Assembly: GCF_000016525.1 (NCBI RefSeq)
Contig: NC_009515.1
Span: forward strand, 770,501-834,500
From: Methanobrevibacter smithii ATCC 35061
Lineage (GTDB): Archaea > Methanobacteriota > Methanobacteria > Methanobacteriales > Methanobacteriaceae
Reading direction: 5' to 3'
Length of the DNA: 64,000 nt
The notes under the pieces were generated by a model, which ran no database searches, was not told where the DNA came from, and was given only the letters and a program-made list of their open reading frames with translations. The position numbers and the translations under genes are program-made. Positions within the stretch are counted from its first letter, which is position 1. Every line of letters starts with the position of its first letter. Shown here in pieces: positions 1 through 64,000 of the stretch.

Positions 1-478
1 CAACTTTTGTAGTTGTTGAACCTGAATCAATACCTAAAGTAAGGCCTTCCTGTTTTTCACGGGCAAGAATACTTCTACGTGTTACAGTAGTAGCTAGTGC
101 TTCCATACGAATAAACAATTCATCCGCTTTTGTTCTTTCTGTAAATGAATATGTAACTACCGGAATACGGGTATTATCCTGCAGGAATTTACGTACTGCA
201 TTTCTTACAAGAGCTCCTTCTGCACATCTGAAACAGGAAGCAATAAATACTGCATCAGGTTTGCATCTTCCTTCAACAATTGCCATTGCTCTTGCAATCA
301 TTAATTTTAAACTTGAACTTTGAGCAGAAAATCCAAATTTAGCATATGATTCATCAATATAATCCAAATCAATTTCCGGAAGAATAATTTCTGCACCAAA
401 AGTATTAGCTGCTTTTTCAATTTCTTTTTGAATTCCACTATATTCAGTTCCGCATGAAACTAAAGCAATTTTAACCAT
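1..478 (-). CDS. mmp15: Methanogenesis marker protein 15 (partial, C-terminal part outside the window)
   Basis: This is the first 159 residues of a BcrA/HgdC-type activator ATPase of the methanogenesis marker 15 family. Family knowledge: homologues drive ATP-dependent reduction of Fe-S enzymes, and this member occurs only with MCR, so a role in MCR maturation or activation is likely but inferred. Visible are Cys9, Cys72, Cys82 and Cys85 (the last two in CFRC) and, at residues 149-159, the ASKHA phosphate-binding motif [10 protein letters not shown]. The ATG at 478 lies two bases beyond the mmp5 stop, so it is the last gene seen of a minus-strand operon. The remaining two thirds or so of the protein is cut off by the window edge. 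Confidence 0.85.
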
Positions 479-480
479 TA

Positions 481-924
481 TTATTCCTCCTTAAGAGAGT
501 CTAAAAACTCATTAATTTGATTTACCATTAAAAATGTTCCATCCCTATTTTTTGGATATGTAATTTCAAGTATAGGAATATTCCTTTGCCTAAGCAGGAA
601 TATTGACAATTCATTTGTTCTAGCACAACCTACACAACCAAAACCAAATGGAGCACCATCAACTAAAATAGCTGCTTCAGCTTCATCTATCAAAGGACCT
701 ATAATGGACATTCTTCCACGAACACCTGAAGGAACTTCAATAGCCGCGTATTTAAGACCTTTAATCGGGTCTTCTTCAGTAATATTCATTGGAGGAGAAT
801 CAATTTCCGGATCTTTAATTTTTTGCCTTATTTGTTTTTGAAGAACTAAAGGAGTGTGACCTTTCCTTTCAATTAAATCTGCTAAGATTAATGAATTTGG
901 AGGATAAATAGCTACTTTCACCAT
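481..924 (-). CDS. mmp5: Methanogenesis marker protein 5
   Basis: A 147-residue protein of the methanogenesis marker 5 family, conserved in MCR-containing archaea; its biochemical role is not established. It opens with [19 protein letters not shown] and has the motif GFGCVGCAR near residue 95, a possible metal or cluster ligand pair. An upstream in-frame ATG exists at 939, but the ATG at 924 has an AGGTGA ribosome-binding site four bases before it and gives a start that does not overlap mmp6 (four-base gap), so 924 is preferred. It sits between mmp6 and mmp15 in the same operon, which points to a shared task in MCR assembly or activation. Confidence 0.88.
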
Positions 925-928
925 GTTT

Positions 929-1405
929 TCACCTATCATTATTATTTTCTAAACATTCATTCATAATTTTTTTAAATTCATCAACATCAATCGGTTTTTC
1001 AACCTCAACTTCTACATCACGAGGATTTTCCAAAGCATCTGCCACATCACCAAGTAATCTGTATTCATCTTCCATTTGGTGGAAACCTTCTCTTGGTCCA
1101 AATCTGTGGCCTCTGCATCTTCTAGGATCTCCAGGAGCAAAACCTCTTTCTTTTGTGAAAATGTGATTCGGATCCAATTTTCTTATTTCGCGAATCGCTT
1201 CAAAAACATCCTTTGTTTTTCCACTTACCATAGAACCGTAACAGGTATTTTTTATTGTAAGAGGCAAATCAAGCATATGCAACTCATTAACAATTTCACT
1301 TTCACTAACATGAGCTCCAGGAGCAATTATAATCATACGGGTAATTACATCAGGGTCCCAATCTTCCTTATCCAATTCCGGACTAATCGTTAGATTCCTT
1401 AACAT
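929..1405 (-). CDS. mmp6: Methanogenesis marker protein 6
   Basis: A 158-residue protein of the methanogenesis marker 6 family, restricted to organisms with MCR; molecular role unknown. Conserved-looking stretches are [19 protein letters not shown] near residue 24 and a basic segment [16 protein letters not shown] near residue 93. The ATG at 1405 is preceded by GGAGAG seven bases upstream, and this start makes the gene overlap the end of mmp3 by 23 bases, a sign of translational coupling. A later start at the Met of the TRMIII segment would also fit the family core, so the first 20 or so residues are less certain than the rest. Confidence 0.87.
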
Positions 1406-2924
1406 AAACTATCTCTCCATCTTTAAATTTTTCAAGTTTAGAATAATCAGAGACAACTTTACCTAAAATGTTTGTTGAACTAAATGATTCTGCAGTCGGC
1501 CCGAATTCTTTATTATCTTCAAATCTTACTCCGATTAAACCAACATTCTTTGCAGCCATATTAGTTATACCAATTTCGCATGCTTTTACAATATTTTCAG
1601 GAGTATTTTCCGGAACAAGACCTTTTGAAGTATTTGAATCACCTTCAAATATTAATATGTGCATTCCAGGTACTGAAAAATGAACTTTAATTTTACCAAT
1701 CGGCTCTTCCAAAAGACCGGATACTAATTTAAAGTATTTGACCGTTCTTGGAGCATTATCAGTAAAGTTAATTTCACATAAATCATCTTTATGGATGGAT
1801 TTAGTTGTCACTTTTCCCTCATTTAAAATATCAATAGTATATTTTGGAGTCTGCTCTACAATTAAAGCATCCTCGCCAGTTACTCCCTCTTTAATATGTT
1901 CAATGTTTAAACTAGCTAATTTTTCATCAATTTCATTTTGATTATGACCAAGCAACATTAATCTGTCCTGATTAGATTTAATAGTTATAAAATCTCCTTT
2001 TTTAGCTATATCAACAATTTCCATTCCTTTTATGATTTTACCTACATTGGTGTGATTTGGACTTAAAACCCTATTTTCTCTGTAAATATATAATTTTCCA
2101 ACACCCACACCACTGTTTCTCACAGTCACAGTTCCTCTTGTTCTGGAAACGACATTTTCTTTAGGTTTATTTATTCCTTTCAACTCATAAAATCCTAAAA
2201 ATGACTCTGATTCAAAATCAACTTTAATTCTGCCGTCTTTAATAACTGAAAACAGATGCTCAACAGAAACCGGAGAATCATTGTCAACTTCCAGTGAAAC
2301 ATAAGTAAATAACTCATTGCCTTCTTCCAAAACAGTGTCCAAATCAGATACTGCAGAAGAATCTGTAGTTGTGCTTCTCTCAATAATAGGTTCAATAGCT
2401 TTCACTTCATCATCGTCCGTCAGTAAGTTTAAAGTTTTTTTACCACCAATGACTCGTGCAAATATTCCTTTATTAAATGGAGGAACACTGTAAACATTAG
2501 TAGTGTTTTCTTTAATAAGAATTAAATGTGTAGACTCATTACTAAAACTGGATAAACTTAAAACAACATCCCCTTCATAATATTTATACTCTTCAGAAGT
2601 AGGTTCCAAATCAGTAACAACAGGACCAATAGCCACTTCATTTGAAGTTGACCACCTAATAGACAAGTTTTCAAAATCCTTATACTGTTTTTTCCAAACA
2701 TCAACTAAAGGCTGTGCTTCTTTAGTATCAAGAAGTTCCAAAATAACTGATCCTTGCGTTGTTTTAATTTTAAATTTGCTGACATTCTTTTCAAGTTCTT
2801 TTTTACCCTTAATTAAACAGATAATACTGCCGGGAGTGTATGGAGCATTAGATTCATCAATAACATCTTGAATTGTAGAACCTTCTGCTACATTCATTTC
2901 TTCTCCATTAATTTTTATTAACAT
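1383..2924 (-). CDS. mmp3: Methanogenesis marker protein 3
   Basis: A 513-residue protein of the methanogenesis marker 3 (UPF0288) family. Family knowledge: Mmp3 has been reported with McrC, Mmp7 and Mmp17 in the ATP-driven complex that reductively activates the nickel cofactor F430 of MCR. The N-terminus ([20 protein letters not shown]) looks like a ubiquitin-like or MoaD-like fold, and a central portion (about residues 270-330, [19 protein letters not shown]) is the conserved core of the family. A GTG at 2936 is in frame, but the ATG at 2924 follows a GGGAG box by five bases and is chosen. It lies between mmp2 and mmp6 in a single transcription direction. Confidence 0.9.
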
Positions 2925-2981
2925 ATAATCTCCCACAAAGAATTTTAATTAATATATAAATTTTAAAGCTTATAAAAATAA

Positions 2982-3986
2982 TTATTCCTTTTTAGATTTA
3001 AAAACCGGATTGGTTTTTTGATTGAAAACTTCCAGTTTTTCACCATCGCCATTAACCAAATATAAAGAACACTCCCCAGTAACTTCACCGACAACATTTG
3101 CTTCAATAGAATAATCCTTCAAATACTTTTTAATAAATTCACAGTTTTCCTCATTTGCTGTAAATATAAAACCAGAACCAGGATATGATTTTAACCAATT
3201 TTCCCAACTGATATTTTCATTTTTCGGAATATCCTCCAAATTGACAATTGCTCCTTTATCAGATGTTTCAAGCAACATTTCCAAAGTTCCTAAAATACCC
3301 GGATTACTAATATCCTTTCCAGATTTAATATAATCTCTTTCAGCCAAATACTGAACCGCTGTAATTTGGTCCTGAACCAGTTGTTTATCCTTATCATAAG
3401 TAGTGTCCCAATTTAGTTCAAACATTTCATGAGGTTTGCCGTCTAAATCAATAGCAACGATGATTTTATCACCTACTTCTGCTCCAAAGCTAGTGATTAA
3501 TTTATCTTTCTTTGCAATTCCTACAATAGCTACTCCCAAAGAATCAACTTCACCATCAGGATGTAGATGACCTCCAACCATAGGCACACCAAACTTCAAA
3601 CAGCCGTCTTTAATACCTGCCAGTAAATTTTCATAAATTTCATCATGTTTTACTGACATTATATTAACCATAGCCAAGGGTTTTCCACCCATAGCTGCAA
3701 TATCATTTACATTAACAAGAACAGAACAATAACCCGCCCAATATGGGTTAACATTCATTATTTGACCCCATATGCCATCTGCAGCTATTAAAACTACCTG
3801 ATTATTTCCAATATCAATAGCTGAAGCATCATCACCAATGTCAATTACAACATCACCTGAAACATTATATGATTCAGTCAAAAGAGAGGTTACAGTATCA
3901 ATAGAAGACTTACGGGTCACTCCCTCAAATTCTTGAACTGCTTTTACAAGGTTTTTAAAATCTGAAATAAAAACACCATCCATCAT
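2982..3986 (-). CDS. mmp2: Methanogenesis marker protein 2 (AIR-synthase-like)
   Basis: A 334-residue member of the PurM/HypE/SelD/ThiL (AIR synthase-related) ATP-binding fold, methanogenesis marker 2 subfamily. The N-terminal half shows the typical GDDASAIDIG segment near residue 51 and DIAAMGGKPLAMVNIMSVK near residue 112, which matches the metal- and ATP-binding motifs of this superfamily; GVPMVGGHLHPDGEVDS near residue 152 is the second conserved block. Superfamily members phosphorylate or dehydrate small substrates with ATP; the substrate of this one is unknown. It stands four bases downstream of the DUF2117 gene and 57 bases upstream of mmp3. Two adjacent ATG codons (3986 and 3983) leave the exact start open; neither has a strong ribosome-binding site. 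Confidence 0.85.
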   Translation of the reverse strand: MMDGVFISDFKNLVKAVQEFEGVTRKSSIDTVTSLLTESYNVSGDVVIDIGDDASAIDIGNNQVVLIAADGIWGQIMNVNPYWAGYCSVLVNVNDIAAMGGKPLAMVNIMSVKHDEIYENLLAGIKDGCLKFGVPMVGGHLHPDGEVDSLGVAIVGIAKKDKLITSFGAEVGDKIIVAIDLDGKPHEMFELNWDTTYDKDKQLVQDQITAVQYLAERDYIKSGKDISNPGILGTLEMLLETSDKGAIVNLEDIPKNENISWENWLKSYPGSGFIFTANEENCEFIKKYLKDYSIEANVVGEVTGECSLYLVNGDGEKLEVFNQKTNPVFKSKKE

Positions 3987-3990
3987 TTTT

Positions 3991-5124
3991 TTAGATATTT
4001 ATAATATTATATTTGCAATTTAAAAGATTTGTTATTTTAATGATTTCATCCCTAATTTCATCAATATTTTTAGAATTTCTGGATTTGACTAAAATCTTTT
4101 CCTTTTTAAAAATCAATTCAAATATTTTTCTACCAACAACATCATCAGTTCCGCTTTCAAATTCAAATATTATGGAATTTTTAGCTTTAAAACCATCTTC
4201 AACAACTTTATCCAAATCACCATCGGTAATCCCGACAATTGGAATATTGAATCTATATAAAATATCTGAAGCTATTAATGTAGTATCATCTCCAACAGTA
4301 ACTACCAGATCTGCATCCTTAAACTGATAAACATCCTCTCCGGCATGGTCTAGAAAAGCTATTTTAAAAACATCTTCAGATTCATTTTTTTTCAGGACTC
4401 TAGGTTTTACCTTAGATTTTCTTAAAAGCCCTGTTTTTACAATAGCCTTTGCCAAATCAACTCTTCCTAATTTTTCAACACCGTGTTCTTTTATTGTTCC
4501 GCCAATGATTTCTGTAATGTAACCGTCTTTGGCTATCAAAGTGATTTTATCACTATTTGATTTGCCAATAACAATACTGTTAACCATTATATTCTCATCA
4601 GGGCTAACACCATGCACTATTCTTTGAATCTTAGTATCATCTATTTTATCCTGTTTAAAATGATTGTCATAAATTTCTTCAGGAGTGACAATATTCAAAT
4701 CTAATTTTTGAGACAAATCATCGACTAGATTTTTATTATTTCCATTCCATGAAATTATGCTTCCATCACTTTCACCGGGCCTTTCAATTTGAATTACCGG
4801 AATGTTATTTTTATTTATTTTTGAGAGATAATGATTATAAACCTTATAGCCAAAAACCTGACCTGTTACATCAGACTTTCCATAGTTTATTAAAAATATA
4901 ACATCCACATCTGCATCATTGAATAATTTTAAAGAGTCGCTTGGAACTAATTTTTTAGATATGTCAATAATATCTTCTAAAGACCCATCAATAACCGCAG
5001 TTCTTCCCATAGTCCCACCTAATCTGGCTGAAACATCACCATATCCAGATAATAAATTAATTAACTTTAAAGCCCAGTTAGAATCAATAATATTAGGTCC
5101 GTGAACCACTACACCAATTTCCAT
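3991..5124 (-). CDS. DUF2117 family protein, uncharacterised, in MCR-marker cluster
   Basis: A 377-residue protein that I recognise as the DUF2117 family of methanogens; no function is known to me. It begins MEIGVVVHGPNIIDSNWALK and has a motif resembling a nucleotide-binding loop, VVTVGDDTTLIASDILYRF near residue 280, followed by IPIVGITDGD. A similar pattern of Gly-Asp and Thr residues is found in kinases of the NAD-kinase type, but the similarity is short and I would not assign an activity from it. Its stop is four bases upstream of mmp2 and its start 12 bases downstream of nob1, so it is transcribed with the marker genes. That context suggests a role in MCR biogenesis or in its regulation (inference). 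Confidence 0.7.
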   Translation of the reverse strand: MEIGVVVHGPNIIDSNWALKLINLLSGYGDVSARLGGTMGRTAVIDGSLEDIIDISKKLVPSDSLKLFNDADVDVIFLINYGKSDVTGQVFGYKVYNHYLSKINKNNIPVIQIERPGESDGSIISWNGNNKNLVDDLSQKLDLNIVTPEEIYDNHFKQDKIDDTKIQRIVHGVSPDENIMVNSIVIGKSNSDKITLIAKDGYITEIIGGTIKEHGVEKLGRVDLAKAIVKTGLLRKSKVKPRVLKKNESEDVFKIAFLDHAGEDVYQFKDADLVVTVGDDTTLIASDILYRFNIPIVGITDGDLDKVVEDGFKAKNSIIFEFESGTDDVVGRKIFELIFKKEKILVKSRNSKNIDEIRDEIIKITNLLNCKYNIINI

Positions 5125-5136
5125 AAAAACACCGAA

Positions 5137-5637
5137 TTACAATTTTATTCTCTTTTTAAAAACCTTAGATCCGCAAACATCACAATCATCAAAAGGATAA
5201 TTTTCATCAAATTCTTTTTTACAACCTTCACAAACCTTTTTCCAATTGTAAACACCTTTAATTCCATCAGTCATGATTCCGGAATAAGGAATATTAATAA
5301 TTTTTAAAGTATTCTGAATAGTATAATCATCACTTATAACTTTAATATTTTTGCCTTCATCTCTAAGCATTAAAGCTAAAGCTATTAATTTTTTATCAGG
5401 AACAGATAAACGTAAAACATCCCCTGATTTTGATATGATTTCATTAACTTCTTTAATGTATTTTTCACCAACATCCTGAATAATTAATTTTCCATCTCTA
5501 ATAGCCATATCCAATGTTAATTTTGACTCAAAATCTTTAACTTCATGAGTAATCTCAGGAGCAGTATAATTATTATTTGATTCCAAGCCAAAACCGTTGA
5601 TAAAAGCAGATGCATCTAAAACAAAATAAATTTCCAT
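5137..5637 (-). CDS. nob1: Nob1-type rRNA maturation endonuclease (PIN domain plus zinc ribbon)
   Basis: A 166-residue archaeal Nob1, the endonuclease that trims the 3' end of pre-16S rRNA in the small ribosomal subunit. The PIN domain covers roughly residues 1-115, with the first catalytic Asp in FVLDASAFINGF and later acidic positions in the segment KVISDDYTIQN. A zinc ribbon follows at about residues 137-160 (CEGC ... CDVC). Nob1 length and domain order are as usual for archaea. It heads the minus-strand run that continues into DUF2117 and the MCR marker genes; only 12 bases separate it from the next gene. The promoter must lie in the 328-base divergent gap upstream. Confidence 0.88.
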   Translation of the reverse strand: MEIYFVLDASAFINGFGLESNNNYTAPEITHEVKDFESKLTLDMAIRDGKLIIQDVGEKYIKEVNEIISKSGDVLRLSVPDKKLIALALMLRDEGKNIKVISDDYTIQNTLKIINIPYSGIMTDGIKGVYNWKKVCEGCKKEFDENYPFDDCDVCGSKVFKKRIKL

Positions 5638-5965
5638 GATTTTTATTATGATTTTAAAAATTAATAAATATTGTCAAATCCACATAACCCATTAAAAAAG
5701 AGTTATAATCAAGTTATCAACTAATTAACAAAATAATTAAAATTTACATTAAAGTGTACAAAAAATTCTTAAAAATAGCTTAAAAAAGACATGAGTGTTC
5801 AAAAATTTTATTAAAGAATTGGAGGAAAATTGGGAACAAATTGGAGGAAAATTTGATGAAAATTTGAAAAATCTATTTAAATCTGTATAAGAAACTTGAT
5901 ATTATACAATTATTGTACAAAAATTGAAAATTGGAGTACATATTGAAAAATTAAATGAGGCAAAA
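5638..5965. other. AT-rich divergent intergenic region, promoters for nob1 and the regulator operon
   Basis: This 328-base gap separates nob1 (minus) from the regulator operon (plus). It has no plausible gene. It contains two near-identical GGAGG-bearing direct repeats (5817-5833 and 5838-5853), a three-codon open frame ATG AAA ATT TGA at 5856-5867 behind the second repeat, a TATA-like TTTAAATC around 5876-5883, and an imperfect palindrome at 5902-5920 where transcription of the plus-strand operon would be expected to start. Confidence 0.7.
5902..5920. promoter_or_regulatory. Candidate operator palindrome before the regulator operon
   Basis: The core TACAAT-T-ATTGTA (5905-5917) is an inverted repeat with 6-base arms around one central base; TT and AA extend it to 5902-5920 with one mismatch per arm. 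It lies about 25 bases downstream of a TATA-like TTTAAATC and therefore on or next to the likely transcription start. Binding by one of the encoded regulators (autoregulation) is inference. Confidence 0.4.
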
Positions 5966-6757
5966 ATGATGTCAACAAAAGTAGAAAATATAAATCAGAA
6001 AATACAGTTTTTAACAAAGTCTGGAATACGACTCCATATATTAAACATACTAAGTAAAAATCCCCAAAATATAAAAGAATTGGTCAATACAACACAAATA
6101 ACTTATAGTACCCTATCAAGTAATCTCCACAAATTACAGCAAGAAAAATATATTCAGAAAATAAAAAACAAATATTATTTAACCCAAACAACAAAAATGT
6201 ACTTAAATATAATATTAGAGTTTAAAAATGCAATAAAATTAATAAATCAATTTGATGAATTTTGGGATAAGCATGATGTAAAACAGATTAATTTAGATTC
6301 CCTGAAAAATATAACCAGTTTGCATGATTCCCAATTAATTAAAACAACCCCTATTGACATTTATAAAACTCATAATACCATAAAAGGACAGCTATTAATG
6401 TCATACAACATTAAAGCAATATTCCCATATTTACATCCTGATTATCCTGTTATTATTGAACAGGTACTACAAAAAGGAGGTAACGTTGAATTAATAATAA
6501 ATGATGAAATTTTTGAAAGTTTAATGGATAATATAGAAACAGAAATTAAAAAGAAAAGTATTAGAAACGGATGTTTGAAAGTGCATAAGTTAAAAGAGAA
6601 TTTAAACTTATATCTGATTATATCCGATAAAAATACTAATTTGGGACTTTTTAAAAGTGACGGTAGCTTTGATCAGAACAGACTTCTAACATCTGAAAAC
6701 CAGCAAGCCATAAAATGGGCTAATAATCTTTTTGAAAACGTAAAAGCGAATTGGTGA
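5966..6757 (+). CDS. Winged-helix regulator with FilR1-type middle domain (first of a tandem pair)
   Basis: A 263-residue archaeal transcription regulator. Residues about 15-85 form a winged helix-turn-helix (RLHILNILSKNPQNIKELVN, then ITYSTLSSNLHKLQQE as the recognition helix). The remainder matches the FilR1 middle-domain family (formerly DUF1724), with the typical FDEFWDKHD and DIYKTH segments and a C-terminal KWANNLFENV. A TTG at 5924 is in frame, but the ATG at 5966, five bases after GAGG, is the better start. The gene is followed five bases later by a paralogue in the same frame of organisation. Family members are common in methanogens; the ligand and targets are unknown. Lysine, asparagine and isoleucine are strikingly abundant. 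Confidence 0.8.
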   Translation: MMSTKVENINQKIQFLTKSGIRLHILNILSKNPQNIKELVNTTQITYSTLSSNLHKLQQEKYIQKIKNKYYLTQTTKMYLNIILEFKNAIKLINQFDEFWDKHDVKQINLDSLKNITSLHDSQLIKTTPIDIYKTHNTIKGQLLMSYNIKAIFPYLHPDYPVIIEQVLQKGGNVELIINDEIFESLMDNIETEIKKKSIRNGCLKVHKLKENLNLYLIISDKNTNLGLFKSDGSFDQNRLLTSENQQAIKWANNLFENVKANW

Positions 6758-6762
6758 TTATT

Positions 6763-7572
6763 ATGGCAACAAAAATTAAAAATGATTTAAAAGAGGAATA
6801 TCAAGGTATCAAGTATATACTTACATCAACAATGCGAACAAAATTATTATTAAGCATTTATAATGAATCAAAAAACTTAGATGATTTACGAATAGAATTA
6901 GAAAAGCCATCAGCAACAATACTGCATGGTTTAAAAGAATTGGAAAATTTAAATTTTGTTAAAAAAGTTCAAAAATATTATCAATTAACATCAAACGGTT
7001 ATCTGTTAACCACAAACATGATCAAATTAATTGATAACTGGTATGCAACTAACAAAAACGAAGATTTTTGGAATTCCCATGATTTAACAGCCATCCCCCA
7101 AGAAAATCTTAAAAACATTTATCTTTTAAAAAATGCAGAATGTATATCTTCTACAACAAGTAATTTATCAAAAGCTTACAATAGCTACACCAAATTAATT
7201 GAAAATGTCGAAGAATTAAAAATAACATTACCTATTTTTTCAGAAAACCATTTAAGGCAAATTGTTCAATTAATCCAAGAAAAAACACTGCACAAACTTG
7301 AATTAATCACCCACCAGGACATACTGCCATTAATTCATAGAAATCCATTATTTAAAAAATGGCTGATTAATAATGAAAATGTAAAAATAATTTGCATAAA
7401 AAATCCTTTAAAAACCTTTTTAACATTGGGGGATGAATTTATGTCACTTACATTATTTTTTAAAGACGGGCACTACGATGACTCACAAATCCTAATTGAT
7501 AAAACCCATGAAGGATTGAAATGGGGAGCATTATTATATAATCAAACAAAAGAGTGGAGATGGAACCAATGA
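6763..7572 (+). CDS. Winged-helix regulator with FilR1-type middle domain (second of a tandem pair)
   Basis: A 269-residue paralogue of the preceding gene with the same plan: N-terminal winged helix (LLLSIYNESKNLDDLRIELE then SATILHGLKELENL) and a FilR1-type sensor region with DFWNSHDLTAIP and a C-terminal KWGALLYNQT. The ATG at 6763 has GGTGAT just upstream and begins five bases after the previous stop; a TTG at 6751 would overlap the previous gene and is not preferred. Its stop overlaps the start of the next gene in ATGA, so the three regulators are translated in series. Tandem duplication followed by divergence is the simplest history. Two paralogues with one promoter could form a heteromer (inference). 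Confidence 0.8.
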   Translation: MATKIKNDLKEEYQGIKYILTSTMRTKLLLSIYNESKNLDDLRIELEKPSATILHGLKELENLNFVKKVQKYYQLTSNGYLLTTNMIKLIDNWYATNKNEDFWNSHDLTAIPQENLKNIYLLKNAECISSTTSNLSKAYNSYTKLIENVEELKITLPIFSENHLRQIVQLIQEKTLHKLELITHQDILPLIHRNPLFKKWLINNENVKIICIKNPLKTFLTLGDEFMSLTLFFKDGHYDDSQILIDKTHEGLKWGALLYNQTKEWRWNQ

Positions 7573-7859
7573 CAATTAAAAAGTTACTTCACCAAATCTT
7601 TTTAAAAAGAAAAGGAGGAAAAACTTCTGCAAAAATTGTAGATTTGCTGCTGATACGCCCATATAACGGAAGTCAGATAGCAAGAATCATAGAAATGGAT
7701 TACAATACTATTGAATACCATTTAGAGATTTTATGCAAAAGCAAATTAGTAATGTGTGAATCTGACAGCTATGGTTCATTATACTATCCTACAGATTTAC
7801 TGCTAAAAAATCATGAAGAATACGAAAAAATAAAAGAGATGATGACAATAACTGCATAA
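7569..7859 (+). CDS. Small ArsR-like winged-helix protein
   Basis: A 96-residue protein consisting of almost nothing but a winged helix-turn-helix: AKIVDLLLIRPYNGSQIARI, then DYNTIEYHLEILCKSKLV as recognition helix and GSLYYPTDLLL as the wing end. No sensor domain is present. The ATG at 7569 overlaps the TGA of the previous gene by four bases and has a GGAG box nine bases upstream inside that gene, so translation is coupled. A GTG at 7554 is also in frame but overlaps more. As a DNA-binding module without an effector domain it could be a co-regulator for the two larger proteins or an ArsR-type repressor in its own right. Confidence 0.75.
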   Translation: MTIKKLLHQIFLKRKGGKTSAKIVDLLLIRPYNGSQIARIIEMDYNTIEYHLEILCKSKLVMCESDSYGSLYYPTDLLLKNHEEYEKIKEMMTITA

Positions 7860-7876
7860 TATAAGGGGATTTAATT

Positions 7877-8383
7877 ATGAAAAGTGAAACAACCGAAAAA
7901 CATAAAAAATTATCATCTACTGATATTACCTGTGGTGTAATAACATTAAGTGACAGCATCACTACAAATGAAGATGATTTATCCGGACAATATCTTGCAG
8001 ATGAAACATCAAAAAGATACACCTTAAAATCCAAAATAATAATACCTGATGACAGGGAAGCATTAATTAAGACTATTAAAGAAATGGTTGATGAAGATAT
8101 TGATGTTATCTTAACAACCGGAGGAACAGGACTAGACAGTAGAGATATAACTGTTGAAACTGTAGAAGAACTTTTTGATAAAAAAATTGAAGGCTTCGGT
8201 GAAATTTTCAGACATCAGTCTTTTTTAGAAATCGGTTCAGGAGCGCTTATTTCAAGAGCAACAGCAGGAGTATATAAAAAAACAGTGATTTTTTCAATGC
8301 CTGGCTCACCTAATGCAGTTAAAACAGCATCCAACATCATAATAGATGAATTTCCCCATCTAGTATTCCATGCAAAAAAATAA
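7877..8383 (+). CDS. moaB: MoaB/MogA-type molybdopterin protein
   Basis: A 168-residue MoaB/MogA family protein, which in archaea adenylylates molybdopterin on the way to the molybdenum or tungsten cofactor. The MPT-binding motif LTTGGTGLDSRDIT is at about residues 77-90 and the second motif FSMPGSPNAVKTA near residue 141. A strong AAGGGGAT lies before the ATG. It is 17 bases after the small regulator gene and closes the operon, ending in a hairpin terminator. In methanogens the main client of this cofactor is formylmethanofuran dehydrogenase, so the regulators upstream may adjust this first step of methanogenesis to metal supply (inference). Confidence 0.87.
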   Translation: MKSETTEKHKKLSSTDITCGVITLSDSITTNEDDLSGQYLADETSKRYTLKSKIIIPDDREALIKTIKEMVDEDIDVILTTGGTGLDSRDITVETVEELFDKKIEGFGEIFRHQSFLEIGSGALISRATAGVYKKTVIFSMPGSPNAVKTASNIIIDEFPHLVFHAKK

Positions 8384-8393
8384 AAATTTTAAA

Positions 8394-8427
8394 ATGATGA
8401 ACTTAACCATTCATCATCTTTTTTTAA
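8394..8427 (+). terminator. Hairpin and T-run after moaB, shared with convergent pyrE
   Basis: ATGATGAA (8394-8401) pairs with TTCATCAT (8410-8417) over an 8-base loop and is followed by CTTTTTTT. On the other strand the same hairpin is followed by a T-rich run, so it can serve both convergent genes. Confidence 0.7.
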
Positions 8428-8952
8428 TTAGAAAAATTCGTCAACAGTTATTAAAGGTTCTAATTTAACACCTTCACTATCAAAAGCTTCAATAGCTCCT
8501 TCCTGCCTATCAACAACAACAAAAGCTCTTTTTACACTACCTCCATTGTCTTGAATAGCTTTAATAGCTTTAAGTAATGATCCTCCAGTAGTTGTAACAT
8601 CTTCTACAACAATGACATCATCACCTTCGTTTAATTCACCTTCAATAAGTTTGGAAGTCCCATAACCTTTTTTCTCTTTTCTAATCATTAACAAAGGAAT
8701 TTCAGATTCGAGAGAAACTGCAGTAGCTATTGGAACCGCCCCAAGTGCAGGACCTGCTACTTTATCAATATTATCTTCACTAATAGATTTTGTGATTAGT
8801 TTAGCTATTGTTGACAGGATTTCAGGATCAGTAATAGCCTTTTTCATGTTTATGTAATAATCACTTTTTTTACCGGAAGATAATGTAAAGTCCCCTTTTA
8901 AGAAAACACCATTTTCTTTTAATAAATTAATTAAATATTCTTTAGTAATCAT
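8428..8952 (-). CDS. pyrE: Orotate phosphoribosyltransferase
   Basis: A 174-residue PyrE that joins orotate and PRPP to give orotidine 5'-phosphate in pyrimidine synthesis. The PRPP-binding motif [16 protein letters not shown] is at about residues 115-130, and the segments [14 protein letters not shown] (about residue 24) and [15 protein letters not shown] (about residue 92) are characteristic of the family. Length is normal. It begins 15 bases after a small PRC-barrel gene in the same direction and ends at the shared terminator with moaB. Confidence 0.92.
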
Positions 8953-8967
8953 CTAAATAACCAAAAT

Positions 8968-9201
8968 TTAAATATCATCATCACTTTTAAGTAAAATTTT
9001 ATCCCCAATAACTTTTACAAGTTCACTAGGAACAACATTTTCCCCTCCAGCTTTAATTTGGTCTGCAATACCGGTTTTTTTAATAACCAAATCAGTTACT
9101 TCAAAAGTGTCTTTATCCATTACAACATCAACAACTTTACCAATTAACTCAGCACCACCGTCAAGGACTTCTTTGTTAATTAAATCTTCTTTAATCCTCA
9201 T
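8968..9201 (-). CDS. PRC-barrel domain protein
   Basis: A 77-residue protein made of one PRC-barrel: LINKEVLDGGAELIGKVVDV, DKDTFEVTDLVIKKTG, and VVPSELVKVIGDKILLKS. Such small archaeal PRC-barrel proteins are thought to be adaptor modules in RNA or division-related complexes; the role of this one is unknown. It is 15 bases upstream of pyrE and 68 bases downstream of the large PEP-synthase-like gene. A second PRC-barrel gene is at 27754-28032. Confidence 0.78.
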   Translation of the reverse strand: MRIKEDLINKEVLDGGAELIGKVVDVVMDKDTFEVTDLVIKKTGIADQIKAGGENVVPSELVKVIGDKILLKSDDDI

Positions 9202-9269
9202 AAATAATCACCTTAATTTTTTAATATGTTTTATTATAAACTTCGATATATATTAAATTTTTCCAAATT

Positions 9270-11918
9270 TTATTTGCTATCTAAAATACAAATACTTTCA
9301 TCATTTTGCATGTCATGATAAAATTCAAGCTTATTTTCATTGAATTCAAAAATTTTAACCATATCATACAATTCCTTATCAAATTCCGGAATAAATTCAC
9401 ATAATTTATTTGGATAATCTTTAAATAAATTTTTATTAAACTCTAACCTGTTGCTATTTTCAAAAATAGCTCCATAATATATATCCGTTTCAACTAAATC
9501 CTGGAACATATGACTTCCAAATGACAATTCAGGAACATAGCCAACTTTACTGTAGGACTCTTCCAGAATAGCGGAAAATTTACTAATGTCTGCAAATACT
9601 ACTGGAATTCCAAGTTCTGGTGAAGAAGTGCCTAACCTGCCTGGAACAATCAGCATAGCTTCTTTGTCATGATTTCTACAGTAAGCATTAATAGCGCTGA
9701 TTAATTTAGCTAATGAAGCTTTTTTAGTAAATGGATATTCATAATACTTATGAGGATCAACATAAACTAAAATATCAAAGTTCTGTTTTCTTGACCTTCC
9801 CATTGAAGAATTCTTAATATGGAAAAATACTTCCCCATTACCTTTAGGAATTTCAACAGCCTCTTTAGTAGTTGCAACCTGCAGAGGCCTGCACTGCAAC
9901 AGATTAATAACAAAAGAACCTTCAGGACCTACATTTACAGTATATTCAATGTCAACAGGATAGTCATAAGCTGCCTCTAAAGTTTGAAGCAATTCCTTCA
10001 TCAATGATGTAAATTTATCATTGTTAACTAAACCGTTACAATTTACAAAGGTTACCTCTCTTCTTTGACCCCTTTCACGAAATCTGCGCTCTGCATCAGT
10101 GTCATGTTCAACTACTGCCCTTTTTGCATAAATTGGAACTACCTCAATACCTTCATCAACAGAAATTTCACTTACTTTAATATTTTTTAAATCCAAAACA
10201 TCCAAATAATGCTGAGAATGTTTATGCCTCTCAACAACACTTGGAACTTCCATAGCTTTCGGTTTATCCAAATTAACAATACGGGGATAATCTCTTTGAG
10301 TCCTATCTACCGCTTTTGTACCTAAACCCATGACTAATCTTAACATTCCCCCATTATGTCCCATATCAGGCAATGGAGAATATGGACTATACGAAAATCC
10401 AACTCCTGCTGCAGAAGGGAAGAAATAATCCTGATAATAAGATCCTGACACTCTCTGAACAAGTAAAGACATTTGTTCATCGTTATCATCCAAATCATTT
10501 AAGCTCCTATACTCTAAAGCAGATATATTCATTGTACTTGCATATACTGTTTTAACAGCTTCTTCAAAAGCTTCCAACCGTTCTTCAATAGACCCTCTAT
10601 TAACACAGAAAACAGACTCATATTTTCCGGCAAATGCATTCCCAAAACCGTCTTCTAAAAAACTACTTGATCTTACAATAATCGGACTTTGACCGAAATA
10701 ATCCAGAAGCCTTCTAAACTTCTCACGAATATCATCAGAAAAAGTACCGTTTTTCAAACCTTCCTCAAGTTCTTTTCCAGCCTCGTAATAACCTTCTTTA
10801 GTTCTTTGCTTTACCCGAATATCCCACAAATCATTTGAAACAATATATGTATAAAACAAATCAGAACATATGTAAAATGAATCATCAGGTTCAAAATCAG
10901 CATAGATATCCGGACGGTCATGTTCTATGATTTTACGTGAAAGCAGCATACCGCAGGCTTTACCTCCAATCATACCACTTCCAACAACACGATTATAAAC
11001 TGAAAAATAGTCTTCAGGTGCAAAATATTCTTTAACTTTCTGAATCATGTTTTTATCTTTAGTCATGAGCATTCTGCACATTAAATCGCATTTATCAGAA
11101 ATATCCTCATTATTTTCATGCTGTAACTTGGTCAATTCAAAGAATCTTTCCCAACTATCTGTGTTTTGCTCATTATGATAATCAGCAACCCTGTTAACAA
11201 CCTTATAAAAATTACTTACTTCCAAACCGTCAGTCAATGTTGTTAAAATTCCTTTTTTAGTTTCATATTTATGACCTAAAAACATATTCTGAGAATATCT
11301 GTTCCATACTTTCAGAGGATGCACATACACATCATCCCTATGAGAGTACAAATCTAAAAAAAGCTGTGTTGTTTCACGAATTTTAGCTATCGCTTCAAAA
11401 GAATGCTTACCTCTAATAATCGGGAAATAAGCTACAGTATCAAGAGAAAATAAATAAGGGCATGTTACTCTAAAGAAATTTCCCATCATCAAATCGGTAG
11501 ACCATGCAGCCTGTAAATCAGACAAACAGTCAAATACATAAAAAGCATCCCTACCCTCTTTTGTAATGATGTTATGAACTTCCAAAGTAAAAGGTTCAAA
11601 CTGCTTGTTCGGGTCCACATGATAAATTTTAATTCCGTCACGTTCAATCATTGCAAAGTCAGTTTCAGAATTATTCTTTTCAACCTCCAACTTTAAAAAA
11701 TCATCAGCAGTCATGTCTATTAATGGCTCATGCTGACCAAAATTTATGTAAATCAGGTTTTTATTATCTTCCTGAGCTTGTTTAACAAAAGGCTTCACAA
11801 AATATAAAAATTCATCTAAATTAGAAACTTGCCATACTACATTATCTCCTAAACGAATATTATCTAAGGTTTCGTCTAGCTGCGGAATACCGGATTTTAT
11901 TCTTTCGAAAGCAACCAT
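9270..11918 (-). CDS. PEP/pyruvate-binding ATP-grasp protein with degenerate KaiC-like N-terminus
   Basis: An 882-residue protein. The first ~200 residues begin FERIKSGIPQLDETLDNIRL-GDNVVWQV, which resembles the opening of a KaiC/RecA-type ATPase, but the expected P-loop GxxxxGKT is absent, so that domain is probably inactive. From about residue 310 a pyruvate-phosphate-dikinase/PEP-synthase ATP-grasp domain follows (MIGGKACGMLL, IIVRSSSFLEDGFGNAFAGK, and INLLQCRPLQ at its end). The phosphohistidine swivel domain and PEP barrel of true PEP synthase are missing, so it cannot catalyse the full reaction alone. An AGGAG box eight bases before the ATG at 11918 sets the start. It may phosphorylate a partner protein (inference). 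Confidence 0.75.
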   Translation of the reverse strand: MVAFERIKSGIPQLDETLDNIRLGDNVVWQVSNLDEFLYFVKPFVKQAQEDNKNLIYINFGQHEPLIDMTADDFLKLEVEKNNSETDFAMIERDGIKIYHVDPNKQFEPFTLEVHNIITKEGRDAFYVFDCLSDLQAAWSTDLMMGNFFRVTCPYLFSLDTVAYFPIIRGKHSFEAIAKIRETTQLFLDLYSHRDDVYVHPLKVWNRYSQNMFLGHKYETKKGILTTLTDGLEVSNFYKVVNRVADYHNEQNTDSWERFFELTKLQHENNEDISDKCDLMCRMLMTKDKNMIQKVKEYFAPEDYFSVYNRVVGSGMIGGKACGMLLSRKIIEHDRPDIYADFEPDDSFYICSDLFYTYIVSNDLWDIRVKQRTKEGYYEAGKELEEGLKNGTFSDDIREKFRRLLDYFGQSPIIVRSSSFLEDGFGNAFAGKYESVFCVNRGSIEERLEAFEEAVKTVYASTMNISALEYRSLNDLDDNDEQMSLLVQRVSGSYYQDYFFPSAAGVGFSYSPYSPLPDMGHNGGMLRLVMGLGTKAVDRTQRDYPRIVNLDKPKAMEVPSVVERHKHSQHYLDVLDLKNIKVSEISVDEGIEVVPIYAKRAVVEHDTDAERRFRERGQRREVTFVNCNGLVNNDKFTSLMKELLQTLEAAYDYPVDIEYTVNVGPEGSFVINLLQCRPLQVATTKEAVEIPKGNGEVFFHIKNSSMGRSRKQNFDILVYVDPHKYYEYPFTKKASLAKLISAINAYCRNHDKEAMLIVPGRLGTSSPELGIPVVFADISKFSAILEESYSKVGYVPELSFGSHMFQDLVETDIYYGAIFENSNRLEFNKNLFKDYPNKLCEFIPEFDKELYDMVKIFEFNENKLEFYHDMQNDESICILDSK

Positions 11919-12009
11919 ATTAAAAACTCCTAAGAACATTCAATTTTTCAGCTAAATTTTAACATCAGTTATATATATGTTCAAAGAAGTATTAAAATAT
12001 TGAAGATTT

Positions 12010-12474
12010 TTATAATATTTGTTCCATGGAAACCTTTTGAATTTTCATTCCAATATTTTCATAAAATTTTATGGCACTGTCATTGCCTTCCCAGACATTT
12101 AATGTGACATTATGACATCCGATACTTTTTGCATATTCCAAAACATACTCGTATAATGCAGTTCCAATTCCTTCATGCCTTGCATTTTCATCAACACACA
12201 AATCATCAATATAAATAGTTTTATGGTCGCAAAAAGAAGTATCGTTATGATAATTGGTTACAATACAAAATACATACCCCACTACCTTATTATCTGATTC
12301 ATAAACAAATACTGGAGTTTCACTATTTTTTATAATCCCCTCAAGTTCAGAATCATTATATTTTGTTCCGATATATTTAAATAAATCCGGACGAATGTCT
12401 GAATGAACTTTCTGAACCTGAAGCAGCAGTTCATTAATTCTTCTGATGTCTCTTATACTTGCCAGTCTTATCAT
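12010..12474 (-). CDS. GNAT family N-acetyltransferase
   Basis: A 154-residue single-domain GNAT enzyme that transfers an acetyl group from acetyl-CoA. The acetyl-CoA motif is DENARHEGIGTALYEYVLE at about residues 94-112 and the C-terminal strand-helix NVTLNVWEGNDSAIKFYENI completes the fold. The substrate cannot be told; similarity to RimI-like and ribosomal acetyltransferases is only general. It stands alone between the PEP-synthase-like gene (70-base gap) and cbiZ (33-base gap), all on the minus strand. Confidence 0.8.
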   Translation of the reverse strand: MIRLASIRDIRRINELLLQVQKVHSDIRPDLFKYIGTKYNDSELEGIIKNSETPVFVYESDNKVVGYVFCIVTNYHNDTSFCDHKTIYIDDLCVDENARHEGIGTALYEYVLEYAKSIGCHNVTLNVWEGNDSAIKFYENIGMKIQKVSMEQIL

Positions 12475-12507
12475 GCAATATATATTACTAGCTAGTATTA
12501 TAAAAAA

Positions 12508-13530
12508 TTAACTTAAAAATTTATTAATCCAAAACTCTAAAAGCTTCTGAATACAATAATCCTTGCAGTTATTTTCTAAAATAGAAGCAGCTAAGTTATA
12601 AGCTACTTTTTTATCCAATAAATCATTTTCAACTTCATCAATTAAATGTAAAATTGAAGTGGTTAATGCTACATTTTCCTGTTTTCTTGCAGCTTCCTGT
12701 AATGATTTTATAAATTCTTCCTTATCGTCACCAATATTACTATAAAACTCATTAATATCCAAATCATATCTTCTTAAACGAGCTAAAACACTGCATTGAG
12801 ATTCTTTTGTAATCCATACCTGTCTTTTAATAGCTTCACTTATTGATTCAATAACACATTTAGCTATCAATTCACCAAGTTTCGAATGTTTTCCTGCATT
12901 GGATAATCTGTTTTTGGATTCCATATTTGAAAAAATAGCTATTCCGTCAGTTCCTGTTCCTGTTGCAAATCCATTTGAAAACTGACTGGGAATTCTTAAA
13001 TTGTTTAAAGCTACAGTTTTTGCTTCAGTAGCAGTTACTAATCCATTAGCTAATGTTCCTGGTTCTAACGAAACATTAGTTAAAACAATTATATTGATTG
13101 TTCCAACATCAAAGTGAAACTCTCCATTTTCCTCATAATAGCTTGCACTGTCTCCTGCTCTTGAGGCATTTACTCTTACACCTGCAGTAGTTATTGCACT
13201 GACTTCAAGATTTTTATAATGTTTTGTAACAACACATGCATTTTCCATCTGGGCGGAAGTTAAAAGACCTGTTGTAAAATCAGAATCAATTCCTAAAATT
13301 TCGCTTTGCCTAAGCAGATAATCATTTATGCTATGGTTTTCTAAAAAATCAATGTTTTCCTGAGATAAATAATGGTTGAAAGCTGTTTTAAAATCTTTTT
13401 TGTAGCCGCCATTTAAATCAGACGTTGAAATTCCATTCCTGCAAACTCCAAACTCAACCACTATAGAGTTTTCACAGATATATGCTCTGTCTCCAGTTGA
13501 ATTTTTAAAAATAAGTCGTTTAGCTTGCAA
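12508..13530 (-). CDS. cbiZ: Adenosylcobinamide amidohydrolase
   Basis: A 340-residue CbiZ, which cleaves adenosylcobinamide to adenosylcobyric acid so that salvaged corrinoids enter archaeal cobamide synthesis. The conserved core is TTAGVRVNASRAGDSASYYE near residue 114, VTATEAKTVALNNL near residue 165 and GFATGTGTDGIAIFS near residue 186. The C-terminal ~110 residues are less conserved and mostly helical. The start is a TTG at 13530: it has AAGGT seven bases upstream, and the first in-frame ATG comes only after 90 residues of conserved sequence. The thermosome terminator lies directly in front. Cobamides serve the methyltransferase Mtr in this kind of organism; cbiD is found at 23811-24896. 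Confidence 0.85.
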   Translation of the reverse strand: MQAKRLIFKNSTGDRAYICENSIVVEFGVCRNGISTSDLNGGYKKDFKTAFNHYLSQENIDFLENHSINDYLLRQSEILGIDSDFTTGLLTSAQMENACVVTKHYKNLEVSAITTAGVRVNASRAGDSASYYEENGEFHFDVGTINIIVLTNVSLEPGTLANGLVTATEAKTVALNNLRIPSQFSNGFATGTGTDGIAIFSNMESKNRLSNAGKHSKLGELIAKCVIESISEAIKRQVWITKESQCSVLARLRRYDLDINEFYSNIGDDKEEFIKSLQEAARKQENVALTTSILHLIDEVENDLLDKKVAYNLAASILENNCKDYCIQKLLEFWINKFLS

Positions 13531-13540
13531 GATAATACCT

Positions 13541-13580
13541 TAAAAATAAAAAGAAAAAAAGAAATTAAATAATTTCTTTT
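13541..13580 (-). terminator. Thermosome terminator
   Basis: AAAAGAAATT (13557-13566) pairs with AATTTCTTTT (13571-13580) over a four-base loop. On the minus strand it follows the thermosome stop and is itself followed by a long T-rich run that extends to the ribosome-binding site of cbiZ. Confidence 0.65.
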
Positions 13581-13584
13581 AGAT

Positions 13585-15204
13585 TTACATCATTGGAGGC
13601 ATACCGCCCATAGCAGCAGGATCCATACCGCCCATGTCAGCATCACCTTTACCGCTAGATGCGATTACGTCATCAATTCTTAAAATCATTTCAGCTGCTT
13701 CAGAAGCAGATTGGATAGCTTGTTTTTTGACACGTTTAGGTTCAATTACACCAGCTTCTTTCATGTCTGCTACTTTACCGGTAAATACATCTAATCCCAT
13801 TACAGCACTGTTTTCATGAGCAGCTCTTAAATCTACTAATGAATCTATACTGTCTAAACCTGCATTTTCAGCTAAGGTTTTAGGAACAATTTCTAAAGCT
13901 TCTGCAAATGCATTTACAGCTAATTGTTCTCTTCCACTGATTGAATCAGCATAGTCTTTGAGTTTTTTAGCCATTGCAATTTCAGGAGCTCCTCCACCAG
14001 CTACAACTTTGTCATCTTCAACAGTAGCTGCTACAACACCAATTGCGTCTTCAATAGCTCTTACGATTTCATCAACAATGTGTTTGGTACTTCCTCTTAC
14101 GAATAAGGTTACAGATTTAGCTACACTGCATTCTTCTACAAAGATCATTTCTTCGCCAGATACTTTTCTTTCTTCTACAATACCTGCTTCACCTAAATCG
14201 TCAGCAGTTAAGTCTTCTAAGTTAGTTACTACATTAGCACCAGTAGCTCTAGCTAATTTTTCAATATCTGATTTTTTAACCCTTCTTACAGCTAAAATAC
14301 CTGCTTTAGATAAGTAATGTTGTGCTAAATCGTCAATACCTTTTTGTGCGAATAATACATTAGCACCGGATTCAGCTACTTTATCTACCATGTCTTTAAC
14401 CATTTTTTCTTCTTGTTCAATGAAAGCTTGCATTTGAGCAGGGTCAGTTATTCTGATTTCTGCATCAACTTCAGTTTCTTTTACTTCAAGAGGAGAGTTA
14501 ACTAATGCGATTTTTGCATCTTTAACTTCAGAAGGCATACCTGGGTGTACTCTTTCTTTGTCAACAATTACTCCTTCAACTAAAGTAGAGTCTTCTACAA
14601 CAGCACCGTCTTTTTTCTCAATTTTAATATTATCAGTGTCTACTGCACCGTCTTCAGCTACTTTTTGAACTGCATCTACGATTAATTTTGCTAATGGTTC
14701 ACGTGCTGCTTCAGTTCCTTTACCAGTCATAGCAGTCATAGCTACTTTAATTAAAGTTTCTTCATCAACTGAATCGATTGCAATATCATCTAAGATTTCT
14801 TGTGCTTTTTCAGCTGCTTGTCTGTATCCCATTGCAATGATTGTTGGGTGAATATCTTGATCTAATAAAGATTCGGATTTTTTCAATAATTCTCCAGCAA
14901 TGATTACTGCAGTAGTAGTTCCATCTCCAACTTCGTCTTCTTGAGTTTTAGCTACTTCCACTAACATTTTAGCTGCAGGATGTTCGATATCCATTTCTTT
15001 TAAGATTGTAACACCGTCATTGGTTACAACGATATCTCCAAGTCCGTCCACTAACATTTTGTCCATTCCTTTTGGACCTAATGTGGTTCTTACGGTTTCA
15101 GCAAGTACTTTTCCTGCTAAAATATTGTTTCTTTGAGCATCTCTTCCGACAGACCTGTTTGTTCCTTCAGGTAAAATAAAAATTGGTTGTCCACCTTGTG
15201 CCAT
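13585..15204 (-). CDS. ths: Thermosome subunit (group II chaperonin)
   Basis: A 539-residue group II chaperonin subunit that folds proteins in an ATP-driven double ring in the cytoplasm. Typical motifs are [14 protein letters not shown] near residue 39, [19 protein letters not shown] near residue 61, [16 protein letters not shown] near residue 90 and [16 protein letters not shown] near residue 405; the C-terminal tail is [15 protein letters not shown], as usual for thermosomes. A GTG at 15213 is in frame, but the ATG at 15204 follows AAAGGTGAT and matches the family N-terminus ([14 protein letters not shown]). It is divergent from the cyclase-family gene and ends in a hairpin terminator. Confidence 0.95.
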
Positions 15205-15312
15205 TAAAATCACCTTTTAAAATTAATTTATTATTTATAGAACAGTTTAAATATCAACATAAAAAATAATTATATTGTTGAATAACCCTTCTACCATATA
15301 GTGAGTTTAAGG

Positions 15313-15320
15313 TTATATAA
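15313..15320 (+). promoter_or_regulatory. TATA box of the cyclase-family gene, probably leaderless
   Basis: TTATATAA is centred about 24 bases before the ATG at 15341. Archaeal transcription starts about 22-27 bases past the box centre, so the transcript should begin at or next to the start codon, and no ribosome-binding site is seen. Confidence 0.55.
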
Positions 15321-15340
15321 ATACTTATCGGTTGTAAAAA

Positions 15341-15961
15341 ATGGAATATATTGATCTTACACACAAAATAAAAAATGAACTTTCAGAATACCCGGGAGAT
15401 CCTAAAACAAAACTTAATTATTTTAAAAAAGCTGATGAAACTGACAGTTCCACATTGCTTAAATTAGAAACTGGACTCCATACAGGCACACATATGGATT
15501 CCCCATTCCATTATATCATAAACGGCAAAAAAATATCCCAATTGCCTCTTAAAAATTTTATTGGTAAAGCTAGTATAAATTATGTGGAAAGCAAAAGTAA
15601 AGAAATTTTAGTTAAAAATTGTAATTTAAAAAATTCAAAAGAAAAGATAGCCATAATAATCACAGGATGGAGCAAATATTTTGGTAGTGATAAGTACTTC
15701 TATGAAAATCCTTACCTCTCCGATGAATTAACTGAGTTAATCATAGAAAAGAACTTTAAAGGAATTGCAATAGATACATGTTCAGTAGATAAATATGGAA
15801 AAGATACAAATCATAAAAAGTTACTTGAAAATAATGTGTGGATTGTTGAAAATATAACCAACTGTGATAATTTAAATAAAACTAGTTATAGTTCATTCTT
15901 TATTCCGTTAAATATTGAAGCAGAAGCTTCTCCAGTCAGAGCATTTCTAAAAAAAGATTAA
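15341..15961 (+). CDS. Cyclase / kynurenine-formamidase-like metal hydrolase
   Basis: A 206-residue member of the cyclase family (metal-dependent hydrolases that include bacterial kynurenine formamidase and polyketide cyclases). The metal-binding motif HTGTHMDSPFHYI is at about residues 47-59, and the family opening MEYIDLTHKIKNELSEYPGD is complete; IEAEASPVRAF closes the protein. A kynurenine pathway is not otherwise visible here, so the substrate is open. The ATG has no ribosome-binding site and a TATA box about 24 bases away, which suggests a leaderless transcript. It is convergent with the coiled-coil gene, with 7 bases between them. Confidence 0.78.
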   Translation: MEYIDLTHKIKNELSEYPGDPKTKLNYFKKADETDSSTLLKLETGLHTGTHMDSPFHYIINGKKISQLPLKNFIGKASINYVESKSKEILVKNCNLKNSKEKIAIIITGWSKYFGSDKYFYENPYLSDELTELIIEKNFKGIAIDTCSVDKYGKDTNHKKLLENNVWIVENITNCDNLNKTSYSSFFIPLNIEAEASPVRAFLKKD

Positions 15962-15968
15962 AAATAGA

Positions 15969-16820
15969 TTATTTTTTATTAAATCGCTTTTTCTCCAACC
16001 TAAATGGAGGAGTTCTGTCCATAGTTTCATAAGCTTCCTGTTCTTCCTGAAGCTCATTAAAGAAATTATTGATTTCTTCCAAACGTTTAATTTTATCATC
16101 TCTGGAAGACAATTCTTTTTGAAGACTGATGTAATCTTCTTTAGGAATAGTAGACTCCCTTAAAAAAGACAATTCTTTTTGAAGATTAATGTAATTATCT
16201 TTAGGAATAGTAGACTCTCTTAAAAGAGATACCTCATTTTCTTTAGCAGTAATCATGTTATTTTTTTCAGACAACTCATTATTTTTATATTCAAGTTCCC
16301 TTTCAAGATCAGAAATCCTGCTTTTGAATTCTGCATTATTTTCTAATTTGATAACCTGAATCTTATAATCATCAATAGTTCTTGAAAGTGTATTAATTTG
16401 AGCATCTTTCTCAGCAATACTTTTAAAAGATTCGTTTAATCTTTCATTAACTTCAGCAAGCTCTTTTTTCTTATAATCCCTTAATTGCTCTGCAAAATAT
16501 TCTTTAATCTCATCAAGAGAATTGTTTACATAATCTAATTCATAAATTCTATCTTCCTGATTTTTAATTAAAGCATCCTTTTCCTCTAGCTGTTTTTTCA
16601 AAAGACTAATTTCATCCTCAGCTTTAAATTTAATAAGAGAAACTTCTTTTTCTTTGTTAAGAATATGATTTTCGAGTTCCTGAATCTTCTGAGGAGTGGT
16701 ATCTCTAGCTTTAGCTATTTCCAATTCAGTTAAATCGAATTTAAGCCTGTTTAGCTCCAATAAACAATCACGAATTAAATTTTGTAAGGTTTCGTTTTCA
16801 ATACCAGCACCTAATTCCAT
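15969..16820 (-). CDS. Coiled-coil protein with a 20-residue tandem repeat
   Basis: A 283-residue protein with no recognised family. Almost the whole length (about residues 10-265) is charged, heptad-patterned sequence that should form a long coiled coil. Near residues 198-240 a 20-residue unit beginning LRESTIPK is present twice in tandem, encoded by two 60-base units (16105-16164 and 16165-16224) that differ at only six positions. There is no signal peptide or membrane segment. The C-terminus is basic (RTPPFRLEKKRFNKK), which could bind nucleic acid. It might be a structural or chromosome-organising protein, but nothing in its neighbours decides this. Its start is the ATG at 16820 within MELGAGIENE. 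Confidence 0.7.
   Translation of the reverse strand: MELGAGIENETLQNLIRDCLLELNRLKFDLTELEIAKARDTTPQKIQELENHILNKEKEVSLIKFKAEDEISLLKKQLEEKDALIKNQEDRIYELDYVNNSLDEIKEYFAEQLRDYKKKELAEVNERLNESFKSIAEKDAQINTLSRTIDDYKIQVIKLENNAEFKSRISDLERELEYKNNELSEKNNMITAKENEVSLLRESTIPKDNYINLQKELSFLRESTIPKEDYISLQKELSSRDDKIKRLEEINNFFNELQEEQEAYETMDRTPPFRLEKKRFNKK
16105..16224 (-). repeat. Two 60-bp tandem units inside the coiled-coil gene
   Basis: The units 16105-16164 and 16165-16224 are aligned without gaps and differ at six of 60 bases by my count. Both encode a 20-residue segment beginning LRESTIPK, so the duplication keeps the reading frame. Confidence 0.85.
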
Positions 16821-17024
16821 GTTATCCCTTTAATTCAAAAATTTTTATCCCAATATCTAGTTGAATAATAAAAATTCAAATATTATAACTATTAAAGTAT
16901 TATGAAATTCATACTATTTAAATTAAACTCTAAAAACCACCAAAAATTGAAATTAAAACTAAACAGAAATTATATGAAAAATAAAAAAAATATTAGAAAA
17001 AATAAGAAAATAAAAAGGATAAAA

Positions 17025-18074
17025 TTAGAGTATTTTATCATTGATTAATTCAGCATTTAATACAGAAGCTCCAGCAGCTCCACGAATTGTATTATGCCCA
17101 ACCAATACATATTTGAAACTGTTATCAAATGCTTGGTCTTTCCTTAACCTTCCAACAGAAACAGACATACCATTACCAGCATTTCTGTCCATTCTTGGTT
17201 GAGGCCTGTCAATTTCTTCTTTGACAATTACTGGATTTTCAGGTGCAGAGAACAAATTTAATTTTTGAGGCAATGCTTTGAAATTAGCCATTTTTTCTTT
17301 AACATCATTAATATCAAAGTCATCATCCAACTCAACAAATACTGCTTCAGTATGGCCGTCAATAACAGGAACCCTATGACATGAAGCACTTAATTTGAAA
17401 TCAGCATTGGAAACTTTTTCCCCGTCATAGTTACCTAAAAGATGTAATGTTTCACTTTCCATCTTTTCCTCTTCACTGCCAATATAAGGAACGAGATTAT
17501 CAACAATAGCCATAGAAGGCACACCATTATAACCTGCACCAGATACTGCCTGCATTGTTGACACTCTAATTGCATCTACATTAAAATTATCAACAATTGG
17601 TTTTAATGACAAAGTTAAAGCAATAGTTGAACAGTTAGGATTGGTTACGATGAATCCATCCCAATTATTTTCCTTTTGCTGAGCATCAATCATATCCAGA
17701 TATTCCGGATTAACTTCAGGGATAACTAAAGGAATATTTTTTTTCATCCTGTGAGCACTAGCATTACTTGCAACAACATAATCACGAGCAAAATCTTTTT
17801 CAACTTTAGCTGCAAATTCTGTTGGAAGAGATGAAAATACAATATCCACATCATTATCCATTGCATCAGCATCAGTTTCTTTTACAATAATGTCCTTAAC
17901 AGAATCAGGCATTTCATTATCAAGATACCATGTAGTAGCATCCTCATATCTTTTACCTGCAGATCTTGAAGATGCAGCTAATGCTGTAATTTCAAAATCT
18001 GGATGGTTATCAAGTAATTGGATAAATCTTTGACCAACCATTCCAGTTGCACCAAGTATACCAACATTCACCAT
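17025..18074 (-). CDS. asd: Aspartate-semialdehyde dehydrogenase
   Basis: A 349-residue enzyme that reduces aspartyl phosphate to aspartate semialdehyde, the branch point to lysine, threonine and methionine. The NADP-binding GATGMVGQRF is at residues 8-17, the catalytic Cys148 is in TNPNCST, and the ACHRVP-type motif appears as SCHRVPV. The ATG at 18074 has AGGTG seven bases upstream; an in-frame GTG at 18083 is not preferred. It is the last gene of the operon lysC-dapA-dapB-asd, nine bases after dapB, and is followed by a T-rich stretch that probably ends transcription. Confidence 0.95.
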   Translation of the reverse strand: MVNVGILGATGMVGQRFIQLLDNHPDFEITALAASSRSAGKRYEDATTWYLDNEMPDSVKDIIVKETDADAMDNDVDIVFSSLPTEFAAKVEKDFARDYVVASNASAHRMKKNIPLVIPEVNPEYLDMIDAQQKENNWDGFIVTNPNCSTIALTLSLKPIVDNFNVDAIRVSTMQAVSGAGYNGVPSMAIVDNLVPYIGSEEEKMESETLHLLGNYDGEKVSNADFKLSASCHRVPVIDGHTEAVFVELDDDFDINDVKEKMANFKALPQKLNLFSAPENPVIVKEEIDRPQPRMDRNAGNGMSVSVGRLRKDQAFDNSFKYVLVGHNTIRGAAGASVLNAELINDKIL

Positions 18075-18083
18075 AGATAACAC

Positions 18084-18905
18084 CTATTCTAATCCTAAAA
18101 CATCATTCATACTACTTACAATACCTGATTCCGCATCTGGAATGTATCGAATAGCTCTAATTACACCTGCAATAAAAACTTCCCTGGTGTGAGCACGGTG
18201 AGTGAATTCTATTCTTTCACCATCTCCGATAAACATTACAGTGTGGTCTCCAACAATGTCTCCACCACGAATAGCATGTAAACCTATTTCCTCTTTGGTT
18301 CTTTTACCAACCATTCCTTGTCTTCCATAAACTCCTACTTCTTCAGGGTCACGGTCAAGTTCATTAGCTATTACTTCAAATGCAGTCATTGCAGTTCCAG
18401 ATGGAGCATCTTTTTTCTGATTGTGATGTGCTTCAATAATTTCAATGTCAAAATCATTTAAGATAGGAGTTAATTTTTTCAAAGTATTGAAAAATACATT
18501 TACCCCAATAGACATGTTAGATGAAATAACTGCTTTTACATCATTGTCTTTTACATTTTTAATATTTTCAGCCATTTGTTCATCAGTAAAACCAGTAGTA
18601 CCTACTACAACATTAACACCACATGCTGTAGCTTTTTTAACTGTTTCAACTGCTGCATGAGCTATGGTGAAATCAACTAAAACATCTGCTTTAGATTCTT
18701 TTAATGTTTCTTCTAATTTTTCAGCACCGACTATTTTAACTCCAAGTTCACCAGCACCTGCTTGAATACCTGCATCCACTCCAGCTAATGGAGAATTAGG
18801 AATTTCAATAGCTGCTACTACTTCCATATCATCTTGCTGTGTTATTTTTCTAATAATACCGGAGCCCATTCTTCCAGCTGCTCCGGTGACTGCTACTTTA
18901 ATCAT
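18084..18905 (-). CDS. dapB: 4-hydroxy-tetrahydrodipicolinate reductase
   Basis: A 273-residue DapB that reduces hydroxytetrahydrodipicolinate in lysine synthesis. The nucleotide-binding motif GAAGRMGSGI is at residues 8-17, VGTTGFT near residue 102, and the signature HHNQKKDAPSGTA near residue 159 carries the catalytic His pair and Lys. The ATG at 18905 matches the family N-terminus (MIKVAVTGAAG); a TTG at 18917 is in frame but would run into dapA. It lies 13 bases after dapA and nine before asd. Lysine is also a pseudomurein building block in this order. Confidence 0.95.
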   Translation of the reverse strand: MIKVAVTGAAGRMGSGIIRKITQQDDMEVVAAIEIPNSPLAGVDAGIQAGAGELGVKIVGAEKLEETLKESKADVLVDFTIAHAAVETVKKATACGVNVVVGTTGFTDEQMAENIKNVKDNDVKAVISSNMSIGVNVFFNTLKKLTPILNDFDIEIIEAHHNQKKDAPSGTAMTAFEVIANELDRDPEEVGVYGRQGMVGKRTKEEIGLHAIRGGDIVGDHTVMFIGDGERIEFTHRAHTREVFIAGVIRAIRYIPDAESGIVSSMNDVLGLE

Positions 18906-18918
18906 AAATATTACCAAC

Positions 18919-19812
18919 TTAAATTAAATCTGCTTCTTTTAAAGCATTTTTGAGAATTTCAACATTTTCATCTTTCATATCTGTTAACGGTGCCCTGAGA
19001 GGTCCTGCAGGAAGACCCATTATGTTCATTGCTGTTTTTGCAGGTACAGGATTGCTTTCAATGAAAAGAGCGTCAATTACATCAATCATTTCGTAATGAA
19101 GCTCCTGAGCCCTTGTATAATCATCATTTAATATACTGTCAACCATTAAAACCATCCTCTTAGGATCAACATTAGCTGATGCACTGATTACACCAGTTCC
19201 TCCTAAAGCCATGATTGGTAAAGTCAAGCCGTCTTCACCAGACAATATATTGAAATCTTCTTCAAGACCTTCTTTTGTTAAAGCTTTATAAAGTTTGGAT
19301 ACTTTATTTACACTCCCACTAGCTTCTTTAACTGCATCCACACCATCAATTTTAGCTAATTCCACAATAGTTTCAACACTCATGTCTACACCAGTACGTG
19401 ACGGAACATTATATGCTATAATAGGAATATCAGTTGCATCACTAATAGCCTGATAATGTTTAATTAATGCATGCTGTTGTGGTTTATTGTAATAAGGAGT
19501 AATTACTAAAGCGGCATCAGCACCTAATTCTTCTGCAGATTTAGTCAATTCAATAGCTTCATGTGTAGAATTACTACCAGATCCGGCTACTGTTTCGACT
19601 CTGCCACCAACTTCATCAATTAAAATTTCCACTACTTTTCTGTGTTCCTCATGAGTTAATGTAGCTGATTCACCAGAAGTTCCGGCACCAAGCAAACCAG
19701 TTACACCTTTATCAATTAAATAATTAATATTGGATCTAAATCCTTCTTCGTCAATGTTACCATCATCAGTAAATGGAGTTACCATTGCAACATATGTTCC
19801 TTCAAAATTCAT
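18919..19812 (-). CDS. dapA: 4-hydroxy-tetrahydrodipicolinate synthase
   Basis: A 297-residue DapA that condenses pyruvate with aspartate semialdehyde. The TIM-barrel catalytic residues are visible: Thr45 in GAGTSGES, Tyr134 in [11 protein letters not shown] and the Schiff-base Lys162 in DAVKEASG. Length is as usual. The ATG at 19812 overlaps the stop of lysC by four bases (ATGA), so the two are translationally coupled, and dapB follows. Confidence 0.96.
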
Positions 19813-21029
19813 TTTAAAACCTCTTTAATTAATTCAAGTGCTTTTTCACCATCTTTCCAATCGACAAATAATACCACAGCAGTTTGAGAGGAAGAAATCT
19901 CAACAATGTTGATATCGTTTTTTCTAAGCGGGTTTGTAATATTAGAAATAATGCCAGGTTCATCGATAAACTCAGGACTGACTACAGTAATCATAGCTGT
20001 ATCATCACCAAGAGACAATGAACTTAAAACATCTTCATCAATTACCCAACTGTGTAATAAATGATATGCTTTATCAGAATCCTTTTTTTCTACAAATACA
20101 GTTATAGAATTCTGACCTGCTGAAATGCCAAATATGTTAATTTCATTTTCTGCAAGACATGAAGTTAAATCTGCTAAAAGTCCCACTTTTTTGAGCATTT
20201 CTTCTCCAACAATAGCAATGACAGAAATAGGATTTTTATACAAAGATACAGTTTTTAACATGTCTCCTTCAAAAGGGCCAGTTATTTTTGTACCTTCAGA
20301 ACTTAAATCACCATTATTGAAGTTGATAATTTTTGCACTTATAAGCGGATCTTTATATTTTAGAGCATGAGGATGTAAAACCTGTGCTCCATGAGTAGCT
20401 AAGTCCCTCATTTCTTCAACAGAAATTTCATCTAATAATTCAGCTTCTTCTATTTTATTAGGGTCAGTTGACATTACTCCGTCAACATCAGTGACAATAA
20501 CTACATTATTGGCACTTAAACAATGCCCAAGTAAAAATGCAGTTACATCACTGCCGCCCCTCCCAATAGTCGTAATTTCACCACTAGGACCTTTTCCTAA
20601 AAATCCGCAAATAACTGGGATAATACCTTGGCTAATAAGATTTTTTATTCCTTCGCATTTTTTATCAGTTGTTGCAAAATCAATTTTGGCATTGAGTGAA
20701 TTGGAATCAGTTATAACCGGCCATTTATCATTGTATGGATCGATAAATTCTGCCTTTACACCTAAAGATTCAATAGCTGCAGCAAATAATCTTGAGCTAG
20801 TTAATTCACCCATAGCCATTATTTCTGCCTTTTGCTTATCAGTTAAACCTCCACCAATAGCTTCATTAGACAATTCAATTAACTCATCAGTTGCATTATT
20901 AACTGCAGAAACAACTACAACTAATTGATTACCTTTCATATATTCATTTACCACAGATTGCGCTGCTTTTCTAATTCTGGAGCCATCTCCAACCGATGTA
21001 CCTCCGAATTTCGCTACTATTAAATCCAT
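19809..21029 (-). CDS. lysC: Aspartate kinase
   Basis: A 406-residue aspartate kinase, the first and usually feedback-regulated step of the aspartate pathway. The kinase motif [12 protein letters not shown] is at residues 5-16 and [15 protein letters not shown] near residue 155. Two ACT domains follow from about residue 265 ([20 protein letters not shown] and [20 protein letters not shown]), which normally bind lysine or threonine as inhibitors. AGGTGA stands seven bases before the ATG. It is the first gene of the operon; the 192-base AT-rich gap upstream must hold the promoter. Confidence 0.95.
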
Positions 21030-21221
21030 TAATATTCACCTATTTCCATAAAAATTTCACTAGATTTTTGATTAAACAAAAATACCTAATTATTTATATG
21101 AATAAACACATTAATAAACTTTTAAAATAGGTTACAAAAGAATAAAATTAAAAAAAGTAGAATGATAAAATTGAACAAAATAATGATAATAATAAAAAAA
21201 ATTAAAAAAAATGAAAAAGAC

Positions 21222-21419
21222 TTATTCTTGAGTTTGTTCTAATCTCACAAGTCTTGTAACATATCCAGCGATTTTATTTCTTAAATGTTTAGTACTTACA
21301 GTGGAATATTCCATAACTAATTTTTTATTTTGGTCAAAATCAGTAGTGAAGACTCCTTTGTGAGTTTCTATAAGCTCTTTTGCTAAACGTTTAACAAATG
21401 AAGTTCTAATATTACCCAT
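21222..21419 (-). CDS. rps17e: Ribosomal protein S17e
   Basis: A 65-residue archaeal S17e of the small ribosomal subunit. The family sequence is clear: [26 protein letters not shown] and [16 protein letters not shown]. Two in-frame ATG codons lie behind a GGAGG box; the first (21425) is too close to it, so the second (21419), seven bases away, is chosen. The gene overlaps the end of the chorismate mutase gene by eight bases. S17e next to aromatic-pathway genes is, as I recall, a recurring order in Methanobacteriales. Confidence 0.93.
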
Positions 21420-21747
21420 TAACATTCCTCCTTAAAATTTCTTTTTGCTCATTTTTACTTAATGTAGTTAGCATATCCATGATTTGATTACTAATATCAA
21501 CATCAATATGGTTTTTTTCAGACAACTCCCCAATTTTTTTATGAATTGAATCCTCTCTTTTCTTATCATATACAGGCATGCCAATATAGTCCTTTGCAAG
21601 AGCTATATCCATAGCAAATGAAGTTCTCTGACAAATTAAATCAAAAATTTCATTATCAATTTCATCAATGCGTTTTCTAGAGTCTAAAAGCACTTTCTCG
21701 GCATCTTTTTTATCTTTAAAAGATTTTAGCTTGTAATTATTTTTCAA
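21412..21747 (-). CDS. Chorismate mutase (AroQ class)
   Basis: A 111-residue all-helical chorismate mutase that turns chorismate into prephenate for phenylalanine and tyrosine. The AroQ signature is present: [19 protein letters not shown] at about residues 22-40, then [20 protein letters not shown] with the Lys and Arg that bind the substrate. The start is a TTG at 21747 behind GGTGATTTC; no ATG is available near the family N-terminus. It lies between shikimate kinase (upstream, 118-base gap) and S17e (overlapping). Confidence 0.88.
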
Positions 21748-21865
21748 GAAATCACCATCTTTTGATAATAATGATAATAATATAATTTATTAGTATTATA
21801 CTATTTAATACTATGGATTATTTGACGTTTCTAATAAAAATTTATTTTGGTCATACATAAAATTA

Positions 21866-22735
21866 TTATCCTATAAACTGACACCCGATGTTATCAACTT
21901 TTGTTTCAATAACCCTTCCTTCATATTTGGACCAAGTTTCCTTAATATCATCAATTGCTTCATCCTCACATATAGCTACAAATGATGATCCAGTTCCAGA
22001 TAAACCTGAAGCTATTGCACCAACTTCCAAAGCATCAATAGCTATATTGGAATCAAAACCTAAAGTGTTTGCATAAATTAAACCATTTAAATTAAGTGCT
22101 TTAAAATAATCTCCTGATCTGGCCAATCCGAAAGCTGTTTCAACAAGTGGTGACAGCACTTTCATACGGCCAACATCAGAACTTCCGGATTTAGAACCAA
22201 AATTAGGCATATAAACCAAAACAGGATATTCTTCCATTTTCTCTTTGATGATGAATTTTCTATTTTTGTTATCTGTAACAACAACTCCTCCAAAATATGA
22301 AGCTGTTGCATCATCAAATGATCCGGTTATAGTAACTTTTGCCTCAAGAGATGCATCAATAGCTAAATTGATTATTTCCAAATCATCAAGAGGCATTAAA
22401 TTAAATTCTTCTGCAATAATTTTGGAAGATATACTTACAACAGCATTAGATAATGCACTGCTGCTTGATAATCCTGATGCCATCGGCAGTTCTGATTCTG
22501 TCTTAAAATTCATTCCAAAATCATCTGAAGAAATTCCATATTTTTCAAAAGTTTTTTTAGCACAAATCTCCATCAATGTAGTTGGTGCTCCAACATCATT
22601 AGAGCAGGTTATAGAACTATTTTGAGTATTGGCACAGCATTTTATATCCAAACCTATACCAAAAGCAGCACCGAAACCTGTAGCTATTGCATTAATTACT
22701 GTTGCTGAACCTGGAGACCTTACTGATTTTTTCAT
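21866..22735 (-). CDS. aroK: Archaeal shikimate kinase (GHMP kinase family)
   Basis: A 289-residue archaeal-type shikimate kinase, unrelated to the bacterial AroK fold. It phosphorylates shikimate with ATP in aromatic amino-acid synthesis. GHMP motif 1 starts at SPGSATVINAIATGFGAAFG, motif 2 is the ATP-binding ELPMASGLSSSSALSNAVV near residue 85, and the C-terminal GLSGTGSSFVAI near residue 247 is motif 3. Its start overlaps the last base of the glycosyltransferase stop. Proximity to chorismate mutase supports the assignment. Confidence 0.93.
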   Translation of the reverse strand: MKKSVRSPGSATVINAIATGFGAAFGIGLDIKCCANTQNSSITCSNDVGAPTTLMEICAKKTFEKYGISSDDFGMNFKTESELPMASGLSSSSALSNAVVSISSKIIAEEFNLMPLDDLEIINLAIDASLEAKVTITGSFDDATASYFGGVVVTDNKNRKFIIKEKMEEYPVLVYMPNFGSKSGSSDVGRMKVLSPLVETAFGLARSGDYFKALNLNGLIYANTLGFDSNIAIDALEVGAIASGLSGTGSSFVAICEDEAIDDIKETWSKYEGRVIETKVDNIGCQFIG

Positions 22736-23814
22736 TATTTTACCTCATCATAAGGAATTTCAACTTTACTGAATATTTTAGCCCTGTTTCTTGCATTTGA
22801 AGCTAAATTACTTCTAAATTCATCATCCAAAATCATCTTATCAATAGCATCAGATATAGTTTCAGGACTGTTCGGGTCAATTAACAGCCCCACTCCAGGA
22901 GTTATAATTTCTTTAATTCCCCCAACATCACTTCCGATAACGGGTTTTCCGCAGGCCAGAGCTTCAATTAAAACCAGCCCGAAACTTTCTGAAAAAGACG
23001 GCAACACAAGCATATCTGCACATGGCATAATATTTTCCACATCATTTCTGGCCCCTGTGAAATAAACATCAGAAATATTTTCTTTTTCTGCTTTATCCTT
23101 AAGCTGTTTTAAAAGAGGACCATTTCCTACAACAACAAGATTATAATCAGTTTTAGCTATTTTTTTAGCTTCCAGTAAAGAATTTACATTTTTACGTTTG
23201 ATAATATTGCCTACAAAAAGAACAATGGGCTTATCATTTTTAAATTGTGATTTGAACTGAGTATTTGAATTATTATTAAACTTATCAATATCCACAGAAT
23301 TCCAATACAACCTTGTTTTATTTTCAATTCCAGGAACTTTAGTAGCTAATATTTCATCTTTCAAAGCATTGCTTACTGCAAAAATAACATCTGCCTTTTT
23401 TAATACTTTTTTAATAATAGGCCTCATGAAAAACTGTTTTTTATACATTTCAAACATGTCAGAACCATGTGCAGTTATATATGTTTTAATACCATGTTTT
23501 TTTCCAACTTCAACACTTGCTGCCCCTGCAGGAAACAGGTAATGGCCATGGATAATATCAATATCAACTTCTTTTAATAAGTTTTCCAATGCTTTTTTTG
23601 CATTTATCTTAAACATCAATCCACGGATTCCAGGAATATTAACTCCTTTGGTTCCGATTACATGAATACCCTCAATATCTTCAATATCTTTATGAGGATA
23701 AGTTATTACATAAACTTTATGACCTTGTTTTACAAGTTCCTTGGATAAAGTATGAATATGAACCCCTACACCACCTACATGAGGCGGAAACTGACCGACC
23801 ATTGCTATTTTCAT
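22735..23814 (-). CDS. Glycosyltransferase family 4
   Basis: A 359-residue GT4 glycosyltransferase that moves a sugar from a nucleotide-sugar donor to an unidentified acceptor. The N-terminal domain begins MKIAMVGQFPPHVGGVGVHI with the acceptor-side Gly-rich loop; the donor-side signature with its paired Glu residues is SFSESFGLVLIEALACGKPVI near residue 278. No membrane segment is seen. Both ends overlap neighbours (cbiD by four bases as ATGA, aroK by one), so it is part of a coupled run, although its partners belong to other pathways. Surface glycan or glycolipid synthesis is likely but inferred. Confidence 0.85.
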   Translation of the reverse strand: MKIAMVGQFPPHVGGVGVHIHTLSKELVKQGHKVYVITYPHKDIEDIEGIHVIGTKGVNIPGIRGLMFKINAKKALENLLKEVDIDIIHGHYLFPAGAASVEVGKKHGIKTYITAHGSDMFEMYKKQFFMRPIIKKVLKKADVIFAVSNALKDEILATKVPGIENKTRLYWNSVDIDKFNNNSNTQFKSQFKNDKPIVLFVGNIIKRKNVNSLLEAKKIAKTDYNLVVVGNGPLLKQLKDKAEKENISDVYFTGARNDVENIMPCADMLVLPSFSESFGLVLIEALACGKPVIGSDVGGIKEIITPGVGLLIDPNSPETISDAIDKMILDDEFRSNLASNARNRAKIFSKVEIPYDEVK

Positions 23815-24896
23815 AATAAAAACCTTTCAAAATTATCATTTAAATAGTTACCTTCCATATCAACCAAAATAACATTTAAATCTAAATCAAATCTCTGCAT
23901 ACATCTCTCTTTAATAGCCAATGCAATACTATTACAAACATCCAAATGCAAATTTTCTTCATCTAAAATATCCAACATGTCTTCAGTTGTTTTAGAATCA
24001 TACAGTTTCTGAAGTGTTTTTGTATCAGCACCGCAAATACCTGCATGAGTAATCATTATTTCCCGTCTTCCGTCTGCTATTGCATGTTTGGTGTTAAAAA
24101 TTCCACCGGCTATTTTAATCAGCTTTCCAATGTGACCAAAGAAAGTAAATTCATCAATTCCTCTTTTTTTGGCTTCCTCAAACATAAAACCCACATAATT
24201 TCCAGTCTGAATAATATGCTGCTTTGTAATGTCAAGTTGCTTTAATGCCAATTTTTCACCAATATTTCCCGGAACAAAAACCAGATTATCCAAATTTAAA
24301 GCCAATGCAACATCTATTTGAGTAACAATGGAATTTTTATAAGCTTCACTAGACATGGATCTGGCTATTCCAGTAGTTCCAATGACAGATATTCCTCCAA
24401 CAATACCCAATTTAGGATTCATTGTTTTTTTAGCTATCTTTCGACCTTCAGGAATTGAAATTGTTACTTTAGCTACTTTATCTTCCGGCAAAATCCTTTC
24501 CAAATTTTTCCTAATCATTCTGCGGGGAACCGGATTTATTGCATATTCCCCCACTGGAATTTGAAGGCCAGGTTTTGTTATTTTACCAACACCCTCACCA
24601 CCAGTTATTATGACACTATCTCCATCACTGGTTTTATCCAATAATTCAACAGTAGCAACAATAGCCAGACCTACAGTAACATCAGGATCATTATAAGGAT
24701 TCTTATGAGCTACAGCACAGGCAGAAGAATGAGATAACCTTTTGCATTCATCAATTATAATGTCTAAAGTTTTTTTAGGTGTTTTGACTTTGACACAATC
24801 AATATCTGAAGTATCCAAAATAGATTCCAAAGCTGCAAGAGAACAGGCAGTAGCTATAGTTCCAGTAGTAACTCCAGTATAATTTTCATTTGTCAT
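23811..24896 (-). CDS. cbiD: Cobalt-precorrin-5B (C1)-methyltransferase
   Basis: A 361-residue CbiD, which methylates C1 of the corrin ring in anaerobic cobalamin synthesis. The family start GVTTGTIATACSLAAL is at residues 8-23, ITGGEGVGKITKPGLQIPVGE near residue 95 and FFGHIGKLIKIAGGIFNTK near residue 254. Its stop overlaps the start of the glycosyltransferase gene by four bases. Other cbi genes are not adjacent, but cbiZ is in the same window. Confidence 0.92.
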   Translation of the reverse strand: MTNENYTGVTTGTIATACSLAALESILDTSDIDCVKVKTPKKTLDIIIDECKRLSHSSACAVAHKNPYNDPDVTVGLAIVATVELLDKTSDGDSVIITGGEGVGKITKPGLQIPVGEYAINPVPRRMIRKNLERILPEDKVAKVTISIPEGRKIAKKTMNPKLGIVGGISVIGTTGIARSMSSEAYKNSIVTQIDVALALNLDNLVFVPGNIGEKLALKQLDITKQHIIQTGNYVGFMFEEAKKRGIDEFTFFGHIGKLIKIAGGIFNTKHAIADGRREIMITHAGICGADTKTLQKLYDSKTTEDMLDILDEENLHLDVCNSIALAIKERCMQRFDLDLNVILVDMEGNYLNDNFERFLL

Positions 24897-24926
24897 GTTT
24901 ACAAGTTATAAAAAAAGAAGATAAAA

Positions 24927-25187
24927 TTAAATCAAAGATTTAACTTTATTAACAAGTTCATCTAAAGCAGGTGCACCAACAAATGCCACTTCATCATTAA
25001 TAGCTATTGTAGGAACAGCCATAATTCCAAGGCCAATTGCTTTTTGCCTATTTTCTTCTGAAGCAATATTACAAACAATAATATCCGCAGCATCACCTAA
25101 AACTTCTTTTGCTTCATTAGCAACATTAACTGCAGCCGGACAATGAGGACAGCTATCAGATGTAAATACTTCTACTTTCACTACCAT
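24927..25187 (-). CDS. Thioredoxin/glutaredoxin-like protein (CPHC active site)
   Basis: An 86-residue redox protein of the archaeal small thioredoxin type. The active-site pair is Cys13 and Cys16 in DSCPHC, and the cis-proline is in IMAVPTIAIN at about residue 58. Family members in methanogens are reduced by F420- or ferredoxin-dependent reductases and pass electrons to enzyme disulfides; the partner here is not shown. It begins behind GGAGATAAAAACC and stands 30 bases upstream of cbiD on the minus strand, divergent from hel308. Confidence 0.88.
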   Translation of the reverse strand: MVVKVEVFTSDSCPHCPAAVNVANEAKEVLGDAADIIVCNIASEENRQKAIGLGIMAVPTIAINDEVAFVGAPALDELVNKVKSLI

Positions 25188-25300
25188 GGTTTTTATCTCC
25201 TATTAAATTAATTGATTGAATAATTTATGAAAACTTATATATAACTGTTAGCACAAGTTTTTAAGAAAAATTATTCATCAAATGGACACTACAAATATTT

Positions 25301-25309
25301 ATTATATAT
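25301..25309 (+). promoter_or_regulatory. TATA box of hel308
   Basis: ATTATATAT lies about 23 bases before the ATG at 25328, which has no ribosome-binding site, so the transcript is probably leaderless. Confidence 0.5.
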
Positions 25310-25327
25310 GAAAAAAATAAATTTTAA

Positions 25328-27409
25328 ATGATTACTATGGAAAATTTGTCAAATGATATAAAAACAATAATAAATACTGCTTATCCGTACATAAAGGAAT
25401 TCAATCCCGCGCAAAAAGCAGTAATCGAATCAGGATACTTAGAAGATAAATCTAATTATATTATATCAATTCCAACGGCCAGTGGTAAAACAGTACTTGG
25501 AATTCTGCCTGCTCTGAAAACTATTTTAAATGGTGGAAAAGCCATTTATGCAGCACCCCTTCTTTCAATTCAAAATGAAAAAGTAAAAGAATTTAAAGCC
25601 TTTGAAGAACATGGAATTAAAGTAGGCAAACACCCATCCAACTCCGATTTATCTGTTATGGTTTTTGAATCATTTGATGCGCTTACAAGATTTTCCTGGA
25701 ATGTACTTCGTGAAGTAGATACACTGATTATTGACGAATTCCATATGATCGGAGAATACTCAAGAGGACCCACATTAGAATCAGCTATTACAAGAGCTAA
25801 AATTATCAATCCAAGTTTAAGAATAATTGCTCTTTCAGCTACTTTAAAAAACATAGATGAAATTGAACAGTGGCTTGACGGGAAAACTGTAGAACATAAT
25901 TACAGACCAGTGCCTTTAAATAAAGAAGTTTTGGATGCTGAAATGTTCAATACAAAAAATAAAAACGATGTTATTGTAAAAATTGTTGAAAAAGCTATTG
26001 AAGACAATTCACAAGCATTAAGTTTTGTGTCAACAAGAAGATTTACAGAAAGCTTAGCTACCTATGTCGCTAAAAAAATAGATAAAAAAACAACAAAGGA
26101 ACAAAAACAGAAATTTAAACAGGTAGCTGATAAATTACTGGAAGTTCCAAAGAAAAAAGGATCACTTCCAACTACAACCTGTCTTAAACTGGCTGAAGCT
26201 GCTGAAAAAGGAGTTGTATTCCATCATGCAGGACTTTTCAATGAACAGAAAGAAATAATTGAAGATGAATTCAGAAACGGGAATATACTGATGATTACTG
26301 CAACTCCAAGTTTGATGTATGGTGTTAATTTGCCATCAAAATATGTGGTAATCAGAGACCACACCCGATGGACAAGCAACGGTCCTGCATCAATACCTGT
26401 TTTTGATTATGAACAGATGTCCGGAAGAGCCGGAAGACCGCAATATGATGATGTAGGGTATTCCTATTTGGTAGCTAAAACAATGGATGAGGCATTTGAC
26501 CTGGAAGCTCGTTATGTTAACGGTGAAATTGAATTAACAAATTCAAAATTAATAGACAACAAAGATGCCATCTACAAACAGATTATAGCACAAATCGCAT
26601 CTTCACTTTCCAAAAACCTTGATGATTTAAATGATTTCTTTGGAAAAACATTATACGGATTCCAAATGAAAAACAATCCATCCATGTCCATGTTTGCTCA
26701 GGACAGTTTAAACTGGGAGCTTGAAAGCGCTCTTGAATTCCTGCTTCAAAATGGAATAATAAGAGCCACCCCAGAAGGACTTAAAACAACAGACTTCGGT
26801 AATCTAATAGCTAAATCAAACTATGCAGTTGAAACAGCTGTAAAAATTAAGGAATATGTTTCAACTATGGAAAAATTAAACCCTGCAGAAATGATTTATG
26901 CATTAGCTGAAACTCCTGATTTACCATTAATTTCATTTAAAGGAAGAAAAAGCAAAGACCCTGTTCGTGACAAACTGTCTGAATGCGGCCTTTTTGCAGT
27001 TGATATAGGAAACCCCGAAGCCACTGCCGTTTCTTTAATCGAATGGATTGATGAGCGAAATGAGTATGAAATTGAAAATGCATACAATGTTTATTCAGCA
27101 TCTACCAGAAGATCAGCTTATGAAGCTTCCCGTTTAGTTAAATTTGCTAAAAACACACTTGAAGTTCTTGGCAATTATTCCAACCTGAAAGACATGGATT
27201 ATTTATCTGCCAGATTATATTACGGAGTAAAAGAAGATATAATCCCCCTTGTTGTAGGAGTTAAAAGACTTGGAAGAAAAAGAGCAAGACTTCTTATGAA
27301 AACATTCGGCGATAATTTAAGTGAAGCCAGTGAAAAAGATTTACAAAAAGTAGAAGGTATCGGTCCAAAACTTGCAGGTAAAGTTAAAATATTTACTATG
27401 AATCATTAA
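25328..27409 (+). CDS. hel308: Hel308-type ATP-dependent DNA helicase
   Basis: A 693-residue superfamily 2 helicase of the archaeal Hel308 type, which unwinds stalled replication forks. Walker A is PTASGKT at residues 49-55, the Walker B box reads DEFH at 136-139, motif III is SATL at 170-173, and motif VI is QMSGRAGRP near residue 376. The C-terminus carries a helix-hairpin-helix (KVEGIGPKLAGKVK). Length and order are as in the family. The ATG at 25328 has no ribosome-binding site and is about 23 bases from a TATA box. A second ATG three codons later is possible. Confidence 0.9.
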   Translation: MITMENLSNDIKTIINTAYPYIKEFNPAQKAVIESGYLEDKSNYIISIPTASGKTVLGILPALKTILNGGKAIYAAPLLSIQNEKVKEFKAFEEHGIKVGKHPSNSDLSVMVFESFDALTRFSWNVLREVDTLIIDEFHMIGEYSRGPTLESAITRAKIINPSLRIIALSATLKNIDEIEQWLDGKTVEHNYRPVPLNKEVLDAEMFNTKNKNDVIVKIVEKAIEDNSQALSFVSTRRFTESLATYVAKKIDKKTTKEQKQKFKQVADKLLEVPKKKGSLPTTTCLKLAEAAEKGVVFHHAGLFNEQKEIIEDEFRNGNILMITATPSLMYGVNLPSKYVVIRDHTRWTSNGPASIPVFDYEQMSGRAGRPQYDDVGYSYLVAKTMDEAFDLEARYVNGEIELTNSKLIDNKDAIYKQIIAQIASSLSKNLDDLNDFFGKTLYGFQMKNNPSMSMFAQDSLNWELESALEFLLQNGIIRATPEGLKTTDFGNLIAKSNYAVETAVKIKEYVSTMEKLNPAEMIYALAETPDLPLISFKGRKSKDPVRDKLSECGLFAVDIGNPEATAVSLIEWIDERNEYEIENAYNVYSASTRRSAYEASRLVKFAKNTLEVLGNYSNLKDMDYLSARLYYGVKEDIIPLVVGVKRLGRKRARLLMKTFGDNLSEASEKDLQKVEGIGPKLAGKVKIFTMNH

Positions 27410-27426
27410 AAAAAGAAAGGATGAAA

Positions 27427-27723
27427 CTATCCTCCACCATTAGCTGCACTGGAAGATATTTCAACATCCTCAAACATTTTTTCAGAGTTTTTAATGGCTT
27501 CAATATCTATATCCTTATCATCATGATAAGTTTTAGTTTTAAAATCTTCATCATTTAATAATTCTAATTTATTTGCAAGATACCATAAATTAGTTTTATC
27601 GATTTTAACCCAGGAAGCATCATTTTCCACTTTACTGTCAGTAACCTCACCAACAGTTCCAGTATCTACATATCTTACATGTGATCCAAGATCTATTTCC
27701 CTATTTCTTGCATCAACAATCAT
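27427..27723 (-). CDS. DUF2098 family protein
   Basis: A 98-residue protein of the archaeal DUF2098 family, of unknown function. The first 60 residues (SHVRYVDTGTVGEVTD ... WVKIDKTNLWYLANKLELL) look like a small beta-barrel; the acidic C-terminal part (about residues 60-98) is probably flexible. It is convergent with hel308, 17 bases away, and 30 bases downstream of a PRC-barrel gene in the same direction. Confidence 0.75.
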   Translation of the reverse strand: MIVDARNREIDLGSHVRYVDTGTVGEVTDSKVENDASWVKIDKTNLWYLANKLELLNDEDFKTKTYHDDKDIDIEAIKNSEKMFEDVEISSSAANGGG

Positions 27724-27753
27724 TTTTAAAAACCCCTTTTTAAGAATACTTAT

Positions 27754-28032
27754 TTATTCTTCTTTTTCTACTTCAACTTTTTGAGCTTCAACTTCTTCTT
27801 CAGCTTCTTCAGGTTTAGGTAATTCTTTAGCTAAAATAACATATCCACCAATGGTTTCAATGTCTTCGAAAGGTACTTCAAGTTCTTCTTTAGAAAATAC
27901 TCCTTTTTTTAAAGAAACAATCATGGAATTGATAGTTCCTTCTTTTTGATCAATATCAAAATCACTTACAGTTCCAACTTCATATGCGTTTTTATCTAAA
28001 ACTTTAGAGTTTAAAACTTCTTTAATATTCAT
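27754..28032 (-). CDS. PRC-barrel domain protein with acidic tail
   Basis: A 92-residue protein: one PRC-barrel (MNIKEVLNSKVLDKNAYEVG to TIGGYVILAKELPK, residues 1-75) and a Glu-rich tail. A GTG at 28041 is in frame, but the ATG at 28032 matches the domain start and has GTGAT ahead of it. It precedes the DUF2098 gene and is divergent from elp3. Function unknown; compare the other PRC-barrel gene at 8968-9201, which lacks the tail. Confidence 0.77.
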   Translation of the reverse strand: MNIKEVLNSKVLDKNAYEVGTVSDFDIDQKEGTINSMIVSLKKGVFSKEELEVPFEDIETIGGYVILAKELPKPEEAEEEVEAQKVEVEKEE

Positions 28033-28147
28033 AGTTATCACATTATTTTTAGATATTTTAAAGAAAATATCTTCTATAAAACAGTAAATATTATAATTAT
28101 ATCAATATAAATAATTAACTATTAAATTTATAAAAGGTTAGAATAAT

Positions 28148-29812
28148 ATGGAAAATGCTTGTCGCATAATAATTGAGGACATTTTAAAAAACAAGATAAA
28201 CACCAGAAAAGAGCTGGAAGTCAAAAAAAGACAGTTATGTCGTGACTTAAAGCTATCCAGATTTATGAGCAATGCAGATATTTTGGAATATGCAACTCCC
28301 CAAGAAAAAGAAATTGTTTCAAACATCTTAAAGAAAAAACCTACCCGAACAATGTCCGGTGTTGCAATAGTTGCTGTAATGTGCCATCCTCATGAATGCC
28401 CTCACGGAAGGTGTTTTTACTGTCCAAAAAATAACAATGCACCACCAAGTTATACCGGTGAAGAACCTGCAGCCCTAAGAGGTAGAATGTATGAATTTCA
28501 TCCATATATACAATGTTTTAACCGTTTGAAACAGCTTAAAAAAATAGGACACCCAATTGATAAAGTGGAACTCATCATAATGGGCGGAACATTCCCTTCC
28601 AGAGACTTATGTTATCAGGAATGGTTTGTATCACAATGTCTAAAGGCAATGGTTGATTTTGGATTGATACTTAAAAACAAACCTGAAGACAACGAATACA
28701 ATTTAGATCCTGCAGAAATAAAATGCTTTGAAAAAGATATTCTTAAAAGCTATGAACCAAGCAATTATGTACTTATTGATGATGTTCAAAAAGCCAATGA
28801 AAATTCCAAAGTAAGATGTGTCGGAATGACATTTGAAACACGTCCTGACTACTGTAAAAAAGAACACATAAATAGAATGCTTGATTTTGGAGTTACAAGA
28901 GTTGAATTAGGTGTTCAAACTTTATCTGACGAATTATACACTAAAATTAAAAGAGGCCATACAATAGCTGATGTAATAGAATCAAATACACTTCTTCGTG
29001 ACAGTGCCGTAAAAGTAGCAATGCATATGATGCCTGGATTGTTTGTAAGTCCTGATGAAGATTTAAATATGTTCAAAAAGCTATTTAGCGATGATAATTT
29101 TAAACCGGACATGCTTAAGATTTACCCGTGTCTTGTTACCAAAGGCAGCGAGTTATATGACCTGTGGAAAGAAGGAAAATATAATCCGTATACTGATGAA
29201 GAAGCTGTTGATTTAATTGTTAAAATTAAACAGATTCTTCCAAAATGGGTTAGAACCATGAGAATTCAAAGAGACATTCCATCAACATTAATTGAAGCAG
29301 GAGTTCAAAAATCCAACCTTGGAGAACTGGTTTACAACAAATTAAAAGAACATGACATTAACTGCCAATGTATCCGCTGCCGCGAAATAGGTCATAAAAA
29401 AACAAGTCAGGAATATAGTTTAGATGATTTTAAATTATTTAAAGAATCATACAATGCATGCGGCGGTGAAGAAACCTTTTTATCAATTGAAGATAAAAAC
29501 GAAGAAAGTATCGCAGGATTTTTAAGATTCAGAATTCCTTCACCAAATCACTACAGACCTGAAATCAGCGATGAAACTGCACTTATACGTGAATTGCACG
29601 TCTATGGAAATATGATTAAAATAGGTGGTAAAAATCCAAAAATAGGTCAACACACAGGATTTGGAGAAAAACTATTAAAAGAAGCTGAAAAATTAGCTAT
29701 CAAGAAAGGAAAAGATGAAATAGCTATAATTAGCGGAATCGGAACCAGAAATTATTATCGTAAATTTGGATATGAAAGAAAAGGTCCATATATGGCTAAA
29801 AAATTAATCTGA
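28148..29812 (+). CDS. elp3: Elp3-type tRNA uridine-34 radical SAM acetyltransferase
   Basis: A 554-residue archaeal Elp3 that uses a radical SAM domain and an acetyl-CoA-binding GNAT domain to make the carboxymethyl group at wobble uridine of tRNA. The cluster cysteines are in [15 protein letters not shown] near residue 80; PEDNEYN-type and [17 protein letters not shown] segments belong to the radical SAM barrel; the GNAT domain occupies about residues 415-554 ([20 protein letters not shown]). The zinc-binding [11 protein letters not shown] lies between them. Length is normal. The gene is monocistronic, between a divergent PRC-barrel gene and deoC. Confidence 0.94.
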
Positions 29813-29829
29813 AAAAATCAAGACAAAAG

Positions 29830-29838
29830 TATTATATA
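29830..29838 (+). promoter_or_regulatory. TATA box of deoC
   Basis: TATTATATA stands about 25 bases before the centre of the palindrome at 29843-29860 and about 55 bases before the deoC start, which has its own GGAG box and thus a real leader. Confidence 0.5.
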
Positions 29839-29842
29839 GATT

Positions 29843-29860
29843 ATTCGTAATATTACTAAT
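29843..29860. promoter_or_regulatory. Candidate operator palindrome before deoC
   Basis: GTAATATTAC is a perfect 10-base palindrome, extended by ATT and AAT on either side of one mismatch pair. It lies where the deoC transcript should start, a common position for an archaeal repressor site. The protein that would bind is unknown. Confidence 0.4.
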
Positions 29861-29888
29861 TAAATTACTTATATAGGAGTGTTATATA

Positions 29889-30611
29889 ATGTATAAAATA
29901 AAAAACTCAAAAGAGTTAGCAAGCCTTATCAATTGTATAAACTTAAATAACATGATAAGTGAAGAAGAAATGGAAGAATATTTAGATAAATTGGGAGAAC
30001 TAAACTTTAATTCCATTACAATAAGTCCGACATATGTATCATTAGCTAAAGAAAAATTAGCTGACAGTACTACAAAAATAAGTACTGTTGTTGGATTTCC
30101 TTTAGGTTTTGAAACAACAGAAGGTAAAGTAGCACAAGCAGCTAAAGCTCTTGAAGACGGAGCAGATGAAATTGAAGCAGTAATCAATTTAAACCACCTA
30201 AAAGATCATAAATATAACTTAATCCATGAAGAACTCAGCCAGTTAAGAGAACTTTTAGGAGATAAAACCTTAAAAGTCATTGTTGAAATGCAGGCAATAG
30301 AAGACAGTGAAAAAGCAAGTATTGCAAAAGTACTGGAAGAAAATAAAGTGGATTTCATCAAAACATCCACAGGATTCATTGCCCCAGACAATATTTATTC
30401 AAAAGTTAATGATATTAACATAATCCAAAAATATGCACCACAACTTAAAATTGAAATTTATGGTGGCGTAGATACATATAAATTAGCTAATCAGCTTTTA
30501 ACAGGTGGGGCTGATTTAATCGGCAGTGACAACGGATACGAAATTGTAGATAAATACCGTACTTTAAGAGAAAACACTCAAGTAACACCAAAACCAATAA
30601 GATTCGATTAG
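29889..30611 (+). CDS. deoC: Deoxyribose-phosphate aldolase
   Basis: A 240-residue DeoC that splits 2-deoxyribose 5-phosphate into acetaldehyde and glyceraldehyde 3-phosphate in nucleoside breakdown. The Schiff-base Lys158 is in DFIKTSTGF, and the phosphate-binding GGADLIGSDNG is near the C-terminus; VVGFPLGFETTEGK near residue 67 is also typical. A GGAG box precedes the ATG, and a TATA box with a palindrome lies upstream. It is convergent with the tRNA pair. Confidence 0.92.
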   Translation: MYKIKNSKELASLINCINLNNMISEEEMEEYLDKLGELNFNSITISPTYVSLAKEKLADSTTKISTVVGFPLGFETTEGKVAQAAKALEDGADEIEAVINLNHLKDHKYNLIHEELSQLRELLGDKTLKVIVEMQAIEDSEKASIAKVLEENKVDFIKTSTGFIAPDNIYSKVNDINIIQKYAPQLKIEIYGGVDTYKLANQLLTGGADLIGSDNGYEIVDKYRTLRENTQVTPKPIRFD

Positions 30612-30730
30612 AATCTTAATCCATCACTTTTTTTAAATTTAAATAAAAAATAACTTTTTTTAATAAATAACAATATTTTAAAAAAATAGTCAGTTCAAAT
30701 AAAGATAATAAATATTTTAAAAGTAGTTAA

Positions 30731-30803
<73 letters not shown>

Positions 30804-30806
30804 ATA

Positions 30807-30878
30807 TGGACCGAACGAGATTCGAACTCGTGATCTCCTCCATGTCAAGGAGGAATCATACCCCTAGACCACCGGTCC
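30807..30878 (-). tRNA. tRNA-Val (anticodon GAC)
   Basis: A 72-base cloverleaf on the minus strand. The acceptor stem GGACCGG pairs with TCGGTCC (one G-T pair), the anticodon stem CCTCC/GGAGG encloses TTGACAT with anticodon GAC, and the T loop is TTCGAAT. The discriminator is A and CCA is not encoded. A TATA box lies about 35 bases upstream. Confidence 0.95.
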
Positions 30879-30907
30879 TATGCAACATTACTTATTTTAT
30901 TTAACAT

Positions 30908-30918
30908 AGTATATAAAG
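30908..30918 (-). promoter_or_regulatory. TATA box of the tRNA-Val/tRNA-Phe unit
   Basis: CTTTATATACT on the minus strand, about 35 bases upstream of tRNA-Val. The core TTTATATACTAT is shared with the box before the histone gene (31241-31252). Confidence 0.6.
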
Positions 30919-30939
30919 TTATCTGTTACAATAAAAACC

Positions 30940-30983
30940 GATGAAAAATAAAAATATAAAAAATTGACCAAGAAAATGGCCAA
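30940..30983 (-). terminator. Histone gene terminator
   Basis: On the minus strand TTGGCCA (30977-30983) pairs with TGGTCAA (30964-30970) with one G-T pair and is followed by a long run of T with a few A. Confidence 0.6.
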
Positions 30984-31008
30984 TAGATTTAATAAATTGT
31001 TAAAAAGC

Positions 31009-31209
31009 CTATTTGATAGCTAATTTGATATCTTCAGCTTTTACAGTTTTTCTACCAGCGTGGCGTGCGAAATTTACAGCTTTTTGTGCAATTGCGTCAC
31101 CTTTTTCTTCTAATGCTTCAGCTAATGCAATTTTTGCATCATCACTAATTCTTTGTGCGCCAGCATTTTTTAAGATACGACCGACTGGTGCGATTGGTAA
31201 TTCACTCAT
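31009..31209 (-). CDS. Archaeal histone
   Basis: A 66-residue archaeal histone of the HMfA/HMfB type that wraps DNA as dimers and longer stacks. It is a single histone fold with no tails: [18 protein letters not shown] (helix 1), the long central helix [20 protein letters not shown] and [20 protein letters not shown]. The ATG at 31209 follows GGAGGTG by five bases; a longer in-frame reading upstream crosses the promoter and is rejected. The gene is monocistronic with a strong TATA box and its own terminator, as expected for a highly expressed gene. Confidence 0.95.
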
Positions 31210-31240
31210 AATGACACCTCCAATTAAAACATAGTACCAT

Positions 31241-31252
31241 ATAGTATATAAA
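31241..31252 (-). promoter_or_regulatory. TATA box of the histone gene
   Basis: TTTATATACTAT on the minus strand, about 37 bases before the ATG. It is identical over twelve bases to the box before the tRNA-Val/Phe unit. Confidence 0.6.
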
Positions 31253-31312
31253 TGTATCGGCAATAATGGCTATTTACCCTTTATACAATAACCATAAACA
31301 TAATAGTATATC

Positions 31313-31331
31313 ATTTTCCAAATTGGAAAAT
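31313..31331. promoter_or_regulatory. Perfect 19-bp palindrome between the histone gene and the tRNA methylthiotransferase
   Basis: ATTTTCCAA (31313-31321) and TTGGAAAAT (31323-31331) are perfect inverted repeats around a single A. It lies about 60 bases upstream of the histone TATA box and about 80 bases after the stop of the upstream gene. No T-run follows on the minus strand, so it looks more like a protein site than a terminator. Confidence 0.45.
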
Positions 31332-31408
31332 TTAAAAAACAAAGTTAATAATTGAAGAACAAAAATAAGCAATGATAGAAAAATAAACCATAACAGAAAA
31401 ATAAAAAA

Positions 31409-32689
31409 TTATTTTGACACAACATCACCCTTAAGGTAAGTAGCTGTTGCATCAGTGATTTTAACCTTAATAAAGTCTCCTAAATTAACACCGTCAACAA
31501 TTACTGGAATATAAGAATCTGTTTTAGCTATAAATCCACCTTTAGAACCTACTTCCACAACAACGGCATTTTGAACAGAACCAACTAATTCTTTGTTTTC
31601 TTCTTCAGTAATTTCAGTTTTGATTCTAGACAAATTCCTAGACCTTTTTTTCATGACTTCATGGGGAATTTCCTTAAGAGAAGATGAAACTGCACCTTTC
31701 CTATGCTGATATTTTGACAAATGAATCAAACTTGGTTTTATATTTCTAAGTAAATCAACAGTTAACTGGAAATCTTCATCACTTTCAGTTGGATATCCGA
31801 CAATAATATCTACCGCCAAGGTCAAATCCGGAATTTCACTTTTAAATTTTGAAACAATATCCAGATACTGATCCAGTGTATGGCCTCTTCTCATTTCAGA
31901 TAAAACTTTATTGCTTCCTGTTTGTACAGGCAAATGAATGAAATTATATACCTTCGGATGTTTAATTGCATCAATTATTTCATCAACATTATTTAAAATG
32001 TTTTTAGGATGCATCATTCCAACACGAACACGAAATTCTCCATCCAAATTAGCCACTTCTTTAATTAAATCAGACAGTTTTTCGCCACTATCATATCCGA
32101 AAGCGGCAGTGTCCTGAGCAGTAAGCTGAATTTCAACAGCACCATCATCAATAGCTTTTTTAGCTTCGGCAACTATATCCTTAATCGGATAACTGTTTAA
32201 TGGTCCTCTTGCAAAACGAGTACAGCAAAAAGTACATGCTCCCAAACAGCCCTCAGCTATTTGAATTATGTGAATTAAAGAACCATCAGAAACTTTAGGA
32301 ACCCCAACTTTACTGTCTTTTGAAAATCCGCACTCACGAATAACCCTGCCACAATAAGTTCCGTTAACTACATCTGCTGTTTTATTAAGTTGATGAGGTC
32401 CTATCCAGCTGCAGTCAGGAGCTACTTTTTCTAATTTTTCAGGATCAATTTCAACCATGCACCCGCTTACGATAACTTTTTTATCTGGAAATTTTTCCTG
32501 CAACTGCTGAATTTTATAAACTACCTTATTTTCAGTCGGGAGCTTTACATAACATGTATTTACAATTATAACATCTGCCAGTTCAGGAGAATCAACCAAA
32601 TCAATATGATTTTCTTTTAAAACTCCCCCCATTATCTGAGCGTCGGCTTTATTGAATGTACAGCCATATGTGTCAATATATACTTTCAT
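31409..32689 (-). CDS. tRNA t6A37 methylthiotransferase (MtaB/CDKAL1 type)
   Basis: A 426-residue radical SAM methylthiotransferase of the archaeal e-MtaB type that adds a methylthio group to t6A at position 37 of ANN-decoding tRNAs. The N-terminal UPF0004 domain has Cys10, a second Cys in VNTCYVKLP (residue 46) and a third in VSGCMVEID; the radical SAM triad is in GCLGACTFCCTRFARG near residue 148; a TRAM domain closes the protein (about residues 365-426). The gene starts five bases after the zinc-ribbon gene upstream. Confidence 0.92.
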   Translation of the reverse strand: MKVYIDTYGCTFNKADAQIMGGVLKENHIDLVDSPELADVIIVNTCYVKLPTENKVVYKIQQLQEKFPDKKVIVSGCMVEIDPEKLEKVAPDCSWIGPHQLNKTADVVNGTYCGRVIRECGFSKDSKVGVPKVSDGSLIHIIQIAEGCLGACTFCCTRFARGPLNSYPIKDIVAEAKKAIDDGAVEIQLTAQDTAAFGYDSGEKLSDLIKEVANLDGEFRVRVGMMHPKNILNNVDEIIDAIKHPKVYNFIHLPVQTGSNKVLSEMRRGHTLDQYLDIVSKFKSEIPDLTLAVDIIVGYPTESDEDFQLTVDLLRNIKPSLIHLSKYQHRKGAVSSSLKEIPHEVMKKRSRNLSRIKTEITEEENKELVGSVQNAVVVEVGSKGGFIAKTDSYIPVIVDGVNLGDFIKVKITDATATYLKGDVVSK

Positions 32690-32694
32690 GAAAC

Positions 32695-33321
32695 TTACTC
32701 GCTTAATGTTTTCTTAACAATATATTTGGTTAAATCATAATCGAAATTATTGAATTTAACAGGTTTTCCATAAACTCTTTTAATTACTTCAGCTCTTGCA
32801 AATCCGGAAGTAATTTTACGTTCCTGTGTTTTAATAACATGTATTCTAACAATGTGCTTATCAATTTTAACAATATCTTCTGTAGATATCTGGAAATCCC
32901 TGTCCAAATCCAATTTATATGAATCGACTTCACCATGCAAATCAACAGAAAATCCTATACGTGCAGGAATTTCAACTGAATTGGCCCATATTGTAACAAT
33001 ATCTTCAACTAAAGCTTTTTTAACACGTTTATTTTCAGTTTCAATACTTGTTATTTCAACCTGACCTTCTTCAGTAAGCAAACTATCTCCAACAGCCAAT
33101 TCATCATTAGGGGATAATTCGATGAATGTTTTTATAGATTCACCCTGCTTTGAAATAATAACCCTATACAATTGAGGTTTTTTAGATGAAACAACATTTT
33201 TAAAAACATGACCGCAATCTACACATTTTAATAAATATTCTTCCGTAATCTTCTTTTTAGATGATTTCTGCTTTGAATTTAAAATATCAAAATCATCAGA
33301 ACCGCAAATTGGACACTCCAT
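32695..33321 (-). CDS. HVO_0476-type zinc-ribbon protein
   Basis: A 208-residue archaeal protein with an N-terminal zinc ribbon (CPICGSDDFD at residues 3-12 and CVDCGHVF near residue 33) and a mostly beta C-terminal part containing a KTQERKITSGFARAEVIKRVYGKP-like region typical of the HVO_0476 family. Function is not established; the family is conserved in euryarchaea. The ATG at 33321 has GGAGG nine bases upstream; an in-frame TTG at 33336 is not preferred. It is followed by the tRNA methylthiotransferase after five bases and preceded by hacB. Confidence 0.78.
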   Translation of the reverse strand: MECPICGSDDFDILNSKQKSSKKKITEEYLLKCVDCGHVFKNVVSSKKPQLYRVIISKQGESIKTFIELSPNDELAVGDSLLTEEGQVEITSIETENKRVKKALVEDIVTIWANSVEIPARIGFSVDLHGEVDSYKLDLDRDFQISTEDIVKIDKHIVRIHVIKTQERKITSGFARAEVIKRVYGKPVKFNNFDYDLTKYIVKKTLSE

Positions 33322-33346
33322 TATTAATGCCTCCAAAAAATAAAAA

Positions 33347-33832
33347 TTATTGTTTTTCTTTTAGATAATGATTAACAAGACCATTATCTTCTAAAATATC
33401 TAACATAAACTCTTTAAAAGGTTCAAAAGTAACTGATTCACCAGTAGTTTCATTAGTTAATATTCCTTTTGACAAATCAATGTTTATAATATCTCCGTCT
33501 TTTGCCTGAATATCACAAACAATTACTGGCAATCCAATGTTAATTGCATTTCTGTAAAAAATTCTGGCGAAAGATTTAGCCACAATAGCATCTACACCTG
33601 CAGTTTTAATAGCTACTGGAGCCTGCTCTCTTGATGAACCGCAACCAAAATTTTCATCAGCTACTATTATGTCTCCTTTTTTAACATTCTTTGTAAAATC
33701 TGGACGTTCTCCTTCAAGTACATGATCAGCCAAATCTTGAGGATTAAAGGTTCTCAAATATCTTCCGGGAATAATAACATCCGTATCAATATTTTCACCA
33801 AAAGTCCATGTTTTTCCTTTAATTATATCCAT
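33347..33832 (-). CDS. hacB: Homoaconitase / isopropylmalate dehydratase small subunit (HacB type)
   Basis: A 161-residue swivel-domain subunit of the aconitase superfamily. The substrate-recognition loop reads YLRT at residues 25-28; as I recall, methanogen homoaconitase small subunits have YLRT here, while isopropylmalate isomerase ones have another residue in place of Arg. That points to 2-oxosuberate synthesis for coenzyme B rather than to leucine. [20 protein letters not shown] is the conserved family core. The ATG at 33832 is behind GTGGT. It sits ten bases downstream of the beta-RFAP synthase gene. The large subunit is not in this window. LeuD remains possible. Confidence 0.85.
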
Positions 33833-33841
33833 ATATACCAC

Positions 33842-34831
33842 TTATTTTTGGATTTCATGACCATAATTTTGTGCTTTAGTTGTAAGAACTATGCCTCTGT
33901 TTCCGACATACTCTTTAATCTCTTCAACTATGTGTTTATTATTTTTATCAAATACTGAATAAACTGTAGGTCCAAAAGAGCTCATACCTACACCATAAGC
34001 TCCAATTTCCCTTAATTTATCCGTCAAATCCCTGATTTGTTGAGACTGAAGCGAAACTTCCACATTTTTAAATCCTCTTTTTTGAATTTCATCAATTGAA
34101 TGGCCAAATGCTGGCAAATCCCTTTCAAGTAAAAAAGGAATCATATTCATAAATATAATGTGGGAAGTTTGTTCCACTTCATTTTTAGGAACAGGACAGT
34201 AATCCTGAAATATGTTTACTTCCTTTTGACCGTTTACTGTATTTTTGGAATCAAGAATAACCAGTAAAATCTCCCAATCATCAGGAAAATCATAGTGAGC
34301 CAATAATTGAGGAGGTTTAGCTTGTGAAGCAGATGATGGTAAAAATGATGATTTTGATTTTAAGCTATGTCCACCATCTACAATAAATCCCCCAAAATCA
34401 AATGAAAACACACCAATTCCGGAAGTTCCTCCACGTCCGATAATTTCTCCTAAAGAATATCCGTTTGAATAAGCACCAATATGTTCAGCAATAAGCTTTC
34501 CGGTTGATAAACCCATTTGAGTTCCAGAACCTAAACCAGAATGAGGAAGATAAGCTTTATCCACTCTAAAATAAAATCCTTCGTCAATATCAAAATGGTC
34601 AATTACTTTTTGTGCTGCAGAAGTTATTTTAGATACACATTCATTACGAATCACATCGTTAAATTGAGTATTATCCTTGAAATCAACAGTGATTCCTTTT
34701 TCTGCCGGTTCTCCGTATAAGACAAAGTTAGGGTCTTTAATTGTAAGACCTATTCCTCCATCTATCCTTCCATAAGACCCATTCATATCAATTAAAGTTA
34801 AATGAAGTCTTGAAGGTGACTTAATAATCAT
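33842..34831 (-). CDS. Beta-ribofuranosylaminobenzene 5'-phosphate synthase
   Basis: A 329-residue GHMP-fold enzyme that joins 4-hydroxybenzoate or 4-aminobenzoate to PRPP with loss of carbon dioxide, the first committed step of tetrahydromethanopterin synthesis. The family start SPSRLHLTLIDMNGSYGRID is at residues 5-24 and the GHMP motif is LPHSGLGSGTQMGLSTGKL near residue 92. It lies 12 bases downstream of the radical SAM gene and ten upstream of hacB, so genes for methanopterin and coenzyme B are transcribed together. Confidence 0.9.
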   Translation of the reverse strand: MIIKSPSRLHLTLIDMNGSYGRIDGGIGLTIKDPNFVLYGEPAEKGITVDFKDNTQFNDVIRNECVSKITSAAQKVIDHFDIDEGFYFRVDKAYLPHSGLGSGTQMGLSTGKLIAEHIGAYSNGYSLGEIIGRGGTSGIGVFSFDFGGFIVDGGHSLKSKSSFLPSSASQAKPPQLLAHYDFPDDWEILLVILDSKNTVNGQKEVNIFQDYCPVPKNEVEQTSHIIFMNMIPFLLERDLPAFGHSIDEIQKRGFKNVEVSLQSQQIRDLTDKLREIGAYGVGMSSFGPTVYSVFDKNNKHIVEEIKEYVGNRGIVLTTKAQNYGHEIQK

Positions 34832-34843
34832 GTATTTAAACCC

Positions 34844-36340
34844 TCAGTTTTTATCTTCTTTTAAAGGTGTTGAGAATTCTTCTTCCACACTTTCACGATA
34901 CATGGAATTCATAGTACAGAACGGAATAATTCTACCGTCTGGAGTTGCATAATGAATAATACATTTTTTAACTCTATCTTCATCAAAATTAAATGGATCC
35001 ATAAAGTGCATACAGGAAATAAGCATAGCATCTTTTGAAAATTCTCCTAAAGCATCATAAGATCTTTTAGTAAATACATTTAACAATATTTTCTTAATAT
35101 CCAAACCTTCAGGTACTTCATTAGTATTAATCAATTTGGGAAGGTTTTTCACAGCACTAGCTTCAACCCTTTTCTTAATTCCAAATCCACCTTTTTCAAG
35201 TTTGTCGGAATATTTGTCCAATAATTCAAATAACCCTTCAACATCAATGAATTTAGTAATAGGAATCAAATTGTTTAATGTATTTTTCCCTTCAGTTTCT
35301 TCCATAAACACATAAGTAGCTATTCCACAGTGCTGATTACAGTTTAAAGTAACACCCGGACTTTCGCCTTCAAGAGCACCGATAAAACGTGCAAATGGTT
35401 CTACAGAAGATGGAGGATAAAAATCATCAACATTTACATCACCATGAGTTTGTTTAGCAATCTCATTAACAAAATCAGGAATAGTTATCCTTTGTTCTTC
35501 AACCTGACTTGCAGGAGTTCTTCCTGAAAATGAAACCGGCTGGAAATTGACTCCATAAACATTTTCCCTATGATCAAATGCAAATTTAATAATTTCACCG
35601 ATTTGCTGATCATTGACACCTTTAATTAATGTTGGAACAAGAACTACACCAAGACCTGCTTTTCTACAATTTTCAATAGCCTGAATCTTTTGAGGAAGTA
35701 AATTTTTACCTCTGTTATTGATATATGGTTCAGGAGTTACACCATCAAAAGCCAAGTATACTGTGTTTAAACCAGCATCTTTTAATTCTTTTGCAAAATT
35801 TTCTTTTCTAGCTAATCTTAAACCATTAGTAGCTATTTGAACATGAGTAAAACCTTCTTCTTTAGCCATAGCTACAAGTTCGACCAAATCCTTCCTAACA
35901 GTCGGTTCACCACCCGCATATTGAATAGCTGGAGTTGGATGAGGTTTTAAATTCCTCAGGTTCCTTAACATTTCCCTAATTTCATCCTGTGTAGGTTCAT
36001 ACAAACGTCCGGAAACAGCCGCATTTGCAAAACAAACAGGACATCTTAAATTACATCTATTTGTAACATCAATTAAACCTAACACAGTGGAGGTTTCATG
36101 GTCTTCACAAAGCCCACAATTATTAGGACAATCTCCGAATTTCTCTACAGAAGGGTTTTCAACTGAAGTTATTGTAGGTTCAAATTGTTTAACCCTATTA
36201 TAAAGCTTATCATCACTCCAATATGTATTTACAAACTCACCATGTTCATCACAGGTTTTTTTAATCAAGATTTTACCGTCTTCATCAAAAACCTCTGCAT
36301 CAAGTGGTTTGAAACAAATTGGACACAAACTTTTTGTCAT
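34844..36340 (-). CDS. tes: Tes/MJ0619-family radical SAM protein
   Basis: A 498-residue radical SAM protein. The cluster triad is Cys96, Cys100 and Cys103 in NRCNLRCPVC; additional Cys motifs precede it (CPIC at residues 6-9, Cys30, and CPNNCGLC at 71-78) and Cys residues in the C-terminal third could bind further clusters. Family knowledge: MJ0619 was first proposed as a methanopterin methylase and later homologues were shown to be tetraether synthase (Tes), which couples two archaeol tails. Position next to beta-RFAP synthase fits the first idea; divergence from carS, a lipid gene, fits the second. The ATG at 36340 is preferred over a GTG at 36352. Confidence 0.75.
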   Translation of the reverse strand: MTKSLCPICFKPLDAEVFDEDGKILIKKTCDEHGEFVNTYWSDDKLYNRVKQFEPTITSVENPSVEKFGDCPNNCGLCEDHETSTVLGLIDVTNRCNLRCPVCFANAAVSGRLYEPTQDEIREMLRNLRNLKPHPTPAIQYAGGEPTVRKDLVELVAMAKEEGFTHVQIATNGLRLARKENFAKELKDAGLNTVYLAFDGVTPEPYINNRGKNLLPQKIQAIENCRKAGLGVVLVPTLIKGVNDQQIGEIIKFAFDHRENVYGVNFQPVSFSGRTPASQVEEQRITIPDFVNEIAKQTHGDVNVDDFYPPSSVEPFARFIGALEGESPGVTLNCNQHCGIATYVFMEETEGKNTLNNLIPITKFIDVEGLFELLDKYSDKLEKGGFGIKKRVEASAVKNLPKLINTNEVPEGLDIKKILLNVFTKRSYDALGEFSKDAMLISCMHFMDPFNFDEDRVKKCIIHYATPDGRIIPFCTMNSMYRESVEEEFSTPLKEDKN

Positions 36341-36440
36341 TTTTATTCTCACAAAATCACCCTTTGCTAATAATTAATAAACTATTAACCATTCATTACA
36401 TAATATAAATATATTAACTCAATTTAATATTTAAAGTTAA

Positions 36441-36458
36441 TTAATGTTTTAACATTAA
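36441..36458. promoter_or_regulatory. Palindrome in the divergent promoter region of tes and carS
   Basis: TTAATGTT (36441-36448) and AACATTAA (36451-36458) are perfect inverted repeats around TT. The site abuts the TATA-like AAATATAAAAG of carS and lies about 30 bases upstream of a TATA-like ATATATTTATAT for tes on the other strand, so one regulator could control both. Confidence 0.4.
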
Positions 36459-36513
36459 ATATAAAAGATAACACATACAAAGATAAAACTTAATAAAAAA
36501 ATGAGGAACATAT

Positions 36514-37080
36514 ATGGTTGATAATACCCAAATTTTTATAATGGCTTGTATTACTATCCTATACTTTATATTGCCTGCTTATGTGTCAAACGGTTCTGCA
36601 TTAGTCTTTGGAGGAGGCCTTCCTTTAGATTTCAAAAAAACAGACAAAAATGGCAACCGATGGATAGGTAACGGAGTTACATGGAGAGGATTAATCGGTG
36701 GGACAATTATGGGAACCCTTATGGGAGCAATTCAGGGATTGCTTGGGCCAATAATACTTGAAAACTTTGGAGAATTTATTTATACTCCCATCTGTACAAA
36801 TTTAGTAGAAGGAATAATAGTAGGATTTTTACTTGGATTCGGTGCAATGGTTGGGGATGCAGTAGGAAGTTTTTTAAAAAGAAGAGTGGGAATTGGACAG
36901 GGAAAACCTGCCCCCATTTTAGACCAGATTGATTTTCTTATTGTTGCTTTAATATTCAGTTCAGTAATGGTAAGCTTTTCCATAACAATTATTGCAATAG
37001 CTGTTGTATTAACATTGATTATACATTTAGTGGCCAATACCGGAGCTTACTTAATAGGAATAAAAGATGTATGGTATTAA
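36514..37080 (+). CDS. carS: CDP-archaeol synthase
   Basis: A 188-residue integral membrane enzyme that makes CDP-archaeol from CTP and unsaturated archaetidic acid, the entry to polar archaeal lipids. The family motif (former DUF46) GLPLDFKKTDKNGNRWIGNG is at about residues 34-53, followed by VTWRGLIGG. Five hydrophobic segments are visible at about residues 6-27, 55-78, 93-116, 135-153 and 155-180. GAGG stands nine bases before the ATG. It is divergent from tes and convergent with mfnF, whose stop is 20 bases away. Confidence 0.93.
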   Translation: MVDNTQIFIMACITILYFILPAYVSNGSALVFGGGLPLDFKKTDKNGNRWIGNGVTWRGLIGGTIMGTLMGAIQGLLGPIILENFGEFIYTPICTNLVEGIIVGFLLGFGAMVGDAVGSFLKRRVGIGQGKPAPILDQIDFLIVALIFSSVMVSFSITIIAIAVVLTLIIHLVANTGAYLIGIKDVWY

Positions 37081-37100
37081 ACCACACATTTAAACTTTTT

Positions 37101-38123
37101 TTAATTTAAAAATTTGTTCATCATCACTGCAGTACCAACTGCCGGTGCAACAACACATTCTTCATCAGTTAAAATGGTATCCATAGATTTAACTTCAAGA
37201 CCTAAGAATTCTGCAGCTTTTTTATCTAAAATATCTTTTCCAAGACCAGTAGTTACAATTAAATCCAAATTTTGAGTTTCAGATACCTGTTTTAAAGCAT
37301 CTGCAATTTGTTCAACCTGCTTTTGATGAGTGAATTTAGCTAATTCAACAACATCATCTTCACTTAATGAATCCAAATCAGCACACAATACTCTTGCTAT
37401 TCTTTTCATACAACTTTTTTTAGACTTGTTTTCACCATCAAAAGTATCGCAAACATAATCATCTAAAGTTATTAAATCCAAAACAGTATAAACATCTGCA
37501 GTTTGTGCAAATAACTCGGAAGCTACCCTGTATTCTTTTCCATGTAACTGAACCTTATCCAAGAAGCTGGCCAAATTGGTTCTTAATGTTCCTGTATATA
37601 CCAGTTCGCCGGTAGCCAGTCTTTCAAAATCTGATCTTCCAATTGCACATTCTTTTCCGTCTTTAATTGGAATAATATCAGTTGTTGTACTTCCAGTATC
37701 TATGAAAATACAATTATCACTTATTAATGTAGCTATTTGGGCAGTAGCTATCCAGTTAGCAGCTGCTGCCTTTAAAGGAGTTTTTTCAATTTCTTCTTTT
37801 GATAACATCCCATCAATTCCAACATAAGCTGTCGGACACTCAAAAGTTTCCTCACATTTTTTAACAACATCTAAAACTCCGTCTTTTTTTGTATCATATG
37901 CATCCACCAATTCTGCAGTCATAGATATTCCTACAGCATCAATTTCATCAATCGGACAAATATTTTCAATCAATTCAGTTAAAACTTTAGGTAATGCTTC
38001 ATTATTGCTCCACATCGGAAGATAAGCAAAATCCACTTCAATATTTTTTACTTCATTATTTTCAAAATCAACAACTGCCAAGTCAGTGTTTGCACCGCCA
38101 ATATCAAAACCTGCTACTTTCAT
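37101..38123 (-). CDS. mfnF: MfnF, aminomethylfuran-phenol condensing enzyme of methanofuran synthesis
   Basis: A 340-residue ASKHA-fold protein matching MfnF of Methanocaldococcus, which joins glutamyl-tyramine to the aminomethylfuran diphosphate to build the methanofuran core. The phosphate-binding motifs are GFDIGGANTDLAVVD at residues 5-19 and IFIDTGSTTTDIIPIKDG near residue 138. The family is often annotated as hydantoinase/oxoprolinase-like or as a C1-transfer pathway protein. It starts two bases after the mfnD stop, which makes the assignment of both genes stronger. Confidence 0.87.
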   Translation of the reverse strand: MKVAGFDIGGANTDLAVVDFENNEVKNIEVDFAYLPMWSNNEALPKVLTELIENICPIDEIDAVGISMTAELVDAYDTKKDGVLDVVKKCEETFECPTAYVGIDGMLSKEEIEKTPLKAAAANWIATAQIATLISDNCIFIDTGSTTTDIIPIKDGKECAIGRSDFERLATGELVYTGTLRTNLASFLDKVQLHGKEYRVASELFAQTADVYTVLDLITLDDYVCDTFDGENKSKKSCMKRIARVLCADLDSLSEDDVVELAKFTHQKQVEQIADALKQVSETQNLDLIVTTGLGKDILDKKAAEFLGLEVKSMDTILTDEECVVAPAVGTAVMMNKFLN

Positions 38124-38125
38124 TC

Positions 38126-39223
38126 TTAAATACTCCTAATTACTAAATTATCCCCTGATTTTTTAAATTCAATTTTTCCATTTAAATCTATTTTTTCATT
38201 TAAATCTTTAATATCTACATTTTTATCAATCAAATCAATGATAGATGAACCAATATTAATATTGGCTATTTTTTTAAGACCTGCGTAAGGAGTGGTGAAT
38301 CTGGAATTAATTTCAAGGACATAAACATCCTCAATGTCTTTTTCATCATTGCTGATTACCAAATCCACACCAACAAATCCTTTTAAGCCATCAATTGATT
38401 CAACTGCTTTAATGGCTGTTTTAAAAGCCAAATCTTTAAATTTGCTTTCAAATGGGATTTGTCCCCCTAAATAAGTTCCCTTATCACCAGTTAAATCTAT
38501 AATCTGTTTATTTAAACTTATTGGAATAGCTGTACTGCCGTCACAAAGCAAACTAACACTAATATCTGTTCCTTCGATAAATTCCTGAACTATTACTCTG
38601 GAACCTGGAAGAAATATTTTTTCCAAACTATAATCCAAATCATCAATGCCATTTATTATTTTAATATTTTCACAATCCACACCAACAAGAGGTTTGATTA
38701 TAAGTTTTAAATCATCCAATGGTTTTTCAGCATGCCATTTTTTATAAAGGTTTTCCAATGCTCTTTTCCAATATCCCACTTTGTCTATTTTTAATTTAAA
38801 AGTTCTAGGCTGTGGAACAATATTGTATAACAATTCATAAGAAACAAATTTGTCAGAGGAATTGTAACATGCTTCAGAAGAGGAATTATAAATTTTTACA
38901 TTATTCTCTTCTAAAATTTTTGTAATATTGTATAGGCTATTATTATTTTCTGCAGCTATGAAAATAGCTTTTTTAAAACTAGCTGCATTTTTTTCAAGCC
39001 AGGAAATTATATCTTCATTAATAAATATTGGTGTAACATTATCATAATCCTCTATAATCTCCTTGTAAGATTCATTAAGAACAACTGTTACATTATAATC
39101 TTTTAAATCATCTAAAAGTGAAAATATTAAAGCTTCTGCTTCTGAAATAATACATTTATCTTTTTCACCGGAAGCTGTAAAATATTCGAACAGTAAAATT
39201 GAATCATCATTGATAGACATCAT
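38126..39223 (-). CDS. mfnD: MfnD, tyramine-glutamate ligase (ATP-grasp)
   Basis: A 365-residue ATP-grasp ligase that adds gamma-glutamate to tyramine in methanofuran synthesis. ATP-grasp features are visible as [16 protein letters not shown] near residue 175, [20 protein letters not shown] near residue 217 and [16 protein letters not shown] near residue 300, the last with the metal ligands Glu and Asn. It overlaps the end of the wecB gene by 17 bases (translational coupling) and is followed two bases later by mfnF. Two adjacent ATG codons (39223, 39220) leave the exact start open. Confidence 0.85.
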
Positions 39224-40529
39224 AAGTAATCATCATACCTTTTAAATTTAAATTATTCAATGGGAAAATCATTTTTTCACCATCAAAAACCATATGCACT
39301 AATGCATTTTCATTTTCTTCAAATTCCTTAACAGAAACATCTTCATTAATTTTTATCATTTTACGGTCAAATGATGACATTATATTTTCAGGGGCTTTAA
39401 TATCCAATAAACCATTATTATATGCTTCTTCGATTGCATCAATAGTTTTAATAGCTGCATCCCCTTTTCCATAAGGATTTTTAGCATTTTTCATTTTATT
39501 TGCAAATTCTTCATCATTGAGAATCTTTTCAGCGTTTTCTAAAATATTATTTTTATTAGCTCCCACCAAAATATTTCCCCCTGCACTGACTGTTTCAGGC
39601 CTTTCAGTATTATACCTTAAAGTTAAAACAGGAACATCCAAAGTAATTGCTTCTTCCTGAAGACCTCCGGAATCTGTTAAAATTAAAGTAGAATGTGAAG
39701 TTAAAATTAAAAAGTCCAAATATCCCAACGGTTTAATAATATGGACATTGTCCAATTCATTTAATTCATCAAATAAATTAAAGTTCTCCAAAGTCTTTTT
39801 AGTTCTTGGATGAATCGGAAAAATAATATTCATGTCTTTAAGTTCTTTTAAAGAAGAAATAATATTTATTAACCTTTCCTTATCATCAACATTTTCTGCC
39901 CTATGCATAGTCAAAGTTAAAATATTATCCATATTTTCAATGTCCAAGTTAGCCAAAGACTCTTCCTGAATTCCCGCTTTGTTTGCTATTTCCAAATGCC
40001 TGAAACAGGCATCAACTACAGTATTTCCTGTAATAAATAGTTTTTTTCTTGAAATTCCTTCAGCTAAAAGATTAATTGCAGATTCTTCAGTCGGAATAAA
40101 ATACATTAAAGAACAGGCATCTGCAGCCATCCTATTTAATTCTTCAGGCATCGTAATATCAAATGATCTGAGTCCCGCTTCAACATGTCCAACAGCAATA
40201 TGTAATTTAGAAGCCACCAGTGCTCCTGCAAGAACTGCATTTGTATCTCCCTGAACAAGAACTATATCCGGTTTTTCATCAAGCAAAACTTCTTCGATAC
40301 CCTGCATCATCAAACCAGTTTGTTTTCCATGGGAACCAGAACCAACGTGAATATTATAATCTGGAGATTTGATTTCCAAGTCTTTAAAGAAATTATCCGA
40401 CATTTCTTTATCATAATGTTGGCCAGTATGAATAAGACAGGAAGTTATACCTCGCTTTTCAATTTCATCAATAATTGGAGCCATTTTAATAATTTCCGGC
40501 CTAGTTCCAAGTATAATAGCTATTTTCAT
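39207..40529 (-). CDS. wecB: UDP-N-acetylglucosamine 2-epimerase with C-terminal extension
   Basis: A 440-residue WecB-type enzyme that interconverts UDP-GlcNAc and UDP-ManNAc for surface glycans. Family motifs: [12 protein letters not shown] at residues 8-19, [49 protein letters not shown] and [11 protein letters not shown]. The usual domain ends near residue 370; the last ~65 residues (from [12 protein letters not shown]) are extra and of unknown role. It heads an apparent operon with mfnD and mfnF, an unexpected mix of glycan and methanofuran genes. Confidence 0.9.
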
Positions 40530-40624
40530 TTTATCGACCTATATAAAATTAGTTAATCATGAATAATAAATGTTGGTTATTTAAATAGTATAAACTTCTA
40601 CTAATACACATTGGGGTGATTATT

Positions 40625-40873
40625 ATGACCGACCTTGATAAAGAAATTGAAGAAAAAATATACGATATATTAAAAAAATATCACAAAGACGAAGACTACA
40701 ATTTAAATTATCTTATTACAGATGATATTGTAACCTTCTTTTTAAGTATAAATGAAGGTAATTTAGTTACCATGGAAGATTTATACAAAATTTCAGGGAT
40801 TTTGAATGCTAAAATCAAAGACATGGTTCTTGTAAATCAAGAATACAGATTTTCATTTGAAATGGAAAAATAG
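40625..40873 (+). CDS. Small acidic hypothetical protein
   Basis: An 82-residue soluble protein of no family I recognise. It is acidic, with predicted helix at residues 5-22 (EIEEKIYDILKKYHKDED), strands around YLITDDIVTFFLSI and MVLVNQEYRFSFEME and a helix between. The ATG at 40625 follows GGGGTGAT; an in-frame GTG at 40616 lies inside that box and is rejected. It stands alone, divergent from wecB, and ends in a strong hairpin terminator, so it is a real transcription unit. Confidence 0.7.
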   Translation: MTDLDKEIEEKIYDILKKYHKDEDYNLNYLITDDIVTFFLSINEGNLVTMEDLYKISGILNAKIKDMVLVNQEYRFSFEMEK

Positions 40874-40911
40874 AATTTGGGACATCTTATTTCCCGAATT
40901 CTTCTTTTTTA
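40873..40911 (+). terminator. Hairpin terminator of the small hypothetical gene
   Basis: GAATTTGGGA (40873-40882) pairs with TCCCGAATTC (40892-40901) over nine bases, with one T-G pair, and is followed by TTCTTTTTT. The stem starts on the last base of the stop codon. Confidence 0.8.
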
Positions 40912-40979
40912 TCAAAACTTATTTTTAATGCAGAATTTTTTCATAATAAACTCAAGTAACAATAAAAATTACCTGTTTT

Positions 40980-41852
40980 TTAGTTTATCCGTTCCAGATC
41001 TTCCAAACTTTTTATCATGGATTCCCTTATAGCATATTTTCTTTGCAAATCGCCTAGTGAATCAACTAAATTTCTTTTAAAGCGTTCACAGGCATAATCA
41101 TCATAAACAAATTTAACCCCATCATATTTAATATCCATTAAAATCAGATAATCCGGATCCAAAACTTTAATATTGGCTCTAGGGTCATTCTCTGCAGGAT
41201 TTAATAATTCTTCAACTTTTTCCAAAGATAACTTCCCAATAGCTACATCAACAAAAACACGCATCATTTTACGAACCATGTTCCATAAGAAGCTTTCCCC
41301 ATAAATATCTACAAAAACAGGTGAAAGTGTGTCATGCAAATTTGGAAATTCCTTTTTATGATAATCATTGAGATTTGCTTTGGTGATTTTAATATCATCA
41401 ATTGTTCTGGTTGTTGTTTTTTGGAATCGTTTAGTAAAATTAGTAAAATTATGAGTTCCTTTAAAAATTTCAGCTACTTCATTCAGTTTATACAAATCCA
41501 AATCAGACCTGAATAAAACATAACGATACTGTCTCATTTCAGCATACCTCGGTTTAAAACCAAATCTTACCGGAGCTTTAGCCAGTATCTGAATATCATC
41601 AGGCAAACTGTTATTGATTTCATTAACTCTAACTTCTTTTTCAGACTGGAAACTGATTACATTACCTAAACTATGAACTCCTGCATCAGTTCTGCCGGCT
41701 ATTCTAAATCTGGACTTTTTTAAATCATCAATATAACCTAGTTTACGTAAATGGTAAATCAGCTCTTCTTCAACAGTTCTTAAATCAGGTTGTCTTTGAA
41801 AACCATGAAAATTAGTTCCGATATAGCCAATTTTTAAAGCTGTCCTCTTCAT
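40980..41852 (-). CDS. truA: tRNA pseudouridine synthase A
   Basis: A 290-residue TruA that makes pseudouridine at positions 38-40 of tRNA anticodon arms. The catalytic Asp is in RIAGRTDAGVHSLGNVI near residue 51, and LWNMVRKMMRVFVDVA near residue 204 is the second conserved block. The start MKRTALKIGYIGTNFHGFQRQ is typical. The gene is convergent with the small hypothetical gene. Confidence 0.93.
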   Translation of the reverse strand: MKRTALKIGYIGTNFHGFQRQPDLRTVEEELIYHLRKLGYIDDLKKSRFRIAGRTDAGVHSLGNVISFQSEKEVRVNEINNSLPDDIQILAKAPVRFGFKPRYAEMRQYRYVLFRSDLDLYKLNEVAEIFKGTHNFTNFTKRFQKTTTRTIDDIKITKANLNDYHKKEFPNLHDTLSPVFVDIYGESFLWNMVRKMMRVFVDVAIGKLSLEKVEELLNPAENDPRANIKVLDPDYLILMDIKYDGVKFVYDDYACERFKRNLVDSLGDLQRKYAIRESMIKSLEDLERIN

Positions 41853-41915
41853 AATAATATATTATTATAAATATTAATTAAAATAAATTTTGCAAAAATA
41901 AAAAAAAGTAAAAGG

Positions 41916-44183
41916 TTATTCAACACCTTTTAATGATTCAACCATATTTAATTTTCTAATTTTTCCTGAAAACATTAAGTTAACCACTATGGATAATGAA
42001 AATGTTATTATAAAACTTAACATTAAGTTTCCAGGACTTAAGGTTATAGGAAATTGGAATGAAGGTCCTGCAGAATCCGTCATTGATTTCATTAAGAGAT
42101 AACCGAATGGAATTCCCAAAACAAAACCCATTGAAGTAAACCATAAATTTTGCGTCAATAATAACTTTCTCAAATTATTTGTTTCAAATCCTATAACTTT
42201 TAAGGTAGCTATTTCCCGCTCAATTTCTGTAAATGACAACAATCCCAAATTATAAAGGACAATAACAGCCAATAATGCTGCAAAGAATATTAAAATAGAT
42301 ACCATTGAAAGCATTGATTCAGATATCTCATTCCAATTTGAAACAGCTGTATCTAAAGTATTTACTGCTTTGATTCCATTATAATCTGAAGTTACATTCT
42401 GAGATGTAACAATACTTGTTGGAGTATAATTCAATCCCAAATCTTCAAAATAATCAGGAGTCATTATTAATCCCTGAGATATAGGGTCTGCATGAATAGA
42501 GCTTACTTTGGTAGATACCCATTTGTCATTTCCTACAATATGCCATTTGATTGTGTCTCCTTTTTCAACACCCAAATTATCAGCCATCTTCATGGAAATG
42601 GAAACACCGTCATCAGGAATTTCTGTCGGATTTCTATGTTTATCTGTTGGAGTTACCAAACTGCTTTTATTTAAAACCAGCAGCGAACCTGAATCCCTAT
42701 GGTCATTAACATCAAATTCTATTCTGCCTTCCATTAATTGAGTACCTTTAACCTCATCAGTTATGCTGTTGATTTGACTAATTGATGCATCATTATCAAC
42801 AATTAATTTAGAGGAATAATGATTAATGTCTTCATATTCCCAGTCACGCAAGTCATTCATTCCGTCATACATTCCAAATGCTGAAACAAGCAGTGCAGTA
42901 CATCCTGCAACACCTACAATTGTCATTAGTGACCTTGTTCTATTTCTTTTTGCATCCCTATAATTCCAGCGTGCATTAAAGCTGAATTTTTTCCATATCT
43001 TTGACTTTTCCAGCAATCCTGAAACTGCAACTTTAGGAGATTTTGGCCTGATTGAATTTGCAGGATTTTCTTTAGAAATACTTCTTGTTGCCCAGTAAGA
43101 AGCTATTAATGATACACCAACCATTAATGCTGCAACTATGACAAAACTAATACTGTATCCAACACTCCATCCAGGTAATGTATAAACAGCCTGCATTGAT
43201 TCTAAAAACAATTTTGGAATAGTCAATGGCCCCAATATTAATCCCAAAATACTTCCTGCCAAAACTAGCCAGAAACCGTACGAAATATAGTGGAGCATTA
43301 TAGTTCTGTCTTTAAAACCTACCGCTTTTAAAACACCAATCTGAGTTCTCTGATGATTAATTATCCTTGCCATTGTAGTTAACAGAGTTAAAACAGCAAT
43401 CAATATGAAAACAACCGGGAAAATATCACCCATCATTTTATGCTGATCCAGTTCCTCATTAAATTGAGAAACACTTTGATGATCTGCCTGTTTTACAAAT
43501 GAACTGTAATTTCCACCAATAACTGAATCCAAATCAGCTACATAATCATTCGGATTTCCATTAAAATCAACAAGCAATACATTATACTGTATTTGTGCTG
43601 GAAATGCCTTATAAGACAGGTAAGCATAACCTGTTTTATTGAAATCTGTAATAATTGAAGTATCTGAAGGAGTATAAACATTTTCAGGAGAATAACCAAG
43701 ACCTTTAATTTCTTTATTAATGGTTAATCCATTAACTGAAAATGAAATGTTATCCCCAACATTTAAATGTTTAGCATCGGCAAAACGTTTATCTAACCAC
43801 ACACCATCTTCATCATCAATATCAACATCTTTTCCTTCAACAAGATAAAATTTAGAAATATCATTATTTTCTACAAAGTGCAGCGTCACATCAGGGTCAT
43901 TATCAAAATCACCTACCGAATTAATAACCAGCTGTCTTTCACTGGCTGTAGTTGCACTTAGATTATCAACTTTATCTACAGTAGAATTATCCAGATGACT
44001 GCTATAAATCCATCCATCCGCTAAATTTGTAGCATCATAATAATCATTTACACTTTGCTCAAAACCAGTGTATTCCCCACCGATTCCTGCAAATACAAAT
44101 ACTCCTAAAAAAGCCATTAAAAAGATTGAAAGAAATTGAGATTTATGATTTTTAATATCCCTAATCATCTTTTTAGACAACAT
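41916..44183 (-). CDS. ABC transporter permease (FtsX/MacB type)
   Basis: A 755-residue membrane protein with two FtsX-type permease units. Hydrophobic segments are visible near residues 15-36, 253-273, 303-325, 346-370, 420-440, 640-662, 690-712 and 722-745; between the first and second, and between the fifth and sixth, lie large soluble regions (about 200 residues each) that should face outward. The repeated TIVGVAGCTALLVSAFG-type segments mark the two units. It follows the ATPase gene by four bases. Family members export lipids, peptides or antimicrobials, or work as mechanotransmitters; the cargo here is not shown. Confidence 0.88.
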   Translation of the reverse strand: MLSKKMIRDIKNHKSQFLSIFLMAFLGVFVFAGIGGEYTGFEQSVNDYYDATNLADGWIYSSHLDNSTVDKVDNLSATTASERQLVINSVGDFDNDPDVTLHFVENNDISKFYLVEGKDVDIDDEDGVWLDKRFADAKHLNVGDNISFSVNGLTINKEIKGLGYSPENVYTPSDTSIITDFNKTGYAYLSYKAFPAQIQYNVLLVDFNGNPNDYVADLDSVIGGNYSSFVKQADHQSVSQFNEELDQHKMMGDIFPVVFILIAVLTLLTTMARIINHQRTQIGVLKAVGFKDRTIMLHYISYGFWLVLAGSILGLILGPLTIPKLFLESMQAVYTLPGWSVGYSISFVIVAALMVGVSLIASYWATRSISKENPANSIRPKSPKVAVSGLLEKSKIWKKFSFNARWNYRDAKRNRTRSLMTIVGVAGCTALLVSAFGMYDGMNDLRDWEYEDINHYSSKLIVDNDASISQINSITDEVKGTQLMEGRIEFDVNDHRDSGSLLVLNKSSLVTPTDKHRNPTEIPDDGVSISMKMADNLGVEKGDTIKWHIVGNDKWVSTKVSSIHADPISQGLIMTPDYFEDLGLNYTPTSIVTSQNVTSDYNGIKAVNTLDTAVSNWNEISESMLSMVSILIFFAALLAVIVLYNLGLLSFTEIEREIATLKVIGFETNNLRKLLLTQNLWFTSMGFVLGIPFGYLLMKSMTDSAGPSFQFPITLSPGNLMLSFIITFSLSIVVNLMFSGKIRKLNMVESLKGVE

Positions 44184-44187
44184 AAAA

Positions 44188-44892
44188 TCACCATTCCAAA
44201 TCAGTTACTTTTTTAGGGTTTTCATTAATTGTTATGCTTTCAATTTTACCATTTTTAATTCTTATAACCTTGTCTGCAGCTTCAGCAAGAATTGCATTAT
44301 GTGTAACAATAACTACAGTGGAATTGTTGTTAACACTCATATTCTGAAGTAAATTCAAAATTGAAACACCTGTTTTAGAATCCAGTGCTCCAGTAGGTTC
44401 ATCACATAAAAGCATAGACGGTTTTTTAGCAACAGCCCTAGCTATTGAAACTCTTTGTTGTTCTCCACCTGACAACTGTGAAGGAAACTGATTAGCATGC
44501 CTGTCCAATCCAACAGATGCCAGAACTTTCATTCCATCAATATCAACATCTACAATATCCTTCATAAGTTCAACATTTTCAAGAGCAGTCAAATTGGGAA
44601 TTAAGTTATAAAATTGAAATATGAAACCAACGTTTTTAGCTCGGTACTTAGTCAGCTGATTGTCATTGAAGCTTTCAATATTGTTTCCATCTACAATAAT
44701 TTTACCACTGGTGACAGTGTCTAAACCTCCTAAAAGGTTTAAAAGAGTTGATTTTCCAGCTCCCGAAGGACCTAAAATAACAACAAATTCACCTTCTTCA
44801 ATAGTAAAATCGATATGATCAATAGCTGTTAAAATATGCTCTCCGGATTTATACTCCTTGACCACATTTTCAAATTTTACAATATCACTCAT
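44188..44892 (-). CDS. ABC transporter ATP-binding protein (LolD/MacB type)
   Basis: A 234-residue ABC ATPase that drives the neighbouring permease. Walker A is GPSGAGKST at about residues 41-49, the Q-loop is in [13 protein letters not shown], the signature is [16 protein letters not shown] near residue 139, Walker B is [13 protein letters not shown] and the switch His is in VIVTHN. It is the first gene of the pair. Upstream are tandem AT-rich repeats (44919-44946) and an imperfect palindrome (44949-44966) that may form the promoter and a regulatory site. Confidence 0.93.
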
Positions 44893-45085
44893 ATTAAATC
44901 ACTTAATAAGATATTAATTAAAATATTATATAAAAATATTATATAAATATTTAGTCATACCTAAATTTATTATTGGCAATATCATATATATTTTTTCCAA
45001 AAAAGATTTGCATTTAACAGTAACTATTAAACCATATTAATTATAAAAATATTATAAACCAAAAAATTTAGTAATGGAGTTATAA
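44893..45085. other. Divergent promoter region of the ABC exporter and hisA
   Basis: This AT-rich stretch holds two tandem copies of a 14-base unit close to AAAATATTATATA (44919-44946) and the imperfect inverted repeat ATTTAG-tcatac-CTAAAT at 44949-44966. The repeats probably include the TATA box of the ABC operon. No gene is visible. Confidence 0.5.
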
Positions 45086-45823
45086 ATGTCATTTAAAAAA
45101 GATGAAATGTTAATAATGCCTGCAGTTGATATTAAAAATGGCAAATGTGTACAGCTAGTCCAGGGACAACCCGGAAGTGAAATGATAGCTATTGAAAACC
45201 CTGAAAATGTTGCAAAACACTGGGAAGATTTGGGAGCTGAAAATTTACATATTATTGATTTGGACGGCACGATTGACGGAAAAACCAGCCTCGATGTAAT
45301 TAAAAAAATATTAAAGGAAGTTAGTGTACCTATACAATTAGGCGGAGGCATAAGAAGCATTGATTATGCCAAAAGACTTCTCGATTTAGACATAGAAAGA
45401 TTAATTATCGGAACTATGGGCATTGAACATCCTGAAACCATAACCAAACTGTCTGATGAATACGGATCAGAACGAATAATGATTTCACTTGACAGTAAAG
45501 ACAACCGGGTTGTAATTAAAGGATGGCAGGAAAAGATTGATAAAAGTCCGGCAGAACTTTCAAATGAATTTAAAGAACATGGAGCTGGAAGTATTCTTTT
45601 TACCAATGTTGATGTTGAAGGTTTATTAGGAGGATTTTATACTGAGCCGGTTATTGAGCTTAAAAACTCTGTTGACTTGCCGATTGTTTATTCAGGAGGA
45701 ATAACCAGTATTTCCGATGTTAAACAATTAAATGAAAGTGGTGTTGAAGGTATCGTAATTGGTTCTGCACTTTACAAAGATAAAATCGATTTAAAAGAAG
45801 CTTTAAAATACCAAAACAGGTAG
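45086..45823 (+). CDS. hisA: ProFAR isomerase
   Basis: A 245-residue HisA TIM barrel, which isomerises ProFAR in histidine synthesis. The first catalytic Asp is in [17 protein letters not shown] near residue 14, and the phosphate-binding [10 protein letters not shown] and [11 protein letters not shown] are in the usual places. GGAG precedes the ATG. Seven bases separate it from ribL and it is followed by argC, so it leads a mixed biosynthetic operon of histidine, flavin and arginine genes. Confidence 0.93.
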
Positions 45824-45830
45824 TGAAATT

Positions 45831-46292
45831 ATGAAAAAAGTAATGGCAACAGGTACATTCGATTTATTGCATCCGGGACATGGAATTTACCTTAACGAAG
45901 CTAAAAAACTTGGAGGCGAAGACGCTAAACTTTATGTAGTAATTGCTCGTGATTCAACTGTTGAAAAAAGAAAAAGATACCCCATAGTTGGAGAACAACA
46001 ACGTTTAGAGTTAATAAAGATGATAAAAGGAGTGGATGAAGCTTATCTTGGTAATGAAAATGGAGACTTCCTTAAAATTGTAGAAGAAATTAATCCTGAC
46101 ATAATAGCTATTGGTGCTGATCAAAGACATGACATTACTAAATTACAAAAAGCTATTAACAAAAGAGGATTAAAAGCTAAAGTGGAACGTGTGAAAGCAT
46201 ACCACAATGCAGAATTAGACAGCAGCTGTAAAATTATTAAAAAAATAAAAAAAATGGATTTCAAAGGAAAAATAAACGATAATTGTGATTAG
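45831..46292 (+). CDS. ribL: FAD synthase, archaeal RibL type
   Basis: A 153-residue nucleotidyltransferase that adenylylates FMN to FAD in archaea. The HxGH motif is in [14 protein letters not shown] at residues 7-20; [18 protein letters not shown] and [11 protein letters not shown] are family features. It is smaller than bacterial RibF and matches the archaeal enzyme. Cysteine residues near the C-terminus (SSCK) are typical of the redox-sensitive archaeal form. It sits between hisA and argC in the same direction. Confidence 0.87.
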
Positions 46293-46306
46293 TGAGGTAA
46301 ATAAAT

Positions 46307-47326
46307 ATGTATAATGTAGCAATAGTAGGAGCAAGCGGATATACTGGTGGAGAACTTCTCAGAATGTTATTAAATCATAGCGAAGTAGAAGTAAATAACA
46401 TTACTTCAAGAAAATATGACGGAACACCTGCACATAAAATACACCCGCACATAAGAGATTCCGGATTAGTTTTCAAAAATAAACAGCCAAGTGAATTGGA
46501 TGCAGATATAATATTTACAGCCACCCCTCACGGAGCATCAATGAAAATAGTTCCGGACTTGCTTGAAACCGGAACTAAAGTTATTGACTTAAGCGGAGAT
46601 TACAGATACCGTGACACCAAAGTTTATGAAAAATGGTACGGATTGGAACATACCAGTGACATTAAAGGTGTTTATGGTCTTCCGGAAATTTACAGAGATG
46701 AAATTAAAAAAGCTGATTTGGTAGGAAATCCTGGATGTTTCCCAACAGGAGCAATATTATCCTCTTACCCTTTAGTAGATAATGATTTGGTTGACAGAAT
46801 AGTCATTGATTCAAAAACAGGAGTTAGCGGAGCAGGAGTAAATCCTTCAAGTACCACACATTACCCAAATATTGCAGATAATGTCAATCCCTACAAAATT
46901 TCTTCACACAGACATGTTTCTGAAATTCAGCAGGAATTACATGGGTTTGAAGATGTTAAAGTTTCATTTACCCCACATTTAGTTCCAGTTATTCGAGGAA
47001 TCCAAACAACAAGCCATAGCTTCTTAAGAGAAGAGCATTCAGACATTACTCCTGATGAATTAAGAAAATTCTATGAAAAAACATACGGTAAAGAATACTT
47101 CATTAAATTAATGGATGATGGAGAAATTCCTCATTTAAGTTCTGTTAGAGGATCCAATTTTGTTCATATTGGAGGATTTGAAATTGATGATACCGGAAGA
47201 ATTGTAATGCTGTCCTGTATCGATAATCTTGTTAGAGGTGCATCAGGTCAAGCTATACAAAATATGAACATAATGCTTGGATTAGATGAAACAACAGGAT
47301 TAAACCATTTTGGACTTAATCCATAA
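46307..47326 (+). CDS. argC: N-acetyl-gamma-glutamyl-phosphate reductase
   Basis: A 339-residue ArgC, which reduces N-acetylglutamyl phosphate in arginine synthesis. The nucleotide-binding [13 protein letters not shown] is at residues 8-20 and the catalytic Cys144 is in [18 protein letters not shown]-type and [12 protein letters not shown] segments fit the family. GAGGT stands ahead of the ATG. It is 14 bases downstream of ribL. Confidence 0.95.
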
Positions 47327-47377
47327 AATATATAACACCCTAAAACAAACAAATAAAATCAAAGAGAGGGAGATAAT

Positions 47378-47872
47378 ATGAAAACTTTAATAATTTATTA
47401 TTCCCAACACGGAAGTACAGAAGTTGTAGCTAGAACACTTGCAAAAGAGTTAAAAACTGATATACTCGAGGTTACTGATTTAAAAAATAGAAGTGGATTT
47501 AAAAATAAACTAACTTCCTGTATTGACTCAATTAAAGAAACAAAAACTGAAATAGCTCCTTCTGAAGTGGATTTAACAGAATATAATTCAATCTACATAG
47601 GAACTCCAACTTGGGCAGGAAAACCAACACCTGCAATTATAACATTAATTGACAGATGCAATTTAAGAGGAAAAGACCTATACCTCTTTGCAACAATGAC
47701 CGGCAGAGGGGGGCAGGCTACAGTAGACAGAATGGCTGAAAAAGTAAAAGCACGCGGAGCCAGAGTTATTGAAACATTTACATTAAACACAAAGGATAAA
47801 GATATTGAAACTTTAATCAATGATACTGAAGTAATTATTGACATATTAGACTTAAAAATGTACAGTGGGTAA
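47378..47872 (+). CDS. Flavodoxin-like protein
   Basis: A 164-residue flavodoxin-fold protein that should bind FMN. The phosphate loop is YYSQHGSTEVVARTLAKEL at residues 6-24, and IGTPTWAGKPTPAI near residue 71 and FATMTGRGGQ near residue 105 contact the isoalloxazine ring. Such proteins act as low-potential electron carriers or as quinone-reductase-like enzymes. GGGAG precedes the ATG; pyrI follows four bases after the stop. Confidence 0.85.
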   Translation: MKTLIIYYSQHGSTEVVARTLAKELKTDILEVTDLKNRSGFKNKLTSCIDSIKETKTEIAPSEVDLTEYNSIYIGTPTWAGKPTPAIITLIDRCNLRGKDLYLFATMTGRGGQATVDRMAEKVKARGARVIETFTLNTKDKDIETLINDTEVIIDILDLKMYSG

Positions 47873-47875
47873 ATT

Positions 47876-48355
47876 ATGAGTGTTGATAAAAAATCTGAAT
47901 TAAAAATTAGAGCTATTGAAAATGGTACAGTAATTGACCATATTACTGCAAACAAGTCATTACATATCCTTAAAATACTAGGGCTTCCAGACAGTGAAAC
48001 TAAAAATGTTACAGTAGCTATGAATGTTTCATCAAAAGAAATTGGTAGAAAGGACATAGTTAAAATTGAAAACAGAGAATTAAACCACGAAGAACTTGAC
48101 CAAATTGCATTAATTGCACCTAAAGCCAGTGTTAACATTATCAGAGACTACAAACCAGTGAAAAAAGATAAAATTATACTGCCTAATACAATTACTGGAA
48201 TTATCAAATGTACCAACTCAAAATGCATAACCAATTATGCAAATGAACCTATAGCTCCTAAATTTAATGTTATAAACAACCATCCGCCAGTTGTCAGATG
48301 CCATTACTGTGAAAAATTAATTAAAACAGAAGATATCGAAAAACAATTCGAATAA
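47876..48355 (+). CDS. pyrI: Aspartate carbamoyltransferase regulatory subunit
   Basis: A 159-residue PyrI that binds CTP or ATP and regulates the catalytic subunit PyrB in pyrimidine synthesis. The N-terminal allosteric domain contains [14 protein letters not shown] near residue 10; the zinc site is Cys112, Cys117, Cys142 and Cys145. The catalytic subunit gene is not next to it, as in other methanogens. It is translated four bases after the flavodoxin gene. Confidence 0.94.
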
Positions 48356-48376
48356 TCTTCAAATTCTTTTTTTATA

Positions 48377-48412
48377 AGTAACCATTTGGTTACTAAGTTA
48401 CCCAATAGTTAC
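48377..48412. promoter_or_regulatory. Candidate HxlR operator: palindrome and two further half-sites
   Basis: AGTAACCA (48377-48384) and TGGTTACT (48387-48394) form a perfect 18-bp palindrome. Two more GTTAC half-sites follow at 48397-48401 and 48408-48412, 11 bases apart. The group ends just before TTTAAAATA, the likely TATA box of the flavoprotein gene. An HxlR regulator gene lies immediately beyond that gene. Confidence 0.55.
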
Positions 48413-48490
48413 AAAAAGCTTTTAAAATACTTCAATCATAATATTAATTACATTTATTGCAATAAATAACCAAAAAAGGAAGTATATATT

Positions 48491-48892
48491 ATGAATGATG
48501 TAATAAAATTTTTAAATGAAAATCCATTAATTTATTTAGCAACTGAAGGTTTAGACGGAAATGCAAAAGTAAGACCAATATTATATTACTTTGAAGAAAA
48601 CAACAAACCTTATTTTTGTACAAGCAATAAAAAACCAATGTACAAAGAATTAGAAAAAAATCCTAACTGTGAAATTACAACAGCAACTGCTGAATTTGCA
48701 TGGATCAGAATAAGTGGAAAAGTAGAGTTTACTTCAAATTTAGAACTTAAACAAAAAGTTATCGAATCAAACGAACTAGTAAAAACATTATACCAAAGTG
48801 GAGATAATCCTGAATTCGAAGTATTCACCATCTCCGGTGATGCTACAATAGCTGACTTTTCAGGAAACCCTCCAAAAAATTATAAAATTTAA
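48491..48892 (+). CDS. Pyridoxamine 5'-phosphate oxidase-like FMN-binding protein
   Basis: A 133-residue protein of the PNPOx-like split-barrel family, in which most small members bind FMN or F420. Visible: MNDVIKFLNENPLIYLATEG at the start, KVRPILYYFEENNKPYFCTS and AWIRISGKVEF. In related organisms such genes are induced together with HxlR regulators and take part in redox or electrophile defence. A 9-base TATA-like element, a palindrome and its half-sites lie upstream. Stop is two bases from that of the convergent HxlR gene. Confidence 0.82.
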   Translation: MNDVIKFLNENPLIYLATEGLDGNAKVRPILYYFEENNKPYFCTSNKKPMYKELEKNPNCEITTATAEFAWIRISGKVEFTSNLELKQKVIESNELVKTLYQSGDNPEFEVFTISGDATIADFSGNPPKNYKI

Positions 48893-48894
48893 TT

Positions 48895-49272
48895 TTAAAT
48901 ATTAAGAGCTTGTTTAAAATTGTTTTTAATCTGATTTTTAACTTCTTCATCTTTATACTCAACAAAATCAGATTCATCTAAAATAAATACAGCAAGCTCA
49001 TATATTACCCTATTTAATTTTTTTCCATACTCTGTTAAATGATATTCGCTAGAAATAGGTGTCGTATTTAAAACCTTTTTTTCAACAAGCCCGTTATTTT
49101 CTAATTCCTTAAGTCTTTGTGACAAAACTTTATTACTTAAATCAGGTTTATCTTCTTGAAACTCTTTAAATTGTTTTTTACCAAAAAACATATCCCTAAT
49201 TAATTGGATAGTCCATTTTTTATTAAACAATACAACTGCTTTATCAATAGGGCATGCGCATTCAGATTTCAT
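48895..49272 (-). CDS. HxlR family transcription regulator
   Basis: A 125-residue winged-helix regulator of the HxlR (DUF24) family. The opening CACPIDKAVVLFNKKWTIQLI has the conserved N-terminal Cys (Cys7 here) often used as a thiol sensor for electrophiles or oxidants, and a second Cys at position 5. The recognition region is DLSNKVLSQRLKELENNGLV and the wing is SSEYHLTEYGKKL. It is convergent with the flavoprotein gene, with a gap of only two bases, so the pair forms a regulator-target module. The operator at 48377-48412 is its most likely site (inference). Confidence 0.88.
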   Translation of the reverse strand: MKSECACPIDKAVVLFNKKWTIQLIRDMFFGKKQFKEFQEDKPDLSNKVLSQRLKELENNGLVEKKVLNTTPISSEYHLTEYGKKLNRVIYELAVFILDESDFVEYKDEEVKNQIKNNFKQALNI

Positions 49273-49323
49273 AATTAAAGATATTTATGTAAAATCATAT
49301 AAATTTTTAGTTTATAAAAAAAA

Positions 49324-50523
49324 TCAGCCAATTAAATAATCAGCCAATCTTTTAGATAATGCCATGATAGTTAAAATCGGAGGTTTTCCTGGAGAAATTG
49401 GTAACACACTTGCATCATCAACAAACAAACCTTTAATTTCAGTTTCCAGGTTGCTGTCTACAAATTTTCCAATAGCTGCACTGCCGCCGGGATGTGCTCC
49501 TCTGTAAACTGTAGAAGCTATTGTAGCCGGATTAACACCTGCTTTTTCCAGAATAAAACCTGCAGCAGCTGCACCTTCAGCCAAATACCTGATATCATTA
49601 ATAGTGTTTATTTTAACAACATCCCCGTCATCAGTTATGTATCCTTTGCATTCATCAGATGTTTTAACCATGATACTCAATATATCTTTAGGTTCAGCAT
49701 CCCCCCCTATTTTAGACGGAATGAATGATGAGTAATGAGGTGACAGAACAAAGTTTTTGCCAACAACAAGACCCGCCATCTGAACTTCAGTGTTGAAGTT
49801 AATGTCTTTTATAACTCCTCCTACTGAAACAAAGGGATCAAAGAACAGTTCTCTTCCGGCATCAATCCCTATTTTTCTTAAAATTAAAGCAGAACCAATA
49901 GCTCCGGCAGACAATACCACTGTATCAGAGTGCAATATTTCCTCTTTTCCATTTTTAATAAATTTGACTCCTTTTATCCGATTATCTTCAGTTATCAAGC
50001 CAGTGATTTCAGCTTCATCAATGAATTCTACACCATTTTCAATAGCTATGTCAACAAAGTGTTTTCCTGTCCATTTTGCATCAACAGGACATCCAAATGC
50101 ACACTGACCGCACTGAATACATTTTTCTTCATAAATAGCTTTCGGCATTTTAATCGGATTTAAACCCAGCTCTTCAGCTGCATCCAAAAATAATTGTGTT
50201 CCTTTGCCTATATGAGTGTCATCCAAACCATGAACCTTAATCAGATTTTCAACATAATCATATTCTTCTGAAAGATCAATTCCATAATCATATAACTCCT
50301 CATCTAATGCCCTAACCATGTTAGCCATTGAAACCATTGTTGAACCTCCAACACATGTAGCTGTAAGCAAATCAACACTGCCATTGTATTTATCATAATA
50401 ATTAAAAGCATCTTTAGAGTCAATATATTTTCCTTTTTCGATTATGGTTACTGGCACATTAGATTTAGCCAATTCCATTGCTAATATTGCTCCTCCTGCT
50501 CCAGAACCTACAATTATTACCAT
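49324..50523 (-). CDS. GMC-type FAD oxidoreductase with a four-cysteine motif
   Basis: A 399-residue FAD-dependent oxidoreductase of the GMC type. The FAD-binding VGSGAGGAILAMELAKS is at residues 5-21 and a second nucleotide-binding stretch VVLSAGAIGSALILRKIG is near residue 205; the C-terminal FAD contact is VDDASVLPISPGKPPILTIM. Residues 135-145 carry CIQCGQCAFGC, a four-Cys spacing that fits a [4Fe-4S] cluster and also occurs in some bacterial alcohol oxidases. The substrate is unknown. It starts 178 bases before tldD on the opposite strand, and ends 51 bases from the HxlR start. Confidence 0.78.
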   Translation of the reverse strand: MVIIVGSGAGGAILAMELAKSNVPVTIIEKGKYIDSKDAFNYYDKYNGSVDLLTATCVGGSTMVSMANMVRALDEELYDYGIDLSEEYDYVENLIKVHGLDDTHIGKGTQLFLDAAEELGLNPIKMPKAIYEEKCIQCGQCAFGCPVDAKWTGKHFVDIAIENGVEFIDEAEITGLITEDNRIKGVKFIKNGKEEILHSDTVVLSAGAIGSALILRKIGIDAGRELFFDPFVSVGGVIKDINFNTEVQMAGLVVGKNFVLSPHYSSFIPSKIGGDAEPKDILSIMVKTSDECKGYITDDGDVVKINTINDIRYLAEGAAAAGFILEKAGVNPATIASTVYRGAHPGGSAAIGKFVDSNLETEIKGLFVDDASVLPISPGKPPILTIMALSKRLADYLIG

Positions 50524-50673
50524 TTAATCACCTTATAACTTTTAAAAAAAATCTATAACATGAGTTATATTTTTTATTGTATTTAAACACAAAGGATATA
50601 TTTGGAAAAAGAAATAAAAAAAGAATTCCCTTTATTACAACACATATATTAAACTTAAACTCTAAAAATAGAT

Positions 50674-50685
50674 AATAATATATTA
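50674..50685 (+). promoter_or_regulatory. TATA box of tldD, probably leaderless
   Basis: AATAATATATTA is centred about 23 bases before the ATG at 50702. No ribosome-binding site is present; an out-of-frame ATG at 50688 ends in a stop after a few codons. Confidence 0.45.
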
Positions 50686-50701
50686 TCATGGATATGAAAC
50701 A

Positions 50702-52072
50702 ATGAATGAAAATCTTGATTTATTTGAAAAAGTCATTAACAAAACCATTCCCAAAGTAGATTATGTGGATATCAGAGGCGGAAACGGAAATAACACCTCC
50801 ATAATCATGAAAGATGGAGAAGTACAGGAAATCAACACAGGAAACTCTTTAGGTATAAGAATAAGAGTTTTAAATAATGGTGCATGGGGATTTGCTTATA
50901 CAAATGATTTATCAAAATTAGATGAAATAGCACAAACTTCTATAAAGATATCAAACTCCCTTAAAGGAGATGAATCATTGTCTAAAGCAGATATAATTCA
51001 GGATAAAGTATCTACTGATGTTAAAATACCTTTCAGTGATGTTTCAATAGAAGAAAAAAAAGAAATAATGTCTGAAGCCAGCAAAGCTGCCAGTTTAAAA
51101 GAAGTAACCAGCACTACTGTTTCCTATTCCGATTCACAAAGCCAGGAAGTTATCTTAAGCAGTGAAGGTACAAGCATTGAAATGAACACAAATAGGGTTG
51201 CAATGTTTTTAAATGCTGCTGCAAGTGATGGAACCATGATGCAAATCGGACACAACAGTATTGGTGGAGTAAAAGGCTTTGAAGCTATAAATGACGAAGA
51301 CATTGAAGCTTTTGGAAGAAAAATAGGTGAAAAGGCTGTAAGATTATTGAAAGCTGAAAGTGCACCTTCAGGAAGATTCCCAATTATTGCTGACCCTAAT
51401 TTAACCGGAGTATTTGTTCATGAAGCATTAGGTCATGCAGTAGAAGGAGATCTGATTTTGCAAAATGATTCAATTCTTAAAGATAAATTAGGAAGCAAAA
51501 TAGGTTCAGAAATAGTCAATATCTACGATGATGCAAGTTTAAAAGACGGATTCGGATATTATCCTTATGATGTGGAAGGAGTTAAAACCAAACCTAATCA
51601 TCTAGTAAAAGACGGTAAATTAATATCTCTTTTAAATTCAAGAGAAACCGCATCAAAATTAAATATGAAATCTTCAGGAAATGCAAGATCAATAATAGCT
51701 GACAAACCAATTGTAAGAATGAGTAACACTTACTTAAAACCTGGAGAGATGTCTTTTGAAGAGCTGATAGAAGATATTCCTGACGGAATTTATCTTAAAG
51801 GCTCAAGAGGCGGACAAGTTGATACCGGAAAAGGAATATTCCAGTTCAATGCTGCAGAAGGATTTAAAATAGAAAACGGAGAAATAACCACTCCGTTAAG
51901 AGATGTTTCATTATCCGGAAATATATTAGAAACCCTAAAAAATGTTGACGCTATCGGCAATGACTTTGAACTAAGTGTTGGATTCTGTGGAAAAGACGGT
52001 CAGACTGCACCAGTAGGTGACGGCGGACCACATACAAGAATTTTAAATGCTTTAGTTGGCGGAAGTAGCTAA
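50702..52072 (+). CDS. tldD: TldD-family metallopeptidase
   Basis: A 456-residue TldD. Its zinc motif [11 protein letters not shown] near residue 240 is characteristic. In bacteria TldD works with TldE (PmbA) to cut unfolded peptides and modify RiPP precursors; the partner gene is not visible here, but archaeal genomes often carry it elsewhere. The protein begins [17 protein letters not shown]. The next gene, AMMECR1, starts 18 bases after its stop. Confidence 0.9.
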
Positions 52073-52090
52073 TAAAGAGGTGTAATAAAA

Positions 52091-52648
52091 ATGATAAGCC
52101 AAGAACATGGAGAATATTTGTTAAATATAGCTAAAAAAGCGGTAAAAACTTATCTTGAAACCGGCGAACAAATTCTTGTTCCTGAAGACTGTCCTGAAGA
52201 ACTTAAAGAAAAATTAGGTGTTTTTGTAACTTTAAACAAAAATAATCAGTTAAGAGGATGTATCGGATATCCCGAACCTATTGAAAGTGCAATTCAGGCA
52301 ACAATCAGTGTAGCAATTGCAGCGGCATCTGAAGACCCAAGATTTCCGCAGGTAATTCCTGAAGAATACGATAATCTGGAATTTGAGGTTACAGTTTTAA
52401 CAAAACCCCAATTAATGGAAATTGCGCATCCAAGTGAATATCTAAACAATATCAAAATCGGCAAAGACGGATTAATGATTAAAAAAGGATATTCAAAAGG
52501 ATTGCTGCTTCCTCAAGTAGCAACTGAAAATAACTTTGATGTAGAAACTTTTTTAGAACATACCTGTATGAAAGCAGGAATTAGTGCAGACAGCTATTTA
52601 GACGAAAGCTGTGATGTATACACATTCCAGGGACAAATATTTAAATAG
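52091..52648 (+). CDS. AMMECR1-domain protein
   Basis: A 185-residue AMMECR1 family protein, conserved in archaea and eukaryotes with unknown biochemical role (a link to RNA or to radical SAM chemistry has been suggested). The six-residue motif LRGCIG is at about residues 54-59, part of NNQLRGCIGYPEPI. GGTG precedes the ATG. It follows tldD. Its stop at 52646-52648 is immediately followed by an open but orphan stretch in another frame (52650-52703), a remnant of some other gene. Confidence 0.9.
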   Translation: MISQEHGEYLLNIAKKAVKTYLETGEQILVPEDCPEELKEKLGVFVTLNKNNQLRGCIGYPEPIESAIQATISVAIAAASEDPRFPQVIPEEYDNLEFEVTVLTKPQLMEIAHPSEYLNNIKIGKDGLMIKKGYSKGLLLPQVATENNFDVETFLEHTCMKAGISADSYLDESCDVYTFQGQIFK

Positions 52649-52649
52649 T

Positions 52650-52703
52650 GATAACTTCTGGCAAGAAGTATTAAAAGCATGCAACGAAAATAAAGACAAA
52701 TAA
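52650..52703 (+). pseudogene. Orphan C-terminal coding fragment
   Basis: Eighteen codons read DNFWQEVLKACNENKDK and stop, in the +1 frame relative to AMMECR1. The wording is protein-like and not shared with AMMECR1, so it may be the tail of a lost gene; too short to be sure. Confidence 0.3.
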
Positions 52704-52707
52704 TAAT

Positions 52708-53064
52708 CTAAAGTGTTATGTGGAAATACCATTTATCCACATCAACTCTTTTAGGCTGTTTTTCATTAGCTATTTTTTCATAGCCTCCAGTGAATGCCAC
52801 TACGCAGTCATCGTGAATAGCTTCATTTGGATATGCTGTTATTTTTTCTAAATCATTGATATTTCATAAATATCCGAATATTAATGAATTGCCGTTAGAA
52901 AATGTCGATTTCCATACACATTTCGAAGAATAGTTTATCTTTAGCATCTCAATGTCAAAAGCATTTTTTGTTATCTTGTCAAGATTGTCAAGTCCTGTTT
53001 TAATGTCTGTAACCTGTTGCTGAAGAATTGTATCAATAGCTATATTTATACTTCTTGATGAACA
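52708..53064 (-). pseudogene. Decayed gene with an in-frame TGA
   Basis: On the minus strand 119 codons read as one continuous, protein-like frame except for a TGA at 52864-52866. Upstream part: IAIDTILQQQVTDIKTGLDN and then ITKNAFDIEMLKINYSS; downstream part: NINDLEKITAYPNEAIHDD and VVAFTGGYEKIANE, ending at a TAG (52708-52710). There is no in-frame start near the 5' end. I do not recognise the family. The single stop in otherwise intact frame points to recent inactivation or to an unusual decoding; the first is likelier. Confidence 0.55.
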
Positions 53065-53213
53065 TTAATGTCAGTTATTTGTCTTTGTTTATAGAGTGTA
53101 TTATATTATTTATACAATATAGTCATTGTATTTTTTTTCTTCAAAATTTCATCATGAAAAATCAACATATCTTGTTAAAAATCTAATTAAAATTATTTAG
53201 AAATATGTTCAAA
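53065..53213. other. Non-coding AT-rich sequence between decayed frames
   Basis: No gene is visible here. TACAAT (53113-53118) and ATTGTA (53125-53130) form a small inverted repeat followed by eight T, which could be a terminator on the plus strand. Confidence 0.4.
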
Positions 53214-53744
53214 TTATCCCGTATGTTCTAATAATAGTATATTTTCCCTAGAAAGATTTATTTTAAAATCTTCAATAAAATTAGAAATAACATACTTACT
53301 GCCATTAGTTTTATACCAAAAAATTAATTTATTTATGAATTTACTTTCAATTTCAGGTGTTGCATACACCCATAAACATTTAAAAACATTTAATGTTTTT
53401 TCTAATGAATATGATCCATAATAAACTTCAATTATTGGAATAAATTTTAATAAAAAATCTTGGACAACATTTTCATCAATCTCGCCAATGTCGATTACTT
53501 CTTTTCTAAAATACTCTGCGATAAAATAATAAAAAGGAGCCCTACACTCATAACCCTCTGTTGAAATTGGATTTAAAAATTGACAGCCATGTTTCAAGAA
53601 TTTGTTTAAATTAAACTTATTTTTTAAATATGTAGGATATAAAAAATAAATATTCTTTATATACTCTATATGGAAATTATAATTTCGATATACACCTAAG
53701 CAACTGTTTATAATAATGTTTAACCAACTTTTAATTTCATGAAT
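53214..53744 (-). pseudogene. 5'-truncated hypothetical reading frame without a start codon
   Basis: An open frame of 176 codons runs from just after a TAG (53745-53747) to a stop at 53214-53216, with no ATG or GTG in its first 50 or so codons. The first ATG-like option is a TTG at 53597, which would leave out clearly protein-like sequence such as SWLNIIINSCLGVYRNYNF and EYIKNIYFLYPTYL. The part after the TTG (127 residues) is rich in Phe, Tyr, Ile, Lys and Asn and has GYECRAPFYYFIAEYFRKEV. No family recognised. I read it as the C-terminal part of a larger gene that lost its 5' end, though a start at an unusual codon cannot be excluded. Confidence 0.5.
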
Positions 53745-53847
53745 CTAAGACATTATCCACAAGTTTAATTAAGCATCCTAGCTAAAGAATATTATATAAA
53801 TATTGAAAGAGAAGCAGTATAAGTAACTGATATTTAAAGTGATAACA

Positions 53848-54858
53848 ATGATGATACCTACAATACCCACTCCTGATGAATTACTTGATAAAGGATTTAG
53901 CAGAGGGAAAAAGCAAGCAGATTTAATGAGAACACAGAAAATACCAAAACATCTGAAAGGAAAAAGAATTGAAGAAAGAAGAGTTATAACTTCTTGTCAG
54001 GTAATCAAAGACAAATTAAAATCCATTTTAGATAGTGTTCCGGATATAGAAGACCTTCCCCCATTTTATCAGGATTACATTGATATTACTGTTGGTGTGG
54101 ATGATATGAAACAGGCTCTTGGAGGACTTAACTGGGCTTATGGTATTTTAACACAACTTGAAAAAGAATACGGAAGTAAAATCAGGAAAAATCCGTCAGA
54201 AAAGGCAACTACCCTTCAAAAACAGGCATACGGTAGAATTGCATCTGTTGTAAACAAAATCAAAAAGGATTTGGATTTTCTGGATTTTGCAAAAGCTAAC
54301 TTAAGAAACATGCCTACAATTGACTTTGATGCAACAACAATTGTAATTGCTGGATTTCCAAATGTGGGAAAATCCACACTTCTTAACCAGATATCTGGAG
54401 CAGACCCCCAAATAGCCAACTATCCTTTTACAACTAAAGGTATTCAAATAGGGCATGTGGAAAGACATTGGAAAAGTATTCAAATTATTGACACTCCCGG
54501 ACTTTTAGACAGACCGGTTTTAGAAATGAATGATATTGAATTAAATGCAATAGTGGCTTTGGAACATTTGGCGGATGCTATTTTATTTATTTTCGATGCA
54601 TCTGAAACCTGCGGATTTGGTCTGGAAAGTCAGTACAATTTATTAAAACAGATTGAAAAAATATTTGACAACATTCCTGTAATCTACCTATTTAATAAAA
54701 TGGATCTTATTGAAGACACCAGCTATGTGGAACAGTATGTTGATGAATTAGATAACTCCATTTTCATATCAGCTATTGAAGGAGAAGGTATTGATAAAAT
54801 AAATAAAGTTTTAGACTCTGTTAAAAAAATAGAAAGAAATGAAGAAGAGGAATATTAA
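53848..54858 (+). CDS. Nog1-like GTPase
   Basis: A 336-residue GTPase of the NOG1 group, involved in large ribosomal subunit assembly. The N-terminal helical region (about 150 residues, [20 protein letters not shown] at the start) is typical. G1 is GFPNVGKST near residue 171, G3 is DTPGLLDR near 215 and G4 is NKMD near 285. An upstream GTG at 53839 is in frame, but the ATG at 53848 follows GTGAT and fits better. The gene stands after the decayed patch and before hsp20. Confidence 0.9.
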
Positions 54859-54926
54859 AGATACCTTTATATATTAAAAGTCCATAATAACAATTAAATT
54901 TAATTAAACATAATGGAGTCACAAAT

Positions 54927-55517
54927 ATGGTAGAGAAAGATATAATCGAAACCAAAATTAGCGAAGGCAAAGAAAAAGCTGAAGAAAAAATTGACGAACA
55001 CAAAGAAAAGGCTGAAGAAAAAATCAATTACCGCAAGGAAAAATTAAACGAAAAAAGGGAACAGACAAAAAATATGGCTGGAAAAATGACAGAAGATTTA
55101 TCCAGAGGCTTTGATGATCTTCAAGAAGGTATTAAATCAATCCAAAAAATAATTGATCAGAAAATTGATGATTATAAAAAAGCAACCATCCACAGCTTAG
55201 ACGTTGATTTAATAGAAACTGAAGAAAAATACTACTTGAAAGTAGATGTTCCAGGTATTGAAAAAGAAGAAATTGATATTGAAGCTGGAGACAAAGACAT
55301 CTCAATTGTAGCTACTTTCAAACCGTATACTGAAGAAATTGAAGAAGAAGATAAAACTGTTTTAATTTCAGATATAAAACAAGGAAAATGCAGCAAAAGC
55401 ATCAGATTCAGCAACAATATTGAAATTGATAAAATCAGTGCAAAATTCAACAACGGAACAGTTTTAATAACTATTCCTAAATTAAAAACACCAAAAAATA
55501 AAATTAATGTAGAATAA
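54927..55517 (+). CDS. hsp20: Small heat-shock protein (Hsp20/alpha-crystallin) with long charged N-terminus
   Basis: A 196-residue small heat-shock protein, an ATP-independent holdase. The alpha-crystallin domain is at about residues 90-185 (SLDVDLIETEEKYYLKVDVP, then SISIRFSNN-type and NGTVLITIPKL near the end). The N-terminal ~85 residues are a highly charged Lys/Glu coiled coil containing two near-identical units KAEEKI...HKEKAEEKI, unusual for Hsp20. Its stop codon lies inside a hairpin terminator whose T-run has been interrupted by an insertion sequence. Confidence 0.9.
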   Translation: MVEKDIIETKISEGKEKAEEKIDEHKEKAEEKINYRKEKLNEKREQTKNMAGKMTEDLSRGFDDLQEGIKSIQKIIDQKIDDYKKATIHSLDVDLIETEEKYYLKVDVPGIEKEEIDIEAGDKDISIVATFKPYTEEIEEEDKTVLISDIKQGKCSKSIRFSNNIEIDKISAKFNNGTVLITIPKLKTPKNKINVE

Positions 55518-55540
55518 ATTTTCTACATATTTCTTTTTTT
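55507..55540 (+). terminator. hsp20 terminator, split by the insertion sequence
   Basis: ATGTAGAA (55507-55514) pairs with TTCTACAT (55521-55528) around TAAATT and is followed by ATTTCTTTTTTT, the last eight bases of which are the left target-site copy of the insertion sequence. Confidence 0.75.
55533..55540. repeat. Target-site duplication, left copy
   Basis: CTTTTTTT, identical to 56922-56929 immediately outside the right end; the sequence is part of the hsp20 terminator T-run. Confidence 0.9.
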
Positions 55541-55569
55541 GAGTCTGTAAAATTTTATAGGCTTATTTG
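55541..55569 (+). repeat. Left terminal inverted repeat of the insertion sequence
   Basis: Begins GAGTCTGTAAAATTTTATAG and is the exact reverse complement of 56893-56921 over 29 bases. Confidence 0.95.
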
Positions 55570-56768
55570 ATTTTAATGTGTTTTTCAGTCCAATTTTGCA
55601 TTTGATAGTCTAAAAATGTCAGGATTCCATTTTTGGTTTTGTATATTTTCTTTATTTTTTCAGGATTGGTTTGTCTGTAGTAATTTTCGACTTTATTTGA
55701 TGTTTTTTCTATATTTTCATCATCAAGATATTCTACGTATCTGTGGAAGTGATTTATGATATGTTTTCTTATGAAATCTTTTAAAACAACTGGTATGGCC
55801 GTATATTTTTGTAAATATTGTTTAAATTGTTCTATTGCTTCTTTTTTTGAGTTTTGTCTGAAACAGTTTTTTAATTCTTGTGCATTTTCGTAAATATGGT
55901 CTCTTTGTTTTCCATTAATCTTGTTTCTTCTACAATATACTTTTAATTTATGGTTTATTGTTTGAAACAGATGAAATATGCACAATTGATGTTTTACTTC
56001 TATTTCATCTGCTACATTACGATACATTGGGAATAAATCGGTTGTTAGGCAAATGAATGGTTTATTTTCTGTTGATTCTAAGATAAATTTTTTCGTGTTT
56101 TTTGGTATTCTGCGACGTACTATTCGTTCTGTGACTGGAATATTGAGTATTGCATCAAATAAAGTTAATCTGTAGTGTCTAGTTCCATTAAGTCTTAAAA
56201 ATTGCTCATCATATAAATAATAGCCAGAATATTCAAATTTTTCATTGCTGATGCTTTCTTCGTGATTTTTGTCAGACCAGTTCTTGATTGTTTGATGAGA
56301 TATTCTGATTCCAAGGAATATTTCAAAGTATTTACTTATTTTACGAAGTGATTGGTACCCTATTTTCATTATTCCTGGAATTTTATCCATTATTTCTTGT
56401 AAAAATTGTTTATTTTCACCAATTAATGGATTATTGTATATTCCGAATTTTTTTCCACATTTTTTGCATTGATATTGCTGTTCTTTGAATTCTGTTGTTT
56501 TTCCATTAGTATTTTGTTTGTTTTTCTTTATTGTGCCTTTTTTGATTATTTTGTGGCTTCCACAAACTGGACAAATGGGATTATCATATTTAAAAGTATT
56601 ATTTTCATCTAAAAATAGTTTATGATTAGTATTTTCAAAATTAGGTGTTTTATTCAATCTTTTTGAAATAATTTTTTCTTGATCAATTTTTTCATCAAAA
56701 AAATCATAAAGTTTAAGTTGTATGAAGTCTATATTACTATTGAGGGCAGATTTGTTTTGTTTGGTCAT
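55563..56768 (-). CDS. DDE transposase of the insertion sequence
   Basis: A 401-residue DDE transposase. An N-terminal zinc-finger-like region (CPVCGSHKIIKKG near residue 68 and CKKCGKKFG near 101) should bind the ends. Likely catalytic acids are Asp in YLYDEQFLRLNG near residue 186, Asp in CLTTDLFPMYRNV near 239 and Glu in NKVENYYRQTNP near 365. The reading frame is intact and its stop lies within the left terminal repeat. It starts with the ATG at 56768, about 125 bases inside the right repeat. Confidence 0.93.
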   Translation of the reverse strand: MTKQNKSALNSNIDFIQLKLYDFFDEKIDQEKIISKRLNKTPNFENTNHKLFLDENNTFKYDNPICPVCGSHKIIKKGTIKKNKQNTNGKTTEFKEQQYQCKKCGKKFGIYNNPLIGENKQFLQEIMDKIPGIMKIGYQSLRKISKYFEIFLGIRISHQTIKNWSDKNHEESISNEKFEYSGYYLYDEQFLRLNGTRHYRLTLFDAILNIPVTERIVRRRIPKNTKKFILESTENKPFICLTTDLFPMYRNVADEIEVKHQLCIFHLFQTINHKLKVYCRRNKINGKQRDHIYENAQELKNCFRQNSKKEAIEQFKQYLQKYTAIPVVLKDFIRKHIINHFHRYVEYLDDENIEKTSNKVENYYRQTNPEKIKKIYKTKNGILTFLDYQMQNWTEKHIKIK

Positions 56769-56892
56769 AAAATATTATTTGTCCTCACTTATTAAAGTAT
56801 TTTACTATTTTTAAATCATTTATATTAAAATTAAAGAAAAATTAGAATGAAATTTCATCAAAATGAAAGTTCAACTGTAAAAAATTAAAAAA

Positions 56893-56921
56893 CAAATAAG
56901 CCTATAAAATTTTACAGACTC
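56893..56921 (-). repeat. Right terminal inverted repeat of the insertion sequence
   Basis: Perfect 29-base inverse of 55541-55569; the next base inward does not match. Confidence 0.95.
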
Positions 56922-56929
56922 CTTTTTTT
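56922..56929. repeat. Target-site duplication, right copy
   Basis: CTTTTTTT, identical to 55533-55540 immediately outside the left end. Confidence 0.9.
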
Positions 56930-56937
56930 AAAAAAAA

Positions 56938-57945
56938 TTAATATCTGACTTTTCCGATATGTCTTGTAGCACCAGGATCTTCACCATTAAAATGTGCCAA
57001 ATAATAAACAAACCATTCTAAAGGAACTACAAATATTAATGGAGATAATAACAGATTGATATCTGCATAATCTTCCAAATTATAAACAATAGACTTCAAT
57101 TCTAAATTTTTAGAAAATTCAATAGCTTTGTCAGTTATTTCATCTGATTCAAAACCTGAACGCAGGAAAATAATTGGAACATCTTTTTCTGCACGTTCTA
57201 TTAAACCGTGCCTAAATTCCGCAGAGTAAACAGGACATGCATGTTTAATTGCTCCTTCCATAAGCATAGTCATAGCTAATTTAAATGAAAGGCCGAAGTT
57301 AGGTCCGCTGCCTAAACAGTAGAAGATATCTTCATCCTTAAACTCTTCAGCTAATTTTTTATTGTCTTCTTCTGTTGTTTTTAATAATTCTTCAATAATA
57401 TCAGGAATATGTTTCAAATCATCTAACAGTTCATCTGCCTTGCCATAGTTGGATCCTTTAAATAAAATCTGATAAAGACAGGCTAACTGAGTTACATATG
57501 TTTTAGTTCCAAGAATTGCTGTTTCCCTTTCACATTGTGTTATAATTGGAGTTTTAGCTTCTTTTATCATTGAACTATCAGGTTCATTAGAAATTGAAAC
57601 AGTGTGAATTCCATATTCATTAGCTCTTTTAAGAGATGCTAAAGTATCTGCAGTTTCACCGGATTGTGATGTGAAAATAGCTATTGAATTTTCTCCGTCA
57701 GTTAATTTTTTATTATAATAAAATTCATAGCCTGTAAATACTTCTACACTCATATCACAGGACATTCTCAATGCATCCCTAACACTATAACATGTAGAAA
57801 TAGAACTGCCACAACCAATTAAATAAATTTTATCTGCTTTTGATACAGCTTCTGAAACACTATCCATTTTAGACATTTCGCTTGCAAATGTCCTTCTAAG
57901 TGAATCAGGTTGCTCCATCATTTCATCATACATTTTATAGTTCAT
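56938..57945 (-). CDS. SIS-domain sugar isomerase/deaminase
   Basis: A 335-residue protein with two SIS domains, like the isomerase half of GlmS or the GlmD/FrlB-type deglycases. The first SIS motif is [20 protein letters not shown] near residue 42, and [18 protein letters not shown] near residue 90 is the phosphosugar site. The C-terminus [15 protein letters not shown] fits the family. No glutaminase domain is present, so ammonia must come from elsewhere or the enzyme is a deaminase. Its stop is eight bases from the right target duplication; before the insertion the gene was convergent with hsp20 at a distance of about 30 bases. Confidence 0.82.
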
Positions 57946-58059
57946 TGCTTAAACTCCTTAAAATTAATATATAATACTTATACTATTGTTTATTAACATA
58001 TAAAAATGTTTTTTAAAAATCGATACTTTAATTAAGTAAATATTATCAAACTTATAATT

Positions 58060-58686
58060 ATGGAAATAAATTTATCTTCAGTTGGAATGGAAAAAGGAAG
58101 ACAATATGAAACAGTAATAACTACACTAAGCCCTGAGGGCAAAAGAAATGCAGCGCCAATTGGAGTTATATGTACCGGAAAAGACAGTATAATATGCCGT
58201 ATATTCAAAGGAAGCACCACTTTAGAAAACATTATTTCTCAAAAAGAATTTACTGTAAATATTACTGAAAATCCACAACTTTTTACACTTTCCACAATTG
58301 ATAACCTTCCAGAAACTTATTTTGATGAAAACAATTCCATTAAAAATATTGAAAGCTATTTCAAATGTGAAGTTACTGACTTGATAGAAGCTGTTAAAAG
58401 AAGCGACCCAATTAAAAGTGACTCAAAAGCCATTGTCATAAAAGCTAAAGTTACCTCACATGTAATCAATAAAAATATAAAAGCTATTAACCGTGCTATG
58501 GGGCTGCTTATAGAAACCTTAGTTAATTTTACAAGAATAGACATGGTTGATGAGAAACAGCAAGAATATTATCTCGGAAGATTTAGGGAAGCAAAAAGAG
58601 TAATAAATAAAGTCGGATCAAAAGAAGAGCAAAAAGCAATTCATGAAATAAAAAAAGAATTAATAAAAAAAGGGTATTCACCCTAA
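58060..58686 (+). CDS. DUF447 family flavin-binding-fold protein
   Basis: A 208-residue archaeal DUF447 protein, whose fold is related to FMN-binding split barrels; the function is not established. It begins [20 protein letters not shown] and has [20 protein letters not shown] near residue 27. The ATG at 58060 has no ribosome-binding site, so the transcript may be leaderless. The stop overlaps that of adenine deaminase by four bases on opposite strands. It is divergent from the SIS gene. Confidence 0.78.
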
Positions 58687-60398
58687 TTTTTAATTACATC
58701 AATAAATTCAAAGTTTATACAGTCAAATAAACCTTTATCAGATATTTTGATAGCTGGAATTACCAAAAGAGCCATAAATGACATGGTCATAAACGGAGAA
58801 TCCAGTTTGCATCCGAAATCAGCAGCTGTTTTATGCAATTTCTCTAATTTTTCAGCTACTTCATGACTGTCTTCATTAGTCATCAATCCTGCAATAGGCA
58901 ATGCCAAAGAATCTTCAAAATCACCGTCAACAATAGCAAAACCGCCTTCATTATCAATTAAACAGTTGACTGCATTTGCCATGTCCTCACTATTTGTTCC
59001 TACAACTACAATATTATGGGAATCATGAGCTACAGAAGAGGCTATTGCCCCTTTTTTAAGATTGAATCCTGTTATAAATCCGTTGGCTATTGAATTTCCA
59101 CCATAACGCTCAACAACAGCTATTTTTAAAATATCCTCTTCCAAATCAGGCTGTACAAATCCTTTTTTAGTTTCCAATGTTGCACTTTCAGCTTCAGTTA
59201 TTAATTCCCCGTTGAAACATCGAATTACATTAACATCTGCTGAAGGTTCATCACATGAAATTTCAAAATCTTCAGATTCTTTTTTGGAAACATCAAATGT
59301 ATTTTTGAATTCCGTTTCTTCCACATCAAATAAAACATTTTCACCATCAAAAACACATTTGCCTGCAACATATGTCTTTAAAATATTCAAATCATTCAGA
59401 TTATCTACAACAACATAATCTGCCTGCATTCCTTTTACAATAGCACCAGTATTTAAATTATAATGTGTTGACGGATTAACTGTAACCATTTCAATAGCAC
59501 TTATCGGACTGACTTCCAAATCAATGGCTTTTTTAATGGATTCATTTAAATGACCTTTAATTAAGTCAGTGGTGTGTTTGTCATCACTTACTATAAAATC
59601 AAAAATAGGAAGATGTATTCTTTTTTCCAGAACTTCATTGGGCATTTTTCCGAAACTTTCGTGATTTTTCCAGTAGTCTAACCTGTCGCTAAAATCAAAA
59701 AGAGCTTCCATATTTTTAGCAGAAGACCCCTCACGAACCATTATTTTCATACCTTTTTCTTTTTTTTCAATAGCTTCTGCAAAATTACTGCATTCATGAT
59801 CAGTAGATATATGTTCAGCCATATATTTATCCAAATCTTTTCCTGAAAGCAGAGGCGCATGACCGTCTATAGGTTTTCCAAGTTCTTTTGCTTTTTCCAG
59901 TTTGGCCAAAACTTCCCCATCCCCATTTATCACACCTGGAAAATTCATCATTTCACCAAGTGCAACAGCTTCATCTTTTTTAAGAAGTTCTCCGATAGTT
60001 TCGCTGTCCAAAATAGCTCCTGATGTTTCAAAACAGGTTGCAGGAACACATGATGGAATTGAAAAATAAAAATTAAAAGGAACAGATTTTGAATTTTCAA
60101 TCATGAAATCTATCCCGTCAGTACCTGCAACATTAGCTATTTCATGAGGATCACAAACAACTGAAGTAGTACCGAACCTTACAGCCAGTTTTGCAAACTG
60201 TGCAGGAGTAAGCATGGTACTTTCAATATGAATATGAGAATCAATAAATCCCGGAAGAATAATCCCTGAAATATCCAATTCACTGTCGTCATTAATGACA
60301 ATTGGAACTATCTCTTTAAAAAATCCGCCTTCAACTGAAATACGTGCAGGATAAATTGAATCAGTTATAACGTCTAACATATATGCACTGAATTGCAT
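58683..60398 (-). CDS. ade: Adenine deaminase
   Basis: A 571-residue amidohydrolase that converts adenine to hypoxanthine. The metal motif is [14 protein letters not shown] near residue 48, [11 protein letters not shown] near 100 and HAPLLSGKD near 180; the C-terminal ADE-specific part contains [20 protein letters not shown] and [12 protein letters not shown]. Length is normal. The ATG is flush with the stop of the ornithine cyclodeaminase gene (TAGATG), so the two genes are translationally coupled. Confidence 0.93.
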
Positions 60399-61622
60399 CT
60401 AATCACTTTCATGTAGGGATTCATATAAAAGAGGTAAAAATGTACCAATATCTGTTACAATACTAACTACCTGAGCACTTCCCCTGTCAGATAATTTGGT
60501 AACAGTAGCAGGATTAATATCCACACAGATACTTTTAACTTTTGAAGGAAGTAAATTACCCATAGCTATTGAATGCAACATGGTAGCTATCATAATTACC
60601 ATATCAACTTCCTGAGCCTGTTTACGCATTAATTTTTGTGACTCTGCAGTGTCAGTTATTACATCAGGCAGAGGACCGTCATCACGAATAGAACCTGCTA
60701 AAACATACGGAATGTCCTTTTTAATACATTCATACATGATTCCGCCAGTTAAGGTGCCATCTTCAACAGCCTGTTTAATTGATCCTGAACGGTTGATTTT
60801 ATTAATGGCCCTCATATGATGAGTATGTCCATGAGCTATAATTTCTCCTGTTTCCACTTCAATACCTAAGGAAGTTCCAAAAATATTGCTTTCAATATCG
60901 TGAGTAGCCAGTGCATTACCTGCAAGAAGAGAATCAATATATCCTTCCCTGATTAAAGCAGCCAGATATTTGCCTGATCCTGTGTGTACAATAGCAGGAC
61001 CTCCAACAATAGCTATTTTACCTCCTTTACTTTTGATTTCTTTAATTTCTTTTGCAATTCCCCTAATTAAATTCATCAAAGGTTTTTCAGAAGAAACATC
61101 ACTGTTCATAAATTCAAAGGTTCCACTTTTTTCTCTGGACCTTTGAGGTGGTGTAACTTTTATTCCGTCACGACCAACAACAATCATATCTCCTGCCTTA
61201 ATTTCCGCTATCGGTTTAACTGATGCACGAGAATTTTTTTCATCAACACAGATTAAACAATCCATCTCAATGTTTTCAACAACAATCCAATTACCTTTAT
61301 AGAGAATGTGAGTTGTATGATTTGAAGTAGAATAAAAACCTTCCGGAGCAACTTTATCTTTTGAAGATGCAACTAATTCAACCTCTTTTAATTCAGATAT
61401 TGATGCACCTAATACTGACAACTCATCTAAAATAGAATTTAAAAGGTCGATAGACTCTGCATAAACTGCCATCTTAACCTTACTAGTATCAGTTTTTCTT
61501 TTACCTACATCAAATTCTAAGAAATCAAAATCTCCACCTTTATCCATGATAATATCCAGAGCTTTTGGTAAAGTTAATGAATCAATAACATGACCAGAAA
61601 GTTCAATTGTTCTACTATTCAT
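60399..61622 (-). CDS. Archaeal ornithine cyclodeaminase (LOR/SDH domain, TIGR00300 type)
   Basis: A 407-residue protein of the TIGR00300 family, now known in methanogens as a nicotinamide-dependent ornithine cyclodeaminase that makes proline from ornithine. The N-terminal part (about residues 1-95, [20 protein letters not shown]) is the LOR/SDH domain; the C-terminal part binds NAD ([20 protein letters not shown] near residue 201). It heads the pair with adenine deaminase and lies 171 bases downstream of agmatinase on the same strand. The proline role is from family knowledge. Confidence 0.8.
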
Positions 61623-61793
61623 AATTTTTGCTCCTAATTATTAATTATTAATATTGTAATTTTACTTTAAGCTAATATTTAAATAATTCCATATTAATTT
61701 TTTATAAGAAAAGTAATAATTAACTAAAAATTTTAAAAAATAATGAACAAAAAATAATAAAAGTTAAATTAAATTAAAAGTAAAAACAATTTA
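61623..61793. other. AT-rich gap between ornithine cyclodeaminase and agmatinase genes
   Basis: 171 bases without a gene; it should hold the promoter of the cyclodeaminase-ade pair and the terminator of the agmatinase gene. I see no clear palindrome or long T-run apart from general AT-richness. Confidence 0.4.
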
Positions 61794-62669
61794 TCACAAT
61801 AATGATAAAAAATCATAAATTATTTTTGAAGCGGAAACTGCAGTAATATCTCCCAATCTGTCACCAGCTGTTTCAACAACATCCATCCCGACAACATTTT
61901 TTAAAGATAAAGTTTGAAGCATAGCTTCTATATGGCCATACGCTATTCCGTTGGGAGTTGGGTTGCCTACAGTCGGAGCAATAGACGGATCAAAAACATC
62001 CATATCAATAGACAAATAAATTGGAGTGTCAATAATACTCAAATAATATTCTATATTATCCAGATGATGAAATACATCATTATTTTTAAATGTTGTGATA
62101 TTTGACTGGTTTTTAACAAAATCTTCCTCTTCCTTTGAAGCTGACCTGATGCCAATCTGAACCAATTCCTTAACACCCATTTCATGAACCCTTTTCATGA
62201 CACTGGCATGGGAATACAGCTCTCCAATAAAAGTATCTGCCAGATCCCTATGAGCATCCAAATGGACAACAGTCAGATCATCATATTTTTTAGTTAATGA
62301 ATTAAGAACACCAATAGTCAAACTATGTTCTCCACCAATAGTCAGAGGTTTGATTTTTAAATCAGACAGTTCGTTAACAGTATCTTCAATTATGTCACAT
62401 GTTTTTTTACAGTTTCCAAAAACAACATTTACGTCTCCGAAATCGTAAAAAATATTGTCCAATTGTGTATTAAAAATAGTATTATATTTTTCAAACCCAT
62501 AGGAAGCTTCTCTAACTACTATGGGTCCAAAACGTGAACCAGGATGATAAGATGTTGTACTGTCAAACGGAACACCAATTATTCCCCAAGCACCCTCTTT
62601 AAGGTTGTTAAAATCAGTTTCTTCCTGGGAAAAAGCAAATTTCCATGGTTCATATGTGTTTAAAAGCAT
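61794..62669 (-). CDS. speB: Agmatinase
   Basis: A 291-residue ureohydrolase that splits agmatine to putrescine and urea. The manganese ligands are visible in GGEHSLTIG (His near residue 118), VVHLDAHRDLAD (near 140) and SIDMDVFDPSIAPTVGNPTP (near 221). It stands 27 bases downstream of aIF5A, with the arginine decarboxylase gene divergent on the other side; the three belong to agmatine and hypusine metabolism. A distinct ribosome-binding site is not seen. Confidence 0.92.
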   Translation of the reverse strand: MLLNTYEPWKFAFSQEETDFNNLKEGAWGIIGVPFDSTTSYHPGSRFGPIVVREASYGFEKYNTIFNTQLDNIFYDFGDVNVVFGNCKKTCDIIEDTVNELSDLKIKPLTIGGEHSLTIGVLNSLTKKYDDLTVVHLDAHRDLADTFIGELYSHASVMKRVHEMGVKELVQIGIRSASKEEEDFVKNQSNITTFKNNDVFHHLDNIEYYLSIIDTPIYLSIDMDVFDPSIAPTVGNPTPNGIAYGHIEAMLQTLSLKNVVGMDVVETAGDRLGDITAVSASKIIYDFLSLL

Positions 62670-62696
62670 AATAAATCAAAAAAGAACTAAATAAAA

Positions 62697-63086
62697 TTAT
62701 TTAGTTCTCATAATTTTCATATTTCCTAAAGCTACGATGTAATCTACTTCAATACCTTCAGTGATTTGGTCTTTTAATTCTTCAGGCATAGGTAAATCTA
62801 AAGTGTCGTAGTTTTCCATATCCATTAACTGAACATTGTTACCTTGGATAGATAATACCTGACCAACCCTTTTATCGATAATTGGAATATCTACTTTGGT
62901 ATCTACAGGTTTAACAATACTTCTTTTTTGGTTATCGAAAATACCTACAGCTTCTAATCTAGCTTTAGCAGCACCATGTTTACCTGGGGATGAAGTAGTT
63001 AAACTTGTGATTTTAGATGCTTCCCCACCTAATACGATATATTTACCAACTTTTAATGTTTTAATCTCTACAACTTTTGTTGACAT
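62697..63086 (-). CDS. Translation initiation factor aIF5A
   Basis: A 129-residue aIF5A, which helps the ribosome past polyproline stretches. The lysine that carries hypusine (or deoxyhypusine) is Lys36 in [12 protein letters not shown]. The C-terminal domain (about residues 75-129) is an OB fold. GGAGG precedes the ATG. It heads a short operon with agmatinase, which may be more than chance: archaeal hypusine can be built from agmatine (inference from reported pathways in halophiles). Confidence 0.95.
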
Positions 63087-63259
63087 TAATTTTCCTCCAT
63101 AAATTAAAAAATAGATTTAAATAAGTAATCTATAATAAGAATTATTTTAGATTAATAATAATTCTATCCAACATTTTATATAAATTATTCGTTTTAACAA
63201 GTAGGACTTCAATAATAAATATTAAATAGAAATTACAAATTTAAAACAAAGTGATAAAA

Positions 63260-63721
63260 ATGAAAATAGCTATTGTATCAGGAAAAGATGAGGGTCCAAC
63301 AAGGTTAAATGCATTTGACAATGCACTAACTGCTGCTGGAATAGGAGACGTCAATTTAATTAAAGTATCAAGTATGCTTGGAAAAAACACTCAAGTTAAA
63401 GACCTGCCAAAACTCAAACCTGGAGCTATGGTTAATTGTGTACTTTCTTCAGTTACCTCAAGCAAGCCTGGAGATACAATAACTGCAGTTGTTGCAGTAG
63501 CTATTGGGGAAAAATTAGGCTGTGTAGTTGAAACAACTGGAACAAACAAGGACCCGCAGGATTTGATTGGTGAAGCTAACTTCATGGTAAACTACATGAT
63601 GGAAAAACGTGAAGTGGAAATTAAAGATATTATAATTGAGTCCGCCAGTACAACTGTTGAAAATATAGCTTCAGTTGTAGCTTCAGTTGTTTATTTGAAT
63701 GATGAAATAATTGAGGGATAA
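63260..63721 (+). CDS. pdaD: Pyruvoyl-dependent arginine decarboxylase
   Basis: A 153-residue PdaD that decarboxylates arginine to agmatine with a self-made pyruvoyl group. The self-cleavage site is in SVTSSKPGDTITA, so Ser67 (or Ser68) becomes the pyruvoyl residue. The GTG at 63251 is in frame but the ATG at 63260 follows GTGAT and fits the family. It is divergent from aIF5A and speB and is followed after three bases by the inositol monophosphatase gene. Confidence 0.93.
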   Translation: MKIAIVSGKDEGPTRLNAFDNALTAAGIGDVNLIKVSSMLGKNTQVKDLPKLKPGAMVNCVLSSVTSSKPGDTITAVVAVAIGEKLGCVVETTGTNKDPQDLIGEANFMVNYMMEKREVEIKDIIIESASTTVENIASVVASVVYLNDEIIEG

Positions 63722-63724
63722 AAT

Positions 63725-64000
63725 ATGGATGCGAAAGATAAAAAAATAGCTACAGACCTTTGTTACGATATTATAAAAGAGGTAGGAAGAGCTATCAGAC
63801 CATATGTCGGAAAACCTGAATCAGGAGAAAAAGTTAAAATGGGGGCTGACGGCACTCCAACATCATATATTGATGTTATAGCTGAAGATCAAGTAATTAA
63901 CATTTTAAAAAATGCTCCTATACGCTCATACATCATTAGTGAAGAAATTGGAGAACTGAAAGTTGGATACGGAAAAAAAGAAAGTGTTGTTTTAACTCAG
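63725..64000 (+). CDS. suhB: Inositol monophosphatase/fructose-1,6-bisphosphatase family (partial)
   Basis: The first 92 residues of a lithium-sensitive phosphatase of the archaeal bifunctional FBPase/IMPase type. The family segment MGADGTPTSYIDVIAEDQVI is at about residues 39-58, and SEEIGELKVG near residue 72 carries the first metal ligands. The rest is outside the window. It starts three bases after the pdaD stop and is probably co-transcribed with it. Confidence 0.85.
   Translation, partial: MDAKDKKIATDLCYDIIKEVGRAIRPYVGKPESGEKVKMGADGTPTSYIDVIAEDQVINILKNAPIRSYIISEEIGELKVGYGKKESVVLTQ

Follow-up and report, generated by a model that had tools for sequence, protein, structure and literature searches.

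The DUF2117 gene that lies ahead of the methanogenesis marker genes in Methanobrevibacter smithii belongs to a protein family confined almost wholly to MCR archaea, and we propose, with a probability of about 0.5, that its product assists, as an accessory factor, in the maturation or reductive activation of MCR. The association of this gene with the marker cluster is real, and is now one step better supported than the sequence alone allowed. An accessory role fits best because DUF2117 is not among the subunits reported to co-purify with tagged McrC, and because some methanogens are without it.

The window, by which we mean the whole 64,000-nucleotide stretch of DNA analysed, spans bases 770501-834500 of a 1,853,160-base single-contig genome, and opens with the following genes:

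5137..5637, minus strand: nob1-like gene (PF17146, E 2.6e-14; NF009145, E 3.7e-85)
3991..5124, minus strand: DUF2117 gene, 377 aa (PF09890, E 3.1e-130)
4062..4389, minus strand: C-terminal GGDGT-like domain of DUF2117, residues ~246-354 (from conservation, hhalign and an AlphaFold2 model)
2982..3986, minus strand: mmp2, an AIR synthase/SelD/ThiL-like protein (TIGR03267, E 1.4e-128)
1383..2936, minus strand: mmp3 (TIGR03268, E 8.6e-188), with a GTG start at 2936
929..1405, minus strand: mmp6 (TIGR03272, E 7.6e-45)
481..939, minus strand: mmp5 (TIGR03271, E 1.5e-72)
2..478, minus strand: mmp15, the first 159 of 413 aa inside the window (TIGR03286, E 5e-209 for the whole protein)

The earlier note on this DNA had described seven minus-strand genes, from nob1 to mmp15, with gaps of 2-57 bases or overlaps, and both the coordinates and the profile matches bear this out. 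The gaps are 12 bases between nob1 and DUF2117, 4 between DUF2117 and mmp2, and 2 between mmp5 and mmp15; mmp3 and mmp6 overlap by 23 bases and mmp6 and mmp5 by 11, whilst the gap between mmp2 and mmp3 is 45 bases with the GTG start or 57, the upper figure of the note, with an ATG at 2924. Profile searches show the nob1-like product to be a PIN-domain nuclease with a C-terminal CxxC...CxxC zinc ribbon, and the whole mmp15 product also matches the acyl-CoA dehydratase activase model TIGR00241 (E 5e-96), in agreement with its description in the note as an activator-type ATPase. The window edge cuts mmp15, and beyond it lie the rest of this gene, mmp17 (TIGR03291) and a NifB-type radical SAM gene.

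A similar arrangement recurs across the Methanobacteria, where DUF2117 heads the run mmp2-mmp3-mmp6-(DUF2111)-mmp5-mmp15-mmp17-nifB. The DUF2111 gene sits between mmp6 and mmp5 in Methanothermobacter, Methanothermus and two other Methanobacteria, and is missing from this position at the present locus, where those two genes overlap. In all 30 Methanobacteria loci sampled mmp2 lay directly 3' of DUF2117, and in 27 of them nob1 lay upstream (within 1.5 kb), so the arrangement is not due to chance. The mmp3-to-nifB part of the run is already published: a 2025 cryo-EM paper on the MCR activation complex reports the M. marburgensis cluster MTBMA_c04360-c04410, then nifB, and makes the case that the iron-sulfur clusters for activating MCR probably come from NifB (PMC12176620). 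The ProPhylo study had described an extended cluster in which six marker genes stand with component A2 (PMC3226654), and Kaster et al. list methanogen-specific proteins including NifB, SelD-like and peptidyl-prolyl-isomerase-related proteins (PMC3087415); DUF2117 is not named in the available portions of any of these three papers. Gao and Gupta (2007) included MMP0143 (COG4069) among methanogen-specific proteins (PMC1852104). MMP0143 and Mmp3 (MMP0154) are 11 genes apart, and a separation of 10-11 genes between DUF2117 and mmp3 was observed in two genomes belonging to the Methanococcus phylum; given this matching distance, we infer that MMP0143/COG4069 is probably DUF2117. COG4022 (MMP1644) was also considered and ruled out by its gene position. 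A full-text literature search found no functional paper on DUF2117, and its placement ahead of the mmp cluster, together with the DUF2098 link described below, appear new within the literature searched.

The earlier note had further suggested a coupling of MCR to growth, which would here involve Nob1 and the maturation of ribosomes, a reading favoured by the close spacing of the two genes here and by the 27 of 30 Methanobacteria loci in which nob1 is upstream. Nob1, however, is an ordinary archaeal ribosome factor, and its adjacency to DUF2117 is confined to the Methanobacteria. Even within this class, in Methanothermus, nob1 lies 670 bases from DUF2117 with an opposite-strand open-reading frame between them, and when we counted family matches within 4 kb of DUF2117 in 121 genomes (a set that takes in one Methanobacteria genome), nob1 was near DUF2117 outside the Methanobacteria in a single genome, on the other strand. 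Growth coupling is therefore not supported and appears extremely improbable, and we take the Nob1 neighbour to be incidental.

The phyletic distribution, by contrast with growth coupling, carries the link to MCR that the note had proposed. Among the Methanobacteriota, 145 of 152 genomes carry DUF2117, including 90 of the 91 of good quality; the Methanococcus phylum has it in 35 of 36 genomes, and a set of MCR-positive genomes chosen across orders by an mcrA motif in 30 of 42. Its presence extends to Methanomassiliicoccales, Methanomethylicota, ANME and MCR-bearing Archaeoglobales. Among 14 named control genomes the two methanogens alone carried it, and a scan of a viral collection found no relative. 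Among 393 evenly drawn Halobacteriota genomes, 208 carried DUF2117, 219 McrA, 179 both and 145 neither, an association with an odds ratio of 22 (P ~3e-40) in counts that are uncorrected for shared ancestry. The 29 genomes with DUF2117 and without McrA include 15 with McrG and 11 more with Mmp5, which look like incomplete assemblies; three are left, so that 205 of the 208 positives carry McrA, McrG or Mmp5. Similarly, in Thermoproteota DUF2117 was present in 26 of 300 genomes, of which 24 carry McrA and another carries Mmp5 (25 of 26), and in Thermoplasmatota it exceeded the cut-off in 9 of 243, eight of the nine with McrA. The wide occurrence in organisms without MCR that the note had named as refuting its idea was therefore not observed. 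The converse does not hold to the same degree: DUF2117 was absent from 40 of 219 McrA-positive Halobacteriota (18%; present in 179, or 82%), and was not found in the Methanomethylophilaceae, Methanocorpusculum and Methanimicrococcus genomes of the MCR-positive sample. The family is thus essentially absent from non-MCR archaea, as an MCR-restricted marker would be, and is not present in all MCR archaea, as such a marker would also be. An appreciable number of MCR-positive genomes do without it, so MCR does not depend on it and it can be lost.

Gene context outside the Methanobacteria connects DUF2117 to the activation machinery in part. In 19 of the 121 genomes DUF2098 lay directly upstream of DUF2117, against ~0.4 expected, always on the same strand and in nearly all 19 cases overlapping it or separated by at most 15 bases. 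Ten of these neighbours were confirmed as PF09871, and named examples of the pair include ANME-2c, Methanothrix and Methanotrichaceae; all 19 cases fall in one phylum (Halobacteriota) and may represent one ancestral arrangement. The coupling is significant since DUF2098 is a small protein that belongs, as a subunit of solved structure, to the activation complex: McrC co-purifies with Mmp3, Mmp7, Mmp17, component A2 and DUF2098, and grips DUF2098 by one of its loops (PMC12176620), a source which also confirms the place given to Mmp3 in this complex by the earlier note. Single cases add to the picture. In one Methanomethylicota genome mmp15 lies 34 bases downstream of DUF2117, at locus L143 mcrA, mtr genes and DUF2117 form a single same-strand run, at the Halobacteriota locus L228 the mcr operon is 2.1 kb away, at L352 a true mmp2 lies 0.6 kb away on the opposite strand, and in Methanococcus mmp3 is ~11 kb distant. 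The Methanobacteria operon, the DUF2098 coupling and the Methanomethylicota mmp15 together place DUF2117 beside genes for MCR activation in separate lineages. The want of co-occurrence with mmp genes in other orders, which the note had named as refuting, applies in most orders though not in every one: beyond the Methanobacteria the neighbours are mostly unrelated and variable. Several apparent neighbours were set aside: the radical-SAM genes near DUF2117 outside the Methanobacteria that had been labelled 'nifB' were all discarded after checks on two of them identified MoaA and an enzyme of the heme-synthesis type, the 'mmp2' at L332 is ThiL and was likewise discarded, and that at L240 (E 3e-58) was too doubtful to count.

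The absence of mmp linkage in most orders, and the L143 run in which DUF2117 adjoins mtrH, would also suit a gene of the wider methane pathway (e.g. Mtr), or a general gene of methanogens, simply carried along in the Methanobacteria mmp operon. We regard this as rather unlikely, since DUF2117 is present in Methanomassiliicoccales and Methanomethylicota, which are described in the literature as being without Mtr, and in ANME and MCR-bearing Archaeoglobales, and since it is coupled to DUF2098.

The protein itself matches PF09890 over positions 1-324 of 325 (434 bits against a cut-off of 25), although this name, a domain of unknown function, assigns it to a family only. It consists of an N-terminal alpha/beta part, a beta-rich middle and a C-terminal GDDTT domain that resembles the kinase superfamily. 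In an alignment of 68 diverse members, H8, G37, R168, G278, D280, T281, D301 and D303 are invariant, whilst D14, A43, D46, S62, G183, G187, D279 and T282 and, towards the C-terminus, R291, D305, S317, D327, D328 and G331 are nearly so. The C-terminal domain thereby carries a near-invariant signature, GDDTT...TDGDxD...DD, which includes D301-x-D303-x-D305 and D327-D328. The kinase-like Gly-Asp loop that the note had placed near residue 280 corresponds to G278-D279-D280-T281-T282, and conservation, the NAD_kinase profile and hhalign point to a GGDGT-like loop. The NAD_kinase profile (PF01513) reaches E 5e-4 on the window protein (20.8 bits, below its cut-off of 25.5), matches 44 of the 68 members (best E 2.2e-5) and exceeds the cut-off in a few Methanobacteria relatives at 25-26 bits; when the C-terminal profile was aligned by hhalign with 83 E. 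coli proteins, NadK ranked first (32.8) and PfkA second (22.9). Judged from these alignments, the invariant D280 would correspond to the catalytic Asp of NAD kinase, with GDDTT in place of GGDGT. DUF2117 is not itself an NAD kinase; its profile score falls below the cut-off, and NAD kinase is encoded by another gene of the same genome.

Structure prediction went further with the C-terminal domain than with the whole protein. An AlphaFold2 model of residues 246-377 built from a two-sequence alignment (pLDDT 74, pTM 0.71) shows alternating strands and helices, and a Foldseek search with this model gave no match at E <= 0.001; the full-length model from two sequences (pLDDT 52) gave no usable fold match, and a PDB profile search with DUF2117 returned nothing significant. 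In Methanomethylicia-type genomes a paralogue consists of the N-terminal and middle parts only, behind a different N-terminal domain, so that the kinase-like lobe, which it is without, is a module. By eye, the VGDDTT...ITDGDxD of DUF2117 also resembles the LGTSTT...YDGDRAG of DnaG, and the Toprim_2 profile matches two of the 68 members (best E 0.0013), which would make the C-terminal domain a TOPRIM domain and DUF2117 a protein that acts on nucleic acid. However, DnaG ranked only 10th of the 83 background proteins where NadK was first, and whilst the DxD (D301, D303) is invariant, the first strand, where the catalytic-Glu column is expected, holds no invariant Glu, and we consider a TOPRIM domain highly improbable.

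Given a kinase-superfamily-like lobe and the confinement of the family to MCR archaea, DUF2117 could instead be a kinase in the biosynthesis of an MCR-specific cofactor, for example one that completes coenzyme B (7-mercaptoheptanoylthreonine phosphate) by ATP-dependent phosphorylation, rather than an activation factor acting on protein. We know of no enzyme assigned to this phosphorylation, and several of the lineages without DUF2117 are recorded as gut-associated, where cofactors could be scavenged. Against such a kinase, the coupling to DUF2098 and the mmp genes points to the activation machinery, and of the kinase fold DUF2117 recognisably has only the nucleotide-binding half; on balance we hold a cofactor kinase to be unlikely.

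The preferred reading, an accessory factor of MCR maturation or activation, can be set beside the nearest known systems. Like the MCR activation complex (McrC, Mmp3, Mmp7, Mmp17, component A2 and DUF2098), DUF2117 is confined to MCR archaea, and is encoded with genes of the complex in the Methanobacteria and, in some of the Halobacteriota, next to DUF2098. Unlike the subunits of the complex, it is missing in some MCR-positive lineages and is absent from the proteins reported, in the available portions of PMC12176620 and PMC9584954, to co-purify with McrC in M. maripaludis preparations, with which a transient role is still compatible. It shares its confinement and its Methanobacteria run with the methanogenesis marker proteins (TIGR03267, 03268, 03271, 03272, 03286, 03291), but no NCBIfam marker model covers it, it is less universal, and it is mostly unlinked outside the Methanobacteria. 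With the superfamily of NAD kinase, phosphofructokinase and diacylglycerol kinase it has in common the near-invariant G-D-D-T-T at the GGDGT position and the leading ranks of NadK and PfkA, but only one lobe is recognisable. The candidacy of DUF2117 in MCR maturation put forward in the note is thus supported by the phyletic pattern and the DUF2098 coupling, and is unsupported for the part concerning growth.

Mechanistically, the C-terminal domain may, on the strength of its motifs, bind ATP or another nucleotide with Mg2+, in which case D280 would be a candidate catalytic or metal-binding Asp. DUF2117 would then act transiently, e.g. by loading, modifying or releasing the DUF2098-McrC arm or by supplying a phosphorylated ligand, and its absence from the purified complex is the reason to favour a transient partner over a stable subunit. 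The most specific form of this proposal, that DUF2117 is the missing nucleotide-dependent factor which acts together with DUF2098 to prime or reset the activation complex, or else produces a phosphorylated ligand specific to MCR, is decidedly speculative and in our estimate quite improbable; it would explain why the complex needs an artificial strong reductant in vitro.

Activation of the MCR nickel cofactor is a central question of biological methane. The published activation complex is probably short of factors needed in the cell, and additional Mmp proteins are expected to be necessary in vivo (PMC12176620). In Methanobrevibacter, DUF2117 might serve as a specific target in efforts to reduce methane from the gut, although its absence from some methanogens means that it can be dispensable.

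Within the window, mmp6 and mmp5 overlap at 929-939 with no DUF2111 between them, whereas in other Methanobacteria DUF2111 occupies that place. The same genome carries an additional, more divergent mmp5 gene:

G000:C1:1110499-1110981, second mmp5 (PF09885), outside the window, E 2.3e-31

Upstream of nob1, beginning 286 bases away, three regulator-like ORFs lie in succession at window 5924-7859, divergent from the cluster; by eye they appear to be of winged-helix type.

Elsewhere, in the MCR genome Dive100_bin4.136 (locus L143:1-7882), a single strand carries mcrA, a series of mtr genes and DUF2117 one after another. Several large Halobacteriota genomes (G561, G308, G470, G508, G547, G559) have at least two DUF2117 copies, the maximum among such multi-copy genomes being five matches in one genome. 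In one genus of the same family as the window genome (G022-G040), DUF2117 spans ~1,200-1,250 bases rather than ~1,000, and the reading frames containing it reach 825 codons; these lengths suggest a large insertion or fusion.

Methanomethylicia-type genomes encode a second protein that matches the DUF2117 profile only over the profile's initial ~two-thirds. In front of this part stands an N-terminal domain similar to ChrB_N/Cas2-type ferredoxin folds, and a CBS-domain gene adjoins the protein's gene. Four loci are listed; further ones exist.

Partial DUF2117 proteins, Methanomethylicia-type genomes
L263:6369-7319
L262:7391-8431
L267:7346-8257
L260:7353-8324

Beyond the window edge, the cluster is extended by mmp17 and then a NifB-like radical SAM gene (L031 is a locus of the window's own genome):

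L031:6233-7725 (genome bases 768232-769724), mmp17 and NifB-like radical SAM gene, just outside the window

NifB has been proposed as the probable maker of iron-sulfur clusters needed in MCR activation (PMC12176620), and the NifB-like gene found here agrees with this published role.

Follow-up and report, generated by a model that had tools for sequence, protein, structure and literature searches.

A gene of a gut methanogen encodes a protein in which a KaiC-like domain without a P-loop precedes an ATP-grasp domain of the PPDK/PEP-synthase type with intact catalytic residues and a C-terminal domain holding an invariant histidine, H810; relatives of the gene lie beside genes of ammonium assimilation and co-occur with one of them, the glutamate synthase gene glxB. 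Our tentative reading is that the protein may be an autophosphorylating, dikinase-type regulator of ammonium assimilation, with the pseudo-KaiC domain as its input.

Gene structure and start

The open reading frame lies on the minus strand of the window (the whole stretch of DNA analysed, 64,000 nucleotides), at 9270..11939, and encodes 889 amino acids counted from the first ATG; read on the plus strand, 9270-11918 is interrupted by 45 stops. The real start is likely the ATG at 11918, residue 8 of the longer frame, at which a motif conserved among relatives, MxAF(E/D)R, begins. Because this conserved start is preceded by AGGAG, the coordinates given in the first-pass annotation, 9270 to 11918, likely delimit the real gene. 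Residue numbering throughout starts at ATG 11939. The features are, on the minus strand:

11969..11977, minus strand: TATA-box-like TATATATAA, upstream of the gene, read from the sequence
11927..11931, minus strand: AGGAG, likely ribosome-binding site, 8 nt before ATG 11918, read from the sequence
9270..11918, minus strand: whole gene, 882 amino acids; conserved start with AGGAG; frame extendable to ATG 11939
11220..11918, minus strand: predicted pseudo-KaiC (RecA-fold) domain without P-loop, residues 8-240, from predicted models and fold comparison
11802..11831, minus strand: QVSNLDEFLY, residues 37-46, in place of the lost P-loop, from the sequence and a motif search
11013..11219, minus strand: helical linker, residues 241-309, from the model; poorly conserved
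9870..11012, minus strand: PPDK/PEP-synthase-type ATP-grasp domain, residues 310-690, from Pfam, fold and profiles; K327, R423, D663, E665, Q682 and R684 kept
9405..9842, minus strand: C-terminal domain, residues 700-845, whose model appears to superpose on the swivel domains of PEP synthase and of rifampin phosphotransferase (RPH); no Pfam match
9510..9512, minus strand: H810, candidate phosphohistidine in G-[ST]-H-x-F-Q, from alignment and model

A KaiC fold without a P-loop at the N-terminus

An AlphaFold model of the protein was built from 55 rows, namely the window protein and 54 of the 80 best loci (L043, which holds an X, the truncated L067 and near-duplicate or unchosen loci were left out), and had a mean pLDDT of 85.5 and a pTM of 0.86. 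When the whole-protein model was compared with known structures by VIA-align, KaiC (8dba) matched residues 8-243 (Z 20.5, rmsd 2.9, 207 residues) and FlaH (4yds) matched residues 12-238 (Z 18.1); the N-terminal domain modelled alone gave Z 19.1 with KaiC and 18.5 with FlaH, and the KaiC rows had Z of about 17-20 across about 190-215 residues. We base the likeness to KaiC on fold comparison because sequence searches returned nothing relevant: the N-terminal profile found no KaiC chain in PDB at E<=1, and no KaiC/RecA family was listed by Pfam for 15 N-terminal domains at E<=5.

None of the 92 KaiC-type members, among which L067 is truncated at this place, had the Walker A P-loop, GxxxxGK[ST]. 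From the KaiC motif and its register, we take residues 37-46 to be the place of the KaiC glycine-rich loop. The first-pass annotation had described the opening of a KaiC/RecA domain lacking this loop and had named structure prediction as the check, and the RecA fold was indeed present in the N-terminal region, both in the whole model and in the domain alone. Compared with 40 bacterial rows, the window protein was on average 64.6% identical in the pseudo-KaiC domain, the highest value of all parts, against 57.4% in the ATP-grasp domain, 49.3% in the C-terminal domain, 35.9% in the linker and 24.2% in the tail. Because the dead nucleotide site sits in the most conserved domain, this pattern suggests that the pseudo-KaiC domain retains a function other than ATP hydrolysis.

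An ATP-grasp domain with conserved catalytic positions

Pfam PPDK_N matched residues 323-698 (E 2.5e-44, profile positions 3-321 of 328), with a weak DUF7067 match as the only other one at E<=1. Profile comparison by hhalign related the domain to the ATP-grasp domain of the PEP synthase PpsA at 97%, and VIA-align fitted residues about 260-690 to the ATP-grasp of RPH and of HpeI. Conservation was assessed in 96 distinct members of a set of 110 ORFs. These had been picked for a PGR motif in the C-terminal domain, a choice that fixes the presence of this motif and of that domain and leaves H810 and the ATP-grasp residues free to vary. K327, R423, E429, D430, E665, Q682 and R684 were present in all 96 and D663 in 92, with Glu instead in four Bacteroidota-type members; the Lys, two Arg, Glu, Asp and Gln positions presumably have the catalytic roles of their counterparts in PPDK. 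Judged from these sequences, the ATP-grasp domain is likely to be catalytically active.

A PEP-synthase-type ATP-grasp domain without the PEP-binding barrel had been the first-pass reading of this region, and both parts of it held, Pfam PEP-utilizers_C (the PEP/pyruvate barrel) having no match in this protein. A PEP synthase relative aligning end to end was not found either, the three best NCBIfam PEP-synthase models scoring 46-52 bits against cut-offs of 598-883.

An invariant histidine in a possibly swivel-like C-terminal domain

The last ~190 residues contain a separate conserved domain, residues 700-845, which is common to Bacteroidota proteins with a different N-terminus. All 96 distinct members have H810, and in 13 aligned rows, two of them Bacteroidota, no other histidine of this domain is invariant. 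In the model, H810 opens a helix, after a loop and before a strand; phosphohistidines of swivel domains are likewise placed at a helix start after a loop and before a strand.

In VIA-align runs, which give end points only and which, for the whole model, barely tested regions outside 6-250, PEP synthase 2ols aligned over 368 residues (model 288..888, chain 13..467; a loose fit, rmsd 5.0), the RPH mutant 5hv3 over 374 (model 259..836, chain -4..866; rmsd 3.9) and a second one, 5hv2, over 369. ATP-grasp-only chains aligned over 276 (5hv6) and 289 (9goj) residues, RPH 5hv1 over 296, and RPH 5fbs over 267 (model 310..819, chain 9..734, ending before the swivel). Most simply, the ~75-100 extra aligned residues of 2ols, 5hv3 and 5hv2 would fall in the swivel. 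Local profile alignments to PEP synthase did not stop at the end of the ATP-grasp domain but continued for ~12 residues, reaching the first part of the swivel (SSMG vs ASPG).

Sequence models of the swivel itself gave no such match. Pfam PF00391 (PEP-utilizers, swivel) did not match this protein, and the swivel signature around the His, reported as T/SxxGGxxxH in the available part of PMC12167813, is absent, with S-x-G-[ST]-H-x-F-Q around H810 instead. Compared by hhalign with the swivels of PpsA and EI, the C-terminal domain alone (a profile of 78 members passing short motif filters) reached 3%, with 11 aligned columns that lay elsewhere (SPELGIP vs SRELGIP); the controls were 0.2% for the pseudo-KaiC domain and 0.1% for the PpsA barrel. 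A global profile run of ATP-grasp domain plus C-terminus against PpsA (57 of 79 rows used, 22 methanogen rows being lost to a motif filter) set ELGIP on ELGIP, with the PpsA His facing a gap and not H810, and the C-terminal profile retrieved three weak, unrelated chains from PDB at E<=10. On balance, homology of the C-terminal domain (700-845) to the swivel is somewhat more likely than not. The earlier view that a phosphohistidine swivel is missing stands for the sequence models; in the predicted structure, the C-terminal domain seems swivel-like and carries the invariant H810.

Distribution and descent

Related stretches numbered at least 587 in the genome collection, and the best 80 comprised 34 archaeal and 46 bacterial loci, the latter mostly from Lachnospiraceae and other Clostridia, with one from Coriobacteriaceae. 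Within the phylum of the source genome, the gene was present in 84 of 151 genomes (47 of the 91 good ones). In a tree of 44 of the 96 sequences (midpoint root, 5 of 41 inner branches drawn open), the methanogen clade was fully supported and placed among Bacillota branches, and the Bacillota rows needed two changes; two sequences from other genera of the source family (45% and 44% identity) stood outside this clade. The place of the methanogen clade among Bacillota branches makes it likely that the gene has passed between bacteria and methanogens of the gut, although the root is a midpoint.

Gene context in ammonium assimilation

The gene lies directly downstream of glxB (glutamate synthase), on the same strand and with a gap of 5-152 bases, in 54 of the 84 genomes with the gene; it is within 9 kb of glxB in 3 more, glxB is elsewhere in 24, and no glxB was seen in 3. 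In the source genome the two are not adjacent, the gene being at 780 kb and glxB at 349 kb (this glxB relative has a PF01645 match and 71% identity to the L066 query). Where glxB was directly upstream and the flank was at least 4.6 kb, all 14 loci had the order glnA, amidotransferase, glxC, FrhB-like gene, glxB, this gene, the names being those that we presume from the sequences. With identities of about 66-72% to the window protein, most of these 54 adjacent cases seem to belong to a single clade, so that few independent adjacency events would underlie them.

Of the 84 genomes that carry the gene, 81 have glxB, against 46 of the 67 that lack it (p 3e-6); among good genomes only, the figures are 47 of 47 vs 37 of 44 (p 0.005), kinship being ignored in both comparisons. 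For these counts G036, whose match was split, was counted as one, and G117, G057 and G101 were left as fragments. Within the source genus, glxB was absent in 8 of 9 genomes without the gene vs 2 of 58 with it.

Bacteroidota-type relatives had gdhA adjacent and divergent at three of six loci (L115, L148/L160 and L149, where the contig end leaves a 34-residue piece of gdhA), and gdhA was not found in the available flanks of L116/L159, L117 and L161. Among the 46 bacterial loci of the best 80 (of at least 587), two of which had no called gene and many of which had short flanks, no widely common partner emerged: with the exception of ABC ATPases, seen at 12 loci, and of the gene's own shadow ORFs, no partner occurred in more than ~5 loci. 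A glxB-like match was seen at one of these loci and a weak glnA-like match at another; four shared one neighbour gene, which we take to be NAD synthetase, among sets of ~5 loci at most. The strongest argument for a role in nitrogen assimilation is that two phyla share the core and both have it beside ammonium-assimilating enzymes, though different ones; on the whole, we consider such a role probable.

Proposed mechanism and alternative explanations

We propose that the ATP-grasp domain (310-690) would phosphorylate H810 of a strongly diverged C-terminal swivel (700-845), and that the N-terminal pseudo-KaiC domain, having no P-loop to bind ATP, would act as an input or docking module, a place taken by receiver-type domains in Bacteroidota relatives. 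The phosphorylated protein would then control ammonium assimilation by phosphotransfer or binding, its most likely target being glutamine synthetase/glutamate synthase, or GDH in Bacteroidota. The proposed route from ATP through H810 to an acceptor in nitrogen assimilation follows the analogy of VadK (Rv1127c), a PPDK-derived mycobacterial histidine kinase which, in the parts of the reports available, autophosphorylates a His without a PEP domain (PMC13400623) and interacts with methylcitrate-cycle enzymes (PMC13400623; preprint PMC12636432).

Regulation seems slightly easier to defend than small-molecule chemistry. In the latter, which we hold to be unlikely though the likeliest of the rivals, the ATP-grasp/His relay would phosphorylate a metabolite held by the pseudo-KaiC domain, as RPH does with rifampin, and the nitrogen-gene neighbourhood would reflect this metabolite, for instance one linked to glutamine. 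The nearest core structures, RPH and HpeI, are small-molecule dikinases, and a substrate site would be expected in a part as conserved as the N-terminal domain, but the model has no substrate-binding domain between ATP-grasp and C-terminus, and the replacement of the N-terminal module by receiver-type domains in relatives fits an input better than a substrate site. The conserved catalytic positions bear on another rival, a non-catalytic sensor of ATP or energy, or a scaffold, in which the ATP-grasp domain would bind ATP and the pseudo-KaiC domain would dock partners. Hexamers are common among KaiC proteins and the P-loop is lost, as such a role would allow, but archaeal, Bacillota and Bacteroidota-type members alike retain H810 and the ATP-grasp catalytic positions tested, which would be unusual for a mere binder, and we regard this rival as improbable. 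The ATP sensor suggested in the first-pass annotation thus stays as a possibility against which those positions argue for catalysis; a sensor, if any, more likely sits in the N-terminal pseudo-KaiC domain.

That annotation had also suggested phosphorylation of a separate swivel or carrier protein, as HpeI does with HpeH. Split systems are known (PMC12167813, in the part available), and the protein's own C-terminal domain is no recognised swivel. A genome-wide profile search, however, found no unattached swivel or barrel protein in the source genome (one contig of 1,853,160 bases, 99.9% complete), where PEP-utilizers (PF00391) and PEP-utilizers_C match at one place only, PpsA near 948 kb; the C-terminal domain with its invariant His is moreover fused in 96 members, themselves chosen by the motif of that domain, and may be the protein's own swivel. 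We find no support for this suggestion, and a separate carrier appears quite improbable. A divergent PEP synthase or PPDK still producing PEP, which the PPDK_N match might recall, is contradicted by the anatomy, there being no match to the PEP/pyruvate barrel; PpsA is present elsewhere in the genome and the PEP-synthase models score far below their cut-offs, making this explanation extremely unlikely. Compared with these, the autophosphorylating regulator, itself tentative, is the reading that we prefer.

Comparison with known systems

VadK resembles the window protein in having an ATP-grasp and a phospho-His domain and no PEP domain, and its interaction with metabolic enzymes is a further parallel; as far as the available text describes it, VadK has a PPDK-type His domain and no N-terminal module, whereas the window protein starts with a pseudo-KaiC domain, has a C-terminus whose swivel-like character is hidden, and occurs in a nitrogen-related gene context. 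REC-PPDK fusions in Bacteroides and Heimdallarchaeota, and inactivated KaiC (iKaiC) in archaea, are reported in the available part of PMC5847659. The Bacteroidota-type proteins have the same ATP-grasp and C-terminal domains (27% identity over residues 310-822 for L115) but differ by a receiver-type N-terminus, that of L115 matching Response_reg at E 2.2e-6 with 28.2 bits, just under the curated 30.2; the Heimdallarchaeota REC-PPDK is known here from its description. KaiC and iKaiC share the KaiC fold and, in iKaiC, an inactivated nucleotide site, but the window protein is fused to a dikinase core.

RPH and the two-component HpeHI, the best structural core matches, have an ATP-grasp domain of the same superfamily, but their swivel is canonical and a substrate domain is present as well, and HpeHI is split over two proteins (PMC4844700, PMC12167813, parts available). 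PpsA shares the ATP-grasp domain, and its swivel seems to be overlaid by the C-terminus of our model, but the window protein has no PEP barrel and has the extra pseudo-KaiC domain. In Desulfovibrio DVU0246 too, a PPDK domain goes with a receiver gene, but there the mobile domain is a recognised one (PMC4001038, part available).

In the literature covered (a 2017 mBio survey of KaiC hubs, which may mention the fusion, lay outside it), we found no description of a pseudo-KaiC/dikinase-core fusion, and none of its link with glutamate synthase. REC-PPDK fusions and inactivated KaiC have each been published, and pseudo-KaiC joined to a dikinase core is a variant of the PPDK-derived phosphotransferases. 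A broader idea, to which we give a rather low probability, is that these proteins form a widespread, unrecognised phosphohistidine signalling family of gut archaea and bacteria, with a cryptic-swivel dikinase core and interchangeable inputs, controlling ammonium assimilation. If true, the family would control GS/GOGAT in methanogens and GDH in Bacteroidota, a role held elsewhere by PII/GlnE or nitrogen-PTS; gut methanogens, Lachnospiraceae and, in another form, Bacteroidota would have a nitrogen-assimilation regulator in common; and the known signalling devices would gain a phosphohistidine relay of the PEP-synthase type that carries an inactive KaiC domain. The window protein risks being misread as central carbon metabolism, since its best NCBIfam models are PEP synthases; a Parabacteroides relative is annotated 'PEP/pyruvate-binding domain-containing protein'.

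Upstream region and composition

Upstream of the gene and codirectional with it lie genes for a GNAT acetyltransferase and for a CbiZ amidohydrolase; judging by sequence, we take further neighbours to be pyrE (8428), mogA (7877) and the thermosome gene (13585). The TATA-box-like element suggests that the gene may have its own archaeal promoter; a sigma-70-type promoter scan was uninformative, the host being an archaeon. An operator motif which we take to be NrpR-like, GGAA-N6-TTCC with at most one mismatch, occurred 37 times in the window vs 26 expected, a count reached by 3 of 100 shuffles, but its sole exact match (9821) is inside the coding sequence of this gene, with none in the gap 11940-12009, and it was set aside. 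Comparison of the protein with PHROGs gave no meaningful match, and viral contigs searched for the Bacteroidota form held no relative. The GC content of the gene is 0.334. Its GC3, 0.246, tops a set of eight genes whose other members lie at 0.154-0.232, which is at most a weak compositional sign.

PEP-synthase pieces in genomes of the phylum

When canonical PEP synthase (PpsA) was used as a query against 120 genomes, a second matching place that covered only its swivel and barrel (query 328-758) was observed in 16 of them (G001-G005, G137, and G141-G150; for example G150:C1:790182-791399). These places are open frames of 415-487 aa with 38-46% identity to PpsA and, judged from their sequences, would represent a PEP synthase that lacks the ATP-grasp domain. 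The listed carriers, within the phylum, of the gene coding for the P-loop-less KaiC fold joined to ATP-grasp include none of these 16 genomes. Five further open frames (G137-G141, 893-944 aa) matched PpsA in the ATP-grasp part only (query 6-321; 40-42% identity); by this match they appear to be another PPDK_N protein.

Relatives in Bacteroidota and neighboring genes

In two Bacteroidota-type loci, L115 and L160, the relative with a receiver-type N-terminus (REC-PPDK) is flanked on either side by gdhA paralogues:
L115, 2208-3542 and 10166-11500, gdhA paralogues
L160, 8511-9845 and 17148-18479, gdhA paralogues

By eye, the first 330 aa of the L115 and L116 proteins contain two receiver-like segments, the first seemingly without the phospho-acceptor Asp and the second seemingly retaining it.

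The Bacteroidota REC-PPDK gene was also present on three faecal contigs in phage-collection records (MT835811, MT835667, and MT839982) that are labelled 'Bacteriophage sp.' and unverified. One of them carries a gdhA fragment; these records are probably pieces of bacterial chromosome.

In the window itself, a CbiZ amidohydrolase has ~110 extra residues C-terminal to its Pfam domain:
12508-13530 (-), CbiZ amidohydrolase, Pfam domain 31-229 of 340 aa
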